The notes under the pieces are model-generated. The model was not told the DNA's origin. It did not search any database and saw only the letters and a program-made list of their open reading frames with translations. Of a DNA stretch of 55,791 bases, positions 1 through 55,791 are shown piece by piece; the stretch's first letter is position 1, and the number at the start of each line of letters is the position of its first letter. The translations under genes and the position numbers were made by a program. This DNA is from a virus: IMG/VR virus record IMGVR_UViG_3300047476_001434, positions 1 through 55,791 of that record, one strand, 5' to 3'.

Positions 1-2
1 AT

Positions 3-2342
3 TTAAAATCTATTTTAGACAGTTTTAAGATTAAGTCCATATTGAATTCTAAAATATGGTCAAATCCTAATTCCCCCTCTTCTAATATGAATCCTAAAGT
101 TAGAGAAACTCTATTAGAAATAGCTAACGACTTTATTGAATTTTTAGACGTTAATATGGTTGTGTCCGATGTTGTAATGACAGGGTCACTTGCTAATTTT
201 AACTGGTCTAAATATTCAGACGTTGATATCCATATTATTGTAGATTTTAATCAGTTTCCCGAAAAAACAAAACCCCTATATGAAGAATTATTTAGATTAA
301 AGAAAACTATATACTCAACAAAACAAGATATTAAAATATTTGGTTATGATGTTGAGTTATATGTTGAGGATGAGAATATAGAGAAGGATGTTAAAAACAT
401 TGCGATTTATTCTATTATGTATGACGAATGGGTGAGTGAACCTAAAAAAGAGTCAATAAAGTTAAATCAAACCTCCGTTACGGAAAAGGCCAAACAATGG
501 ATGAGAATTATTGACGGGGTTTACGATAACATCCAAGACGAAGATATTGAGACCGCTAAAAAATTAATTCAGAAATACGTTGAAAAAATCAGAAACTATA
601 GGCAATGTGGTTTAGAAAGTGACGGAGAATATTCAGAAGAAAACTTGGTTTTTAAAATACTTAGACGTAATGGATATCTCGAAAAAATAAGAGATATGAA
701 AAATAAATTAGTAGATAAACGACTATCATTAAAAGAATCCACTACTACTATTGGCGGTAAATTTAAAGTTGATTTAGAAAATGGTCCTCTAAATCATGGT
801 AAACGTGCATTTGGTAATTGGCAATCAGACAACGCTTGGGATATATTCGCACCTGCGGGAACTATAGTTAATTCTTATACTGAAGGTGTAGTGACTAAGG
901 TGAGAGATACAGGTAAAAATTCAGGTAAAGTTTTTGGTACTCAAGTTTCAATAAAAGGTGAAAATGATTATCCTGATATTTTTTATACTCATTTGAAAAA
1001 TGTTAAATTAACTAAAGGTCAAAAAGTTAAAGTTGGTGATATTATTGGTGAAATATCTGAATGGGTTGGTCATAACAATATGACACATGTACATATTGGT
1101 TTACCAAGAGGAAAGCATTTAAGAGATTTACTTAAAAATTCGAGTAAAATATTTGTGGGTAATAGTGGAACTAACAACACTGAATCTGTTCCATCTCCTG
1201 ACGCAACCCCACTAAAACGAGATGAGGTTTTAGATAAAGAAATTGTTGATAATACCAATGATTTAATAACAAAAAATTCTGATTTTAAAGGAGTTAAAAA
1301 AGAAGACGTTATTCTTACTTTAAAAAATGCCGAAGACGGAAGTAATAAAGTGTTAAGTGATTTTTATAAATTAGTCCAATCTAAAAAAGAACTTAAAAAT
1401 TTAAAAGGTATTGAGAGTAGCCTTCCCGTTGATAAAGATGTTGAATTGTTACAAACCGCATTACAATTTTTAGGTTTTCTTTTACCTAAATGGGGAATCG
1501 ATGGTAAGTTTGGTCCTGAAACAGAACAATCAGTTAAAGACTTTCAGAAAAAATACGGACTACAAGAAGACGGGTCAATGAATAGTGAGGACTTAACAAA
1601 ATTGTTTTCAATACTAACATTAAAAAACTTTAACGATTCTAACATGTCTAAAATTCAAAAGGATGAAGATTTAACGTCTTCCAACATAACCGCAACAACA
1701 GGAGGTCCCCAACAAACAGGTGATGTAAAATTGATTTCATCATTTAAGCCTGAACAAGAAAAAAATATTTCTTATTTAGTTAAAGAAATGGATAAAATTG
1801 GTATTACAAATCCATATACTCAAATAGGGATATTATCAGTAATATCTAAAGAGTCTAATTTTATACCTAAAAGCGAAACATCATATTCAACAACTAGTCC
1901 TGAAAGAATACGTAGTCTTTTTGGTAGTAGAGTTGCACATCTTTCAGATTCACAAATTAACCAACTTAAACAAGATGATAAAAAATTCTATAATTTAATT
2001 TATGCTAAAACTGTTGGTAACCAAGGAGGTGATGATGGTTATAGATATAGAGGTAGAGGTTTTAATCAATTAACAGGAATAAAAAATTACCAAAAATATA
2101 GTAATATGATTGGTATGGGTGATAAATTAGTCGACAACCCTGATTTAGTTAACGACCCTGAAATCGCGGCTAAAATAGCCTTAGCATTTTTTACAAAAGG
2201 TAAATCACCATCAACATTCCCAAATTTCAATAGTAAAAAGGAAGCGGCAATTTATTTTGCGGATATTAACGCTGGTGGTGGAGTGAGTTCTCACAGGGGT
2301 AATGCGATTAAAGCATCAGAAAAATTTGATGTGGCGGTATAG
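3..2342 (+). CDS. Multidomain cell-wall-degrading protein: nucleotidyltransferase + M23 + PG-binding + GH19 (5' partial)
   Basis: The frame is open to the left edge, so the gene probably starts outside the window; the first possible internal start is a TTG at 42 (766 aa from there, used for numbering). Domains in order: a Pol-beta-type nucleotidyltransferase core (G48-S49 followed by D60-x-D62); an M23/LytM-like peptidase region around residues 240-365 with the H349-V-H351 pair and a 'SDNAWDIFAPAGT' segment in which the usual first zinc-ligand His is Asp or absent; a PG_binding_1 domain around 465-525 (DGKFGPETEQSV); and a C-terminal GH19 chitinase/lysozyme-like domain around 575-766 (SKES, then YRYRGRGFNQLTG). 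M23, PG-binding and GH19 point to peptidoglycan cleavage, as a tail-associated lysin or an endolysin. No signal peptide is visible. The fused nucleotidyltransferase is unexpected; its substrate is unknown. Wall-degradation role is fairly sure; virion association is inferred. Confidence 0.8.
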   Translation, partial: LKSILDSFKIKSILNSKIWSNPNSPSSNMNPKVRETLLEIANDFIEFLDVNMVVSDVVMTGSLANFNWSKYSDVDIHIIVDFNQFPEKTKPLYEELFRLKKTIYSTKQDIKIFGYDVELYVEDENIEKDVKNIAIYSIMYDEWVSEPKKESIKLNQTSVTEKAKQWMRIIDGVYDNIQDEDIETAKKLIQKYVEKIRNYRQCGLESDGEYSEENLVFKILRRNGYLEKIRDMKNKLVDKRLSLKESTTTIGGKFKVDLENGPLNHGKRAFGNWQSDNAWDIFAPAGTIVNSYTEGVVTKVRDTGKNSGKVFGTQVSIKGENDYPDIFYTHLKNVKLTKGQKVKVGDIIGEISEWVGHNNMTHVHIGLPRGKHLRDLLKNSSKIFVGNSGTNNTESVPSPDATPLKRDEVLDKEIVDNTNDLITKNSDFKGVKKEDVILTLKNAEDGSNKVLSDFYKLVQSKKELKNLKGIESSLPVDKDVELLQTALQFLGFLLPKWGIDGKFGPETEQSVKDFQKKYGLQEDGSMNSEDLTKLFSILTLKNFNDSNMSKIQKDEDLTSSNITATTGGPQQTGDVKLISSFKPEQEKNISYLVKEMDKIGITNPYTQIGILSVISKESNFIPKSETSYSTTSPERIRSLFGSRVAHLSDSQINQLKQDDKKFYNLIYAKTVGNQGGDDGYRYRGRGFNQLTGIKNYQKYSNMIGMGDKLVDNPDLVNDPEIAAKIALAFFTKGKSPSTFPNFNSKKEAAIYFADINAGGGVSSHRGNAIKASEKFDVAV

Positions 2343-2378
2343 TATATAATTTATTAAAGGATAATTAGGTTAAATGAT

Positions 2379-2386
2379 ATATTTAT
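2379..2386 (+). promoter_or_regulatory. Late-promoter-like motif ATATTTAT
   Basis: ATATTTAT lies 32 nt before the ATG at 2419. The flank (ATATTTATATATAAAATAAT) is nearly the same as that before terL at 6506. It belongs to the recurrent motif set in this window; promoter activity is inferred. Confidence 0.5.
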
Positions 2387-2418
2387 ATATAAAATAATTT
2401 TATTTAAACAAACTCAAG

Positions 2419-3738
2419 ATGGGAAAATTGAAACCAATTGGTAGTGAAAAACTACAAGGAATGGATAAAATAAATCGCATGATAGAAATCGCGAGATATA
2501 ATGAACACAAACCAAATCCAATTAACGAAAATAAATCGTTAGAATATTCTAAATCTTTTTCCGATGGTCAAAAATATCACATCGTTAAAGAAACTAATGG
2601 ATATGTTATTAAAAAAGGTAATGGATTAAATGAGTCTAATCTAGATTATATTGAACCTTTAAAAGGTAGAAAATATTATTCATCATATTCACAAGCTTTA
2701 AAAAGGCTTAATATTATGGCCAAAGATGTTAATTCTTCAGAAGGATATCTGAAAAATTTGTCTCTATTTGAAAGTGAATCTGAGGTTGATGATAGATATT
2801 TTTTAAAGTCTGACAATGGGGAAACTAATGAACAAGAAGACCCTGCGGCCGCTGCAACACCTCCAGCACCCGCACCTGATATGGCTCCTGCCCCTGCACC
2901 TGATATGGCTCCTACACCTGATATGGACCCTGAACTTGACGACATGGGAGATGAAGACATGGGTGATGAAGACATGGGTGATGAAGATGAAGAAAAAGTA
3001 ACGTTTAAAGACATCCAAAAATTAACAGGGAAGTTAGGTCAAAAAATAAGAACTTTTATGGATGACGAAGAAAATGAAATGTCATCAAAAGATATTAAAT
3101 ATGTAATAAATTCAATTTTATCAGCATTAGATTTAGATGCGTTAGAAGATGAAGATTTAGAATCAATTATTGCTAAATTAGAAGGTGAAGAAGAAGGTGA
3201 AGAAGAAGGAGCTGAGGGTGAAGAATCACCTGAGGAAGTCCCAACACCTGAAACAGGAGTTGCTCCTGAAGCGGTTCCCGCACCACCAGTAGCACCTGAA
3301 GGTGGCGAAGTTGCGGAATTTGATTTTTCAGACGAAGACGAAGATGATGATTTCTATCCTCGTCACGGAGCAAGAAAAAGACATATGTATGATGAATTAT
3401 CGGAAGAAGAATCTGATGCAGTAAAAGGTATGATTGATGGTATTTTTTCAGAATCAAAAGTTGACAACATCCTAAAAAAATATTTCAGAATTGATGAAAA
3501 AGAAAAATCGTTATTAGAAGAAAAAAGAAAACAAAAAACTTTAATTAACGAAAATACAAATAAAAATATCAGCAGAATTAAAAATTTATCTGAGTCTATC
3601 GCTCAAGAAATTTCGGCGACTAAATTAATTAAAAAATACCCTAAAGTTAAATTTATCGGTAAGTCACAACAGAATAATTTAGTTTTTGAAAGTAATAATA
3701 AAAGAATTAAAGTAACTCCTAAAGGAAGTATTTTATGA
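2419..3738 (+). CDS. Acidic, Pro/Ala-rich structural-type protein, unknown function
   Basis: 439 aa, not recognised. The N-terminal ~125 residues are mixed-charge, followed by a Pro/Ala/Met-rich linker and a strongly acidic tract built from DEDMG units (DNA about 2940-2990). A short ordered segment (FKDIQKLTGKLGQKIRTFMDD) follows, then Glu-rich and Pro-rich stretches and a basic C-terminal ~100 residues. The acidic unit is almost the same as one in the predicted scaffold at 12927, which hints at a core or assembly role. Several [IL]NE/LSE sites that an S80 prohead protease could cut are present (PINE, GLNE, LINE, NLSE). It begins an apparent transcription unit that ends at the terminator at 6471 and overlaps the next gene by 4 nt (ATGA). 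Confidence is high that it is a gene, low on function. Confidence 0.75.
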   Translation: MGKLKPIGSEKLQGMDKINRMIEIARYNEHKPNPINENKSLEYSKSFSDGQKYHIVKETNGYVIKKGNGLNESNLDYIEPLKGRKYYSSYSQALKRLNIMAKDVNSSEGYLKNLSLFESESEVDDRYFLKSDNGETNEQEDPAAAATPPAPAPDMAPAPAPDMAPTPDMDPELDDMGDEDMGDEDMGDEDEEKVTFKDIQKLTGKLGQKIRTFMDDEENEMSSKDIKYVINSILSALDLDALEDEDLESIIAKLEGEEEGEEEGAEGEESPEEVPTPETGVAPEAVPAPPVAPEGGEVAEFDFSDEDEDDDFYPRHGARKRHMYDELSEEESDAVKGMIDGIFSESKVDNILKKYFRIDEKEKSLLEEKRKQKTLINENTNKNISRIKNLSESIAQEISATKLIKKYPKVKFIGKSQQNNLVFESNNKRIKVTPKGSIL

Positions 3739-4145
3739 GTTATTTAATCTATGTGAATGAATTAGGACCAAACTATAAAGGAGAAATAACATACGAGTTT
3801 ATTTTTTCCGATAGTATTGAGGGGATATGGGGGGATTCTTGGGAATCAAAACCATCGAATGGTTACCCGTCACCACCTGACTTAGAGCACATAACAAAAG
3901 TTGGAGTTTTGAAAACAGATGAAACCACTTTATCTGTAGTTCAAAACTCTGATTATTTTTCAATGGTTGATGCTATGGATGGTGTAATTGCATTATCGTG
4001 GGAGAATGAAACTGATGAGGTTAATTTTGATTCTGTTAAAAGATTAGTGTTTAACTTTGGTCAAAATGAAGAGTCAGTAAAAGATAAATTATATGAACGA
4101 GATTTCGTTCTTGGATTTGAGAATAAAATTGTTTATGAAAAATAA
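3735..4145 (+). CDS. Conserved-type phage protein, unknown function
   Basis: 136 aa, starting within the stop of the previous gene (ATGA overlap), which suggests translational coupling. It is an acidic, aromatic-rich small globular protein with no signal peptide or membrane segment. Motifs include IWGDSWES, a PSPPD turn and a DAMDGVIALSWEN core. The appearance recalls small uncharacterised proteins of T4-like phages, but I cannot name a family. Its place between two assembly-type genes upstream of terL suggests a virion or morphogenesis role (inference only). Confidence 0.7.
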   Translation: MSYLIYVNELGPNYKGEITYEFIFSDSIEGIWGDSWESKPSNGYPSPPDLEHITKVGVLKTDETTLSVVQNSDYFSMVDAMDGVIALSWENETDEVNFDSVKRLVFNFGQNEESVKDKLYERDFVLGFENKIVYEK

Positions 4146-5121
4146 TAAAAAATTAGCACTTATTAAACACGGTTTTAAAAATGATTTACTATCTTCGCTT
4201 AATGAGAATCAAATTAATGCGTTATATAAAAGATTAACGGAATCTAAAAAAGAAACTAAAGAGCAAACTAAAGTTGAGAAAACCGTTTACAATTCAAACG
4301 ACCCAAAACAAAAAGAAGCGATAAACGCAATGTTAAAAAATCCTGATAGTATAAAGGGTAAAAATATCGAAATCGCAGAAGACGACGAAGATTCAATGGA
4401 TTTTGAAAAGGGTCAAAGAACCCAACAAGCAAAACAAGTTGGTCCGTCCACTGATGATGGTTTTGATGATTACGGTGACGGTGGCGATATTAATGAGGAA
4501 GAGTTTAACGAAATCCAAGAAGCCTTCAAATCTAAAAAACAACAAAAATATTTTTTTGCTAAATGTGGTGACGGAAAAACGAAAGAACAAAAAAAATGGT
4601 GTAAAATGGCTGAAGAATTCGCCGAAAAAACTAATTTTAAAAAAATACCTGAAAGAAAAAAGAAAACTGAAACTAAGGAAAATTTTACAATGAAAGATTA
4701 TGGTAAAAAAATAAGTAGTGTTTATAGTAACATAATGAAAGGAAAACTTGCTGATATTACTAAGGAAGAATTAGAAAAACAAGTTACCTCACTGGTTGAG
4801 AAACACGTTTCACCTAAAATGAGTAAAAGAGATTTTTTAGGTTTAGTATATGAACAAGGTACTAAAGAAAAAGAAAGAACAAAAGAGAAAGAAAAAACTA
4901 GAGAGAAAGAACACGATAACCCATATAAAGTTAAACCAGGTGTTAAACCCGCACCTAAAGCGGATACTAAAATTGCTCCAAGCAAACCTGGAATTAAAAC
5001 ACCATCTAAACCAACACCTGCAACACCATATAAACCTAAAGTTAAACCAGCTCCTAAAGCGGGTAATGAGGACTTACCTAATTGGTTAACTTTCGATTCA
5101 TTAGGTCTTAATATAAAATAA
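4135..5121 (+). CDS. Lys/Pro-rich basic structural-type protein, unknown function
   Basis: I chose the ATG at 4135 (328 aa), which overlaps the previous gene by 11 nt; an in-frame ATG at 4093 would add 14 residues lying deep inside that gene. The N-terminus has an amphipathic leader with SLNE (a possible prohead-protease site). Residues ~120-175 contain a 'SKKQQKYFFAKCG' segment that resembles the small DUF3008 family. Then come a Lys-rich helical region and a C-terminal Pro-Lys tail of repeated 'KVKPGVKPAPK'-type units between about 4920 and 5070, plus TKEKE repeats. The basic, low-complexity tail could bind DNA or acidic partners such as the Asp/Glu-rich proteins of this cluster. Function unknown. 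Confidence 0.65.
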   Translation: MKNNKKLALIKHGFKNDLLSSLNENQINALYKRLTESKKETKEQTKVEKTVYNSNDPKQKEAINAMLKNPDSIKGKNIEIAEDDEDSMDFEKGQRTQQAKQVGPSTDDGFDDYGDGGDINEEEFNEIQEAFKSKKQQKYFFAKCGDGKTKEQKKWCKMAEEFAEKTNFKKIPERKKKTETKENFTMKDYGKKISSVYSNIMKGKLADITKEELEKQVTSLVEKHVSPKMSKRDFLGLVYEQGTKEKERTKEKEKTREKEHDNPYKVKPGVKPAPKADTKIAPSKPGIKTPSKPTPATPYKPKVKPAPKAGNEDLPNWLTFDSLGLNIK

Positions 5122-5122
5122 A

Positions 5123-6451
5123 ATGAGTTTGAACGTAAAAATGGAAAAAATATTAAAAACAAAAAAATCGTTAGAAAAAAAACTAATGAGAGAAGGTTTA
5201 ACGTACAAAGAAAAGTCTTTACTTAATGAGATAAAAAAATCAATTTCTGAAGCTCCGATTGATTATGAAGGACCTGAAAGAATGGGTCAAGATGTTGAGA
5301 GACAAATTTTACAAAGACAAACCCCTTTTCACGAACATCCCGCAATACCAAAAGAGGAACGAGATTTTATTGAAGTAATTGCGTCAAAACGATTTAAAGA
5401 TTCAGTTGATAAAGTTAGGAGATATATGGGTAATACCCAAGCTTTACAAGGACCTAACGCATTTATGAATTTAATGATGATGGGAATGCAAGGAGCTCAA
5501 CAAATTGCAATGATTGAAACTCGTCATAAACAAACATTAGAAAATTTGGCGGTTGAACTAGTTAAAAAAGAAATGGGTATTCCTGAAGGAGCTCTACAAT
5601 TTGATGCTAAACTAATCCATGGAGGTATGGGAGCCGCTCAAGGTATGCAAACCCAACCACAGATGCCTGACGAAGAGGATGTCAAAGAAGCGTTTAAACA
5701 TACTGAAGATTTAGAAAATTTCGCAGACGAGTTTGAACAATTTAATTTGGAAAGAGCGAAAAGAAGATTTATAAATTCATTAATCCAAGGAGCCGCGTTT
5801 AAAGGAGGACACATGTATGTTTTAGCATCTGAAGAGATAAATAGAATCAGTCCACAATTATTAAACCTTTATGGAGTCACTCAATCTTTAATGGAACATC
5901 TTTATTGGATATTTCCAAATATGGAAGGAATGGCCGCTGGAGGTGGTGGACAAATGGGTCAAAGTGAAATCGATGATGAAACTGACCCACCAACAGTTAA
6001 AGCAAGAGCTGCGACTTTTCCTTTATTAATTCATGAATTAGTTAAAGGTGTTTACGAAGTATTTGGTACACATGGATTACCTGATGACCCAAGACAACAA
6101 GAAATGGTTATGGGTGCGGAAGATACATTACCTGCCGAAATTTGGGACTCTAGATTAGGTCCTATATTTTGGGAGAAATTCACTGCAACATACCCAATGG
6201 AGTTATTTGACGATGATAAGAAGTTCATACAACATTACTTATTCATGAGATTTTCTAAATTAGATGCTAATGAATTCTTTAGAGTTGCTAAATTAATATT
6301 ACAAGGGGACCCAAGAGGAACTCAGTTTATCGAAAGAATGGTAAACGAAATTACTAAAGAATTAAAACAACAAGAATACGAAAGAAGTATGGGTGATGAC
6401 GATGATGATGACGATTTAGATGATATCGACCTATCCCAATTAGGATTTTAA
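5123..6451 (+). CDS. Structural/assembly-type protein, unknown function
   Basis: 442 aa, starting 2 nt after the previous gene. The N-terminal ~43 residues form a basic amphipathic leader ending in SISE before APIDYEG (residues 41-43), which fits [IL]xE cleavage by a T4 gp21-type protease. The body is rich in Met and Gln (MNLMMMGMQGAQQ), then helical, with a Gly-rich loop (MAAGGGGQMGQ) and a conserved-looking aromatic C-terminal region. It ends in a seven-Asp run and DLDDIDLSQLGF. It is the last gene before a strong terminator and the terL promoter. I do not recognise the family; its position upstream of terL suggests a neck or head component (inference). Confidence 0.7.
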   Translation: MSLNVKMEKILKTKKSLEKKLMREGLTYKEKSLLNEIKKSISEAPIDYEGPERMGQDVERQILQRQTPFHEHPAIPKEERDFIEVIASKRFKDSVDKVRRYMGNTQALQGPNAFMNLMMMGMQGAQQIAMIETRHKQTLENLAVELVKKEMGIPEGALQFDAKLIHGGMGAAQGMQTQPQMPDEEDVKEAFKHTEDLENFADEFEQFNLERAKRRFINSLIQGAAFKGGHMYVLASEEINRISPQLLNLYGVTQSLMEHLYWIFPNMEGMAAGGGGQMGQSEIDDETDPPTVKARAATFPLLIHELVKGVYEVFGTHGLPDDPRQQEMVMGAEDTLPAEIWDSRLGPIFWEKFTATYPMELFDDDKKFIQHYLFMRFSKLDANEFFRVAKLILQGDPRGTQFIERMVNEITKELKQQEYERSMGDDDDDDDLDDIDLSQLGF

Positions 6452-6470
6452 AATACTAATAAAACTTTAA

Positions 6471-6504
6471 AAAAACCCTCGATTAATATTAATCGGGGGT
6501 TTTT
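6471..6504 (+). terminator. Rho-independent terminator
   Basis: A 10-bp stem (6476-6485 with 6490-6499, one T-G wobble) with an ATAT loop is followed by five Ts. It closes the 2419-6451 gene group just before the terL promoter motif. Confidence 0.9.
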
Positions 6505-6505
6505 G

Positions 6506-6513
6506 ATATTTAT
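6506..6513 (+). promoter_or_regulatory. Late-promoter-like motif ATATTTAT
   Basis: ATATTTAT sits directly after the terminator U-run and 14 nt before the terL ATG. The downstream flank TATAAATAATTTT nearly repeats the flank of the 2379 copy. Confidence 0.6.
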
Positions 6514-6527
6514 ATATAAATAATTTT

Positions 6528-8294
6528 ATGAGTTTAACAAAAGAACAAGTTCTTCTTGAGTATGTAAAATGTATGAGAGACACCCCATACGCATTAAGAA
6601 CATATCTACAAACTTACGATAATACCGCATCAAAATACGTACCTTTAGAGTTGTTTCCTGACCAAGTCACATTACTTGACGACTATGAAAAATATAATGA
6701 GAATATCGCGTTAAAATATCGACAAGCAGGTGTATCAACAGTAACCGCCGCTTGGATATCAAAGAAGTTAGTTTTCGCTAAGAAAGAAAAACCTGAAAAA
6801 ATTCTTATCATCGCCAACAAATTAGACACATCAATCGAGATGGCTAATAAAATTAGAATGTTTGTTAGTCAATGGCCTTCTTGGACGGGTGTTGATATAG
6901 ACCCTAATAAGAAATCAACAAAACATTGGAGAATAACAAATGGTTGTGAAATTAAAGCGGTTGCAACATCTAAGGATGCTTTACGTGGTTTCACCCCGAC
7001 AGTTCTTGTATTTGATGAGGCGGCATTTATTGAGGCGGATAGCGATTTCTGGGCAGCTTGTATGGCGTCATTATCAACGGGAGGTAAAGTAATCGTTGTA
7101 TCAACACCAAACGGATATGACCCAATTTATTACGAAATATATGACCAAGCGTTAAGAAACATGAACGATTTTAAAATCACTGAAATGTTTTGGTACAGAG
7201 ACCCTCGTTACGCTAAGGATTTATTTTTTGTTAAGACTGAGAGTATTATCCATTATTTACTCAATAAAGAGGAGTATGTTATTGATGATATCATTAAATG
7301 GGAAGATATCCCATTTGAGAATAGGGATTACGTTGAAGCCACGAAACTTATGGAACAAGGATATAAACCTTGTTCTGATTGGTTTGAAAAGATGGTAAAA
7401 AAATTAAAGTACGATAAACGTAAAGTTTCTCAGGAGTTGGAGTGTAACTTTTTAGGGTCAGGTGATAATGTATTTGATTCTTTAATGATGCAAAAGATTA
7501 AAGAGAATATGATTAGAGAACCCCAAAATAAAATGATGGGGAATGCTTTATGGATTTGGAAAGACCCTGTAGTTGGTCATAAATATGTTATGGGTGTTGA
7601 CGTTTCAAGGGGTGATAGTGAGGACTTTAGTTCATTTCAAATTATTGATTTTGATACTAGAGAACAAGTTGCGGAATACGTAGGTAAACTACCACCCGAC
7701 ACAATGGCCGAGATATGTTATAAGTGGGCAAACATGTATTCTTGTTATATTGTAATAGATATTACAGGTGGTATGGGTGTATCTACCGCAAGAAAATTAC
7801 AAGAGATAGGATATAAAAATCTATACATTGATGGTGTAGACGGTACTAACAAATGGAAGTACGACCCTAAAGCATTAGAAAAAATACCAGGTATTAATTT
7901 TAATAACAAAAGAGTTCAGATAATCGCTTCTTTTGAAGAAGCTATGAGACACGACTTTAAAATATATAGTAACCGATTGTTCAATGAAATGAATACGTTT
8001 GTCTATATAAATGGTAGACCTGACCATCAAAAAGGACATCATGATGACCTTATTATGGGTATTGCAATGGCGACTTATGTCGCTGAAGCGTCTTTTAGTA
8101 ATTTAACTAAAGTAACAGAACATACTAAAGCCATGATAGACTCTTGGTCAGTTAGTAATAATGAGAATGTGAGCCAACAAATAGCGTTTAATCCCGTGAT
8201 TCCTCACTATAATGAAAGAATTTCTCAATTTAATAATACAATACCTAGAGAGGAATACATGAAACACGCTTGGTTGTTTAATGGTAGGCGATAA
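6528..8294 (+). CDS. terL: Terminase large subunit (T4 gp17-like packaging ATPase/nuclease)
   Basis: 588 aa. This is the motor that translocates phage DNA into the prohead through the portal and cuts the concatemer. Visible motifs: a variant Walker A R65QAGVST71, Walker B VLVFDE with D163-E164, and a coupling-type VVSTPNG around 190-196. The RNase H-like nuclease shows D358 in GVDVSRGD, D411 in IVIDITGG and D506/D507 in GHHDD. The length and order fit the T4 gp17 family. No Shine-Dalgarno is visible; the start follows a terminator and a promoter motif. A 48-aa ORF and the portal gene follow directly, the usual terminase-portal order. No separate small terminase was recognised upstream. Confidence 0.97.
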   Translation: MSLTKEQVLLEYVKCMRDTPYALRTYLQTYDNTASKYVPLELFPDQVTLLDDYEKYNENIALKYRQAGVSTVTAAWISKKLVFAKKEKPEKILIIANKLDTSIEMANKIRMFVSQWPSWTGVDIDPNKKSTKHWRITNGCEIKAVATSKDALRGFTPTVLVFDEAAFIEADSDFWAACMASLSTGGKVIVVSTPNGYDPIYYEIYDQALRNMNDFKITEMFWYRDPRYAKDLFFVKTESIIHYLLNKEEYVIDDIIKWEDIPFENRDYVEATKLMEQGYKPCSDWFEKMVKKLKYDKRKVSQELECNFLGSGDNVFDSLMMQKIKENMIREPQNKMMGNALWIWKDPVVGHKYVMGVDVSRGDSEDFSSFQIIDFDTREQVAEYVGKLPPDTMAEICYKWANMYSCYIVIDITGGMGVSTARKLQEIGYKNLYIDGVDGTNKWKYDPKALEKIPGINFNNKRVQIIASFEEAMRHDFKIYSNRLFNEMNTFVYINGRPDHQKGHHDDLIMGIAMATYVAEASFSNLTKVTEHTKAMIDSWSVSNNENVSQQIAFNPVIPHYNERISQFNNTIPREEYMKHAWLFNGRR

Positions 8295-8301
8295 TATTTA
8301 T
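8294..8301 (+). promoter_or_regulatory. Late-promoter-like motif ATATTTAT
   Basis: ATATTTAT begins at the last base of the terL stop codon, 13 nt before the ATG at 8315, with an A-tract between. Confidence 0.5.
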
Positions 8302-8314
8302 AAAAAAAAAAGAA

Positions 8315-8461
8315 ATGGGACTTATTAGTAGAAAAAAATCGGGTAATAAATTTAACGGGAGTAAATTAAATGTCCCTGGCCAAGGGATTAGTTCAGTTAA
8401 ACCAGGTGGTGATAATAAAATAAATCAACAAAAATCATCTGATAGTAAAGGGAATAAATAA
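8315..8461 (+). CDS. Small basic protein between terL and portal
   Basis: 48 aa (start MGLISRKKSGNKF, end SDSKGNK). It is rich in Lys, Ser, Gly and Asn, with no hydrophobic segment, and is probably largely disordered. Support for a real gene: it fills most of the otherwise empty 8295-8501 interval, has an upstream ATATTTAT motif and A-rich leader, and lies between two essential packaging genes on the same strand. Function unknown; a terminase or portal accessory role is only a guess. Confidence 0.55.
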   Translation: MGLISRKKSGNKFNGSKLNVPGQGISSVKPGGDNKINQQKSSDSKGNK

Positions 8462-8501
8462 TAACTATTTAATTATTCTTATTAGTATTTAAATTAAAAA
8501 T

Positions 8502-10304
8502 ATGGAAAATAATAACAATAATCAATTAACGGTTTGGCAAAGGTTATCGCACGCATTTGGGCCAAACGCTTTGTTAAATCAAGATTACCCAACATACAAA
8601 TTTGATAGAAAAGAGTTACTGAAAACAAACTCAAAACAAGAGTACGAAAAAGAATTATTACAAGCTCAACAAACATATTACCTATCAAATCAATGGACAA
8701 AAATAGAAAGTAATTTATATACTCAGGCAGTATACTATGAACCAACAAGATTAGCGTCATTTTATGATTATGAATCAATGGAGTATACCCCTGAAATATC
8801 GGCAGCATTAGACATTTATGGTGAGGAATCTACGACCTCAGACCAAAATGGGTATATGTTACAAATTTATTCCGAATCAAAACGAATAAAAGGGATATTA
8901 ACCGATTTATTCAATAATGTTTTAGACGTGAATACAAATTTACCAATGTGGACTAGAAACACATGTAAGTACGGTGATAATTTTGTATACCTAAAATTAG
9001 ATTCTGAAAAAGGAGTTGTTGGATGTATGCAATTACCTAACATTGAGATTGAAAGATTGGAGAGGGGTATGCCCGCTCAAGCAACAAGACAAAACGTTGA
9101 CGAACCTGCCGAAAACAAAGGTCTTAGATTTAAGTGGAAAGTAAAAGACATGGAATTTAATTCATGGGAAATAGCTCACTTTAGATTGTTAGGTGATGAT
9201 AGAAAATTACCATACGGAACTTCTATGTTAGAAAAGGCAAGACGTATATGGAAACAATTATTATTATCTGAAGATGCAATGTTGATTTACCGTACATCAA
9301 GAGCCCCTGAAAGAAGGGTCTTTAAAGTGTTTGTTGGTAATATGGATGATAAGGATGTTGAGGCATATGTACAACGTGTCGCAAACAAATTTAAAAGAAA
9401 TCAAGTTGTTGATGATAAAACAGGAAATGTTGACTTACGTTTCAATCAAATGGCCGTTGACCAAGATTATTTTATTCCTGTTAGGGACCCTGCTCAAGCG
9501 TCCCCTATAGATACTTTACCAGGCGCACAAAACTTAGCGGAAATTGCGGATATTGAATATATCCAAAAGAAATTATTAACTGCTTTACGTGTACCTAAAG
9601 CATTTTTAGGTTTTGAGGAAGTTGTCGGTGAGGGTAAAAATCTTTCATTACAGGATATTCGTTTCGCTAGGACAATCAACAGAATCCAAAAATCTATGAT
9701 TGCAGAATTAAATAAAATTGCAATTATCCATTTATTTTTATTAGGTTTTGAGGATGAATTAAATAACTTTACATTAGGTTTAACTAACCCATCAACACAG
9801 GCCGATTTATTAAAAATTGATGTATTTAAAGAAAAATTATTAGCTTATAAAGACGCGGTAACTGCAATAGAAGGTATTGCACCCACATCAATATCATGGG
9901 CGAAAAAACATATTCTTGGATTTTCTGATGAAGAAATTAAACTTGATTTACAACAACAAAGAATCGAAAAAGCGGTTGGAGCTGAATTAACTAACACCGC
10001 AACTATCATAACTAAAACAGGTTTATTTGACAATATTGATAAATTATATGGCGGGTCTTCTTCGGGAGATACTGCAGGAGGAGCCGCTCCACCACCTCCA
10101 CCATCAGGGGGAGAATCACCACCTCCTGGAGGTGATATGGGAGGAGAACCAGGAATTACTCCTGAATCTTTTAACAAAGATAATTTAAAAATATTATTAG
10201 AATCCGATTCATTAATTGACCAAGAATCATTTATAGATTTATCTAAAGCTAAAAATTCTTTAGGGGAAATTGAGGTTCAGCTGAATAAACTTCTAGGTGG
10301 TTGA
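8502..10304 (+). CDS. Portal protein (T4 gp20-like)
   Basis: 600 aa. It forms the dodecameric portal ring at the unique head vertex where the terminase docks and where head assembly starts. The gp20-type core is recognisable: residues ~85-110 (TPEISAALDIYGEES), an aromatic-rich clip/stem region (WKVKDMEFNSWEIAHFRLLG) and the segment YGTSMLEKARRIWKQLLL. The C-terminus carries a Gly/Pro low-complexity stretch (APPPPPSGG, about 10080-10160) and then a short helix. The gene ends within the promoter motif of the next gene. Position after terL and before the prohead protease matches the T4 head cluster. Confidence 0.93.
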   Translation: MENNNNNQLTVWQRLSHAFGPNALLNQDYPTYKFDRKELLKTNSKQEYEKELLQAQQTYYLSNQWTKIESNLYTQAVYYEPTRLASFYDYESMEYTPEISAALDIYGEESTTSDQNGYMLQIYSESKRIKGILTDLFNNVLDVNTNLPMWTRNTCKYGDNFVYLKLDSEKGVVGCMQLPNIEIERLERGMPAQATRQNVDEPAENKGLRFKWKVKDMEFNSWEIAHFRLLGDDRKLPYGTSMLEKARRIWKQLLLSEDAMLIYRTSRAPERRVFKVFVGNMDDKDVEAYVQRVANKFKRNQVVDDKTGNVDLRFNQMAVDQDYFIPVRDPAQASPIDTLPGAQNLAEIADIEYIQKKLLTALRVPKAFLGFEEVVGEGKNLSLQDIRFARTINRIQKSMIAELNKIAIIHLFLLGFEDELNNFTLGLTNPSTQADLLKIDVFKEKLLAYKDAVTAIEGIAPTSISWAKKHILGFSDEEIKLDLQQQRIEKAVGAELTNTATIITKTGLFDNIDKLYGGSSSGDTAGGAAPPPPPSGGESPPPGGDMGGEPGITPESFNKDNLKILLESDSLIDQESFIDLSKAKNSLGEIEVQLNKLLGG

Positions 10305-10311
10305 TATTTAT
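10304..10311 (+). promoter_or_regulatory. Late-promoter-like motif ATATTTAT
   Basis: ATATTTAT overlaps the portal stop codon and lies 15 nt before the ATG at 10327. Confidence 0.55.
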
Positions 10312-10326
10312 TTTAAAAACAAAACA

Positions 10327-11043
10327 ATGATTAAATTTGGTGTTATAAAATCTAAGATAGAAAAAATTTTAGTCGAATCTTATTCGGACAAAACTTTTAA
10401 ATACGAATTAAAAAATTTTAAAAATAATGTGTTGGACAATAAAAATATTAGTCAGATATATTATTTGTACGATGAGATTAAATCTAAAAAAGGATTAAAT
10501 GAGTCGTACGCATCTGAATATATTAATGAATGTATAACAATATATGAAAACACAATTAATAAAATTAAAACATCAGATATTAATAAATTAAAAAAGTGGG
10601 TAAACGGAGTTAAATCATCAAACGAATATGAACATATAGATAATTTATTTTCTAATGATGTTTTAACTATTGAATCAAAAATAAAAAGTAAAAAAATTAT
10701 TAGAGAGTCGTTAACAAAAAGTTTACCGATTCAAAAAGAATTTCTAAAATTACCGTTATCCACAATGGTTAGTATTGCTAATAAAACAATACAAAATTAT
10801 GTTGAGTCTCTTAATGAATCCGAAAAAAAAGAATTAGCTGATTTTTTATCTATGGACGACAAACCTTTAGAAGAAGACTTCAACAAAATAAAAAAAGAAG
10901 TTATATCTAAATTGGGTAATTTAAAAGAAGGTTCTGATTCCGAATCATTACATAGAATTAACGAAACCGTTGATAAAGTATCGTCAGAAAAATATGACAA
11001 GTTTAATTATTTTAAATTAAAGAAATTAAACGAGAATCTTTAA
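10327..11043 (+). CDS. Lys/Ser/Asn-rich helical protein, possible prohead core component
   Basis: I start it at ATG 10327 (238 aa), after the promoter motif; an in-frame GTG at 10297 would put the motif inside the gene. The protein is charged, helical and poor in aromatic residues, with repeated [IL]NE sites (KGLNE, EYINE, SLNE, RINE, KLNE) that match the S80 prohead-protease cleavage signature. In T4 the portal gene is followed by small core genes (67, 68) that are cut to fragments by gp21. Position and cleavage-site density fit such a role, but I see no sequence similarity to prove it. Its stop codon overlaps the convergent bS21 gene through a shared TTAA. Confidence 0.6.
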   Translation: MIKFGVIKSKIEKILVESYSDKTFKYELKNFKNNVLDNKNISQIYYLYDEIKSKKGLNESYASEYINECITIYENTINKIKTSDINKLKKWVNGVKSSNEYEHIDNLFSNDVLTIESKIKSKKIIRESLTKSLPIQKEFLKLPLSTMVSIANKTIQNYVESLNESEKKELADFLSMDDKPLEEDFNKIKKEVISKLGNLKEGSDSESLHRINETVDKVSSEKYDKFNYFKLKKLNENL

Positions 11044-11231
11044 TTATCTTCAGATTTAAAATTTTTCTGCACATATTTAGCTTTCTGTAATTCGGCTCTT
11101 TTTATCACTGAAGGTTTTACAAAAGTTTTTCTTTTATTTAGTTCACTCATTTGACGAGTTTTAATAACCTTACTCTTGTATTGTTTTAAAGCTTGTTCGA
11201 TTGATTTGTTTTTAACTACTACTATTATCAT
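11040..11231 (-). CDS. rpsU: Phage-encoded ribosomal protein bS21
   Basis: 63 aa from ATG at 11231 (the frame is open further upstream, but the S21 family begins at MIIVVV). The family pattern is clear: a beta-strand start, then SIEQALKQYKSKVIKT, then a basic helix (SELNKRKTFVKPSVIKRAEL) and KAKYVQK, closest in style to Bacteroidetes bS21. bS21 sits on the 30S platform by the anti-Shine-Dalgarno end of 16S rRNA and takes part in initiation. Here it is the only minus-strand gene inside the head module. It has an ATATTTAT motif 5 nt upstream and a TAnnTTTG-type box 45 nt upstream. No Shine-Dalgarno is visible. It could replace or supplement the host protein during infection (inference). Confidence 0.85.
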   Translation of the reverse strand: MIIVVVKNKSIEQALKQYKSKVIKTRQMSELNKRKTFVKPSVIKRAELQKAKYVQKNFKSEDN

Positions 11232-11236
11232 ATAAT

Positions 11237-11244
11237 ATAAATAT
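11237..11244 (-). promoter_or_regulatory. Late-promoter-like motif ATATTTAT before bS21
   Basis: Read on the minus strand, ATATTTAT lies only 5 nt before the bS21 ATG, so a transcript from it would be nearly leaderless if it acts as a -10 element. Confidence 0.5.
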
Positions 11245-11276
11245 ATCTTAAAAAGTCCCTTTTTTGACTTCTGACA

Positions 11277-11284
11277 CAAATATA
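11277..11284 (-). promoter_or_regulatory. Bacteroidetes-type -7 box (TATATTTG) upstream of bS21
   Basis: TATATTTG on the minus strand fits the TAnnTTTG -7 element of Bacteroidetes housekeeping promoters. No clear -33 TTG is seen at the right spacing, so this is a weak call. It would give bS21 a host-polymerase (early) promoter as well as the late-type motif. Confidence 0.35.
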
Positions 11285-11306
11285 CTTATTTTTTTAAAAA
11301 ATAAAC

Positions 11307-11771
11307 GTGAAATTATGGAAAAGAATGAAAAAGGGGAAAACCTCAAAAATCACAGGATTCAAAACCGCAAAGGTATTATATGGAACTGTTGATTCAATTA
11401 AATTTAGGTCATTGTACCTTAATATCCAAACATGGGTTGAACCCATCAAAGACTCTGAAAATTGGAACAGGGTCGTCCAAAACTTAAGTAGGTCAATAAA
11501 ACATGTTGTACACGATTCTTTAGACAGAAATTTTTTTGACGATAAATTTATTGTTGATTTAGATTTACGTTCAAGTGGGATATCTTTAGGTAAAAAATCT
11601 TTTTTAAATTTAGAAGTTAACTTGTATCTAAAAGAAGAAGAAATCGACTTTAAGTCAACAACATTAAAAGAAACATTAAAAAAACTATCAAAAGATATAT
11701 ATCAAAATGGTTTTTTAGAATCTAAGTATTTTAATTTTTATTTAACCAAAAGAAAAGAACTTGTAGAATAA
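11307..11771 (+). CDS. Conserved-type phage protein, unknown function
   Basis: 154 aa from GTG 11307, or 148 aa from the in-frame ATG at 11325; I cannot decide the start. After a very basic N-terminus the protein looks like a small alpha/beta domain (KVLYGTVDSIKFRSLYLNIQTWVEP; FIVDLDLRSSGISLGKKSFLNLEVNLYL). There is no signal peptide. It sits between portal/bS21 and the prohead protease, the place of small head genes in T4, so a head-assembly role is possible. No family recognised. Confidence 0.65.
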   Translation: MKLWKRMKKGKTSKITGFKTAKVLYGTVDSIKFRSLYLNIQTWVEPIKDSENWNRVVQNLSRSIKHVVHDSLDRNFFDDKFIVDLDLRSSGISLGKKSFLNLEVNLYLKEEEIDFKSTTLKETLKKLSKDIYQNGFLESKYFNFYLTKRKELVE

Positions 11772-11785
11772 ACTTAAAGACTTCA

Positions 11786-11793
11786 ATATTTAT
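11786..11793 (+). promoter_or_regulatory. Late-promoter-like motif ATATTTAT
   Basis: 16 nt before the ATG of the prohead protease, followed by an A-rich leader (AATAAAAAATAAAGAA). Confidence 0.55.
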
Positions 11794-11809
11794 AATAAAA
11801 AATAAAGAA

Positions 11810-12532
11810 ATGAATTTACAAGTTTTAAAACCTGGACAATCTGGTAAAGGTATTCTAATCGAATACGATGCGGGATTTATTAATCCAAGGGAAACAAAAA
11901 ATCAATATATTATGGAAAATAAAGTTCAGATGGACCACACAAAACCATTTGAATTTTATGCGGTACTTCAAAAGTATAACACGCCAAATAGAAACGGTAG
12001 AATTTATCCTGAAAGAATTCTTAAAAGAGAAGCGGACAATTATAAAAAAATGATTGAGAAGGGGACATCTTTATCCGAACTAAACCATCCTGAATCTTCA
12101 CTTATTGACTTAGATAGAGTATCTCACATTATTACTGAAATTTGGTGGGACGGACCAATATTAATGGGTAAATTAAAATTATTAACAAGTCCAGGGTTCC
12201 ATGAAAGAGGAATTGTATCAACCAAAGGTGATATGGCAGCAAACTATTTAAGACAAGGAGTTACGTTAGGTATTTCATCAAGAGGTGTTGGTTCTCTAAA
12301 AAAAGTTGGGGAACAAAATGAAGTACAAGATGATTTTGAATTAATTTGTTTTGACTTAGTTTCTTCACCATCAACTCCAGGGGCTTATTTATTTTTAAAT
12401 CCTGAAGATAGAAATAACTTCGAAGAAAACTTAGATGAGGAAAAAAGAATGTCAGTTGAAAGAAATGTTGGGCCTTCTGCGAACAAATCACTTGACTTAA
12501 TGAAGAAACTATCCGATTATTTAGGTTATTAA
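11810..12532 (+). CDS. Prohead core protease (T4 gp21-like, peptidase family S80)
   Basis: 240 aa. The T4 counterpart cleaves capsid, scaffold and internal proteins after [IL]-x-E during head maturation. The herpesvirus-protease-like fold is supported by the His motif LNHPES (H93), the strand VSHIITEIWWDGPILMGKLKLL and the Ser motif TLGISSRGVG (S156/S157, likely nucleophile), then DFELICFDLVSSPSTPGA. The order protease, (69-aa protein), scaffold, major capsid protein is that of T4 genes 21-22-23. Candidate substrates in this window are the capsid protein (cut after INE60) and several proteins with short [IL]xE leaders. Confidence 0.9.
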   Translation: MNLQVLKPGQSGKGILIEYDAGFINPRETKNQYIMENKVQMDHTKPFEFYAVLQKYNTPNRNGRIYPERILKREADNYKKMIEKGTSLSELNHPESSLIDLDRVSHIITEIWWDGPILMGKLKLLTSPGFHERGIVSTKGDMAANYLRQGVTLGISSRGVGSLKKVGEQNEVQDDFELICFDLVSSPSTPGAYLFLNPEDRNNFEENLDEEKRMSVERNVGPSANKSLDLMKKLSDYLGY

Positions 12533-12542
12533 ATAATTAATT

Positions 12543-12752
12543 ATGGACGAAAAATATTTTATTGCACGAGTAACTATTGATTTGGTAGATTCTGAATCAG
12601 GTAAAGTTAAAAAACAAAAAGAAGAAAAGTTAGTTAGGGGTTATAATCCAACTGATGTTGAAGCGAAAGTAACCAAGGTATTTGAACATTATACTCAAGA
12701 TTGGAGAATAACCGCGATTGTTGAAAGCAAAATTGATGAGGTGATAGACTAA
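12543..12752 (+). CDS. Small protein, DUF4494-like
   Basis: 69 aa. The pattern (YFIARVTIDL, then a basic GKVKKQKEEKLVRGYNPTDVEAKV segment, then WRITAIVESK) resembles DUF4494, a small beta-alpha-beta protein common in Bacteroidetes and their phages. The match is from memory of the pattern and is not certain. It begins 10 nt after the protease gene, is followed by a terminator, and sits between protease and scaffold. Function unknown. Confidence 0.65.
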   Translation: MDEKYFIARVTIDLVDSESGKVKKQKEEKLVRGYNPTDVEAKVTKVFEHYTQDWRITAIVESKIDEVID

Positions 12753-12781
12753 TTATATTTTCAATAATTTAATTAACATAT

Positions 12782-12813
12782 AAAAAGGAGACTAAAATTA
12801 GTCTCCTTTTTTT
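12782..12813 (+). terminator. Rho-independent terminator
   Basis: The stem AAAAGGAGACTA/TAGTCTCCTTTT (12783-12794 with 12799-12810) with an AAAT loop and a T-run ends the protease transcription unit. Confidence 0.9.
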
Positions 12814-12831
12814 ATTTTGTCAAAATGGGAA

Positions 12832-12839
12832 ATATTTAT
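12832..12839 (+). promoter_or_regulatory. Upstream copy of ATATTTAT motif
   Basis: First of two ATATTTAT copies in the leader of the scaffold gene. It lies 87 nt before the ATG, just after the terminator. Confidence 0.35.
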
Positions 12840-12851
12840 CAAATATAAAAA

Positions 12852-12896
12852 ACCAATTGTTGAATTAGTTAAAATATAACTTTTTTAACAATTGGT
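12852..12896 (+). repeat. Inverted repeat between two promoter motifs
   Basis: ACCAATTGTT (12852-12861) is inverted at 12887-12896 with a 25-nt AT-rich spacer, and CAATTG itself is palindromic. It lies between the two ATATTTAT copies upstream of the scaffold-capsid genes. It could be an operator or an mRNA hairpin; no function is shown. Confidence 0.45.
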
Positions 12897-12897
12897 A

Positions 12898-12905
12898 ATA
12901 TTTAT
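12898..12905 (+). promoter_or_regulatory. Late-promoter-like motif ATATTTAT before scaffold
   Basis: 21 nt before the scaffold ATG at 12927, followed by an A-rich leader. It probably drives scaffold and major capsid genes together, as no terminator separates them. Confidence 0.55.
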
Positions 12906-12926
12906 TATAAAAATAAAAAACGCAAA

Positions 12927-14612
12927 ATGGCAAAAGAAAAATCATTAGTAGAAGAAGCAATCATCCAAATGAAAAATTTGGAGGAAGCGGTTGCCGAAAA
13001 TGCAAAAGGAATACTTGCTTCAACAATGAAGGAAGAAATCAGTGATTTAGTAAAAGAGTCTCTATCAGAACAAGATGACGAAGAGATTGTAGCACCAGAT
13101 GCTGAAATGGCTGCAGTTGCAGACATGGACGCAGATAACGAAGATTTAGGAGACGAAGACATGGATGATGAAGACATGGATGATGAAGACATGGATGATG
13201 AAGACATGATGGACATTGATGTTGACGACGACACAATCGACCTTACAGACCAACCGAGTTCTGAAGTATTAAAAGTTTTCCAACTATTAGGACCTGAAGA
13301 CCAAATCGTGGTAACAAAAGACCCTAATGGGAACATAAACCTAAAAGACAACGAAACAAACAAAGAGTATATGATAGTAGGTGAAAGTGATGAAGACTTA
13401 TTAAAGTTATCAGAACCAATGGAATACTCATCATTAGATGATGATACGAATGAAGAAGAAGATGTTGATGACATCATTAAAGAATTATTCGGAGATGATG
13501 ACGATGACACTTCTGATTTTGAAGGTTACGGAGGTTTAGACGAAGACGACGAGTTCTCAATGGATATGTCAGAAGACGACGAGTTCTCAATGGATATGTC
13601 AGAAGACGACGAGTTCTCAATGGATATGTCAGAAGACGACGAGTTCTCAATGGATATGTCAGAAGAGGATGATTCTTTCTATGAAGACGAAGATGAAATT
13701 ATTTTTGAACTTGAATTGGAAGATGATTCTATGATTGGTGACTTAGGTGGTGACCAACTATCTGAAGACTCTGAATTAGATGAGTGGGGTTCGTCAGAAT
13801 ATGATGATTATGAATTTTATCATAAAGACCGTATACCTAGCGAATTTGATGACGAAGATGAAGATGAAGAAGAATTTGATATCGACATTAATGAGTCAAG
13901 TAAAAAATCTCGTAAAGCAGTCGGTATGGGAATGGGTAGACCTAAATTTAGTTATGACAAAAAACCTAACCAAGATTTACCAACTAAAAAACAAAAACAT
14001 GGTGGTAAAGGTATTGGATTTGGAAGTGCTAAAAAAGCATCTAAATTTGACGCGGATAAAGACAATGGTCAAATGGACGGAGAATTTAGAGTTAAACCTA
14101 AAAAAGTAGAAGCAAAAGAAACGGCTCGAACAAATAGTTTTGTTACTTCTGGTAAAGTTGGTAGAAGAAAAGGTTCTAACATGGAAACTAATAGAAGAGA
14201 AGTAAGAAAAGAATCTATTGATTCGAGAGAAGTTCAAATTCTTAGAGAAAAGAATGAAGAGTACAGAAAAGCATTAAATATTTTTAGAAATAAATTAAAT
14301 GAAGTTGCGGTATTTAACTCAAACTTAGCATACGCTACACGTTTGTTTACTGAACACTCAACATCTAAACAAGAAAAAATTAATATTTTAAGAAGATTTG
14401 ATTCTGTAGAAACTATTAAAGAATCTAAGAACTTATATCATTCTATTAAAGACGAATTATCAACGGATAAAAATCAATCAATTAACGAGTCTTTTGAACG
14501 TACAATTGAAAGAGTACCTTCAACAGGTTCAGCAGTTAATTTAATTGAATCTAAAACGTATGAGAATCCTCAGTTTTTAAGAATGAAAGACTTAATGTCA
14601 AAATTAAGATAA
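12927..14612 (+). CDS. Acidic prohead core/scaffold protein (T4 gp22 position)
   Basis: 561 aa, extremely acidic in its first ~330 residues. It starts with a short helical head containing SLSE (residues ~46-48). Then come DEDMD repeats, a small ordered segment (SEVLKVFQLLGPEDQIVVTKD), and a perfect four-fold 10-residue repeat (EDDEFSMDMS, DNA 13542-13661). The C-terminal ~230 residues are basic and helical (REVRKESIDSREVQILREK). The place between the S80 protease and the major capsid gene is that of the T4 main scaffold gp22, which forms the core and is then degraded. Sequence similarity to gp22 is not visible, so the call rests on position, charge and cleavage sites (DINE, SINE). Confidence 0.75.
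   Translation: MAKEKSLVEEAIIQMKNLEEAVAENAKGILASTMKEEISDLVKESLSEQDDEEIVAPDAEMAAVADMDADNEDLGDEDMDDEDMDDEDMDDEDMMDIDVDDDTIDLTDQPSSEVLKVFQLLGPEDQIVVTKDPNGNINLKDNETNKEYMIVGESDEDLLKLSEPMEYSSLDDDTNEEEDVDDIIKELFGDDDDDTSDFEGYGGLDEDDEFSMDMSEDDEFSMDMSEDDEFSMDMSEDDEFSMDMSEEDDSFYEDEDEIIFELELEDDSMIGDLGGDQLSEDSELDEWGSSEYDDYEFYHKDRIPSEFDDEDEDEEEFDIDINESSKKSRKAVGMGMGRPKFSYDKKPNQDLPTKKQKHGGKGIGFGSAKKASKFDADKDNGQMDGEFRVKPKKVEAKETARTNSFVTSGKVGRRKGSNMETNRREVRKESIDSREVQILREKNEEYRKALNIFRNKLNEVAVFNSNLAYATRLFTEHSTSKQEKINILRRFDSVETIKESKNLYHSIKDELSTDKNQSINESFERTIERVPSTGSAVNLIESKTYENPQFLRMKDLMSKLR
13542..13661 (+). repeat. Four perfect 30-bp tandem repeats in the scaffold gene
   Basis: Four identical 30-bp units (13542-13571, 13572-13601, 13602-13631, 13632-13661) encode EDDEFSMDMS each time. 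No silent differences are seen, which suggests recent expansion. The count could vary between strains, or be affected by assembly. Confidence 0.95.
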
Positions 14613-14653
14613 AAAAATAAAATAAACAAACAAAAAATAAAAAACCAAAAAAA

Positions 14654-16525
14654 ATGGGAGCATTATTAGAATCAGGTCTTGTTGGTAACATCGGTTTGAA
14701 ACACCTTAAAGTTATCAAAGAAGATACAATTAACAAATGGGATAGATTAGGATTCCTAGAAGGTCTTAAAGGACATTTAAAAGAGAACGTGGCTCAGTTA
14801 TATGAGAACCAAGCGTCTTTCCTAATCAATGAAGCAACTTCTGACGGTTCATCAGGTTCATTCGAAACTGTGGTTTTCCCAATCGTTAGACGTGTATTCT
14901 CTAAATTATTAGCGAACGATATCGTATCTGTACAAGCTATGAACTTACCAATCGGTAAATTGTTCTACTTCGTACCTAAAATCCAAGGTTATAACAATGG
15001 TGACTATGATTTTGCAACCTATGAAGGTGGTTCAGGAGCTCACTACGGACCTGTTGGAGCGGTAGACGGTTTAACTGCTGACGAAGCTAAAGCTGGAGAA
15101 GGTTACAATCAAGGTACTGGTACTTATAATCCTACTTACAAGAAAAATCTTTATGATTTATTCTACGAAGGTAATGAAGGTCAATTAGACCCTCCAGGAT
15201 TATTTGACTACTCTAAAGGTCAATGGTCGGCAATTACAGTTACTACAACTGCACAAGTATGGAACGGTTCTAACTTGGTTGATGCTGACGGGGCTTATGA
15301 CGGTGAAAACGTTAGAAAAGTAATCGTTAAAATGTGTGGTTTCGCAAGTGTTGGTAACGGTAAATTAATCGGTCCTGATGGAAATGAGTACGATACAGAA
15401 TCTTTCTTATCTGACTTAAGATTATTTGCTAATACTGATTTCTTAGACGCGGAATCTGCATGTACACCATTATTTAACGCTGACGCTTCTGCGAAATCTT
15501 TATTGTTTAGAGTTGTTACTCAACAATATGGTCAAGGAATTGTTAGTGGTTTATCAAATAGAGCACAAGCACAATGGCCTACTGAAGGTAACGGTGGTTA
15601 TTACAATAACATCTGTAACCCAGAAGGTTGTATCTATTTAGAAGTTGACTTATCTTGTCCTGTATGTGCTAACTGTAACGCAACATCTTTAGATGGTTAT
15701 ACAGGAAGTACTATTGGTACATTAGGTAATGAAGACATTACTGCGGTATTCAGACGTTACAAAGAACTTGAATTCGAAGACAAAATCGGTGAGGTTTCTT
15801 TCGACCTTGAGTCTGTAACAGTTTCTGTAACTGAAAGAAAATTAAGAGCACAATGGTCACCTGAACTAGCTCAAGACGTAGCGGCATTCCAAAACATCGA
15901 TGCTGAAGCTGAATTAACGGCTTTATTATCTGAACAAGTTGCAGCGGAAATTGACCGTGAAATCTTAAGAGACCTTAGAAAAGGTGCGGCTTGGAACTTA
16001 CGTTGGGATTACAACGGATGGAGAAGAATCAACGCAACTACTGCGTATACACAAAAAGACTGGAACCAAACATTGATTACTGCAATCAACCAATTGTCAG
16101 CACAAATCCACAAATCTACTTTAAGAGGTGGGGCTAACTGGATTGTTGTATCTTCTGAGGTTTCTGCGATTTTTGATGATTTAGAATACTTCCACGTATC
16201 TAACGCGTCTCCTGAGCAAGACCAATACAACATGGGTATTGAAAGAGTTGGTACATTATCAGGTCGTTACCAAGTTTACCGTGACCCTTACTTCCCACCT
16301 AACCAAGTGTTAATCGGGCACAAAGGAACATCATTGTTAGACACAGGTTACATCTACGCACCGTATGTACCTCTACAATTAACTCCTACAATGTACAACC
16401 CGTTCAACTTTACACCTATCAAAGGTATTATGACACGTTACGCTAAGAAAATGGTTAACAACCGTTTCTACGGACGTATCACAGTTGACGGTATCCGTAC
16501 ATTCGACTTAAGAGAATTGAGATAA
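14654..16525 (+). CDS. Major capsid protein (T4 gp23-like)
   Basis: 623 aa; forms the hexamers of the head. gp23-type features: an N-terminal leader of 60 residues ending SFLINE before ATSDG (fits gp21 cleavage after E60, as T4 gp23 is cut after E65); the segment VVFPIVRRVFSKLLANDIVS; the central ERKLRAQWSPELAQDV and AEAELTALLSEQVAAEIDRE; and a C-terminal MTRYAKKMVNNRFYGRITVDG. There is an unusual Cys-rich loop (C321, C326, C335, C338, C341). The start has no Shine-Dalgarno but a ~40-nt leader made almost wholly of A with few T/C, typical of highly translated Bacteroidetes genes. Followed by a strong terminator. Confidence 0.96.
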   Translation: MGALLESGLVGNIGLKHLKVIKEDTINKWDRLGFLEGLKGHLKENVAQLYENQASFLINEATSDGSSGSFETVVFPIVRRVFSKLLANDIVSVQAMNLPIGKLFYFVPKIQGYNNGDYDFATYEGGSGAHYGPVGAVDGLTADEAKAGEGYNQGTGTYNPTYKKNLYDLFYEGNEGQLDPPGLFDYSKGQWSAITVTTTAQVWNGSNLVDADGAYDGENVRKVIVKMCGFASVGNGKLIGPDGNEYDTESFLSDLRLFANTDFLDAESACTPLFNADASAKSLLFRVVTQQYGQGIVSGLSNRAQAQWPTEGNGGYYNNICNPEGCIYLEVDLSCPVCANCNATSLDGYTGSTIGTLGNEDITAVFRRYKELEFEDKIGEVSFDLESVTVSVTERKLRAQWSPELAQDVAAFQNIDAEAELTALLSEQVAAEIDREILRDLRKGAAWNLRWDYNGWRRINATTAYTQKDWNQTLITAINQLSAQIHKSTLRGGANWIVVSSEVSAIFDDLEYFHVSNASPEQDQYNMGIERVGTLSGRYQVYRDPYFPPNQVLIGHKGTSLLDTGYIYAPYVPLQLTPTMYNPFNFTPIKGIMTRYAKKMVNNRFYGRITVDGIRTFDLRELR

Positions 16526-16546
16526 TCAATATCTTATTAGATAAAG

Positions 16547-16574
16547 AAAAGGTCAGAGAAATCTGACCTTTTTT
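16547..16574 (+). terminator. Rho-independent terminator after capsid gene
   Basis: Stem AAAAGGTCAGA/TCTGACCTTTT with a GAAA tetraloop at 16558-16561 and a T-run. Confidence 0.92.
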
Positions 16575-16647
16575 AATATATGCTAATTAGTTATTGTTAT
16601 TTACACATTTTTATGTTAATAACGTTGTTAAAATAATAACATGATTT

Positions 16648-16655
16648 ATATTTAT
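16648..16655 (+). promoter_or_regulatory. Late-promoter-like motif ATATTTAT
   Basis: 21 nt before the ATG of the secreted protein gene at 16677. With terminators on both sides, this gene forms its own transcription unit. Confidence 0.55.
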
Positions 16656-16676
16656 TAAATAAAAATCAATTATTTT

Positions 16677-17747
16677 ATGAAGAAACATATATTATTATTT
16701 TTAATAATTCTACTTACAAACATTTTATCATCTCAAACATTATATCGTTATGATAATGTAGAATCATTTGACCCCGATTGGTCAGGAATATGGTGGACAC
16801 CTATTGCAACAACAAATTATTATACAAACGCTTCAGTTAGTCCTACAACAAGTGCGGTTCTTTATGGGACAGGAGGTGGGTCGACTGCTTATGAAACAGA
16901 TTGGTATTCATTTCCAAATTTGGTTGTTAATCCAAATAATGATTATTATTTTACGTTTAGATTAGCGTCATATAGATTTACATCAACTAATACTACAAGA
17001 GGTGTTGATAACGCCGATTATATTACGGTACAATTAAGTACTGATGGTGGTACTGTATATAATAACGAATTACGAATCACGGGGAATGCAAATGCTTTTT
17101 GGAATTATAATACAAATGCGTCTTATACTAAAACCGCAAATGGAACACTAACAACAATAGGACCTTCTGCGGGTGGTGATAGAACCTCAACAGGGGACGG
17201 TTATTCAGTTATAAGATTAAATATCCCGCCAAATACTTCCAACATCGCTATAGATATCTTTGCAAGAGCTAACGCCTCAGGTGAGGAATGGTGGATGGAT
17301 AATTTTGAATTATATGAAATAGTTAACGACCCTTTACCTGTTGAATTAATTTATTTTGAAGGTTCCGAATATTATTCTTTTAATCTATTAAAATGGTCCA
17401 CCGCATCAGAACATAATTCAGATTATTTTAGAATTGAAAGGAGTACTGATGGCGAAAAATGGGAGAGTGTAGGAATCAAACCTGCATCAAGTAATAGTAA
17501 CACCAAAATAGACTATAGTTATCTTGATTCGTTTGATGATTTCCTTATTCATTATTACAGATTAGTTCAAGTAGATTACGACGGTCAGTATAAAATGTAT
17601 GGACCAATTTCATTAGATAATACAAAAACGTTTAAAAAAATAATTGGTTATGTTAACTTATTAGGACAGTCAGTTCAAAAAAATAGTGAAGGTATAATAC
17701 TCGAGGTTTATGAGGACGGTACAACTAGAAAAATAATAAACTATTAA
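16677..17747 (+). CDS. Secreted protein with Bacteroidetes T9SS-cargo-like C-terminus
   Basis: 356 aa. The first ~20 residues are a typical signal peptide (MKKHILLFLIILLTNILSSQ). The middle (~25-215) is beta-rich with aromatic and Asn/Thr-rich strands, possibly a jelly-roll/adhesion fold. Residues ~220-310 match the pattern of the Ig-like module common in Bacteroidetes secreted proteins (PLPVELIYFEG, LLKWSTASEHNSDYFRIERS, YYRLVQVDYDG). The last ~40 residues (VNLLGQSVQ, GIILEVYEDGTTRKII) resemble the second half of a type IX secretion sorting domain. It stands alone between terminators within a head/structural region, like a moron gene. It may alter the host surface or be a secreted effector; acquisition from a Bacteroidetes genome is likely (inference). 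Confidence 0.75.
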   Translation: MKKHILLFLIILLTNILSSQTLYRYDNVESFDPDWSGIWWTPIATTNYYTNASVSPTTSAVLYGTGGGSTAYETDWYSFPNLVVNPNNDYYFTFRLASYRFTSTNTTRGVDNADYITVQLSTDGGTVYNNELRITGNANAFWNYNTNASYTKTANGTLTTIGPSAGGDRTSTGDGYSVIRLNIPPNTSNIAIDIFARANASGEEWWMDNFELYEIVNDPLPVELIYFEGSEYYSFNLLKWSTASEHNSDYFRIERSTDGEKWESVGIKPASSNSNTKIDYSYLDSFDDFLIHYYRLVQVDYDGQYKMYGPISLDNTKTFKKIIGYVNLLGQSVQKNSEGIILEVYEDGTTRKIINY

Positions 17748-17750
17748 CTG

Positions 17751-17779
17751 AATGGGGAATAAAATCCCCATTTTTTTTT
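17751..17779 (+). terminator. Rho-independent terminator
   Basis: Stem AATGGGGA/TCCCCATT with an ATAAAA loop, then a long T-run. It isolates the secreted-protein gene. Confidence 0.9.
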
Positions 17780-17789
17780 AAACTACGTG

Positions 17790-17797
17790 ATATTTAT
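17790..17797 (+). promoter_or_regulatory. Late-promoter-like motif ATATTTAT
   Basis: 19 nt before the ATG at 17817. It probably serves the three-gene group up to the terminator at 19829. Confidence 0.55.
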
Positions 17798-17816
17798 TTA
17801 ATAAAACAATATTGTT

Positions 17817-18836
17817 ATGAAAAAACTATATTTCTTAAACGAAGAAGAAAAAGAAAGAATATTAAAACTTCACGAGAACGCAACATCAAAACAATACTTA
17901 TCTGAAATAGATACAGGTTCCGCATTAGGAGGAGCGGCTGCGGGTGCAGCAATTGGTTCAGCATTTCCTGTTGTAGGTACAGTAGCAGGGGCTCTAATCG
18001 GTGGCGCTTTAGGTTTAATCAGAGGTTCAGGTGGTTCTTATAACGGGGTTGAGAAAATATTCCAAGCTTGTAAAAATACAAAAGAAGTAGGTAAATCTAC
18101 CATGGCAGGTGCAACTTTAGATTCAATCGCAAAAGGTGTTTATGATGCCGTTAGGGTTTGGAGTGGAACTGATGAAGATGCGATTAAATCAAGTTTATCT
18201 AAAATTGCAACAATTCCTGATTTATGTGCGGTTATTAAAAGATATGAAGAAAATTACCCTGGTTATACGTTATTAGGTGATTTAGATGGTGATATTGATA
18301 CCGACTCTGAATGGAATGAATATGTTTACCAACCATTATTGGCGGCAAAAAGAAAAACTGAAGAGATTTCAGCAAATATTAAAGCTACCGCAAATGGTAC
18401 GTCAGGAAAAGGTGCGGTTAAAGGAATGATGTCAACAGTTTACGCAAAAATGAAACCTGAAATACTTAAACTTCAACCTAATTGGGCGAAATATGATTGT
18501 ATATTTAATCATCCTGAAGCAGTTCCTTCTAAAATGTCCAATGGTAGTTGGGCGATTAAAATCGGTAACTCATATTACTATGATGCGGGTAGATACAAAT
18601 CACCTGATGGTACAATGAAAAGTTATACATGTCCATCAAGTGGAGGAGGAAATAAAGCGGCGGTCGCAACAACAAAAACTGCGACTACAAAAACGGCAAC
18701 GACAAAATCATCAGGTCCTAGTCCTGTAACAACATCTAACATTAAACAAATCCAAAAAATTATTGGTGTTGCAGAAACAGGTATTTTTGACGATGCCACT
18801 AAAGCGGGTGTTAAAACAAAATTAGGAATTAAATAA
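17817..18836 (+). CDS. Glycine-zipper protein with C-terminal PG-binding-like repeat; possible packaged protein
   Basis: 339 aa. A short N-terminal leader with charged helix (EEEKERILKLHE) ends in YLSE (residues 28-30), which fits [IL]xE prohead-protease cleavage. A glycine-zipper membrane segment follows (~35-68: GGAAAGAAIGSAFPVVGTVA), then a helical domain and a small aromatic domain (GSWAIKIGNSYYYDAGRY). A Thr/Ala/Lys linker (ATTKTATTK) leads to a C-terminal PG_binding_1-like unit (IKQIQKIIG, TGIFDDATKAGVK). The combination suggests a protein carried in the virion that meets membrane and cell wall at DNA entry (inference). It is first of three consecutive genes sharing leader type and PG-binding-like unit. 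Confidence 0.7.
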   Translation: MKKLYFLNEEEKERILKLHENATSKQYLSEIDTGSALGGAAAGAAIGSAFPVVGTVAGALIGGALGLIRGSGGSYNGVEKIFQACKNTKEVGKSTMAGATLDSIAKGVYDAVRVWSGTDEDAIKSSLSKIATIPDLCAVIKRYEENYPGYTLLGDLDGDIDTDSEWNEYVYQPLLAAKRKTEEISANIKATANGTSGKGAVKGMMSTVYAKMKPEILKLQPNWAKYDCIFNHPEAVPSKMSNGSWAIKIGNSYYYDAGRYKSPDGTMKSYTCPSSGGGNKAAVATTKTATTKTATTKSSGPSPVTTSNIKQIQKIIGVAETGIFDDATKAGVKTKLGIK

Positions 18837-18855
18837 AAAAAATATTAAAAGTATT

Positions 18856-19284
18856 ATGAAAAAACTTATAATAACTGAAGAAGAAAAGAAACATATTTTA
18901 TCAAGACATAATTCACCTATGTTTTTAAATGAAGCGAAAGATGCTGATGTAATAGCGATACAAACTGCGGTAGGGGTTACCGCTGATGGAAGTCTTGGTC
19001 CAAAAACTATTTCGGCGATATTATCTAAAATAGGTGGTAAACCATCGGCCGAAGTCACTACCCCTCAAACAACTACGGCACCTGCGGTTACAACGGGAGC
19101 AACAACTACGGCACCTGCGGTTACAACGCCTGAAACAACTACATCACCTGCGGTTACAACAGGAACCACTTTTTCAGCTGCACCTGTTGCAGGGGCGACA
19201 ACATTAGAAACCGCTTGTGGTAATAGAAAAACTAATAAAGATTTTAGACTTTGTAGAAAAGTATTTAATAAAACCGCTAAATAA
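18856..19284 (+). CDS. Small PG-binding-like protein with Thr/Ala/Pro repeats
   Basis: 142 aa. The leader (MKKLIITEEEKKHILSRH) ends in MFLNE before AKDAD (LNE 24-26), a fit to the [IL]xE cleavage pattern. A PG_binding_1-like unit follows (IQTAVGVTADGSLGPKTISAIL), then repeats of the type TTAPAVTTG (about 19070-19180) and a Cys-containing basic C-terminus (ACGNRKTNKDFRLCRK). It could bind peptidoglycan, or simply be a small packaged protein. Gene spacing (19 nt before, 9 nt after) shows one operon with its neighbours. Confidence 0.7.
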   Translation: MKKLIITEEEKKHILSRHNSPMFLNEAKDADVIAIQTAVGVTADGSLGPKTISAILSKIGGKPSAEVTTPQTTTAPAVTTGATTTAPAVTTPETTTSPAVTTGTTFSAAPVAGATTLETACGNRKTNKDFRLCRKVFNKTAK

Positions 19285-19293
19285 TATCAAAAA

Positions 19294-19809
19294 ATGAAAA
19301 ACCAAGATATATTAAATAATATTAATGAGATGAAATACCTTTTTGGGTACCAAAGAGGTAAAGTTATATCTGAACAATACATAAATGAAGAAGGTGAAGT
19401 TCAAGACTTTGTTGTGGGAGGAACCCAAAGTGTGAGTGTTGGTCCAACAACCACTCTTGCGGTTACTTCAACCCCTACTGCGGCGGCTTCAACAACAACT
19501 AAAACTACAAGAAAGGCGACAGGTCTTGAAGTACAAAAACTTTTGAACACTAAATATAACTTAGGATTAAAAGAAGACGGTGTGATAGGTCCATTAACTA
19601 GAGGAGCAATTATGACCGCATTAGAAGGAGGAAGTGTGGCTTCTTCATCAGGTTCGGCTTCAACTACCGCATCAACTACAGTTGCAGGTTCAACTACTTC
19701 GACAACAACAGTTGCGGGAACAACAACTCAAACATCAACTGCGGCGGCTGCTGGTAGTGGAGGTGTTGACACAAGTAAACCAGGTGGAGATGCAAGTGCA
19801 TTATTCTAA
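19294..19809 (+). CDS. PG-binding-like protein with Ser/Thr/Ala-rich tail
   Basis: 171 aa. The N-terminal leader contains KVISE (25-27) and YINE (30-32), both fitting prohead-protease cleavage. A Thr/Ala/Ser linker leads to a PG_binding_1-like unit (LEVQKLLNTKYNLGLKEDG, IGPLTRGAIM), then an almost pure Ser/Thr/Ala/Gly tail ending GGDASALF. It closes the three-gene group and is followed by a terminator. The shared plan of the three neighbours suggests duplication and divergence, although linkers differ. Role unknown; wall binding or virion packaging is inferred. Confidence 0.7.
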   Translation: MKNQDILNNINEMKYLFGYQRGKVISEQYINEEGEVQDFVVGGTQSVSVGPTTTLAVTSTPTAAASTTTKTTRKATGLEVQKLLNTKYNLGLKEDGVIGPLTRGAIMTALEGGSVASSSGSASTTASTTVAGSTTSTTTVAGTTTQTSTAAAAGSGGVDTSKPGGDASALF

Positions 19810-19828
19810 AAAAAAATAAAAAAATAAA

Positions 19829-19856
19829 AAAAAAGACCGAGAAATCGGTCTTTTTT
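19829..19856 (+). terminator. Terminator, probably bidirectional
   Basis: Stem GACCGA/TCGGTC with a GAAA loop, flanked by A-run and T-run, lies between convergent genes. The minus-strand gene ends at its right foot. Confidence 0.88.
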
Positions 19857-20100
19857 AGTTTATATCCATATCTTTATCAGATTCATCCTCAACCCTACTT
19901 AATATTCTGATACATTTAGAAATAACTTCAGACTCACCCAAAGTATAAGCATTCATATTATAGGCATATCTAACCGACTCTACTAACAAAAAAATTGCTC
20001 GTTCTCTATCCATAGAATCCAAAAGAGCTTCTAAATGGGTTTCATCTTGTAGTACAATCTTATTAAATAATTTACCGTATATATTGTTGTTATCGGTCAT
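19855..20100 (-). CDS. Small acidic protein, unknown function
   Basis: 81 aa from ATG 20100; a TTG further upstream (20115) is less likely because it lies inside the preceding gene. It is acidic and helical (HLEALLDSMDRERAIFLLVESVRYAYN), with no membrane segment. It follows the 20105 gene by 4 nt and shares its host-type promoter. A small cytosolic protein expressed early in infection is plausible from the promoter type (inference). No family recognised. Confidence 0.6.
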   Translation of the reverse strand: MTDNNNIYGKLFNKIVLQDETHLEALLDSMDRERAIFLLVESVRYAYNMNAYTLGESEVISKCIRILSRVEDESDKDMDIN

Positions 20101-20104
20101 AATG

Positions 20105-20533
20105 TTAGTTCTCAAAGGATTTATTTACCTTATCTAATATTGTAGATAAGGAATGGTTTATTTGTGATTTGATTTGGTTTTCCAAATCAATACGTATTTT
20201 CTCAGTCTTATTATCATACATCGATTCTAATCTATCCCATTCTCTTTCAGGTAGTTTGACATCATAATGATAAATATGATTTGTAAGACTAACTCTTCTG
20301 TCGTCAAGTATTACAAATAAATCCAAAGTAGAATTCTTTATATAACGTTTACCCGATAATGGGGCAATTAAGAATTTTGAATCCTGATGTCTAATTAAAC
20401 ATCTACATATACTAAGACAAGTTTTTTCATTATCATTTAAGGAGTCCTCTAAAGGTCTCATCATTCCGTACTTAGTTTTCAATATCCATTTAACACGGAA
20501 TTGTTTAATATATTTTCTTATTCTGTCTATCAT
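20105..20533 (-). CDS. Unknown protein with host-type promoter
   Basis: 142 aa from ATG 20533; the frame reaches 20569, but the promoter elements lie there. The N-terminus is basic (DRIRKYIKQFRVKWILKTKYG). A globular segment follows (FLIAPLSGKRYIKNSTLDLFVILDD) and then a helical C-terminus (WDRLESMYDNKTEKIRIDLE). It looks like an uncharacterised phage protein. Together with the 81-aa gene downstream it forms a minus-strand pair driven by a promoter with Bacteroidetes -7 and -33 elements, so it may be an early gene set among late genes. Confidence 0.62.
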   Translation of the reverse strand: MIDRIRKYIKQFRVKWILKTKYGMMRPLEDSLNDNEKTCLSICRCLIRHQDSKFLIAPLSGKRYIKNSTLDLFVILDDRRVSLTNHIYHYDVKLPEREWDRLESMYDNKTEKIRIDLENQIKSQINHSLSTILDKVNKSFEN

Positions 20534-20537
20534 AGTA

Positions 20538-20576
20538 CAAATATACGAATAAAGTAACATAAAAAACAAGTGTCAA
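20538..20576 (-). promoter_or_regulatory. Bacteroidetes housekeeping-type promoter
   Basis: On the minus strand the -7 box TATATTTG (20538-20545) ends 4 nt before the ATG. A TTG (20567-20569) lies 21 nt upstream of the box, with TTGACA beside it (20571-20576). This fits the TTG / TAnnTTTG pattern known for Bacteroidetes sigma-70 promoters and differs from the ATATTTAT motif. Confidence 0.55.
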
Positions 20577-20597
20577 GACTTTTTTTTATAAAATAAA

Positions 20598-20605
20598 ATA
20601 TTTAT
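20598..20605 (+). promoter_or_regulatory. Late-promoter-like motif ATATTTAT
   Basis: Only 5 nt before the ATG at 20611. It diverges from the host-type promoter at 20538-20576, so early-type and late-type promoters sit back to back. Confidence 0.5.
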
Positions 20606-20610
20606 CATAT

Positions 20611-21234
20611 ATGGACAAAGAAATTATCAGAAAAGTTTTAAACGAATATGTTAACGAGTCAAGTACTAATATTACCGCAGGACTTTATAACGGTCCTATG
20701 GAAATTGGTGCTAAGAAATGGAAAAATTCTGAATTAGGTCCATTTACTGAATTTGTTAAAAACAAACATAATAAAACCCAAATAAAAAAAACAACAAAAA
20801 AAAATATTAAAAGAACCGTTGGGGTTTGGGAAAAAAATAATGATGGGTCATATAATGTTGAGACTGAAGATGTTCATACTATTAATGAAGATTTAGGAGT
20901 TTGGTTTGGTACCAAGAAGAAACCTAAGGGTTCTAAACAACCTAAAGGTCCTTGGGTTAATATTTGTCGAAAAGTTGACGGTAAACATCCTCCATGTGGT
21001 AGACCTGACACAAATAAAGGTGGTTATCCTAAATGTAGAGCCGCAGGAGTTGCTGGTAAAATGAGTGATTCTCAGAAAAAAGCCGCGTGTCAACAAAAAA
21101 GAACTGCCGAGAAAAAAGACACACAAACAGGCAAGGGTCAGAAACCTATAATGACATCGTACAAAACAAAAAAGAAAAAGACCCAAAATGAGTCTTTATC
21201 TAAAATTATAAAAAATATTTTATCTGAATATTAA
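20611..21234 (+). CDS. Basic protein with DUF5872-like Cys domain
   Basis: 207 aa, very basic. It starts with a short helix ending VLNE (10-12), a possible cleavage site. Residues ~95-165 contain the segment GPWVNICRKVDGKHPPCGR, GYPKCRAAGVAGKMSDSQK, resembling DUF5872, a small Cys-containing domain found in phage and giant-virus proteins; I recall the pattern only. It ends with another amphipathic helix (SLSKIIKNILSEY). The stop overlaps the convergent gene in a shared TTAA. High Lys content and cleavage-site leader suggest a packaged DNA-associated protein (inference). Confidence 0.65.
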   Translation: MDKEIIRKVLNEYVNESSTNITAGLYNGPMEIGAKKWKNSELGPFTEFVKNKHNKTQIKKTTKKNIKRTVGVWEKNNDGSYNVETEDVHTINEDLGVWFGTKKKPKGSKQPKGPWVNICRKVDGKHPPCGRPDTNKGGYPKCRAAGVAGKMSDSQKKAACQQKRTAEKKDTQTGKGQKPIMTSYKTKKKKTQNESLSKIIKNILSEY

Positions 21235-21695
21235 CAGTAAGGAGATGAACATCTCTTTTTACCGTCAAGACCTGGTTTTTTACCTTTACATACTTGAACT
21301 GCATAACCATTAGCATAAGCACTTGGGTATACGTCAAATTTAGATTTTGCGGCGGCTTTACCTCTTGAGCAAAGTTTAGTACCTGATTTTTTTCTTCCTT
21401 CCATCATTACCGTATCTTTATCATCTATAGACATAGATAACTCCATACCATCTTTCTTTGATTCGTTCATAATAAAATCGAATACTTGGTCTAAAGTGTT
21501 TTTAGACTCGGCAATGTGGTCTTGAGCCCAATCATGACCGTTCTCCAAAATAGACTCGACCATATCACGGTCTAAGTCTAATAATAAATCACATTGTCTT
21601 CTCATTTGTTCTAAGTTTGAGAAGAACATGTATCGACTACTTTCGTAAGCCTCTTCTTTTAATACTCGTTTAATTATATTATTTAAATTTTTCAT
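21231..21695 (-). CDS. Small protein with conserved Cys-rich C-terminal domain
   Basis: 154 aa. The N-terminal helix MKNLNNIIKRVLKE (LKE 12-14) resembles the leaders of neighbouring genes. The middle is acidic and helical. The C-terminal ~52 residues (KLCSRGKAAAKSKFDVYPS, AYANGYAVQVCKGKKPG, CSSPYC) match a small Cys-containing domain seen repeatedly in phages and large DNA viruses; function unknown. It overlaps the upstream gene by 4 nt and ends in the TTAA shared with the 20611 gene. It is the last gene of the long minus-strand run. Confidence 0.65.
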   Translation of the reverse strand: MKNLNNIIKRVLKEEAYESSRYMFFSNLEQMRRQCDLLLDLDRDMVESILENGHDWAQDHIAESKNTLDQVFDFIMNESKKDGMELSMSIDDKDTVMMEGRKKSGTKLCSRGKAAAKSKFDVYPSAYANGYAVQVCKGKKPGLDGKKRCSSPYC

Positions 21696-22009
21696 ATATC
21701 TTCTTTTCCTAAGTTTAATGATTTAACATAAGCTCTATCTACATAGTCTATAAATTTCTTACCATAAATTTTGGCCATCCTATCCATAATTAATTGTGGA
21801 TTTTTTCTCATATACCTAATTATGTCAGGAGGAATTTGGTCCTCATATTTACCAAAGATAGACTCAATCTCTTTTTCTCTTGGTTGTTTCCTAACATTTG
21901 GTTCCACGGTAAATGAAGGTAAAATACCAATAGTATCGTCGTTTTCTTTGATAATACTATTGATAATTCTTTTAATATCAGATTCTGTAATCTTAACTAT
22001 TCTTTTCAT
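21692..22009 (-). CDS. Small protein with amphipathic leader
   Basis: 105 aa from ATG 22009. An in-frame ATG at 22030 overlaps the upstream gene, and the leader motif MKRIVKITESDIKRIINSIIKE favours 22009 (motif split here at residues 1-22). The leader ends in IKE and looks like the MK-[RK]-x-V-x-x-[TS]-E-x-[DE] amphipathic helices common at the ends of proteins in such phages. The rest is a mixed-charge globular segment (PPDIIRYMRKNPQLIMDRMA). Likely packaged or virion-associated by analogy; unproven. Confidence 0.6.
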   Translation of the reverse strand: MKRIVKITESDIKRIINSIIKENDDTIGILPSFTVEPNVRKQPREKEIESIFGKYEDQIPPDIIRYMRKNPQLIMDRMAKIYGKKFIDYVDRAYVKSLNLGKEDI

Positions 22010-22013
22010 ATTA

Positions 22014-24764
22014 TTAACTATAATATCCATTAGTTCCTCCTAATTGAACTGCGTCTAACTGAATAATTGTTCTAAGTCTACCAGCTCCATCAGTTCCACC
22101 ACTTGTCCATACAGGATGAGGAGGGTTAATTGTTACAGTGTTACCACTACAATCTAAAATACATATAGGTTGTTCTGTATTTGCACTGTATATAAAATAA
22201 GTATTATCTAATCGACATTGTTGTTGATTTAAGTAAAATTCAACTAAAGGAAATTCATCTCCTGTGTTACCAATAGGACATGTGTTAATTACTGTATAAC
22301 ATGTTCCATTTGTATCACTGATAATAGGTTGGGAAATTCCATTTAAACCAGTAATTTCCAACCATTGGGGTAATGTTACACTTACATAAGAGGGTACCAA
22401 TGTGTCACAGTTGATTACTGTAATACCTACAGTTGCGTTTTGTTGACATTCTTCACAAGTTCCGTATGATGACATATTTTCACCCTCAAAAATTATATCA
22501 GGAACACCATATGACGATTCGTTCCATGTATCGATAATTTCAAAACATAACCAATCAGAGTTACCCCAATGAGATTTAACGAATTCACCTACCGAATAAA
22601 CACCTGATGGTGCCACAAATAATCCAGTTATACCTAAATTACACTCTTCACAATAAAACGTTTCATAAGTAGTAGAACTACAATCTAAACAAGACCCTGA
22701 TGATATTAAACTATAGAAAGTATGGTCACCATCTAAATCAGCTCTAACTCCTGTAACTTCACAACAAACACTATAAATTGGATGGTAAAATGAATCCCCT
22801 ATTTGAACATATTCGTAACTATCTATTGACCCGTTTAAAAAATCAAAAGTTTCACCAAGAGTATATATAGTGTAATATGACACAAAATAAACATTTCCAG
22901 AATTATTAAAAATTCCTTTAACTTGATTGACATCACCAATATTATTGTTATATATATTTATAATTGTATTAGTTAAAGAATCTATCACATAGATAGCGTT
23001 TTCACAATAATCGGTTACGTATAATTTACTATTTACTGAATCAAATAATATTGTTTTGTCGCAACAACAACTATTAAAACCAGGACTAAAGTTTGTTAAA
23101 CTTGTTGTTGAAATATTGAATAATGAATACTGAGTTGACTGACCTGCCAAATATATAGAGGTTCCTCCTGCATAACTCATTGATGTTATTCCATATCCTA
23201 CATTTATAGTATTAAGTAAGTTATATGAAACGGCATCACGTATTAATATTGTTCCATTTATACATGAAAAATATAAGTTTGAGCCAATCTGAATAACTGA
23301 GGTTGGCCAAACACTTCCTATGTAATATGTCGTATTTAATGTGTATGAGTTATATGCGGTAATACTATAAACCGTAAAGAAATCATTACCCGCACTATAA
23401 TTTCTCCATGTTATGTAAAATCTACTATCATTTTGGTTAAAATATACATATGTCGGATAACTAGACGACCCTACTGGGTTAGGTACTACCGTAGTTAATC
23501 CTGTTGAAATGTCAATAATAGCGAATGTATTACCGTAGTAGTTAGCAACGACTAAAATTCCGTTATTCTCATCAAGGGATAATGAACGAGGATTACCACC
23601 ACCTGTACCCCATGAATTTAAAAGAGTGTTAGTGTTTAAATCGATAACTGAAACTTGACTTGAATACTCACTTGTTACATACGCGTAGTTAGTATTAGAA
23701 TCAACAACCATTGAATTACCACCATAAGACCCTGTTGAAGTGATATTCTCAAGAATTAGTTGGGTTATTTCGGTACACGTTGTAAAATCATAAGTAACTC
23801 CATGACACTCAATACAGTTCTCACAATCCGCGTGAGGGTCAAAATCCGCTAATTCTGAATATGTTATTCCTGTTGACGGGTCGGCGGGACCTGTTATTTC
23901 ATAACAACCCTGACCTGTTGAGATATTTGTTGCCTCACCAACACTAAACAATGCGGACGCCCATACAACATCTTCATGACCATCAAGACAATTAGTGATG
24001 ATAGTTTTTTCAGCTACTGTTGCAAGACAATCTTCACATGTAATTCCTGTACTTTCAGGGTTCCCAAGGTCAGTAACTACAATACCAGTGATAGGATTTC
24101 CCTGAATAATTTCTTTAACCGTACCACAAAATTGAGTAATCTCACCTAAGTCGGTAAAGGTGATTAAGTGGTTTGAGTATGTGTTATTAGGTAATGCGAC
24201 ATAATATACGTCAGACGTTAAACACTCATATACTTCGTAAATAATCGGACTAATAGCCAAACAAGTCTCACAATCTGTTTGTGTTGTTGCTGAGAATAAT
24301 GTTGCAAATCGTATCCTATTAGGGTCAGTAAATGACTTTTCTTTAAACTCAAAACAACCGTTGTATCTTTCATTACCCCCAAATTTACCCGATAAATAAA
24401 AATCGAGATAAAAAACATCACCGATAGTTGGTGTTGGGGTAAAATCGGTGGTATTAAAATACACTTCACCAAACACTCCAGAACAATCTGTAAAGATTAA
24501 AGTGTTTGAATTTACATCTAAACATTCTTGACATCCCTCTATCCCGTAAGAACCAAGGACAACCGCATTAGGTGTTAACACGTCGGTATTTTTTTCACCA
24601 AGAATTGTATAACAATTATATGGTATTGGTTTTCTTGACTCACTAGTACCACTAAATAGGTATGTATTACCAACAATTAATGTTGATGAGGGGTCATCAA
24701 AATAAGCCCCGTATTGATTTCCTGATGCACAATCCTGTATATTAAAATATCTAATATTTGCCAT
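22014..24764 (-). CDS. Large modular adhesin/tail-fibre-like protein with beta-propeller
   Basis: 916 aa. It consists of repeated beta-type modules linked by CxxC pairs (CQEC, CETC, CEDC, CENCIEC, CLDC, CEEC, CEEC) before and after a YVTN/NHL-like beta-propeller (~345-640, e.g. NYAYVTSEYSSQVSVIDL and SKLYVTDYCENAIYVIDS). The C-terminal 57 residues form a module also encoded alone by the next gene upstream (24776). No signal peptide is seen. Place downstream of baseplate-like genes and the binding-type architecture fit a tail fibre or tail-tip receptor-binding protein. Cys pairs could bind metal or form disulphides in the extracellular virion. It starts with an A-rich leader without Shine-Dalgarno. 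Confidence 0.75.
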   Translation of the reverse strand: MANIRYFNIQDCASGNQYGAYFDDPSSTLIVGNTYLFSGTSESRKPIPYNCYTILGEKNTDVLTPNAVVLGSYGIEGCQECLDVNSNTLIFTDCSGVFGEVYFNTTDFTPTPTIGDVFYLDFYLSGKFGGNERYNGCFEFKEKSFTDPNRIRFATLFSATTQTDCETCLAISPIIYEVYECLTSDVYYVALPNNTYSNHLITFTDLGEITQFCGTVKEIIQGNPITGIVVTDLGNPESTGITCEDCLATVAEKTIITNCLDGHEDVVWASALFSVGEATNISTGQGCYEITGPADPSTGITYSELADFDPHADCENCIECHGVTYDFTTCTEITQLILENITSTGSYGGNSMVVDSNTNYAYVTSEYSSQVSVIDLNTNTLLNSWGTGGGNPRSLSLDENNGILVVANYYGNTFAIIDISTGLTTVVPNPVGSSSYPTYVYFNQNDSRFYITWRNYSAGNDFFTVYSITAYNSYTLNTTYYIGSVWPTSVIQIGSNLYFSCINGTILIRDAVSYNLLNTINVGYGITSMSYAGGTSIYLAGQSTQYSLFNISTTSLTNFSPGFNSCCCDKTILFDSVNSKLYVTDYCENAIYVIDSLTNTIINIYNNNIGDVNQVKGIFNNSGNVYFVSYYTIYTLGETFDFLNGSIDSYEYVQIGDSFYHPIYSVCCEVTGVRADLDGDHTFYSLISSGSCLDCSSTTYETFYCEECNLGITGLFVAPSGVYSVGEFVKSHWGNSDWLCFEIIDTWNESSYGVPDIIFEGENMSSYGTCEECQQNATVGITVINCDTLVPSYVSVTLPQWLEITGLNGISQPIISDTNGTCYTVINTCPIGNTGDEFPLVEFYLNQQQCRLDNTYFIYSANTEQPICILDCSGNTVTINPPHPVWTSGGTDGAGRLRTIIQLDAVQLGGTNGYYS
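22017..22187 (-). repeat. Repeat copy 1: C-terminal module of the 916-aa protein
   Basis: Encodes 57 residues (SANTEQPICILDCSGN to GGTNGYYS) also found in the 63-aa gene at 24776. I count 46 of 57 identical residues, and the DNA is largely identical over the central part. Confidence 0.9.
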
Positions 24765-24775
24765 TTTGTTTTTTT

Positions 24776-24967
24776 TTAATTATAAAATCCGTTTTTACCT
24801 CCTAGCTCAACACTATCTAATTGTATAACGGTTCTTAAATTACCGTTTTCGTCAGTACCACCCGTAGTCCATACAGGATGAGGAGGGTTAATTGTGACAG
24901 TGTTACCACTACAATCTATAATACATATTGGTTGTTCTGTATTAGCACTAAAAATTTCTTCCGCCAT
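24776..24967 (-). CDS. Stand-alone copy of the fibre C-terminal module
   Basis: 63 aa: six residues (MAEEIF) followed by a 57-residue module that matches the C-terminus of the 916-aa protein encoded just downstream. It contains CIIDCSGNTVTINPPHPVW and ends VELGGKNGFYN. It is separated by 11 nt from the next gene and by 2 nt from the gene before it. It may be a trimerisation or attachment module supplied separately, a remnant of fibre-gene exchange, or a small virion protein that pairs with the long one. Function unknown. Confidence 0.7.
   Translation of the reverse strand: MAEEIFSANTEQPICIIDCSGNTVTINPPHPVWTTGGTDENGNLRTVIQLDSVELGGKNGFYN
24779..24949 (-). repeat. Repeat copy 2: module in the 63-aa gene
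   Basis: Direct repeat of 22017-22187, on the same strand and about 2.76 kb away. It is suitable for recombination that would swap or delete the large fibre gene between the copies. Confidence 0.9.
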
Positions 24968-24969
24968 TT

Positions 24970-26430
24970 TTATTTTTTGTTTACTATTTGAAATTTTATT
25001 TGTCTTTTATATGTGTTGACTTCTCCTGAAGACTCGACTTTTAAATCAATAAAATATTCATTTGGTATTTTGTCTCTGGTGTCAAATATAAAATAATACT
25101 CATTTGGTGTTCTGTTAACCATAGTCCACTCTTGTACTTGTACTTCAGTTTGACCTTCCTTCACGTATACCCTATAATAAATATCAACTTTTTGTAATAA
25201 TTTTTGAGTGGTAAACGCCTGTTTAACTACAACACCAACTTTTCTAACGTCCGTATTTAAAATTTTCTCATCTTGTTTAATTCCGTAATAATCAAACCCA
25301 TAAATTTTAGGTTCAACTGAATTTGTACCTATTTGGATAGAATTTTTAAAAGGGTATAAAGTGAAATCATTTAAAATGGGATTAATTGTAAATCCATTTA
25401 ATGTTAGGTTATACCATCTATCTGAGAAAGTACACGGGGTTTTATAACCTATTAATGGAGGTACTGTTACCTCATAAACACCCATAGTTTTTCTACAGGT
25501 CGGTAATTGAGTTAATATGGGAGTACCTGAGTTATCTAAAATATCAACAAAAGGTAGATTGTCTAAATTGATGGGATTCCCATCTTCGTATAAATAAAGA
25601 TATAATTTGTTTGTTTTACCTAACGTGAATAAATTTCTATCATCATCAATTAAGTCATCATAATTAGTTTCTAAAAATGGTTCGTAGAATGTTTGAGTAT
25701 GACGAGTAAAAAATTGGACTTCGTAAGCGTCTGATAACCCTGTTAGATTTTCTAGTTCAGGTTTGTATGCAACACCCCACCCAACAATATTAGTTAAAGA
25801 ACCATCTAATATTGAATTTATTTCATTTGTCATATCAAATTGAATATCCTCATTCCCAAATTCAAAATGTTGAGTGTCAATAATAGTTATTGCACTAAAC
25901 GGTACATTCCCTAAATTTTTATTGTTGTAAATACCAGGTTCTGACCAATCATTTATTGTGGTTCTTTGAAAATAATTTGACGGTCTTGTGGAATAGTTTC
26001 TATCGTAATCGATTTCGTATTGTAAATCGGCAAAATCATAACCAACGCCCTCGTCCCATGTTTGAGGTGTTGATGGGTCGTCATTAAGATAAGGTATTCT
26101 AAATAATATTAAGTCAAACGATGTCGCTCTTTGTCTTGATTGGGAAGTTGTGGTATTTAGTAATTCAGGGTTAAACGTTGAGGTGTTAGTCATTCTTAAC
26201 GTATGTTTTACAGATTGACCAATACAATTTATACCAATTGTTCCATTGGAGACCTTCTCAATTAATAAATCTAAATCCAAATTAAAGATAAAACGACTAA
26301 ACCCACTAGGGTATTCTGAAGTTGCCAATTCACCATAAAAAATTTCGGTAACAGGGTTTCTTCCCGTGTTGGTAAAACTGTTTGAAACTATAGTATTATT
26401 CCTACTAAAATATGAATTATTTATTGACAT
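24970..26430 (-). CDS. Beta-rich virion protein, probably tail/baseplate-associated
   Basis: 486 aa from ATG 26430 (a TTG lies one codon earlier). No signal peptide. The N-terminal ~250 residues (VTEIFYGELATSEYPSGFSR, FIFNLDLDLLIEKV) read as a beta-sandwich resembling the tail-protein class seen in Bacteroidetes T4-like phages. The C-terminal part is also beta-rich (KVDIYYRVYVKEGQTEV, FIFDTRDKIPNEYFIDLKVE). It lies between the adhesin genes and the gp5-like gene, with its own ATATTTAT motif. I cannot name the family; structural role is inferred from fold type and neighbours. Confidence 0.68.
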   Translation of the reverse strand: MSINNSYFSRNNTIVSNSFTNTGRNPVTEIFYGELATSEYPSGFSRFIFNLDLDLLIEKVSNGTIGINCIGQSVKHTLRMTNTSTFNPELLNTTTSQSRQRATSFDLILFRIPYLNDDPSTPQTWDEGVGYDFADLQYEIDYDRNYSTRPSNYFQRTTINDWSEPGIYNNKNLGNVPFSAITIIDTQHFEFGNEDIQFDMTNEINSILDGSLTNIVGWGVAYKPELENLTGLSDAYEVQFFTRHTQTFYEPFLETNYDDLIDDDRNLFTLGKTNKLYLYLYEDGNPINLDNLPFVDILDNSGTPILTQLPTCRKTMGVYEVTVPPLIGYKTPCTFSDRWYNLTLNGFTINPILNDFTLYPFKNSIQIGTNSVEPKIYGFDYYGIKQDEKILNTDVRKVGVVVKQAFTTQKLLQKVDIYYRVYVKEGQTEVQVQEWTMVNRTPNEYYFIFDTRDKIPNEYFIDLKVESSGEVNTYKRQIKFQIVNKK

Positions 26431-26445
26431 CAATTTCTTTATTAA

Positions 26446-26453
26446 ATAAATAT
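26446..26453 (-). promoter_or_regulatory. Late-promoter-like motif ATATTTAT (minus strand)
   Basis: 15 nt before the ATG at 26430 and touching the stop of the preceding gene. It probably drives the tail/adhesin gene group 24970, 24776, 22014. Confidence 0.55.
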
Positions 26454-28030
26454 CAATTAATTCTGATATTTTGATTTAATATAGAATTTTCAGCATCGGC
26501 TAAAATTTGGTCAATTTCACTTGTACTTTGTAGGTTACCTGCTGCGATAGGTACAGGAGGCATTGTTGAGGTCGGGTGCACGTGACCTTTAATGTATAAG
26601 AATATTTTTCTAAGTAGAATCATTAATTCATCACCTCTAACTGTTGGGTAGGTTTGATTAAATATTGTTTTACTATCTTGACCAATAAAATTATTTTGGT
26701 CTAAACCATATAAAGAACTCCTAAGTTTTGTACTTTCGTTACCTTTAGGACCCTCAGAATCTTGAGATATTAGATATAGTCTTTGAGCTCCAAGGACCCC
26801 ATAAGATATCGATGAACCCTCAAAATCGTAAGGGGTAACGGTATCCGTTATTACTTCACTTTGAGGACCGATTAAAGGTTTACCATTTTTATTTTCAGAC
26901 ACTAAGAAAAATCCACTAGATACTTTACCCGTGTTAGATTTAATTTTATTATAAAATTTTATATAATTATTTAATTCTGATATATCATTAGTTGTTGTTG
27001 ATTCAGAAAATTTATTACCCTTTAAATAAGAATCTGAAGATGGTGTTACAATAAATGGGAATTGGTCAGTTACCGTATATACAGGGTATGGAGAAACATT
27101 AATATTACTAGTGAACACACCGTCAATATACTTGTTTATAATAAAGACCGCATCATCAAATGATTTACCATTAAATCTAATTTCGTTTAGTAAAGTATAG
27201 TCTGAACCTGGACTTAACTCAGTTATTGTTTTAGGTTTAAAATTTTTGGTATTAACTCTGTCTGAATTTGGGGTTACAGTATATAAACCAACAGTACCGT
27301 TAAAGACATTTTGAGTGTTTTCTAAATTCTCAATATTCCATATAACCATTTTTTTAACTACTTTGACAATTTCTTTTAAACTAACCCTAACTTCAGGTTC
27401 TAAATTTTTCTTAGTTCTTGAGAATAAAGATAGTTGTAAAAAGGCTCTATTTGGATTACCGACAGGTATTGTACTTTTACTTAAAGGGTCAATTACTTTG
27501 CCCGCTCTAACTAATACAGTATCTTTTTTAACTATTACATCAGCATTACCCCTTCCTAACAAACTGTTATCACCAGGTTCAGGGAATATACCTTTTGTTT
27601 TTTCGGAGTCTCGATAAGTACCATCAGGATTTTTTAAACTACGGCCTTCTTTGATTTGAGTTCCAGCCGCGGTAAACGCTTTAGACCCTTCGTAATACTC
27701 AAATGGAGTAGTTAAAGGTGATGAGAATGGTCCCTGAATATAATATTTGTTTTCATTATCAAACTTCTTATTCTGATAGATTATGTGAACATATTCATTT
27801 ATTTCGGGTACTGTGTTAAAATAAAAAGGTAGTAAAGGGAAATATACTATGGGGTCCTCACTTGTCCAAGCTTTAGTTTCGTTCCACCCCTCAACTGAAT
27901 TGATTAATGTCTCATAATCTAAATAAGGCGCGGGTATAACTCTGAGTCTACCTAACATCATAGGGTCTTTATTATCATAAACCTGACCTTGGAAGATTAT
28001 TTGATGTTTATTTTGTTCAGTAATTTTCAT
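26453..28030 (-). CDS. Baseplate protein with gp5/VgrG-type OB-fold-like N-terminus
   Basis: 525 aa. The N-terminal ~120 residues contain the pattern of an OB-fold baseplate hub domain (GQVYDNKDPMMLGRLRVIPA, then VYFPLLPFYFNTVPEINEYV, then YYIQGPFSSP). A later segment GRGNADVIVKKDTVLVRAGK and the C-terminal region (YIKGHVHPTSTMPPVPI) resemble phage baseplate/spike proteins. No lysozyme domain is seen, unlike T4 gp5. It lies in a group with a small helical protein and a 635-aa structural protein (4-nt overlap with the small gene), as expected for a baseplate cluster. Family match is from pattern only. Confidence 0.6.
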   Translation of the reverse strand: MKITEQNKHQIIFQGQVYDNKDPMMLGRLRVIPAPYLDYETLINSVEGWNETKAWTSEDPIVYFPLLPFYFNTVPEINEYVHIIYQNKKFDNENKYYIQGPFSSPLTTPFEYYEGSKAFTAAGTQIKEGRSLKNPDGTYRDSEKTKGIFPEPGDNSLLGRGNADVIVKKDTVLVRAGKVIDPLSKSTIPVGNPNRAFLQLSLFSRTKKNLEPEVRVSLKEIVKVVKKMVIWNIENLENTQNVFNGTVGLYTVTPNSDRVNTKNFKPKTITELSPGSDYTLLNEIRFNGKSFDDAVFIINKYIDGVFTSNINVSPYPVYTVTDQFPFIVTPSSDSYLKGNKFSESTTTNDISELNNYIKFYNKIKSNTGKVSSGFFLVSENKNGKPLIGPQSEVITDTVTPYDFEGSSISYGVLGAQRLYLISQDSEGPKGNESTKLRSSLYGLDQNNFIGQDSKTIFNQTYPTVRGDELMILLRKIFLYIKGHVHPTSTMPPVPIAAGNLQSTSEIDQILADAENSILNQNIRIN

Positions 28031-28239
28031 TTTTTAATTCTTGAGTCGTATTCTTTTTTTATTGTATTATAAGTTACTTCTAATTTATCTAAATGATGAG
28101 TTAATTTAATTAATGTTTCTTTTGTCGAATTAAAATCCTCATTGATAAAGTCCATCACAAACTGTAAATCTTTATTTGAAAAAGATTTGTAATCTTTTAT
28201 TATCTTTAATGCTTTTTCCGCATTTTCTTTTTTTGTCAT
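28027..28239 (-). CDS. Small helical protein in baseplate cluster
   Basis: 70 aa from ATG 28239; an upstream start (28257) would overlap the preceding gene. It is helical and charged (ENAEKALKIIKDYKSFSNKD; a likely coiled coil in the C-terminal half, LTHHLDKLEVTYNTIKKEYD). It overlaps the next gene by 4 nt (ATGA), so the two may be translationally coupled. Possibly an assembly chaperone or small baseplate part; unproven. Confidence 0.6.
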   Translation of the reverse strand: MTKKENAEKALKIIKDYKSFSNKDLQFVMDFINEDFNSTKETLIKLTHHLDKLEVTYNTIKKEYDSRIKK

Positions 28240-28240
28240 A

Positions 28241-30148
28241 TTACATTTTTTTACCAAATGCTGATGCGGGAACCGTCATTCCAGCGGGTGTTATCGATAA
28301 TGCTCCGACGGCAATTTGTACTTTACCGTTTTCACTTTCTTCTTTAGCCATTGCTTTCATTTGACCGAATTTTGATAATATGTCTAAATTTGGACTACCG
28401 TCAGGCATTGCACCTGTAGGAATACCAAGTTTTTGCATTTCCTCAATCGCACCTATAAAGGCTCTAGATTCTGAATATCCGTCTAAGATTTGTGATGCGA
28501 ATAGTAATGGTAATGGTATTTGAGAACCAAACCCTGAACCTGCAATTTTAAGTAACCATAATATTTCATCAATAACACTTTTACATTTCCTCCAATCGGT
28601 TATAAACTGTGCAATTGTTATTAACAACTGAATTAATTTTAAAATCATAATGACTCTTTTATCAGATTGTTCTTTGGCAATATCTGTAATGATTGATTGA
28701 ATCAAATTTCGAATATCTCTTTTAATAAGTTCAAAAAGTTCCTTAACAAATAAACCACCAACTTTTGATACTAAATTTATAACAAACTCCTTAAACGTTT
28801 TTGCAAATTCCATATACCCGTTTATGGTATCAACAAATTGTTTACCTAATGATTTTAACATTACAAAAATTGGTAATAATATTTTAGGTGATAATAATGA
28901 CGCGATTAATCCTTGAGCCATTAACTTAACAAAATTTAAATCAACCGCTGCTTTTATATTACCTTCTATTGCTAAACCGCTCCACGCTTCATTATTGACT
29001 AATGATTGGGTTAAAGCATCCGCGGCGTTAACTAAATCTTCATCAGGAACAAATAATAAATTTTCTAAAGATTCTAATATTGCGTCTGAATCAACAGGTA
29101 ATTTAACATCACCACAATTCTCATATTCAACGACACCATTTTTTAAATTATCAACTTTTAAATCAATATTACGTAAGTCAATTTCAGTAAATTCAAAGAA
29201 AGAATCATCAACACCATCAAGTTCAGCAATTTTTGCAATACCACTAACATCAATTTCAGTTTTGTTGTCAAAACAAAGACCTAAAATTCTTTGTAAAATT
29301 AATGCAAATTTACTAGCGTCTCCCGCTTGCGTTATCCCAACTTCGGCTTTAATAGATACCGCCCCTGTCAATGCCTCAAGTATCCAAGATAAAACATTAT
29401 TAAACTCAACAATTTTAATAGTTTTATAGTAATCAACTAAAAATTCACCAACTTTATTTATGTTGTTAAATCTATCATAAAGTGTTACTTTAAACCATGG
29501 ACCAGTTTGACCTAAATTATCTGTTTCAGTATATTGTATGTCAAATAAATCTTGTCCTGATTGACCTACATATAACTGACCATTATCAATTAAATAGGGT
29601 TGACCACTTTGTATCCTTTGATACAATTCTTTGTTCATCGAGAAAGGATACGTTTGAACTTGGATTGGGTCTTTTTCATATAATACTTTACCAGGTTGTT
29701 CAGACGGGTCTTTTTTCAGTAATCCCATAATGTCAATAGACGGGACTTTTATGTATAGGACTTGAGCATCAAAAGTTTGTTGTTGGTCACAACCAACTGC
29801 GGTTAAGCACTCTTCCAATAGAATTTCTTGGATTTTTGGTTCAACATTTTTTAACGCAGTAAGTAAAAGTTTTTTAACGTATTGTACACTATTACTACCT
29901 TTACCCCCTGTCAGATTATTAATATCTAACAGTTGCTCAAATTGATTTTTAACTTGTCTTTCAAAACTTTTGGTTTTCTCCTTTAACGAATTCAAGGATT
30001 CTGTTGTTTCCTTCTTAGCCTTTTCAAACGAATCACCAGCTCTTTTTTTGACTTTATCATAATCAGATTTAAGTTCCGTATAAGTTTTACTTGCGGTTAT
30101 CTTATCTTGAGCTTTTTTATAATCAGCATTTAAATCTATTGATGACAT
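28241..30148 (-). CDS. Large structural protein with helical hydrophobic region
   Basis: 635 aa. A Lys-rich coiled-coil start (~1-75) is followed by a beta-rich middle (ELYQRIQSGQPYLIDNGQLY; WFKVTLYDRF). A C-terminal half has long hydrophobic helices (FVKLMAQGLIASLLSPKILL; VIMILKLIQLLITIAQFITD) and a Gly/Pro/Ala tail. These helices could be buried structural helices or a membrane-active segment. No signal peptide. Located directly upstream of the gp5-like gene in the same operon, so a baseplate or tail-hub component is likely. Family not recognised. Confidence 0.65.
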   Translation of the reverse strand: MSSIDLNADYKKAQDKITASKTYTELKSDYDKVKKRAGDSFEKAKKETTESLNSLKEKTKSFERQVKNQFEQLLDINNLTGGKGSNSVQYVKKLLLTALKNVEPKIQEILLEECLTAVGCDQQQTFDAQVLYIKVPSIDIMGLLKKDPSEQPGKVLYEKDPIQVQTYPFSMNKELYQRIQSGQPYLIDNGQLYVGQSGQDLFDIQYTETDNLGQTGPWFKVTLYDRFNNINKVGEFLVDYYKTIKIVEFNNVLSWILEALTGAVSIKAEVGITQAGDASKFALILQRILGLCFDNKTEIDVSGIAKIAELDGVDDSFFEFTEIDLRNIDLKVDNLKNGVVEYENCGDVKLPVDSDAILESLENLLFVPDEDLVNAADALTQSLVNNEAWSGLAIEGNIKAAVDLNFVKLMAQGLIASLLSPKILLPIFVMLKSLGKQFVDTINGYMEFAKTFKEFVINLVSKVGGLFVKELFELIKRDIRNLIQSIITDIAKEQSDKRVIMILKLIQLLITIAQFITDWRKCKSVIDEILWLLKIAGSGFGSQIPLPLLFASQILDGYSESRAFIGAIEEMQKLGIPTGAMPDGSPNLDILSKFGQMKAMAKEESENGKVQIAVGALSITPAGMTVPASAFGKKM

Positions 30149-30522
30149 TATTTTTTCATTTTGTAAGTATCGTCACTTTTTGAGATATCCTTTTCTAATA
30201 AATTTTGGATAATACCATCGTCAACATCTAAATCAGATATTGAAAAAGATTCTTTTGTGGAATTATTTTTTTCCCAAATATTAGCTTGTAATTTAGAAAG
30301 GGATAGTTTTTTCTCAACACAGTCGTTAATTATTTTTTGTTGTTTTTCAATAACAGGACCTATTAAAGTCATATCTTCAGGTTCTTTCATCATTGAAAGC
30401 ATTTTATTCTGAATTCTAATCGCAGTATTTCTTTGTTCTACAAGTTCGTTATAGATTTCCTGCATTAAGGATAAAATGGATTCCTTACTTAAATTTATTT
30501 CTTTTTTTGTTGGCCTGCCCAT
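30148..30522 (-). CDS. Small helical protein next to the late sigma factor
   Basis: 124 aa. The start is MGRPTKKEINLSKES, followed by a long helix (MQEIYNELVEQRNTAIRIQN) and an acidic end (ISDLDVDDGIIQNLLE). Its stop overlaps the next gene by 1 nt (TAATG). A CTATTTAT motif sits 4 nt before its ATG. Placement beside a gp55-like sigma factor made me think of a T4 gp33-type coactivator, but I see no supporting similarity; a structural role with the downstream genes is equally possible. Confidence 0.6.
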   Translation of the reverse strand: MGRPTKKEINLSKESILSLMQEIYNELVEQRNTAIRIQNKMLSMMKEPEDMTLIGPVIEKQQKIINDCVEKKLSLSKLQANIWEKNNSTKESFSISDLDVDDGIIQNLLEKDISKSDDTYKMKK

Positions 30523-30526
30523 ATCA

Positions 30527-30534
30527 ATAAATAG
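30527..30534 (-). promoter_or_regulatory. Late-promoter-like motif variant CTATTTAT (minus strand)
   Basis: 4 nt before the ATG at 30522, in the gap after the sigma factor gene. It probably starts the 30148-26453 structural operon. Confidence 0.45.
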
Positions 30535-30549
30535 ACTTTAGATTAATTT

Positions 30550-31299
30550 TTATTGTGCCATCTTATCAACTAAATTAAGATAGATGATTTTATATTTTTT
30601 CATGGAACTTCTAATTTCTTTAGTTGTTAAATTTGTCATTTCCCTTAATGATAGTAAAATAACATTCTTATTGAACTTGTTATTATTTGCACCAATAAAA
30701 ATATTTTCATAATTCTCAAATAAATCGTATAACGCGTGACCAAGTTTAAGTTCATTCTCATTTAAGTTTTCTTCCTTTAAAAAGGTATCTAACTCAAATA
30801 AAAGACCCTCAATAACTTTTGCAGAATCTGTTGAGTAGTCCTCAATTTCATATGAAAAGTTCTCATTGTTTTCTAAATCGGATGAAATATCTTCATATGA
30901 TATTTTACGATTAATTTCTTTTTGGTCTTTAATTATCTGTCCCATTAGATAATTTTTACAAATCGTACCAAAATAAGAGTATGCTTTCTTTTCTTTTGAG
31001 GGTTTAAATTTTTCAATTTTAGTCATCAAAAAAGAATGGGTATCGGTATGGATTTCATAAAAATCCATATCTTTACGATATAGTTTATATCTTCGTATTA
31101 TCGAAGATATCATTTTGTCTAAAGGTTTCCGTAAAAAATCATTATAAATCCTATTCCTTTCCTCAAAAGTCTCGGCGTTTAAAAAATCAATAACCGCCAA
31201 TTCTTCTCTGACATCAAAATAATTAGATTGTTTTGGTTTCCTTCCTTTTTTCTTTAATTCTACATCGGTACTTCCTGTTAGATTTAAAATTTCGTCCAT
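30550..31299 (-). CDS. Late-transcription sigma factor (T4 gp55-like)
   Basis: 249 aa. A basic N-terminus (KKKGRKPKQ) precedes a sigma-2-like helical core, with the diagnostic segment AYSYFGTICKNYLMGQIIK at 106-124 followed by a polar stretch (DQKEINRKISYEDISSD), as in T4 gp55-type sigma proteins. A helical C-terminus ends in TTKEIRSSMKKYK, which could be a DNA-binding helix. gp55 directs host RNA polymerase to a single -10-type element with no -35 box, matching the lone ATATTTAT motif of this window (inference). No clamp-binding tail of the gp55 type is obvious. It joins the upstream glycosyltransferase with a 1-nt overlap (TAATG). Confidence 0.78.
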   Translation of the reverse strand: MDEILNLTGSTDVELKKKGRKPKQSNYFDVREELAVIDFLNAETFEERNRIYNDFLRKPLDKMISSIIRRYKLYRKDMDFYEIHTDTHSFLMTKIEKFKPSKEKKAYSYFGTICKNYLMGQIIKDQKEINRKISYEDISSDLENNENFSYEIEDYSTDSAKVIEGLLFELDTFLKEENLNENELKLGHALYDLFENYENIFIGANNNKFNKNVILLSLREMTNLTTKEIRSSMKKYKIIYLNLVDKMAQ

Positions 31300-32102
31300 T
31301 AGACTGTTTGAGGTTCATATTTTATGGCTCTATCATTAATAAAAAAATATTCTTTTTTGGCCGAGTCAATCCAAAATCTTACCTCATCTTCATTAAGAAT
31401 GTCATCACCATTTTTATAATTCCAAAATATTGACCCTTCTCTTAAGTTAGTATGTTTATAACCAATTTTAGGTATCGTCATAAATTTAACTGAATTATGT
31501 GTCATTCTTAGAAAGAATTCATAACCAAAAGTTAATTTAAATGATGGTTTTAAAAGTCCAAAATTAATAAACGAATCTTTTTTAATAACCATTCCTGATA
31601 TTTGGAAGTTTTGGTATGTTTGTAACGTTTCATTAGTCAACACCCCCATTTCAGAACTAATGTTTAGTGCGAAGGTTGCTTCATTAGTGAAACCCGCGAA
31701 CTGTCCTTTTTCATCGGTGTCAACAACTAATGGTAAAAACGCATCAACATCGGGATATGATTCTGAATACTTACTAACATTATCAAACCAAATCTTAGAG
31801 TATTCGTCATCAAATTCAAAAATAGTAACCCATTTAGAAGATGCACTTCTAACTCCATGATTAACTTGCTCTGAAAAATTAGGTGTTTTTGTCCACGAGA
31901 TTTTATTAACTTTTAAATCACCAAAGTTAAAATTATTTAAATACTCAACAAGTTGAGTTTCGTCTGTATGAACAATGATAAGTTCATTAACAGGGGTGTT
32001 TTGAATTTTTAAAGATTCAATACATTTTTCAAAGTATTCCACAAACCCTCTACTTGAAGAAGATTTTATTGGTAATATTACTGATACATCAAATTTTTTC
32101 AT
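31299..32102 (-). CDS. Family 2-type glycosyltransferase
   Basis: 267 aa. A GT-A fold start (DVSVILPIKSSSSRGFVEYF) is followed by a nucleotide-sugar region (ELIIVHTDE) and the acidic metal-site-like motif FEFDDEYS around 110. The C-terminal half has a conserved-looking YEFFLRMTHNSVKF. No membrane segment is seen, so it is probably cytosolic. One of several transferases interspersed with sigma factor, PhoH and nucleotide genes. Substrate unknown: phage DNA, virion protein or host glycan. Confidence 0.75.
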   Translation of the reverse strand: MKKFDVSVILPIKSSSSRGFVEYFEKCIESLKIQNTPVNELIIVHTDETQLVEYLNNFNFGDLKVNKISWTKTPNFSEQVNHGVRSASSKWVTIFEFDDEYSKIWFDNVSKYSESYPDVDAFLPLVVDTDEKGQFAGFTNEATFALNISSEMGVLTNETLQTYQNFQISGMVIKKDSFINFGLLKPSFKLTFGYEFFLRMTHNSVKFMTIPKIGYKHTNLREGSIFWNYKNGDDILNEDEVRFWIDSAKKEYFFINDRAIKYEPQTV

Positions 32103-32114
32103 AGGTATAATTTT

Positions 32115-33179
32115 TTATTGTTCTGTTACTTGTAGTTTATCTAGTTGTTCTTCGAATGACACTAATCGTTTTTCTAAATATTCTGAAAATATCTCAACCG
32201 ATTCAGAATAAAAATCCTCTTTTGTTTTTAATTCATTTATAGTTTTTTCCATACCTTCAAATAGAGTTTGACTTAAATTATCTTCTAACCAATTTTGTAA
32301 GATATCAGCAATAAAATCTACAACGTTATTTTTATTATTAATCCAAATTCCGTTATCTTCATTTAACCAATGAGGTTGTAAGTTAGGTATTAAACCTAAT
32401 ACGGGGATACCTGTTTTCATAGACTCAAGAGGGAATGTACCATAACCACTTGTTTCATCTACCCAAACAGAAAGAAAACAATCTTTAAGTGAATTCGCAA
32501 ATTCGGATTGAGAAAGACCTCTCATATCTTTAAATGTTACCCATCGATACTGAGGGAATTTAATATAGAAATTTTTAATTATATTAGCAGTATCTCTCTG
32601 CTCTCTAGTGTGTATTGCAATAATTGGTTTAGATGGTAAAGTTTGTTTTGTAAAGTTGTCCGAAATAAATGGTGTTAAAACATCTATTGATAAACCTCTC
32701 ATGACGTTTGAGATATATTCCTTTTGGAAATCTGAAGTCGTAATACATTTAAAGAACCCTAATTGTTGCCATGTTTGACCTGGTTGCAATGTTTCTAACA
32801 TATGGTCATACGCTTGACATAAAACAATTTTACCACAAGGTAATTTAGTTATTTGACTCATTACAAAACCATATAGTTCAGGAATAACAATGAAATCTTC
32901 AGGGGACACCTCTAAATTTTGTCCCTCAATTGGTTTGTGAGGTAATTTTTCCATGAATTCTTTACCCATCCATTCAGAAACACCCGTATAATCAGGTTTT
33001 TCATGTAACATTATTGGATTATATCCATTATTATGTAATGCCATACCTAAATTATAGATGTATGAAATTGAAGCTTTAGCATTACCTTTAGTATCCTGTA
33101 CTAATAAATAAATTTTAGACTTTTTATTTTTTAAATTGTCAATCGATTTTTCTAATTTTGTTATTTGTTCCTGATTCAT
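32115..33179 (-). CDS. GT-B-type glycosyltransferase (GT4-like)
   Basis: 354 aa. It has a coiled N-terminus, then a Rossmann start (SKIYLLVQDTKGNAKASISY). The donor-site region SVWVDETSGYGTFPLESMKT followed by GIPVLGLIPNLQPHW around 255-295 is typical of GT-B enzymes (E near the nucleotide-sugar site). The C-terminus is a coiled coil. Neighbouring genes on both sides are in the same direction. Acceptor unknown. Confidence 0.72.
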   Translation of the reverse strand: MNQEQITKLEKSIDNLKNKKSKIYLLVQDTKGNAKASISYIYNLGMALHNNGYNPIMLHEKPDYTGVSEWMGKEFMEKLPHKPIEGQNLEVSPEDFIVIPELYGFVMSQITKLPCGKIVLCQAYDHMLETLQPGQTWQQLGFFKCITTSDFQKEYISNVMRGLSIDVLTPFISDNFTKQTLPSKPIIAIHTREQRDTANIIKNFYIKFPQYRWVTFKDMRGLSQSEFANSLKDCFLSVWVDETSGYGTFPLESMKTGIPVLGLIPNLQPHWLNEDNGIWINNKNNVVDFIADILQNWLEDNLSQTLFEGMEKTINELKTKEDFYSESVEIFSEYLEKRLVSFEEQLDKLQVTEQ

Positions 33180-33180
33180 A

Positions 33181-33450
33181 TTAATATTTGTTTAATAGCT
33201 TTTTATTTAATAAACTGTTGAAGGCGATTTTAAATGGTATTGATAATTCATTTGTCTTCATACCTAATGTCTCATCAACATCTTCAGATTCGGTTAATAA
33301 TACTTCAGATAAAGATTTAACCATCTCATATTTAACCACGCTTATATGATTTTCACTAGCCCCCGTAAAGTCTTTAGGCGGTTCTACAGTTGTATACTTC
33401 TCAATAGCGTCTAAATCAAGATAGTAATGTTCTCCTAAAATTTTTAACAT
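33181..33450 (-). CDS. Small protein, unknown function
   Basis: 89 aa (MLKILGEHYYLDLDAIEKYT start; ends NSLLNKKLLNKY). Mixed charge, probably alpha/beta, no membrane segment. Start overlaps the stop of the 33450 gene by 1 nt (TAATG). It lies 1 nt from the GT-B gene. It may work with the HAD-like protein or be a small regulator; no family recognised. Confidence 0.6.
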   Translation of the reverse strand: MLKILGEHYYLDLDAIEKYTTVEPPKDFTGASENHISVVKYEMVKSLSEVLLTESEDVDETLGMKTNELSIPFKIAFNSLLNKKLLNKY

Positions 33451-34046
33451 TATATAAATTTTTTTAGTTCGTTTTCCATCTCTTTAATACTACTAATTGT
33501 ATTAGGGTGGTCAACATGTTTATTGTATTCCGTCTCAAATTTAATTAAAATTTTATCTGACGGGTAGTTTAATAATAATGATGGATTAGATGTAAGTAAA
33601 ATATCAATTTCATTCCACATAGAATTAATTGTGTAATTACTATAAAAAACCACCTTTTCTAATTGACATCCAAATTTAGATAAAAAGAATAACGACGCGG
33701 GTTTTGACCTACCAATTTCATCAGATACGATTACAAAATCATGATTGTCTCGTAAATTAATGTAAATATCATTTAGGTCGTTGAATGTGGTGTACTCGGT
33801 AGACTGTGAGTGACCAAAAATTTCCATAGGGAATTCTTCATACAAAAAGGAGAATAAATCTTCAGGTTCTTTAAATTTAAAATGGTTGATTAAATTTAAA
33901 GAAGTAACAGGTAGGTCCATTTCATATTTAAAATCATCATCGCTCTCGATACCATCTGTTTTTGATAATAAAAACTTTTCGTATGTTTGTTCTAATTTAC
34001 CAATAGTGTTTCTTAAAACTCCATTTATCTCAATACCAATTCTCAT
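33450..34046 (-). CDS. HAD-like protein with degenerate catalytic motif
   Basis: 198 aa. The start MRIGIEINGVLRNTIGKLEQ has the shape of a HAD-family first strand (usually DxDGVLR), but the two catalytic Asp are E5 and N7 here. Later strands fit the fold (FVIVSDEIGRSKPASLFFL; VVFYSN; IDILLTSNP). The catalytic loss suggests a non-enzymatic binding or scaffold role, or a wrong fold guess. Gene context: between PhoH and small unknowns in the minus-strand operon. Confidence 0.62.
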   Translation of the reverse strand: MRIGIEINGVLRNTIGKLEQTYEKFLLSKTDGIESDDDFKYEMDLPVTSLNLINHFKFKEPEDLFSFLYEEFPMEIFGHSQSTEYTTFNDLNDIYINLRDNHDFVIVSDEIGRSKPASLFFLSKFGCQLEKVVFYSNYTINSMWNEIDILLTSNPSLLLNYPSDKILIKFETEYNKHVDHPNTISSIKEMENELKKFI

Positions 34047-34049
34047 ATT

Positions 34050-34787
34050 TTATTTAATTTCTTCTTCGTATTTTTCTAATATCTTAGCAATTAATGGGTT
34101 ACGAACATTTTTAGCGTTTCTAAAATCATAAACTCCGATACCTTTTACGTTTTGGAATTTCTGTAACGCATCGTATAGACCCGATTGTTTTTTATCTTTA
34201 TATCTATCAGTTTGTTCTAAGTCACCCGAAATAAAGAATTTACTGTTATATCCAATTCTAGTCATTAACATTTTAATTTGATTAGGAGTGGCATTTTGAG
34301 CCTCTTCAAATACTAATATTGAATTGTCGATATTCATACCTCTCATGTACGCCAATGCGAACACCTCAATAATTTCCGCGTCTTTTAATTTTTCTCTAGC
34401 GTCTTTACCAATGATTTTATTCAATAAATAATATGATGGGAAAATATAAGGGTCTAATTTTTCCTCTAAATTACCAGGTAATGAACCTAATTTTTCTTCA
34501 GCTTCAACCGCTGGTCTAACAATTATTAATTTTTCATATGAATTATTTGAATCAAGTAATAAATCAACCGCTGCTTTCATGGATATATAAGATTTACCAA
34601 CACCTGCGGGACCCGAACAAATCGTTATTTCATTTTCTTTTAATATGTTATAATATTCTTCTTGATTGGTTGATAGGAATTTATTCTTTTGTTTTTTCTT
34701 AACAACTGAGTTTATAAAGTCTTTTCTCGAGAATGATTTTAATTCTGAATCATCGTTAACAGGAGATTGTTTTTTTCTTTGTGTCAT
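34050..34787 (-). CDS. phoH: PhoH-like P-loop ATPase
   Basis: 245 aa. Walker A is G59-P-A-G-V-G-K-S66, and Walker B is SILVFEEAQN (156-165) with the PhoH-type FEEAQNATPNQIKMLMTR. The conserved RPAVEAEEKLGSLPG motif (~91-105) is present. PhoH-like proteins are frequent in phages; RNA helicase/nuclease-associated ATPase activity is proposed for the family, and the role in phages is unclear. The N-terminal ~40 residues are basic and disordered. The gap upstream (34788-34860) holds an AT-rich promoter-like region. Confidence 0.9.
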   Translation of the reverse strand: MTQRKKQSPVNDDSELKSFSRKDFINSVVKKKQKNKFLSTNQEEYYNILKENEITICSGPAGVGKSYISMKAAVDLLLDSNNSYEKLIIVRPAVEAEEKLGSLPGNLEEKLDPYIFPSYYLLNKIIGKDAREKLKDAEIIEVFALAYMRGMNIDNSILVFEEAQNATPNQIKMLMTRIGYNSKFFISGDLEQTDRYKDKKQSGLYDALQKFQNVKGIGVYDFRNAKNVRNPLIAKILEKYEEEIK

Positions 34788-34860
34788 ATTTTAATTGTTT
34801 ATATCTAAAATATATTTTATTTATAAGAAATGTGAATGATAGTAATCACTATATAGTTAG

Positions 34861-36375
34861 TTACGCCAAAGGAACTAATTTATCCTTTAGTTTATCCGCA
34901 TTTTTTAGAAAGAGAGGTAGTAGGTTTCTAGTGTAATCTATGTTTAATTTATTTATCTTTTCATTATCTTCATTTCTGGTTTGAGATTCATAGTGATACG
35001 CCACACAATTACTACATGTAAAATTTTTAAAACCCTTCAATTGAGTTTGTACATTCAACTCAACATCCTCAAAACATGAAATATAATTTTCATTAAACAT
35101 ACCTGAATTAATGAATACATTTTTTCTAATCATTAACAGTGCCCCTGTGTTACCAAAAGACTCCTTGGTGTCGATATTATAGTTATAATAATTATAAATG
35201 TTGTGATGACCAACCCCCATGTTTCCATTTGAATTATGGACCCCCATAAAGACTCCGTCATGTTGTATAGTGTTATCGGAGAAATGTAATCTAGCACCAA
35301 CTGTACCACATCTGTGGTTTTCTTTAAAAGTCTTTAACATCCCATAAATAACGTTGTTTAGTATTTTAATATCGTTGTTACAAAATAACAAATACTCATA
35401 GTCGTCGTTTATATAATTTAAAACCACATCATTATTTATTTTAGCAAAATTGTAATAGTCGTATTCTATTAACTTAACATTACCTAATTTTAATATTTCA
35501 TCTTTAATCCATTTCTTCTCACTTTCACTTGACCCAGTATCGGCAATAAAAACATCGAACAGATTGGAGTTACAATGTTTGTATAATGAATCAACACAAT
35601 CAAATAACATCTCTACTTTACCTTTAGTTGGTATAATTACCGCGACTTTACCTATATTTTTTATTGGTTTTTCAGTAATTGTCGGAGCAAAAACATTTTC
35701 AGGTTTTAAATCTAACGGTAGATTACCTGACCATTTTTCTAAAAATTTTTCTTTTGAATTGTAAAATTCTTCATTAGGTTTACCGACCGATTCATGAGTA
35801 ATTTCAAAAGAAGAAGTAACCCCTATCTTTACACCATCTAAATAATTTGGTATTGAAAATCCGTGGTCATAAAAATGGAATTTACCAAAAGATTCATCGA
35901 ACTTATGTTTAATTTTTGTTTTATTAAATGAGATAAATAAACCATCAATTGTTACTACAGGTATTATAAATGGTAATTTTGGCGAATATTTACTCAACCA
36001 CTTTTTAGAATCTTTAGGGTGGTGATAAACTTGACCAACCATTGTTTGACGCATTTTTTCCCAATATACGCCAGACTCGGGAAAGTAACAAGACCCTGCC
36101 TTACCGATAATACCAAAATCAGGATTATTAGAAAAATCGTCTATTAATTTTTTACCCCAATTCTTTTCAAGTTTAATATCATTATGACAACAAACAATAA
36201 TGTCATTAACAGATTCTGAAATACCTCTATTGTAAATTTCAGATAATGAGTATTCATTATTATTTTGATATTCTAAAATTTGAATATCTTTTAAACCTGA
36301 TGTTTGTAACAAATGTGATTTAAATTTGTTATTATATTCGGTGTCTTTATGCGTTGAGTAAATTATAGTTATCAT
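34861..36375 (-). CDS. Two-domain family 2-type glycosyltransferase
   Basis: 504 aa with two GT-A-like domains. The first (~1-235) begins TIIYSTHKDTEYNNKFKSHL and has CHNDIKLEKNW. The second (~240-504) begins VAVIIPTKGKVEMLFDCVDS and has the DxD-type FCNNDIKI and the pattern CFEDVELNVQTQLKGF near the C-terminus. Two-domain GT2 proteins often build polysaccharide chains with alternating sugars. It overlaps the upstream gene by 29 nt. No membrane segments are seen. Acceptor unknown. Confidence 0.78.
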   Translation of the reverse strand: MITIIYSTHKDTEYNNKFKSHLLQTSGLKDIQILEYQNNNEYSLSEIYNRGISESVNDIIVCCHNDIKLEKNWGKKLIDDFSNNPDFGIIGKAGSCYFPESGVYWEKMRQTMVGQVYHHPKDSKKWLSKYSPKLPFIIPVVTIDGLFISFNKTKIKHKFDESFGKFHFYDHGFSIPNYLDGVKIGVTSSFEITHESVGKPNEEFYNSKEKFLEKWSGNLPLDLKPENVFAPTITEKPIKNIGKVAVIIPTKGKVEMLFDCVDSLYKHCNSNLFDVFIADTGSSESEKKWIKDEILKLGNVKLIEYDYYNFAKINNDVVLNYINDDYEYLLFCNNDIKILNNVIYGMLKTFKENHRCGTVGARLHFSDNTIQHDGVFMGVHNSNGNMGVGHHNIYNYYNYNIDTKESFGNTGALLMIRKNVFINSGMFNENYISCFEDVELNVQTQLKGFKNFTCSNCVAYHYESQTRNEDNEKINKLNIDYTRNLLPLFLKNADKLKDKLVPLA

Positions 36376-37675
36376 GTAATTGATTGAATTTGTTTTTCAT
36401 TTCGTTGAAAAAGGGTGAAACCAAATTTTTATATGGATAGTTAGTGAAATCTTCATCAACAAACGTTGGTTTGGGTCCATGGAAATGTAAAATTTTAATA
36501 TCACTAAACGGACCCCAATATGGTTTATAATTAAACTTATAATTAAGCCTTTCGATTGATTTATTATAGAATAATTTATAAGCGTCTTGGTCGTATACGT
36601 TAAACTTTTTAAAATTTAATTTTATAAAACTAACAAAATCTTGATGGGTGTTTAATAGAAACCTCCAATTTAACCACATTACACCGCTATTCATATCCCA
36701 ATGTTTGCCAACTTTAGTGAATTCGCCAGCACACATAAAAGTTTCCGTTTTATTTTCAAATAACTCAGATACATCTGACATAAACATAACATCATTATCT
36801 GTGTATAATACGTGAGATTCTTCGATACCTAATTTTTCACATATTAATGGGATGTCTACCCTTAAAAACGCACCGTATGCAATTGTGTCATCTTTATAAT
36901 GGTTTTTTAAATCATCGTAAAAACTTACTCTATGACTAATAACTTCAACCCCAATATTAATTAATTCATTTATATTCTCATCAATCTCACCATCTAAAAT
37001 AAGAATCGGTTTAATAGATGGGTTAGTTGATTTTGCAGTTATTACCGCAACTTTATACATTTTAATGTACTTTAAATAACTTGTTTTATTGTGGTTGTTT
37101 AAACCTGTAAACCAATAAAGTTCATTTTTTATTTTTTTAAACCAAGAACCATCTTCAAAAGTCATATCAGGAACCCCTAATGAATCATTAACCGCAATTT
37201 TAACTCCACCAACATGAGGGTGTTTCTGAATAAAATCTTCGGTATGATAATCATGACCTGAAATTATTTTTTTAACCAATGGTTTCCAATGACGAATGTC
37301 CTCAGTAACACATTCGTATTTATGACACGCATCAATATAGACCATATCACATTCAATTGAATGGTCCGTGGAGTATCCTTTTATTTTTTCTATGTTGGGG
37401 TATTCAGATATACGTAGGTTAAATTGTTCTTCAACATCCACATAATTCGCATGACTTGCGGAGTCCGAATCATCAAAACCTCCCTCCCAAGAATCAATAC
37501 ATATTATTTTACCGTTTGGGAACTCTTGAGCGAATATCTCACTACTTTCACCAATGTAAGAACCTAACTCAACAATTGTTGGAGCATCCCCTAAATAACT
37601 TCTAACCTCATTACAAAAATCCCTCAATCCCCTTTCAAATGAGGACGGTCTCATAACAGTTTTTAAAATTTTCAT
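36347..37675 (-). CDS. Fusion: class I methyltransferase + GT8-type glycosyltransferase
   Basis: 442 aa. The N-terminal ~195 residues form a SAM-dependent methyltransferase-like domain (IVELGSYIGESSEIFAQEFP, ICIDSWEGG, MVYIDACHKYECVTEDI). The C-terminal ~205-442 looks like a GT8 enzyme with the metal-binding YTDNDVMF (D293, D295), a conserved NSGVMWLN, and LHFHGPKP near the end (408-415). The fusion suggests sugar transfer and sugar O-methylation in one protein, or an enzyme that alters a cell-surface glycan. It overlaps dUTPase by 4 nt. Acceptor unknown. Confidence 0.75.
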   Translation of the reverse strand: MKILKTVMRPSSFERGLRDFCNEVRSYLGDAPTIVELGSYIGESSEIFAQEFPNGKIICIDSWEGGFDDSDSASHANYVDVEEQFNLRISEYPNIEKIKGYSTDHSIECDMVYIDACHKYECVTEDIRHWKPLVKKIISGHDYHTEDFIQKHPHVGGVKIAVNDSLGVPDMTFEDGSWFKKIKNELYWFTGLNNHNKTSYLKYIKMYKVAVITAKSTNPSIKPILILDGEIDENINELINIGVEVISHRVSFYDDLKNHYKDDTIAYGAFLRVDIPLICEKLGIEESHVLYTDNDVMFMSDVSELFENKTETFMCAGEFTKVGKHWDMNSGVMWLNWRFLLNTHQDFVSFIKLNFKKFNVYDQDAYKLFYNKSIERLNYKFNYKPYWGPFSDIKILHFHGPKPTFVDEDFTNYPYKNLVSPFFNEMKNKFNQLHDNYNLLNA

Positions 37676-38268
37676 ATTCCAGTTGAGCCGAATCCTTTAT
37701 CTCCTCGGTCTTTTTCTTTTATTTTTGTTTTTTGGGTTAAATTAACCCACTTACCATTAACAACAGGGCACAAGACCGCTTGAGCAATTTTCATACCTTT
37801 ACTGATTAAAACCGAGTTATTATTAGTATTAAATACTATAACTTGTATTTCACCCGTATACCCATTATCAACAGTACCTGGTGAATTTAACACCATTAAA
37901 CCTTGTTTTAAAGCTAAACCACTTTTTGACCTAACTTGGATTTCGTACCCATCCTTAATGTCTAATGAAATCCCCGTTGGTATTAGTTGTCTACCAAATG
38001 GAGGTATTTCAGTCTCAATAACTGAATGTAAATCAAACCCTGAATCACTAAGGTGATTATACATTGGTGTTACCGCATCAGAATGAAGCTTAATAAACCC
38101 TAAGTCTAATTTAGGATTATAATTTTTAATATCGTCCTCTAAACTTTTAACATCAACTCCGAAATCATTCATTATCATATCGTAATCAATATCATCATTA
38201 TTATTATCAAGCATAGACTGTAATTTTTTAGCATACTCGCTTAGGTCATCTAAATTATTTATATCCAT
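37672..38268 (-). CDS. dut: dUTP diphosphatase
   Basis: 198 aa. All five dUTPase motifs are present: I DSGFDL, II RSKSGLA, III GTVDNGYTGEI (catalytic Asp in this segment), IV ISKGMKIAQAV and V RGDKGFGSTG (188-197). It removes dUTP to keep uracil out of DNA and makes dUMP for dTTP. There is an acidic N-terminal extension of ~60 residues not in typical enzymes. It is cytosolic and works with phage replication; the neighbouring exonuclease gene overlaps it by 1 nt. Confidence 0.95.
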   Translation of the reverse strand: MDINNLDDLSEYAKKLQSMLDNNNDDIDYDMIMNDFGVDVKSLEDDIKNYNPKLDLGFIKLHSDAVTPMYNHLSDSGFDLHSVIETEIPPFGRQLIPTGISLDIKDGYEIQVRSKSGLALKQGLMVLNSPGTVDNGYTGEIQVIVFNTNNNSVLISKGMKIAQAVLCPVVNGKWVNLTQKTKIKEKDRGDKGFGSTGI

Positions 38269-38978
38269 TATTCTAAAGATTTTAATTTTTTAACTATATC
38301 AACAAGTACTAATACATCTTTTTCACAATATTCCGAAATCTCGGTAATTGCTTGGTTATCCCAATATGCTGAATGAACTTTATCACCTGTCACTTCACCA
38401 TCTTTAGGTGTTGGTATTTCTAAACAAGAACATAATAAATCCAATGACCCTATTGAAGTGTATGAACCATATTGCCAAATTTCTTTGGTATCTATAGCTT
38501 TAACCTCCCAAGGTTTAGTATTGTAATCTGGTAGTATCTTAGACGGTAAAATTCCGTTTATCATCATTCTTTTTGCCAACATAGGAATATCAAAATTCTT
38601 TAAGTTATGACCACATAGGTAAAAGTCTAACTTATGACATCTATCCAATAGGTTTCTAACTTGTAATAAAATTTCCTTTTCATTATCACCTGAAAAAGTT
38701 TGTTTTTTAATTTCTCCTTTATCCATAACAAACGCCATAGATACACAAACAATTTTTGCAAATTCAGGAACTAAAGCGGCTCTTCGTTTAAACATAAAGT
38801 TTTTCGCGTCAATATCTACATTCGCATCTTCAGGAAATCTTTTTTGGAACCAATCAAAATATTTATGGAACTGCTCAGCGATTTCAGGACTAAACTTTTC
38901 ACAAGAATCTAGGTCGGGACATGAACCGACAGTCTCAATATCAAGGAATAAAATTTTGGTAATTGGAATGTTAATCAT
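38268..38978 (-). CDS. 3'-5' exonuclease, DEDDy (PolB-exonuclease-like)
   Basis: 236 aa. Exo I is FLDIETVG (D13, E15), Exo II GHNLKNFDIP (~122-131) and Exo III Y217-C-E-K-D221. This order is typical of the stand-alone predicted 3'-5' exonucleases related to the PolB proofreading domain. Probable roles are DNA end processing, proofreading or nucleotide recycling in replication. The 1-nt overlap with dUTPase suggests coupled expression. Confidence 0.88.
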   Translation of the reverse strand: MINIPITKILFLDIETVGSCPDLDSCEKFSPEIAEQFHKYFDWFQKRFPEDANVDIDAKNFMFKRRAALVPEFAKIVCVSMAFVMDKGEIKKQTFSGDNEKEILLQVRNLLDRCHKLDFYLCGHNLKNFDIPMLAKRMMINGILPSKILPDYNTKPWEVKAIDTKEIWQYGSYTSIGSLDLLCSCLEIPTPKDGEVTGDKVHSAYWDNQAITEISEYCEKDVLVLVDIVKKLKSLE

Positions 38979-38980
38979 AA

Positions 38981-40201
38981 TTATTTAATTAAAGATTTGT
39001 AAAATTCTGCTCTTGTTTTAGTTACGTTTCGTAAGTCGTATTTGTCTTTAACTGTTTCATACAAACGTTCACCTAAATCAGTTATTAGATTAGGATTTTG
39101 TATTAATTTTTTAATTGACTTAGACCAATCACTATGGTTTCTATGTTCATCAACTAATAAAGCGTTTCCGTCAATAAATTCACCGTTTTTTAATGAATGT
39201 TTTAAATCAATAGTGTAAGGACCAACATTTGATGCAATTAACGCCTTTTTATAAAATCCCGCTTCAATCACTTTTAGTTGGGATTTCATTCTATTAAAAA
39301 TGTGGTTTTTAATTGGTGCTAATGATATATCAAATTTAGAATAATTTGACGCATATTGAGTTACAGGTCTTGTCCATACTCTAACGTATGGTAAACTTTT
39401 TTCCGAAGTATACTCTTCTTCTTTATATTGTGAAAGAAATTCACGATAGTCGTTATCAACTATTCTATATTTATCGGTAAAAATTTCCTCATATCTTGCC
39501 CATACAGTTTCTTCAGGTTTGATAGGTCTTTGTTTTTTCTCACCAGTTGCTTTATTAATTTCAGTAATATGACCTCTAATATCAAAACCACATAAAACAT
39601 ATTGTGATTTATTATTTATGTCATTACCGTTTTTACTAATGACACCATCAAGTAGTTTTAAATCATGTAAGTGAGAAGAACCTCCGAGCCAACCAATACG
39701 TATTCTATCAGATTCTAATGTTGGTTGTTTAAATTGGGGTTCATTTGGGTCAATTGCGTTAGGTAACACAATAACATTTTTATTAAATTTACGAATTTCA
39801 TTTGCAAAAATTTCCGTAGTTGTTGTTACATAACTTGCTTCTTTTAAATTAGCAACTATTTTTTCATGAATTTTTTCTTGTAAAATAATAGTATGTATTG
39901 GGTGTTCTTTAGTCGGCAACCAATAATCGTCAATATCAACAATTACCGTAATACCCATAGACTTTAGATTTTTAATTAATGTGGGTGTTTGGTCATAATT
40001 CTGACCGATATTCCTATGAACATGAACTATTTGATAATTCTTCCAAAAATTAGGGTCTGAAATCTTAGGCTCATAATCAATATCTACATGAAAATCATCA
40101 TTATATAGATTTTGTAACATTATGTGTGGGTCGACTGAACGGAATTTACCAACACCTGTTCGGTCCGATGGTAAAACTAATACTTTAATTTTTTCTGACA
40201 T
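38981..40201 (-). CDS. GT-B-type glycosyltransferase (GT4-like)
   Basis: 406 aa. The N-terminal Rossmann-like part (KIKVLVLPSDRTGVGKFRSV) is followed by IVHVHRNIG and ITVIVDIDDYWLP. The C-terminal half has IRIGWLGGSSHLHDLKLL, a typical GT-B donor domain start, and KVIEAGFYKKALIASNVGPY, a typical E-containing nucleotide-sugar motif. It is the last gene of the group before the 40262 terminator in reverse order, with an AT-rich promoter-like region upstream. Substrate unknown. Confidence 0.8.
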   Translation of the reverse strand: MSEKIKVLVLPSDRTGVGKFRSVDPHIMLQNLYNDDFHVDIDYEPKISDPNFWKNYQIVHVHRNIGQNYDQTPTLIKNLKSMGITVIVDIDDYWLPTKEHPIHTIILQEKIHEKIVANLKEASYVTTTTEIFANEIRKFNKNVIVLPNAIDPNEPQFKQPTLESDRIRIGWLGGSSHLHDLKLLDGVISKNGNDINNKSQYVLCGFDIRGHITEINKATGEKKQRPIKPEETVWARYEEIFTDKYRIVDNDYREFLSQYKEEEYTSEKSLPYVRVWTRPVTQYASNYSKFDISLAPIKNHIFNRMKSQLKVIEAGFYKKALIASNVGPYTIDLKHSLKNGEFIDGNALLVDEHRNHSDWSKSIKKLIQNPNLITDLGERLYETVKDKYDLRNVTKTRAEFYKSLIK

Positions 40202-40261
40202 ATTTTTAGTTATATACCCTAAAATATAGTCATGTGAAATTATATTATCAATAATAAGATA

Positions 40262-40288
40262 AAATAAAAAACCCCACTTAAGGTGGGG
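40262..40288 (-). terminator. Rho-independent terminator (minus strand)
   Basis: Hairpin CCCCAC/GTGGGG (40272-40277 with 40283-40288), followed on the minus strand by a T-run (40262-40271 side). It ends the 42888-40296 transcript. Confidence 0.85.
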
Positions 40289-40295
40289 ATTCTAT

Positions 40296-40889
40296 TTACT
40301 GAATTTTTTTTATTTTGGTAACTTTACCCTCAAAAATATGTTTACCGACTTTAAATGAGAACACATCATTAGTTTTTGATGTCGATTCAATAAGTAATCC
40401 ATTTTCTTGTAAAACTTCTGTAACGGTTTCCCTAACTATAGATGAGATAACATTCTTTAATTCACCCATGTTTACATTAGAATTGTGTGAGGATGTTTTT
40501 CTATCCGTTAATTCTTCATTAATTTGTTTACCATTAGTACCCATTAATCTAGCCGCCTTTTCTACTAATTCGTTAGACAACGTTGGACCTGACATAGAGT
40601 TTGGTTGAGATATTGGGTGCTCAATCATAAGTTGTTTGATTTCATCAGGTAATTTTGAACTCATGATTCTATCTAAAGTAGGAGTCTCATGATTTGGAAT
40701 CTGTTTAGGTTGTTCCATCATAAGTTCTTGAGGTAAATTATATTTAGCTTCAGGAACATTATAATTATCAACTTCAGGGGACATCATATTAACCCCCGAA
40801 TTGTTACCGCTTCTCGGTAAGTTATTGTGGATATCCATCATTTTTTTAGATATCACCAATTTTTGCATTAAATCATTTTCATTTAACAT
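40296..40889 (-). CDS. Unknown protein, Asn/Met-rich
   Basis: 197 aa. The N-terminal half is disordered and rich in Asn, Pro and Met. A helical segment (LKNVISSIVRETVTEVLQEN) precedes a small beta end (FSFKVGKHIFEGKVTKIKKI). It reads like an uncharacterised protein of T4-type phages. Last gene before the minus-strand terminator; start overlaps the WYL gene by 1 nt (TAATG). Function unknown. Confidence 0.62.
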   Translation of the reverse strand: MLNENDLMQKLVISKKMMDIHNNLPRSGNNSGVNMMSPEVDNYNVPEAKYNLPQELMMEQPKQIPNHETPTLDRIMSSKLPDEIKQLMIEHPISQPNSMSGPTLSNELVEKAARLMGTNGKQINEELTDRKTSSHNSNVNMGELKNVISSIVRETVTEVLQENGLLIESTSKTNDVFSFKVGKHIFEGKVTKIKKIQ

Positions 40890-41293
40890 TATTGTAAGTT
40901 TTGTTCTTCATTATCAAATTTTGCGTTTATAACAACTCTTTTCATACTTCTATCACCTCTATGGTTATATCCTGGTTTTGGAGTTATAAATTTTTCAGCC
41001 GTCGGATTGAATGATAGTATTTTATCAACTCTGAATAATCTCCACCCTGGTAAAGGTTGTTCACCTTTATAGGCCGTGTGAGACGACCCTTCCTCATCCC
41101 ATGCTCTTAATACAGGATTATCGGCCTTGCTATAACCAAAACAAACAGGTTCAATTGTTCTTAACCCTCTACCCCCAGGTTCGTCACCGTCATAATAGAT
41201 TACTATTTTTCTTTTATTCTTAATAGCATCGACAATAGACTCAATTGAGGCTACTTCTAAAATAAGTGACTTTGCTATGTTGTAAAGTTTCAT
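40889..41293 (-). CDS. WYL-domain-like protein
   Basis: 134 aa. The N-terminal short helix (MKLYNIAKSLILEV) is like the amphipathic leaders in the window. Residues ~18-98 have the WYL-domain pattern: IVDAIKNKRKIVIYYDGDEP, LRTIEPVCFGYS, VLRAWDEEGSS, GWRLFRVDKILSF. WYL domains bind nucleic acids or nucleotides and often sit in transcription regulators or defence proteins; here there is no HTH, so it is a single-domain form. Could regulate transcription or sense a ligand during infection (inference). Confidence 0.62.
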   Translation of the reverse strand: MKLYNIAKSLILEVASIESIVDAIKNKRKIVIYYDGDEPGGRGLRTIEPVCFGYSKADNPVLRAWDEEGSSHTAYKGEQPLPGWRLFRVDKILSFNPTAEKFITPKPGYNHRGDRSMKRVVINAKFDNEEQNLQ

Positions 41294-41589
41294 TAAGCTG
41301 ATGGTGTTGTATAAGGTTTGTTAGGTTGATATTCATTAATTACTATTTCCGCCTTTCTTTCTATTATATCCTGTACCGCACCTGCGTTTTGATTATAAAC
41401 ATCTAAAAATCCTCCAGTTCCTTTTCCTTGGATGTCACCATCGGCAATTGCATCAGGGTTTACTGATGAATATTCATTTGCGGTTCTTTTATAATCATTT
41501 TTAGGTAATAATTTTGCTCTTTCGGCCTCGGCGATTGAACTAAGGTCGTTTTTAGGTTGGTCAAAATTTAATGGTTCATTTACTGCCAT
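41293..41589 (-). CDS. Small unknown protein
   Basis: 98 aa, polar, mostly unstructured with a Gly-rich turn (QGKGTGGFLDVYNQNAG) and a helix (VQDIIERKAEIVINEYQ). The INE in the last helix resembles the prohead-protease site. It overlaps the WYL gene by 1 nt. Unknown function; possibly a structural peptide. Confidence 0.6.
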   Translation of the reverse strand: MAVNEPLNFDQPKNDLSSIAEAERAKLLPKNDYKRTANEYSSVNPDAIADGDIQGKGTGGFLDVYNQNAGAVQDIIERKAEIVINEYQPNKPYTTPSA

Positions 41590-41591
41590 AA

Positions 41592-42062
41592 TTAAATTAT
41601 TTTTCTAATTAAATCATTTATGCGTTTTAAGCTTTCTGTTATTTCTAAATCATAATATTCGGTATTTGTATTATGACTTTTAGAAGGTCTATTTAAATTA
41701 TTAATACCTTCTTTATCATGTTGAGATATGAATTGATTAGGTAAAACCTCAGACCTATTTTGTTTAATACTATCCACACCATCTCTCATGGTTGTCAATG
41801 TATTATCAACCCAATTTTTCACATAATGTCCACCATTCAAAATAAATGGTAAATCATTTTCATGACCGTTAAAAGAATCAAACCAATTTTTCATTCTTTT
41901 AAGTTGTTGATATGTTATCTCACCTTTATCTCTAAGTTCTTTATTTCTTCTATATCCCTCAGTATTATCATCGGCTCCTGTCGCAGCATCATGACATTGT
42001 TGTAGATAAGTAACAACATCTTCAGGTATAGAAACTTTATGTCCGTATAAATCTTTATTCAC
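41592..42062 (-). CDS. Unknown protein with C-terminal amphipathic helix
   Basis: 156 aa from a GTG at 42062, overlapping the upstream gene by 8 nt. The middle has NKELRDKGEITYQQLKRMKN and a WFDSFNGHENDLPFIL segment. The end ITESLKRINDLIRKII resembles the amphipathic leaders found at the N-termini of other proteins here. No family recognised. Confidence 0.6.
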   Translation of the reverse strand: MNKDLYGHKVSIPEDVVTYLQQCHDAATGADDNTEGYRRNKELRDKGEITYQQLKRMKNWFDSFNGHENDLPFILNGGHYVKNWVDNTLTTMRDGVDSIKQNRSEVLPNQFISQHDKEGINNLNRPSKSHNTNTEYYDLEITESLKRINDLIRKII

Positions 42063-42888
42063 TTGTTTTTAAAATATTAATTAATTTAGATAGACTAATA
42101 CCTTCTTTTTCTGCTATTTTTTTAATTGATTGTAAATTCTTAACTAAAATTTTACTAACACCATTTTCCTTAGTTACAACATCGGAATGGTCCTTACTTT
42201 TTTTTGTTAGAATATCCTCAACCATTTTAACCATTTTTTGTTTTTGAGCTTCTTCTAACGAATCCTTTTCAACCAATCGTTGTTTAAGTTTCCCCTTTTT
42301 TCTTTTTTGGCCTTTAATTTTTCCAAAGTCTTCAGTTCTCTCAACAGGATTACCAACCCCCATATCGGCCAAAGTTTCTACACTATCTTTAAAGTCCATG
42401 TCTTTAGTCTCTTCATACCCAAAAGCATCTGAAAAATCAATCTCTTTTACTACGTCACCATCTTTCTCCTCACTCTCACCATAATAAACACGATAACCTC
42501 TTGTTACAGGGTCGTTAGTTATTCTTGCCATTACAACTGTTTGGTCCATAGTTTTCCTTGGGTGTAATCTCATGTCTAACACTGGAATACTCGAGTCTTT
42601 AAAAGTCCCATCATCCCCAATCAATTCATTTATTTCTTCAGGGTTATCCATATTTGATAATTCCTTCTCGATATCGGATTTTTTAACTCTATCTTTTCTA
42701 TTTAAGAATTTTTGTATTAATGACTTAATTTTTTTCTCGTCTCTTTTTTTAAAATCTTTTCTAATATCAGTTTTTCTAGATTCAGTTAATGTGTCGGCAA
42801 TAGAATAATAAAGTGATATTTTATCACCTCTATCCTTTAGAAAAAAATAACAATTATTATTAAAGTATTCTTTATTAAAATTAATCAT
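42055..42888 (-). CDS. Unknown Lys-rich protein
   Basis: 277 aa, rich in Lys, Asp and Glu. The N-terminus has LYYSIADTLTESRKTDIRKD, the middle is a small globular segment (VVMARITNDPVTRGYRVYYG), and the C-terminus is helical (KKIAEKEGISLSKLINIL). It is first of the minus-strand run and starts 13 nt after a GTATTTAT motif. Function unknown. Confidence 0.62.
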   Translation of the reverse strand: MINFNKEYFNNNCYFFLKDRGDKISLYYSIADTLTESRKTDIRKDFKKRDEKKIKSLIQKFLNRKDRVKKSDIEKELSNMDNPEEINELIGDDGTFKDSSIPVLDMRLHPRKTMDQTVVMARITNDPVTRGYRVYYGESEEKDGDVVKEIDFSDAFGYEETKDMDFKDSVETLADMGVGNPVERTEDFGKIKGQKRKKGKLKQRLVEKDSLEEAQKQKMVKMVEDILTKKSKDHSDVVTKENGVSKILVKNLQSIKKIAEKEGISLSKLINILKTSE

Positions 42889-42901
42889 GACTTTTTTATC
42901 A

Positions 42902-42909
42902 ATAAATAC
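42902..42909 (-). promoter_or_regulatory. Late-promoter-like motif variant GTATTTAT (minus strand)
   Basis: 13 nt before the ATG at 42888. Paired with a divergent copy 11 nt away at 42921. Confidence 0.5.
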
Positions 42910-42920
42910 TTCGTTTTAAT

Positions 42921-42928
42921 GTATTTAT
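42921..42928 (+). promoter_or_regulatory. Late-promoter-like motif variant GTATTTAT (plus strand)
   Basis: 11 nt before the ATG at 42940. Together with 42902-42909 it makes a compact divergent promoter region. Confidence 0.5.
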
Positions 42929-42939
42929 CATAAAAAAAG

Positions 42940-45783
42940 ATGGCGAGTCAAAATATAAATCAATATGTAAGGCAAAATCTATTCCCAAAACTTTCTTTGG
43001 ATACTCACGACATGTCCTTAACATCTGATGAATTGGATTTTAACCAAGAGGTGGTTTTTTCACCTTATTTAATCGCACAAACATATGGGGATAAGCTACC
43101 CATTAATATAGATATTAATAATACCGAAACAGTACAAAACTTAGTTTTAACTTATAAAAATTATAACACCAACAATATTTTTGTTTCTCAAAATTATTAT
43201 AACCCTGATAAAAAAGATTTAAATTGTTTTACCGCAGAAACCTCGTGTGATATTGGACTTACAGGTATTGATAACGGACTTGTTAATAAAATGACAGGGG
43301 AAACAATAACATTTACAAATGGGTTATTACCCGACAGTTCAAAGTTTGATAGGTTAAGTTTTGATAGAAGATTTAAAATGTTCCAAGTAACGGGTTATAC
43401 TAACACACCTAATGTAAGATTTTCAGGTTTTCAAAATACTGTTTTATATGAAGTTGTTAGTAAAAGCAACCCTCAAGTTGGTAGATACCATGAATTATAT
43501 GGTGGTTTCTATCAAGGGTTTTATAAATTACACGGATACGACTACGACATTTTTCCTGAAAGAATGAATAAGGGTTGGTCAGTTGAGGTGATTTTAAAAC
43601 CTAGATTATTTAACGAGTACGTGCCAGGACCTGGTGAAACAAATTTAAATTTAATATATCCTAATAATAAAAATACGTTTTTTTATTTTGGTACAAGAGC
43701 GGAAAATAAATTTTATCATCACGCTGACGGTACACCAAATTGTTTTACAGGTTATACTAGAGTTACTACACCTCTAACGGGTTTAAGTACTTGTGCTTGT
43801 TGTAACACGGTAATTAAAAATAGTAGATGTATATACGTTTATCCTCCTAGGTCTAAAGATGGTAAACATGACCCACATGTAAACTATGGTTGTGATAAAT
43901 GTGGAGGACTTAAAAACATACAACTTTCATGCGGATGCGGTTGCGATAAACCTCAATGTGAAAATTGTGGATGGGAATGTCAGACGCACGATTGTCCTCC
44001 GATTCCATCACCAACACCTACACCAACCCCAACACCTACACCGACAGGAAATGGTTGTATTGTAACACCAACATGTACCCCGACGTGTACAACATGCGAT
44101 GATTGTTCGGATTGTTTAGATTGTAAAACTACAGGGTTTACCTCTATAGAAGATACTTGTGAAAAAGACCCTTTATACGATTCTATGTCAAACGCGTTTT
44201 CATTAAGATTATGTGGTGACCCAAAAAACCCACAAATTGGTGTTAGAGTTTTAAGGTTTACTGGCGACTGTACAACCACGGGTAATTGTGAAACAAGTGG
44301 TACGTCATATACCACGGGTTATACTATAACCGATATCTGTACTCCCCCAATATACCCAAGATGTGAAAAAGAAAATCCTGCGTGGTTAGAGGAAGAACAT
44401 TGGTTCCAAGTGAATGTTGTATGGGAAAGATATACATGGTTGGATTATTGTGATTTAAAATACAGGGGAGGGTTAGGAGATATAACAAAACAAGTTTATT
44501 TAGAGTCCTTGGCAAATAACTCAACATCTTTAATCACAGTACCATACACCCACCCAAATTCAAAAGTCGCGGAAAAAATTGACCTTGTTAATTTAAATGA
44601 AAAATGGTTGATTGAGGGTAATATGAGAAAGGGTAGATTAAAAATTTTTATAAATGGTAAAATATTCTACACTATTGAAGATTTTGAAGAATTGATTCCG
44701 AGAGCATTAAATACTGATAAAGAACGACAAATCGGAGTTCCATTTAATATTTCTTGGGGAGGAGGAACACAAGGTCTTAGAGAGAACCTAACATTTTCAT
44801 CAACAACATTACCTTATGGACCTTATATTCAGGACCCTGAATGTTTTCCTGTAAACGACTTAACAGGTACAACATTTAATGGTTTAAAAACTAATATTTT
44901 AATTGAACAGAATTTTGCGGGTACTTTTGATGGTGGAATATCTCAATTTAGAATGTATGTAGAGCCTTTGTCGGCACCTGAAGTTAAACACAATTTTAAC
45001 TTATTGGTTGGTAAATTTGACATGTTTAATCCCGATTGCCCTGATTGTTCGACAATAGTTTGTAAACCTGACGATATAACTTACATCATAAGTGGAGAAT
45101 CGACTACAACAACTACCACATTAAATGACATTTTACCATTAGGTAGGGTTTATGTTGAAGATAGTAGAGATAAAAACTACTTAATTGAGAATAAATTATC
45201 TTTAGGGTTTACTACATTAAAGTATAAATATTGGGAATCAAATGAGTGGAATGGGAATCAAGGAAATACCCCACAGTGTGTAGGTTACGCTTGGTCTCAT
45301 TGGATTGAGGATGGTCCAGTAAAACATGGAGGGGTACCACCAATTGTAAACCCAACTACAATATATAGGGAAGCTCAAAAAATAGATGAATGGGTGGGTG
45401 AAAATTATGACGGAACATCAGTTAGAGCGGCCGCAAAATATCTTAAAAATACAAACAAAATTAAGGCTTATTTGTGGACTTACGATATTAATGTTTTAAT
45501 AACCACTGTTTTGACTAAAGGACCCGTAGTTGTTGGTACAAATTGGTATTCATCGATGAGTTATCCTGATAAAAATGGTTTAATAAAAACTACAGGTAGA
45601 ATTGTTGGTGGACATGCTTATGTAATAAATGGGGTTGATACTATTAAAAAACAATTTAGAATAAAAAATAGTTGGGGTACGTCTTGGGGTAAAAACGGTC
45701 ATGCGTTTATATCGTTTAACGATATGAATAGATTAATAAAACAGAACGGTGAAGTTTGTTTGGCCGTTGAAAATAATTTTTAA
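42940..45783 (+). CDS. Lectin-like virion protein with C-terminal papain-type cysteine protease
   Basis: 947 aa. The first ~690 residues look like a phage structural protein carrying a concanavalin/LamG-like domain (GWSVEVILKPRLFNEY, FYFGTRA; later RKGRLKIFINGKIFY and GGISQFRMYVEPLSAPEV). It is interrupted by a Cys-rich insert and a short PTPTPTPTPT stretch (about 44010-44045). The C-terminal ~200 residues form a C1A papain-like protease with all key residues: oxyanion Q774, nucleophile C780 in NTPQCVGYAW (Q-x5-C as in papain), H892 in GGHAYVING and N910 in IKNSWGTSWG. No signal peptide is visible. Targets may be host surface proteins or other virion proteins. It leads an operon with the two Pro/Thr-rich genes. 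Confidence 0.85.
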   Translation: MASQNINQYVRQNLFPKLSLDTHDMSLTSDELDFNQEVVFSPYLIAQTYGDKLPINIDINNTETVQNLVLTYKNYNTNNIFVSQNYYNPDKKDLNCFTAETSCDIGLTGIDNGLVNKMTGETITFTNGLLPDSSKFDRLSFDRRFKMFQVTGYTNTPNVRFSGFQNTVLYEVVSKSNPQVGRYHELYGGFYQGFYKLHGYDYDIFPERMNKGWSVEVILKPRLFNEYVPGPGETNLNLIYPNNKNTFFYFGTRAENKFYHHADGTPNCFTGYTRVTTPLTGLSTCACCNTVIKNSRCIYVYPPRSKDGKHDPHVNYGCDKCGGLKNIQLSCGCGCDKPQCENCGWECQTHDCPPIPSPTPTPTPTPTPTGNGCIVTPTCTPTCTTCDDCSDCLDCKTTGFTSIEDTCEKDPLYDSMSNAFSLRLCGDPKNPQIGVRVLRFTGDCTTTGNCETSGTSYTTGYTITDICTPPIYPRCEKENPAWLEEEHWFQVNVVWERYTWLDYCDLKYRGGLGDITKQVYLESLANNSTSLITVPYTHPNSKVAEKIDLVNLNEKWLIEGNMRKGRLKIFINGKIFYTIEDFEELIPRALNTDKERQIGVPFNISWGGGTQGLRENLTFSSTTLPYGPYIQDPECFPVNDLTGTTFNGLKTNILIEQNFAGTFDGGISQFRMYVEPLSAPEVKHNFNLLVGKFDMFNPDCPDCSTIVCKPDDITYIISGESTTTTTTLNDILPLGRVYVEDSRDKNYLIENKLSLGFTTLKYKYWESNEWNGNQGNTPQCVGYAWSHWIEDGPVKHGGVPPIVNPTTIYREAQKIDEWVGENYDGTSVRAAAKYLKNTNKIKAYLWTYDINVLITTVLTKGPVVVGTNWYSSMSYPDKNGLIKTTGRIVGGHAYVINGVDTIKKQFRIKNSWGTSWGKNGHAFISFNDMNRLIKQNGEVCLAVENNF

Positions 45784-45786
45784 TTA

Positions 45787-46503
45787 ATGGGTCAGTCAAT
45801 TATAATAAAAAGTATAAATTATGATGGGGAATTAGCAAATGTTTTATTTAAACCATCAAGAATTGATGATGTGATTAATTTGGGTAACGTTACCCTACCA
45901 TTTGAGTTTAATCCATCAATTTTAACACCGTCTTTAGAGATTTACGGCGATTACACTATTTTTATTATCGATGATAATTGTACTTATTATTTACATGTTC
46001 CTGAAGTAACACCAACACCGACACCGACTCAAACACCTACAAAAACACCAACACCGACTCAAACACCTACTCAAACACCGACACCATCTTATGACCCATG
46101 TAAGGTTCCTACCTCAACACCAACACCGACCAATACCTCAACACCAACACCGACCAATACCCCAACACCAAGTGCAACATGTACAAATCCTTGTGGTTGT
46201 CCTGAACCTAGTAAAACACCTAAACCTACAAAAACCCCTACTCCGACACCATCGTATAATCCGTGTGCGACTCAAACACCGACTCCAACCCCTACCAATA
46301 CTCAAACACCGACCCCAACTCCAACCAATACTCAAACACCGACCCCAACTCCAACCAATACTCAAACACCGACCAATACTCAAACTCCAACTCCTACCTT
46401 TACTCCTACACCATCTTTAGTAACTTATTATATATTAAGTGAATCAGGAGACCCAATTGTTTCCGAGGATAATAATTATATAATGCCTGAAAATGGTGTG
46501 TAA
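45787..46503 (+). CDS. Pro/Thr-rich fibre-type protein
   Basis: 238 aa. A beta-type N-terminal domain (~1-75, [35 protein letters not shown]) is followed by ~135 residues of PT-repeats with a few Cys pairs ([16 protein letters not shown]). A short C-terminal end reads [19 protein letters not shown]. Starts 3 nt after the protease-fibre gene. The composition resembles mucin-like O-glycosylated linkers. Probably a small virion fibre or adaptor for the long stalk protein of the next gene (inference). Confidence 0.7.
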
Positions 46504-46520
46504 TGATAAGTATATAATAG

Positions 46521-49500
46521 ATGATTCAATCAATAGAAATAACAGGGGCAACTGGTATTGGACCTTATGATATAGAGGTATGTGACATTACATTGTCGTT
46601 ATGTATACCTATTGCATCGGGAGTTAACATACCCCCAACATATACTTTTAATTTACCACCTGAACTCTCAGGTTCCACTCAAGTTATTGTCAGGTTAACC
46701 GATACTAATGGATGTCCTTGTTTAGAGGTATGTCCTTGTCCAATAATTGAGCCGACACCTACAGTTACTCCGACAGTTACACCAACAATGACTGTTAATT
46801 GTAATTGTATTGAGTTTGATAATGTTGACTTGATAGAACACTCAATATCTTTTGTTGATTGTTATGGTAATAATATCGATACAATAGTTCCTCCTGAAAC
46901 ATCATTAAGTTTTTGTGGTAAAGACCCTTCGGTTGATGACCCCATAGTAATAGTAACTATTGGTGATTTTTGTGTTGATGGAGAATGTCCTCCACCACCC
47001 CCAACCCCTACAAATACTCTTACTCCGACAAACACTCTTACTCCGACAGTTACACCAACAAAAACATTAGTTCCTTTGGTTGGGTATTTTCAGGATTGTT
47101 GTGACCCTTCAAATATTATTATTATTTCCACAATACCATTTACTTATTACCCTTTAAGTGGTGTTTACTACGTTGAGAGTACGGGATTTAATGGTTGTGT
47201 CACGTCAATCAGCCCAACATATTCACCGAATGCTTATATACATATTAATGCAACCTCATTTAGTTCATGCCCTGATTGTGAATTAATATATCCTTGTCCA
47301 ACACCAACACCTACAGTTACATCAACAAATACTGTCACACCAACAGTGACTCCGACAATTACTGAAACTCCAACTAACACCCCAACTCAAACGGCAACCC
47401 CAACTATAACCCCAACAGTAACTCCTACAGTAACTTCAACACAAACAAACACGCCAACATCAACTTTAACATCTACACCAACGGTTACCATTACCCCAAC
47501 TGTTACAAATACTAATACCCCAACTGTTACAAATACTAAAACACCTACTAAAACACCTACAGTTACACCTACAGTTACAAGAACTCAAACCGTAACACCA
47601 TCACCTACGGTTACTAAGACTCCTTCGTTAACTCCAAGTGTTACAAACACACCAACAAACACGATTACACAAACTGTTACTAACACCCCAACTAATACTA
47701 TTACTAACACCCCAACAGTTACTCCAGGGATTTCCCCAACTACAACACCTACTAAAACTGTTACGCCAACTAAAACCCCAACTAAAACTCCTACACCTAC
47801 AAGAACACAAACTAAAACACCAACCCCAACTAAAACTCCTACACCTACAAGAACACAAACTAAAACTCCTACTGTTACACCAACAAATACTAAAACACCT
47901 ACTGTTACACCGACAAATACTAAAACGCCAACTAAAACCCCTACACCGACAAGAACTCAAACTAAAACACCTACCGTCACACCTACGAACACTAAAACGC
48001 CAACTAAAACTCCAACTGTTACACCTACAAATACTAAAACTCCAACTAACACTGTAACTCCTACGATAACTAGGTCGAATACGCCTACTGTTACTAACAC
48101 TCAAACAAATACACCAACAATTACCCCAACAATATCATTAACCCCAACCATAACCCCAACAATTACTGAAACACCAACAGTAACACCTACAATATCATTA
48201 ACACCAACAATTACATCTACAGTTACAAATACTGTAACACCTACTATTACAAGGTCAAACACTCCTACAGTAACTCAAACACCAACAGTAACTCCGACAA
48301 TTACTGAAACCCCTACTAATACCCCAACAGTAACTAAAACTAACACTCAAACTCCAACCGCAACACCAAGTCAAACTCCTGAAATAACATCAACCCCAAC
48401 CGTGACACCGACGCCAACAAATACAATTACACCGACAGTAACTCCAACCGTAACCCCAACATTGACAAATACCCCAACAGAAACTCCAGCACAAACATCA
48501 ACGCCAACAAAAACAATAACACCCACAAAAACAAATACCCCAACTGTGACACCTACAGTAACTCCGACAGAAACACCTACTCAAACGCCTACACCAACAG
48601 TAACATCCACTAATACTCCTACTAACACAATAACAGTAACTCCAACTATATCATTAACACCCACTAACACTGAGACTCCGACTAACACCCCTACTCAAAC
48701 AGTAACGCCAACTATATCATTAACACCTACTAACACTGAGACACCAACTAACACCCCTACTAGCACTGTTACCCCTACAATATCATTAACACCAACCAAT
48801 ACTCAAACTCCAACCAATACTCAAACCCCAACTAATACTCAAACACCTTCGGTTACTCCAACAATATCATTAACCCCAACTAATACTCAAACCCCAACGG
48901 TTACCCCCACAATATCATTAACCCCAACTAATACTCAAACCCCAACTAATACTCAAACACCTTCGGTTACTCCAACAATATCATTAACTCCTACTAATAC
49001 CCCAACCCCTACAATATCATTAACACCCACAAAAACGGTTACGCCAACAATATCATTGACTCCTACTAATACCCCTACTAAAACTGTTACACCTACAATA
49101 TCATTGACTCCTACTCGAACAGTAACCCCAACGGTTACTCCTACAATATCATTGACCCCTACCAATACTCAAACTCCAACCAATACTCAAACACCTTCGG
49201 TTACTCCAACAATATCATTAACACCGACTCAAACTCCAACACCTACAGTTACTCCTACAATCTCACTTACGCCTACAATATCATTAACCCCAACTAATAC
49301 TCAAACCCCTACTAATACCCCTACTAAAACGGTTACACCAACTATATCATTAACCCCAACTAATACTCAAACCCCTACTAATACCCCTACTATATCATTA
49401 ACCCCTACTAATACCCCTACTAAAACTGTAACACCTACAATATCTTTAACCCCAACAAGAACTGTAACACCAACGGTAACTCCAACCATATCATTGACTC

Positions 49501-50621
49501 CGACTATTACGATAACCCCAACAGTTACTCCTTCGGTAACGTCAACTCCTGGTTCGTCAGCGACTCCAACTCCAACTGTTACTCCAACAATATCATTAAC
49601 TCCGACTCGAACAGTAACCCCAACTATATCATTAACTCCAACCAATACTCAAACACCTTCGGTTACTCCGACAATATCATTAACACCAACTAACACCCAA
49701 ACCCCAACTAATACTCCTACTAAAACTGTAACACCTACAATATCTTTAACCCCAACAAGAACTGTAACACCAACGGTAACTCCAACCATATCGTTGACCC
49801 CAACTAATACTGTAACACCAAGCAATACACCCCCACCCTCAAGAACCGCGACCCCAACAGTTACCCCAACAATATCTTTAACACCAACTAGAACGGTTAC
49901 TCCAACAGTTACCCCAACTAAAACTAAAACACCAACAGTAACCCCAACTAAAACTAAAACACCAACAGTAACTCCTACAATATCATTGACCCCAACTAAA
50001 ACACCAACAGTAACTCCTACTACTACCCCATCGTCAACGCCAGGATGTTTATCATATAGATTAACTAGAGGTGTAACATCATCATCATACACGTTTACAC
50101 CATGTTGTGGTGAACCAACAACATCTCCTGTAACAGTTTCTGTGTTAAACCCAATTAGGGATATTTGTTCATCCACATTACCTGTTAGAACAAGTGGTAC
50201 TGGAACTATAACATTACTTGGTAATTGTTCGTTGTGTGATGATGCTAGTGTTACTATTAGTGTTAGAACTTCATCTGGAGGAGGTGCGACTTCTCAATCA
50301 GGAACATTATCTTACACATTGAATGGTGGTTCTTCTGTGGTAATATCTTCATCAATTAATTCAAACTTAGGTACGACATACGTAGGTTTTAGTAACATTC
50401 CTTGTAATTACGGTGATGTTTTAGTTTTTAGTTTTGTCCAAAACGTTGGTAATAGTAATAATTGGGGACAAGGATTCAACGGAAGTTACTCCAACTTAAA
50501 TGATTGGCAATGTGGAAGTCCTAACACTTACACTTATACAGTCACCTCAACAGGTTTAAATAATCTATATTTTAATATTAGTTCTCAAAATACTGTTTGG
50601 AACTCGGTACCCCCTTGTTAA
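46521..50621 (+). CDS. Giant mucin-like Pro/Thr stalk fibre protein
   Basis: 1366 aa. Three small beta-type head segments (~1-75, ~90-150, ~185-250), with Cys pairs and short PT linkers between, lead into an almost uninterrupted Pro/Thr stalk of ~915 residues (257-1172). It is made of [12 protein letters not shown] and TISLTPT units. A globular C-terminal domain (~1173-1366) with several Cys (TPGCLSYRL, TPCCGEPT, GNCSLCDD) follows. The stalk has nearly no charged residues except Lys, Arg and rare Glu. It would make an extended, Thr-rich arm with hundreds of possible O-glycosylation sites and a binding tip. A GlcNAc-transferase-type gene follows immediately. Virion location inferred. Stalk length may vary between strains because of repeats. 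Confidence 0.78.
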   Translation: MIQSIEITGATGIGPYDIEVCDITLSLCIPIASGVNIPPTYTFNLPPELSGSTQVIVRLTDTNGCPCLEVCPCPIIEPTPTVTPTVTPTMTVNCNCIEFDNVDLIEHSISFVDCYGNNIDTIVPPETSLSFCGKDPSVDDPIVIVTIGDFCVDGECPPPPPTPTNTLTPTNTLTPTVTPTKTLVPLVGYFQDCCDPSNIIIISTIPFTYYPLSGVYYVESTGFNGCVTSISPTYSPNAYIHINATSFSSCPDCELIYPCPTPTPTVTSTNTVTPTVTPTITETPTNTPTQTATPTITPTVTPTVTSTQTNTPTSTLTSTPTVTITPTVTNTNTPTVTNTKTPTKTPTVTPTVTRTQTVTPSPTVTKTPSLTPSVTNTPTNTITQTVTNTPTNTITNTPTVTPGISPTTTPTKTVTPTKTPTKTPTPTRTQTKTPTPTKTPTPTRTQTKTPTVTPTNTKTPTVTPTNTKTPTKTPTPTRTQTKTPTVTPTNTKTPTKTPTVTPTNTKTPTNTVTPTITRSNTPTVTNTQTNTPTITPTISLTPTITPTITETPTVTPTISLTPTITSTVTNTVTPTITRSNTPTVTQTPTVTPTITETPTNTPTVTKTNTQTPTATPSQTPEITSTPTVTPTPTNTITPTVTPTVTPTLTNTPTETPAQTSTPTKTITPTKTNTPTVTPTVTPTETPTQTPTPTVTSTNTPTNTITVTPTISLTPTNTETPTNTPTQTVTPTISLTPTNTETPTNTPTSTVTPTISLTPTNTQTPTNTQTPTNTQTPSVTPTISLTPTNTQTPTVTPTISLTPTNTQTPTNTQTPSVTPTISLTPTNTPTPTISLTPTKTVTPTISLTPTNTPTKTVTPTISLTPTRTVTPTVTPTISLTPTNTQTPTNTQTPSVTPTISLTPTQTPTPTVTPTISLTPTISLTPTNTQTPTNTPTKTVTPTISLTPTNTQTPTNTPTISLTPTNTPTKTVTPTISLTPTRTVTPTVTPTISLTPTITITPTVTPSVTSTPGSSATPTPTVTPTISLTPTRTVTPTISLTPTNTQTPSVTPTISLTPTNTQTPTNTPTKTVTPTISLTPTRTVTPTVTPTISLTPTNTVTPSNTPPPSRTATPTVTPTISLTPTRTVTPTVTPTKTKTPTVTPTKTKTPTVTPTISLTPTKTPTVTPTTTPSSTPGCLSYRLTRGVTSSSYTFTPCCGEPTTSPVTVSVLNPIRDICSSTLPVRTSGTGTITLLGNCSLCDDASVTISVRTSSGGGATSQSGTLSYTLNGGSSVVISSSINSNLGTTYVGFSNIPCNYGDVLVFSFVQNVGNSNNWGQGFNGSYSNLNDWQCGSPNTYTYTVTSTGLNNLYFNISSQNTVWNSVPPC
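47290..50040 (+). repeat. Low-complexity Pro/Thr-coding repeat region
   Basis: About 2.75 kb of imperfect tandem units encoding PT-rich peptides; the second half repeats blocks of the ACAATATCATTAAC type (TISLTP). The opposite strand yields shadow frames (VGVNDIVGVTV). The units differ in codon use, so they are older than the perfect repeats at 13542. Confidence 0.95.
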
Positions 50622-50632
50622 TTATTAATATC

Positions 50633-50640
50633 TTATTTAT
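50633..50640 (+). promoter_or_regulatory. Late-promoter-like motif variant TTATTTAT
   Basis: In the gap after the stalk gene, 39 nt before ATG 50680. It would start the glycan-enzyme operon. Confidence 0.4.
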
Positions 50641-50679
50641 TTATTGAGGATTCTTTATATTTTTTTCATAAAAAACTTT

Positions 50680-51927
50680 ATGAAAATATTTGTTCAAATT
50701 GCTTCTTACAGAGACCCCGAATTAATAAAAACAATTAATGACATGATATTAAACGCCAAAAGACCTAAAAATTTGGTTATTGGTATTTGTAGACAATATC
50801 ATCCTGAAGACGGATTTGATAGTCTTGAGGAATTCAATGGAGATAAAAGGATAAAATCTATCGATGTCTTATATTCCGAATCAAAAGGAGTTTGTTGGGC
50901 TCGAAACCAAGTACAACAACTTTACGGTGGTGAGGAATATACGTTACAGATTGATTCTCATATGAGATTTGAAAAAGATTGGGATGACACATTAATAAAA
51001 ATGGTTAAACAATTACAAAAGAAAGGATTTAAAAAACCCTTACTAACAGGTTACGTTTCTTCGTTTAATCCCGAAAATGACCCTCAAGAAAGAATACAAG
51101 AACCATGGAGAATGGTTTTTGATAGATTTATTCCTGAAGGTGCCGTGTTCTTCCTTCCTGAAACAATACCAGGATGGAAAGATTTAAAAGAACCAATACC
51201 TGCAAGATTTTATTCGGCACATTTTGCCTTTACAGTAGGTCAATTTAGTGAGGAAGTCCAACATGACCCCGAGTTCTATTTCCATGGAGAAGAAATTTCA
51301 ATTGCTGCAAGAGCGTATACTCATGGTTATGATTTATTCCATCCTCATAGAGTTGTTATTTGGCATGAGTATACTAGAAAGGGTAGAACTAAACAGTGGG
51401 ATGATGATAAAGATTGGGTGAATAAAAACAATTTAGCACATTCTAAAAATAGACAACTATTTGGGATGGATGGGGAAGAAGTTATTTATGACTTTGGTAA
51501 ATATGGATTTGGGACCGAAAGAACCCTAAGAGAGTATGAAATCTATTCAGGACTTTTATTTTCAAGGAGAGCGGTTCAACAATATACATTAGATAAAAAT
51601 TACCCACCTAACCCCGCGATATATGAAACTGAAGAAGAATGGTATAATAGTTTTGCATCAATTTTTAAACATTGTATTGATGTTGGGTATAGTCAAGTTC
51701 CTGAGAATGATTACGAATTTTGGGTTGTTGCATTTCATGATGAAAATGATGAAACAATTTATCGTAAGGATGTCGATATTAATGAAATTAATATGATGAG
51801 AAATGACCCTGATGGTTATTGTAAAGTTTGGAGAGAATTCCAAACAAGTAAAAAACCTTCATATTGGGTTGTATGGCCATATTCATCATCTAAAGGTTGG
51901 TGTGAAAGATTAACAGGTAATTTATAA
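50680..51927 (+). CDS. GlcNAc-type polypeptide glycosyltransferase (GT60-like)
   Basis: 415 aa from ATG 50680 (an upstream in-frame start at 50644 is less likely). Motifs of the GlcNAc-transferase family (Skp1-type / GT60): MKIFVQIASYRDPELIKTIN, the SKGVCWARN segment, the DxH metal site QIDSHMRF (D92, H94), FYFHGEEISIAARAYTHGYD and VVIWHEYTRKGR. Characterised members add GlcNAc to hydroxyproline or, in trypanosome mucins, to Thr of polypeptides. Here the gene follows the Pro/Thr-rich stalk genes, so modification of that fibre is a natural hypothesis. It begins an operon with a carbamoyltransferase 3 nt downstream. Confidence 0.82.
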   Translation: MKIFVQIASYRDPELIKTINDMILNAKRPKNLVIGICRQYHPEDGFDSLEEFNGDKRIKSIDVLYSESKGVCWARNQVQQLYGGEEYTLQIDSHMRFEKDWDDTLIKMVKQLQKKGFKKPLLTGYVSSFNPENDPQERIQEPWRMVFDRFIPEGAVFFLPETIPGWKDLKEPIPARFYSAHFAFTVGQFSEEVQHDPEFYFHGEEISIAARAYTHGYDLFHPHRVVIWHEYTRKGRTKQWDDDKDWVNKNNLAHSKNRQLFGMDGEEVIYDFGKYGFGTERTLREYEIYSGLLFSRRAVQQYTLDKNYPPNPAIYETEEEWYNSFASIFKHCIDVGYSQVPENDYEFWVVAFHDENDETIYRKDVDINEINMMRNDPDGYCKVWREFQTSKKPSYWVVWPYSSSKGWCERLTGNL

Positions 51928-51930
51928 TAT

Positions 51931-53508
51931 ATGGCGAATATTTCATTTTATGGTTCACACAATTCTTCGGTTGTGGTCGAAGACAATGGTAAAATTATAA
52001 CCGTCATTGAGGTTGAAAGATTCCTTAATGTTAAAAATGCGGGATATGGTCAATATCTAACCTCTAACACTAGATTCTTTTTAATACAAGAAATCTTAAA
52101 GTATATTAAAACCGAATTTGGGTTTTCAGAATTTGAGAATTGTTATTACTCAAATACTGATACAATAGAAGGACCTAAAAAAGTTGATTACGAGAAATAC
52201 ATACCTGCAAAAAATTACGTTAATGTTTTACATCATTTGTCTCATGCTGCTTGTGGTTTATATCAAACCGATTATAAAAATGCTTTAATAGTTTCATTTG
52301 ATGGTGGTGGGAGTGATGGATTCTTTAATATCTATATTTCTAAAAATAGAAACTCTATCGAGTTGTTAGATAAATATAATATTGATTTAGGTTTTGCTTA
52401 TATGTCATTTGGTGATTATTTAGATGATATACGACAAGAACCTGCATTAAATATAGGTAATTTAGTGTATTCAGGTAAGATAATGGGGTTATGTTCATAT
52501 GGTAATTTAAACAATGATTGGTTACCTTACTTTGAGGATTACTACAGGTCAAAACCTGATGGTTTAAATTATTTAGACTTACTTAAAATTTTAGGTGAGA
52601 AGACGGGATTAGTATTTGACAGGAATAATCGTATTAATGGTCAATCCTCTTGGGATGTTGCTAAAACTTCTCAAATCGCTTTTGAGAATGTCTTTATGGA
52701 GATTGTTTCACCGTTTTTAGAAAAACACCCAAAACTACCATTAATACTTGTTGGTGGTTGTGCTCTAAACATTTTACTAAATACAAAATTGTATAATGAA
52801 TTAGACAGAGATGTGTTTATACCACCCAACCCAAACGATTGCGGAATTGCGGTTGGTATGGTGTTACTACATATGAAACCTAAAAAATCAATTGATTTAA
52901 CTTATTCTGGTATACCAATTTTAGATAAAAACACTTTAATGATGATTTCTGAAAATCATTATAATACATCACCATTAGAAACGGGTCAAGTTGTAAAAGA
53001 TTTAACGGATGGTAAAATTATCGGAGTTGTTAGAGGTAATTCAGAACATGGGCCAAGAGCATTAGGAAACCGTAGTATTATATGTGACCCGTCACATACG
53101 AATATGAAAGATATATTGAACTCTAAAGTTAAAAATAGAGAATGGTATAGACCTTTTGCACCCGTTTGTAGATTAGAGGATATTGATAAGTATTTTAATT
53201 TTAGTGGTGAAAGTAGATGGATGAGTTTTTGTCCTGAAGTCAAAGAAGAATGGAGGGGAAAATTAACATCAATAACCCATGTTGATGGTACTGCAAGAGT
53301 TCAAACAGTTACGAAAGAACAAAATGAATGGTTATACAATCTATTAACTGAATTTGAAAAAGTTTCGGGTATTGGGGTTTTATTAAATACATCATTTAAC
53401 GTAAACGGTAAACCTATACTATCCACATATAAAGACGCGATACATGTTTTTAAAAACACCCAAATGGATAGATTAATATTAGAAGATTATTATATTATTA
53501 ATAAATGA
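51931..53508 (+). CDS. O-carbamoyltransferase (NodU/CmcH/TobZ family)
   Basis: 525 aa. The N-terminal YgjD-like half shows LHHLSHAACG (H101, H102, H105), VSFDGGGSDG (D124) and GGCALN (275-280), the parts that in TobZ-like enzymes bind metal and make carbamoyl-adenylate. The C-terminal half carries EHGPRALGNRSI, REWYRPFAP and LLNTSFNVNGKPI, typical of the carbamoyltransferase domain. The reaction is transfer of a carbamoyl group from carbamoyl phosphate (with ATP) to a hydroxyl of a sugar or natural product. With the GlcNAc transferase upstream and HtrL-type genes downstream, carbamoylation of a phage- or host-linked glycan is likely (inference). Confidence 0.92.
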   Translation: MANISFYGSHNSSVVVEDNGKIITVIEVERFLNVKNAGYGQYLTSNTRFFLIQEILKYIKTEFGFSEFENCYYSNTDTIEGPKKVDYEKYIPAKNYVNVLHHLSHAACGLYQTDYKNALIVSFDGGGSDGFFNIYISKNRNSIELLDKYNIDLGFAYMSFGDYLDDIRQEPALNIGNLVYSGKIMGLCSYGNLNNDWLPYFEDYYRSKPDGLNYLDLLKILGEKTGLVFDRNNRINGQSSWDVAKTSQIAFENVFMEIVSPFLEKHPKLPLILVGGCALNILLNTKLYNELDRDVFIPPNPNDCGIAVGMVLLHMKPKKSIDLTYSGIPILDKNTLMMISENHYNTSPLETGQVVKDLTDGKIIGVVRGNSEHGPRALGNRSIICDPSHTNMKDILNSKVKNREWYRPFAPVCRLEDIDKYFNFSGESRWMSFCPEVKEEWRGKLTSITHVDGTARVQTVTKEQNEWLYNLLTEFEKVSGIGVLLNTSFNVNGKPILSTYKDAIHVFKNTQMDRLILEDYYIINK

Positions 53509-54392
53509 AAAAAACAAAATTAGTTACCGCTTTTTACACACAAATACATGGTCATCCTTTTTATGGTCACTTTGAAGTTTCTAGACACGAAAGGTACCTA
53601 CACTCAATGAGAGTGTTAAATAACATGGGTCTTGAGATTGTTTGTTTTTGTAATGAAAATCAATACGATTTATTAAAATCTCATATAAATCAATATGATT
53701 TGTGTAATATTAATTTAAAAATTTCAAATCTATCAGATTTACCATTTTCAAAAAAGATGAAAGAAATAAAAGATAAAACAAATAGTTTTAAATTTTATCA
53801 TGAAGTTGACTGGAATAAAATTTACTTATTAGATAAAGAGTATGACGAAACGTATGACTATCTTTATTGGATAGATGTTGGGTTATCTCACCATGGGATT
53901 TTTCCAAACAAGTATAACCCTAATTCTAAATTAGCGACGGGTATGTCTCACGATTATAACACTTATTCTTTTACCGATTTATTTACCGATAAATTATTTG
54001 TAGGGATTAATAATTTTCTCGGGGATAAGTTAATTAGTATTGAGAATGAATTAAAATTTCATAACGTTTATGAACTTAATTCAATATTAGAGGGTGAATA
54101 TGACTATAAGGGTTTAACCGTTGGGGGTATTTTAGGAGGCCATATCAGTAAAGTTAAATGGTTTATTAATAAGTTTAACGAATTAGGGGAGAAATCCCTA
54201 AATAAAGAAGTAATTCTAAACCATGAAGCAATAATCTCTTTTATGAAAGAATATAAGAAAGAGTATTTTAATACATTCCTTTTCCAAACTTGGTATCACG
54301 AAGATACAACAGGGTTACCTGATTACATTATTAAAGACCAAATACATTTTAGTCATTTTTTTGACATGATTTACAAAAATTATATTTTATGA
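53505..54392 (+). CDS. HtrL/YibB-family protein, putative glycosyltransferase
   Basis: 295 aa, overlapping the previous gene by 4 nt (ATGA). The segments KLVTAFYTQIHGHPFYGHFE, YDYLYWIDVGLSHHG, GLTVGGILGGHISKVKW and LNHEAIISFM fit the HtrL/YibB (WlaTC-like) family, found in lipopolysaccharide and capsule clusters. A GT-A-like DxG/IDVG metal site is present. It is the third member of the glycan operon and overlaps the next gene by 4 nt. Function presumably glycan building; acceptor unknown. Confidence 0.75.
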   Translation: MKKTKLVTAFYTQIHGHPFYGHFEVSRHERYLHSMRVLNNMGLEIVCFCNENQYDLLKSHINQYDLCNINLKISNLSDLPFSKKMKEIKDKTNSFKFYHEVDWNKIYLLDKEYDETYDYLYWIDVGLSHHGIFPNKYNPNSKLATGMSHDYNTYSFTDLFTDKLFVGINNFLGDKLISIENELKFHNVYELNSILEGEYDYKGLTVGGILGGHISKVKWFINKFNELGEKSLNKEVILNHEAIISFMKEYKKEYFNTFLFQTWYHEDTTGLPDYIIKDQIHFSHFFDMIYKNYIL

Positions 54393-55791
54393 TAACAGAT
54401 TTATTCGATAAGGGAGTACATCATATAGGTAAAACTATGAAAGATGTGGTAACCATTAATATAGGTGCAATGGACGGAGTTTTATTTGATGAATTATACG
54501 GATACTCCAATATGTATGATTTTACGGGTCTATACGTAGAACCTGTTCCATATCTATTTGAACGTTTAAAAAACAATTTAGGACCTAAACATATTTACGA
54601 AAATTCGGTTATTTCGGACCATGATGGATATGTTGATATGATTACAATTGATAGAGACGCTATTGATAATAAATTAGTTCATGAATGTTTTTATGGAATG
54701 AGTGCGGTTTATCCACCAAAAAATGGTTTGGGTAGTGAGTTTGATAAACCGACAGTTGAAAAATACGGGAGAATGATAACAGTCCCTTGTATCAGTTTGT
54801 CCACATTATTTAATAAACACAACATAAACAAGTTTGAAATTTTCAAAGTGGATGCCGAAGGGTACGATTTTAAAATAATTAATCAGTTAGATTTAAGTAA
54901 ATTCAAACCAAAAGTTATTAGATGTGAATGGATTAATTTATCTGACGATGAAAAAGAAACATTAACTAATCGATTAACCGAATTTGGTTATGTTTATGAA
55001 GTTTTACATGGTGATATTACCGCAATTAGTGATGATTTATATAAGTCATTAGAAGAACAGTTAGGGATTAAAAAAGTTAATAAAGTTACCATTGTGACAG
55101 GATTGTGGGATATTGGTAGAGGTAATTTAAGTGACGGATGGTCTAGAACCTACAACCAATATATCGAAAGGTTTGAGAAAATATTATCCATAAAAGAAAA
55201 TATGATAATCTATGGCGACCATGAATTGGAAACTATTGTGTTTAAGCATAGAACCCAAGAAAATACCCAATTTATTAGGAGGGATACCAATTGGTTTAAA
55301 TACAATGAATTCTACAATTTAATACAAGACATACGAACAAATCCTGAATGGTCTAATCAAGCACCTTGGTTGGGAGATTCCACACAAGCGAAATTAGAGA
55401 TGTACAACCCATTAGTCATGTCAAAAATGTTTTTATTAAACGACGCTAGAATAATGGATAAATTTAATTCGGAATATCTTTTTTGGATTGATGCTGGTAT
55501 AACTAATACTGTTCATTCGGGATATTTTACACATGATAATGTTTTTGATAAGATACCAAATATCTGTAACAAATTTATGTTTTTAACTTTTCCATATAAT
55601 GCAGTTAATGAGATTCATGGTTTTAATTACAAAAAATTGTGTGAATATTCAGAAAGTGAAAATGTTAATAAAGTAGGTCGTGGCGGCTTCTTTGGTGGAC
55701 CTAAAGAAACAATTTCAGAGACAAATAATATCTACTATCAATTATTAATAGATACCTTAACCAAAGGTTATATGGGTACTGAGGAAAGTAT
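54389..55791 (+). CDS. Fusion: FkbM-type methyltransferase + HtrL/YibB-like domain (3' partial)
   Basis: Starts at ATG 54389 in a 4-nt overlap and stays open to the right edge, giving at least 467 aa; the gene continues beyond the window. The N-terminal ~225 residues match the FkbM methyltransferase pattern: VTINIGAMDGVLFDELYGYS, GLYVEPVPYLFERL, ISLSTLFNKHNINKFEIFKV, DAEGYDFKII. From ~230 an HtrL/YibB-like domain follows (KVTIVTGLWDIGRG, QAKLEMYNPLVMSKMFLL, LFWIDAGITNTVHSG, GRGGFFGGP). FkbM enzymes O-methylate sugars or natural products. The fusion with a glycosyltransferase-like domain parallels the MTase-GT8 fusion at 36347, a second case of this design in the same window. Confidence 0.8.
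   Translation, partial: MITDLFDKGVHHIGKTMKDVVTINIGAMDGVLFDELYGYSNMYDFTGLYVEPVPYLFERLKNNLGPKHIYENSVISDHDGYVDMITIDRDAIDNKLVHECFYGMSAVYPPKNGLGSEFDKPTVEKYGRMITVPCISLSTLFNKHNINKFEIFKVDAEGYDFKIINQLDLSKFKPKVIRCEWINLSDDEKETLTNRLTEFGYVYEVLHGDITAISDDLYKSLEEQLGIKKVNKVTIVTGLWDIGRGNLSDGWSRTYNQYIERFEKILSIKENMIIYGDHELETIVFKHRTQENTQFIRRDTNWFKYNEFYNLIQDIRTNPEWSNQAPWLGDSTQAKLEMYNPLVMSKMFLLNDARIMDKFNSEYLFWIDAGITNTVHSGYFTHDNVFDKIPNICNKFMFLTFPYNAVNEIHGFNYKKLCEYSESENVNKVGRGGFFGGPKETISETNNIYYQLLIDTLTKGYMGTEES

What the first reader, a model, noticed from the sequence alone, without database searches (positions are those of the whole stretch)
11040..11231. Phage bS21 gene in a genome almost free of Shine-Dalgarno sequences
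Seen: a 63-aa bS21 homologue alone on the minus strand in the head module, with no Shine-Dalgarno; phage start codons here have A-rich leaders rather than AGGAG. Known: bS21 is one of the ribosomal proteins most often found in phages, and in Flavobacterium the protein helps hide the anti-Shine-Dalgarno tail, with the host rpsU gene reported to use a strong Shine-Dalgarno for feedback. Inference: the phage copy lacks that signal, so it would escape such feedback and keep ribosomes in the SD-blind state that favours phage mRNAs.
Basis: partly seen in the sequence, partly recalled or inferred. Interest (0 to 1): 0.8.

Follow-up and report, generated by a model that had tools for sequence, protein, structure and literature searches.

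The report
Phage ribosomal protein without host feedback signal
A virus of Bacteroidota bacteria carries its own copy of ribosomal protein bS21 that keeps the residue needed to hide the ribosome's mRNA-pairing tail, but lacks the strong start signal by which bacterial copies of the gene limit themselves, so the virus copy should be made without that brake.

Summary
Observation confirmed. Window 11040-11231(-) encodes a 63-aa bS21 (PF01165), nearest in the PDB to Flavobacterium johnsoniae bS21, with Tyr at the Tyr54 position, reversed among TerL, portal, protease and capsid genes. That arrangement (Chen 2022) and SD-based rpsU autoregulation (McNutt 2023) are published, so the gene is a new member of a known kind.

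All 80 Flavobacteriales rpsU leaders pair with the 16S tail at -17.6 kcal/mol or better; the window leader scores -1.5. Of 90 distinct phage leaders only one clade has a real SD (GGAGG). In 250 of 259 phage loci bS21 keeps the reversed head-module position. 'Lacks the signal' therefore holds broadly; 'favours phage mRNAs' does not follow, because host mRNAs are SD-less too.

New detail: bS21 carries the ATATTTAT promoter-like motif found before virion genes, four bases from its ATG, predicting a nearly leaderless mRNA.

Best reading: a bS21 timed with virion genes that enters ribosomes, keeps the anti-SD hidden and so holds host rpsU down, while its own SD-less mRNA escapes. Incorporation, timing and repression are inferred; the host is unknown.

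The parts
11040..11231 (-). phage bS21 coding sequence (63 aa)
   Evidence: translation; PF01165; PDB 7jil_z E 3e-12; two-helix model, all 16 fold matches are bS21 or its mitochondrial counterpart; pN/pS median 0.27 among 18 close relatives
11236..11245 (-). proximal promoter-like motif TATATTTATA, 4 nt from the ATG; predicts a leader of about 2 nt (inference)
   Evidence: motif at <=1 mismatch in 72 of 90 phage bS21 leaders, about 6.5 expected from shuffles; similar motif before TerL, protease and other virion genes; start-site rule from PMC6847099
11277..11284 (-). distal TATATTTG, matches the host -7 consensus; possible second bS21 promoter giving a leader of about 45 nt
   Evidence: sequence; seen mainly in the window's own subclade
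11263..11266 (+). TTTG, -33-like box of the diverging neighbour gene
   Evidence: TTTGAC or TTTGAT found in 84 leaders; TAHHTTT exactly 20 nt further in 57 of 84, at most 4 at any other spacing
11287..11294 (+). TATTTTTT, -7-like box of the diverging neighbour gene
11325..11771 (+). conserved diverging neighbour (148 aa, MKKGKTS...), function unknown, in the place Chen 2022 calls bS21_CN
   Evidence: present beside bS21 in nearly all relatives; AlphaFold pLDDT 89; no Pfam match and no PHROG match for this protein
10327..11043 (+). convergent neighbour, unknown; true start is probably the ATG at 10327 rather than the GTG at 10297
   Evidence: GATATTTATT 14 nt before this ATG; motif in 74 of 76 relatives
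6528..8294 (+). terminase large subunit
   Evidence: PHROG 5989, E 9e-24
8502..10304 (+). portal protein
   Evidence: PHROG 213, E 4e-67
11810..12532 (+). head maturation protease
   Evidence: PHROG 207, E 2e-42
14654..16525 (+). major capsid protein
   Evidence: PHROG 138, E 3e-66

Best explanation
This is a functional phage copy of Bacteroidota bS21. It is transcribed from a phage-type promoter shared with virion genes, so it is made when those genes are. The protein takes the bS21 place on the host 30S and, through its conserved C-terminal block and aromatic residue, keeps the 16S 3' tail in the bS21-bS18-bS6 pocket. In a host whose rpsU is SD-autoregulated, such ribosomes count as bS21-replete, so host rpsU translation stays low. 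The phage gene has no SD and is translated like any SD-less message (or as a nearly leaderless one), so its product does not switch it off, and the phage copy can displace the host copy in new or exchanging ribosomes. Shown by sequence: family, conserved residue, SD absence, position, shared motif, purifying selection. Inferred: promoter activity and timing, leader length, incorporation, ASD hiding and repression of host rpsU.
For: Family and alignment to F. johnsoniae bS21. Aromatic residue at the Tyr54 position in all 84 complete distinct phage proteins: Y 71, H 12, F 1. SD contrast between host and phage leaders. Reversed head-module position in 250 of 259 loci. ATATTTAT: 10 of 20 window occurrences lie sense-upstream of genes, 0.7 expected; 19 of 44 and 26 of 57 in two relatives, 1.4 and 1.6 expected. 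Transcription with structural genes in related phages (PMC9723584). Ribosomes lacking bS21 translate rpsU better and SD-less mRNAs worse (PMC9976891).
Against: No ribosome, RNA or protein data for this phage. The host is unidentified and some Bacteroidota rpsU genes lack an SD. One related phage clade has an SD on bS21. The distal TATATTTG could be the main promoter. The bS21 model fits known structures with rmsd near 6 A, so the inter-helix angle is not fixed.
Confidence: 0.6

Rival explanations
1. Default initiation. The gene lacks an SD only because this phage, like its host, initiates without SD everywhere; escape from feedback is a by-product without selective meaning.
For: Window leaders are no stronger than shuffled ones; two large relatives have leader medians of -2.3 and -2.0; in the window subclade the bases before the ATG are promoter-like motif.
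Against: In the L075/L169 clade the bS21 leader carries a conserved AAAAGGAGGAAAAAAAT although the leaders of the 157 longer genes of G001 have median -2.3, so an SD on this gene can be gained and kept.
Confidence: 0.35
2. Message selection. The phage protein makes specialised ribosomes that prefer phage mRNAs through its diverged first helix and linker (KT[KR]Q instead of KTG[TV]), as Chen et al. proposed.
For: KT[KR]Q or a close variant in 81 of 86 phage proteins against KTG[TV] in 77 of 80 Flavobacteriales ones; published divergence in the N-terminal helix.
Against: Lys at the Gly position also occurs in some cellular Bacteroidota (L404, L407); no phage-specific initiation signal was found apart from A-richness, which also helps host genes (PMC6847099).
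Confidence: 0.35
3. Extra-ribosomal or virion role, for example packaged in the particle or bound to another RNA.
For: Fixed place among head genes; Chen et al. raise packaging as possible; bS21 has been reported as a part of the OLE RNP in Halalkalibacterium (PMC12054373).
Against: Residues for ASD hiding are kept and the gene is under purifying selection.
Confidence: 0.07
4. Host gene caught in a misassembled contig.
For: None beyond similarity to cellular bS21.
Against: Same position and orientation in 250 of 259 viral loci; phage proteins group apart from cellular ones in the tree, with moderate support.
Confidence: 0.01

Closest known systems
bS21-encoding freshwater Bacteroidetes myophages (Chen et al. 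2022, PMC9723584)
   Same: bS21 on the reverse strand between TerL, portal, protease and MCP; conserved diverging neighbour; aromatic residue at position 54; inferred Bacteroidetes host
   Different: That paper, in the parts read here, does not analyse leaders, SD or promoters. The window is a 56-kb fragment, so genome size cannot be compared.
rpsU of Flavobacterium johnsoniae and relatives (McNutt et al. 2023, PMC9976891)
   Same: Homologous protein with the ASD-hiding Tyr
   Different: The host gene has an extended SD (-17.6 to -24.8 kcal/mol in 80 relatives) and is autoregulated; the phage gene has none
L075/L168/L169 phage clade
   Same: Same gene, same locus and orientation, same promoter-like motif
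   Different: Has GGAGG 8-9 nt before the ATG (-12.2 kcal/mol), so it may be under host-like feedback
bS21 of Pelagibacter phage HTVC008M (Mizuno et al. 2019, PMC6375957)
   Same: Phage-encoded bS21; that one was shown to enter E. coli ribosomes (as cited in PMC9723584)
   Different: Different host group; not compared by sequence here

Membership tests
bS21 (PF01165) | profile match above curated cut-off | tested here: met
   44 bits against 27; 43.4 bits
bS21 (PF01165) | two helices as in ribosome-bound bS21 | tested here: met
   helices 11-35 and 40-58, mean pLDDT 83 but pTM 0.42; all 16 matches are bS21 or mitochondrial bS21, Z up to 5.2, rmsd near 6 A
bS21 (PF01165) | presence on the 30S subunit | not testable with these tools
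   needs ribosomes from infected or expressing cells
Bacteroidia-type ASD-hiding bS21 | aromatic residue at the Tyr54 position | tested here: met
   Tyr in KAKYVQ aligned with KAAYIQ of Flavobacterium
Bacteroidia-type ASD-hiding bS21 | 3' tail of 16S sequestered with the phage protein bound | not testable with these tools
   needs cryo-EM or reporter assays
SD-autoregulated rpsU | extended SD, pairing below about -13 kcal/mol | tested here: not met
   -1.5 kcal/mol; +0.3 to -1.5 with four tail definitions
Chen 2022 bS21 phage group | bS21 reversed among TerL, portal, protease, MCP | tested here: met
Chen 2022 bS21 phage group | large genome of about 300 kb | not testable with these tools
   the record is a 55.8-kb linear fragment
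Chen 2022 bS21 phage group | Bacteroidota host | tested here: inconclusive
   indirect only: bS21 nearest Flavobacterium, SD-less genes, host-type TTTG-N20-TAHHTTT promoter, a DUF4494 gene (its Bacteroidota link is from memory)

The most novel reading that the evidence does not exclude
In the window subclade the bS21 mRNA is nearly leaderless. It could then be read even by ribosomes that have lost bS21, which are poor at ordinary SD-less messages, while its product restores ASD hiding and shuts host rpsU. That would be a self-starting, feedback-immune switch that replaces host bS21 with phage bS21; the GGAGG clade would be a natural variant that gained or kept the brake.
Probability: 0.2. Interest if true: 0.78.

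Novelty: new member of a known kind. Interest (0 to 1): 0.5.

Why it matters
Why so many aquatic phages carry bS21 is an open question. The comparison shows that, in the Bacteroidota-type phages sampled, the gene is almost always cut off from the SD signal that makes host rpsU self-limiting, and that it shares a promoter-like motif with virion genes. This yields a simple prediction (phage bS21 represses host rpsU but not itself) that can be tested in F. johnsoniae with reporters already described in the literature, and a natural contrast: one clade with GGAGG.

Tried and rejected
AGTCAAAA, which stands out upstream of bS21 in many relatives, looked at first like a bS21 promoter element. It is better explained as the complement of the -33-like TTTG of the diverging gene, because TAHHTTT follows at exactly 20 nt. 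The neighbour protein's predicted fold resembled bS6 (ferredoxin-like), but the bS6 match is one of many unrelated ones (Z 6.2, rank 28), so no ribosomal role is claimed; its one clear fold match is an uncharacterised myovirus protein. The signature KT[KR]Q was considered as phage-exclusive and dropped, since Lys at that place occurs in some cellular proteins. That bS21 is the only SD gene in G001 was considered: GGAGG-ATG counts there are near the control (24 against 18) and a few other genes have it, so I claim only that its SD is among the strongest. A first dN/dS over all 63-aa proteins gave about 1 because proteins of different clades were compared unaligned; restricted to the gap-free subclade pN/pS is 0.27. 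L041 and L044 score -8.6 and -10.4, but the G-rich stretch lies in or just before the promoter motif, so it is probably not in the mRNA. Searches of deposited phages gave only distant bS21 matches and no match to the first 25 kb of the window. The paper on the F. johnsoniae ribosome structure was not held, so contacts other than Tyr54 were not checked one by one.

Full report
The minus strand at 11040-11231 encodes a 63-aa bS21 that matches PF01165 well above its cut-off. Its nearest solved relative is the F. johnsoniae ribosome chain 7jil_z. An AlphaFold model has the two expected helices, and all 16 chains that the fold comparison returned are bS21 or its mitochondrial counterpart, although the inter-helix angle differs. 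The gene is alone on its strand between the portal and protease genes, with TerL and capsid genes nearby. The window is an IMG/VR virus fragment of 55,791 bases; its first 25 kb have no close match among deposited phages.

Much of this is published. Chen et al. 2022 (PMC9723584) described bS21 on the reverse strand within the same gene set in freshwater Bacteroidetes myophages, an aromatic residue at position 54 in all of them, and transcription together with structural genes. McNutt et al. 2023 (PMC9976891) showed that rpsU of F. johnsoniae has an extended Shine-Dalgarno sequence read by ribosomes that lack bS21 and that such ribosomes are poor on SD-less mRNAs, and speculated about phages. 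In the parts of both papers that I read I found no analysis of phage bS21 leaders, and a literature search for the combination returned no paper on it.

Four scans of viral contigs gave 259 usable phage bS21 loci, 90 distinct protein-plus-leader combinations. Pairing energies of the last 25 leader bases with the 16S tail were computed for these, for 80 Flavobacteriales rpsU genes and for 70 rpsU genes drawn from the whole phylum. The Flavobacteriales leaders lie between -17.6 and -24.8 kcal/mol, median -22.2; the window leader scores -1.5. Across the phylum 49 of 70 are below -10; that set holds the 30 top-scoring matches plus 40 that I picked from further down the list, so it is not a random sample. 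Among phage leaders only one clade, L075/L078/L168/L169, has a true SD (AAAAGGAGGAAAAAAAT-ATG, -12.2); two others reach -8.6 and -10.4 through bases that fall in or before the promoter motif. Four tail definitions give the same picture.

The position is very conserved: in 250 of 259 loci every detected head-module neighbour lies on the strand opposite to bS21. In a tree of 168 proteins, 82 of 84 phage copies group together with one huge-phage copy, next to Bacteroidia proteins whose genes mostly carry SDs, but support is moderate and the alignment is short. The aromatic residue is present in all 84 complete distinct phage proteins. Within 18 gap-free relatives the median pN/pS is 0.27, so the gene is under purifying selection.

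The promoter region is informative. ATATTTAT occurs 20 times in the window, 10 of them within 75 nt upstream of a gene in the sense direction against 0.7 expected, including TerL, protease, other head genes and bS21. In two large relatives the numbers are 19 of 44 and 26 of 57 against 1.4 and 1.6. Across relatives a motif of this kind precedes the protease gene in 78 of 80 and the convergent neighbour in 74 of 76, ending mostly 10-16 nt before the ATG. Before bS21 a match with at most one mismatch is present in 72 of 90 leaders, about 6.5 expected, mostly in two classes: ending 4-6 nt before the ATG (window subclade and some others) or 12-20 nt before it. In F. johnsoniae the -7 element spans -12 to -5 and the start site is 4-5 nt after it (PMC6847099). 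By that rule the window bS21 mRNA would have a leader of about 2 nt. In keeping with this, the class close to the ATG lacks the A at -3 that helps initiation (4%, against 53% in the other class and 52% of window genes), though these sequences are related to one another. A third clade (such as L011 to L025 and L064) lacks the proximal motif and has only a distal TATATTT[AG]; the window has both, so which one is used is not settled. That these promoters are late is inferred from the genes they precede and from the published expression data.

The diverging neighbour has its own signal: TTTG followed after exactly 20 nt by TAHHTTT in 57 of 84 leaders, against at most 4 at any other spacing, which is the host housekeeping pattern. 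The two genes thus start back to back within about 100 bp, one from a host-type and one from a phage-type promoter.

Mechanism. Given the published biochemistry, a bS21 with the Tyr that enters the ribosome hides the anti-SD, which keeps SD-autoregulated host rpsU low; the phage gene, SD-less, is outside that loop. This would let the phage copy accumulate at the host copy's expense. Incorporation and repression are inferred. If phage messages are preferred it must be through another feature, such as the diverged N-terminal helix that Chen et al. point to. E. coli 61S ribosomes, which lack bS1 and bS21 among others, prefer leaderless mRNAs (PMC12186496); this is the basis of the more novel reading and has not been tested in Bacteroidota.

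Limits. The host is unknown; about a third of the sampled Bacteroidota rpsU genes have no strong SD; no RNA, protein or ribosome data exist for this phage. The pairing energies use one generic Bacteroidota 16S tail sequence entered from memory, not that of the host. Gene starts for the 53 window genes were chosen by hand from the ORF list.

Noticed in passing
window 11325-11771 (+): Conserved 148-aa diverging neighbour (MKKGKTS...), confident alpha/beta model, no Pfam match, no PHROG match for the window protein; only clear fold match is an uncharacterised myovirus protein (A0A8S5L9A5, TM 0.82). Its slot between portal and protease is that of T4 prohead core genes 67/68 (from memory), so it may be a head core protein.
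   Followed up: partly
L075, L078, L168, L169; G001 (L348 region): A clade of related phages with GGAGG before bS21 although their other genes are SD-less on average; possible host-like feedback on a phage gene.
   Followed up: partly
L343 (LR756501.1, 735-kb phage), 2990-3192: bS21 with AAAGGAGGATAA-ATG; AGGAGG-ATG is commoner in this genome than in the control (31 against 18), so it may use SDs more widely.
   Followed up: partly
window 2379, 6506, 8294, 11786, 12898, 16648, 17790, 20598 (+) and 26453, 11244 (-): ATATTTAT promoter-like motif shared by virion genes; in relatives the motif-to-ATG distance falls in two groups (12-14 and 20-25 nt), suggesting a class of nearly leaderless phage mRNAs.
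   Followed up: partly
window 21692-22030 (-): Only strong SD-like leader among the window genes (AATTAGGAGGAACTA-ATG, -10.2 kcal/mol), lying inside the upstream coding sequence.
   Followed up: no
window 10297-11043 (+): True start is probably the ATG at 10327, since the GTG at 10297 lies upstream of the promoter-like motif GATATTTATT.
   Followed up: yes
window 12543-12752 (+): 69-aa protein matching DUF4494 just above its cut-off.
   Followed up: no
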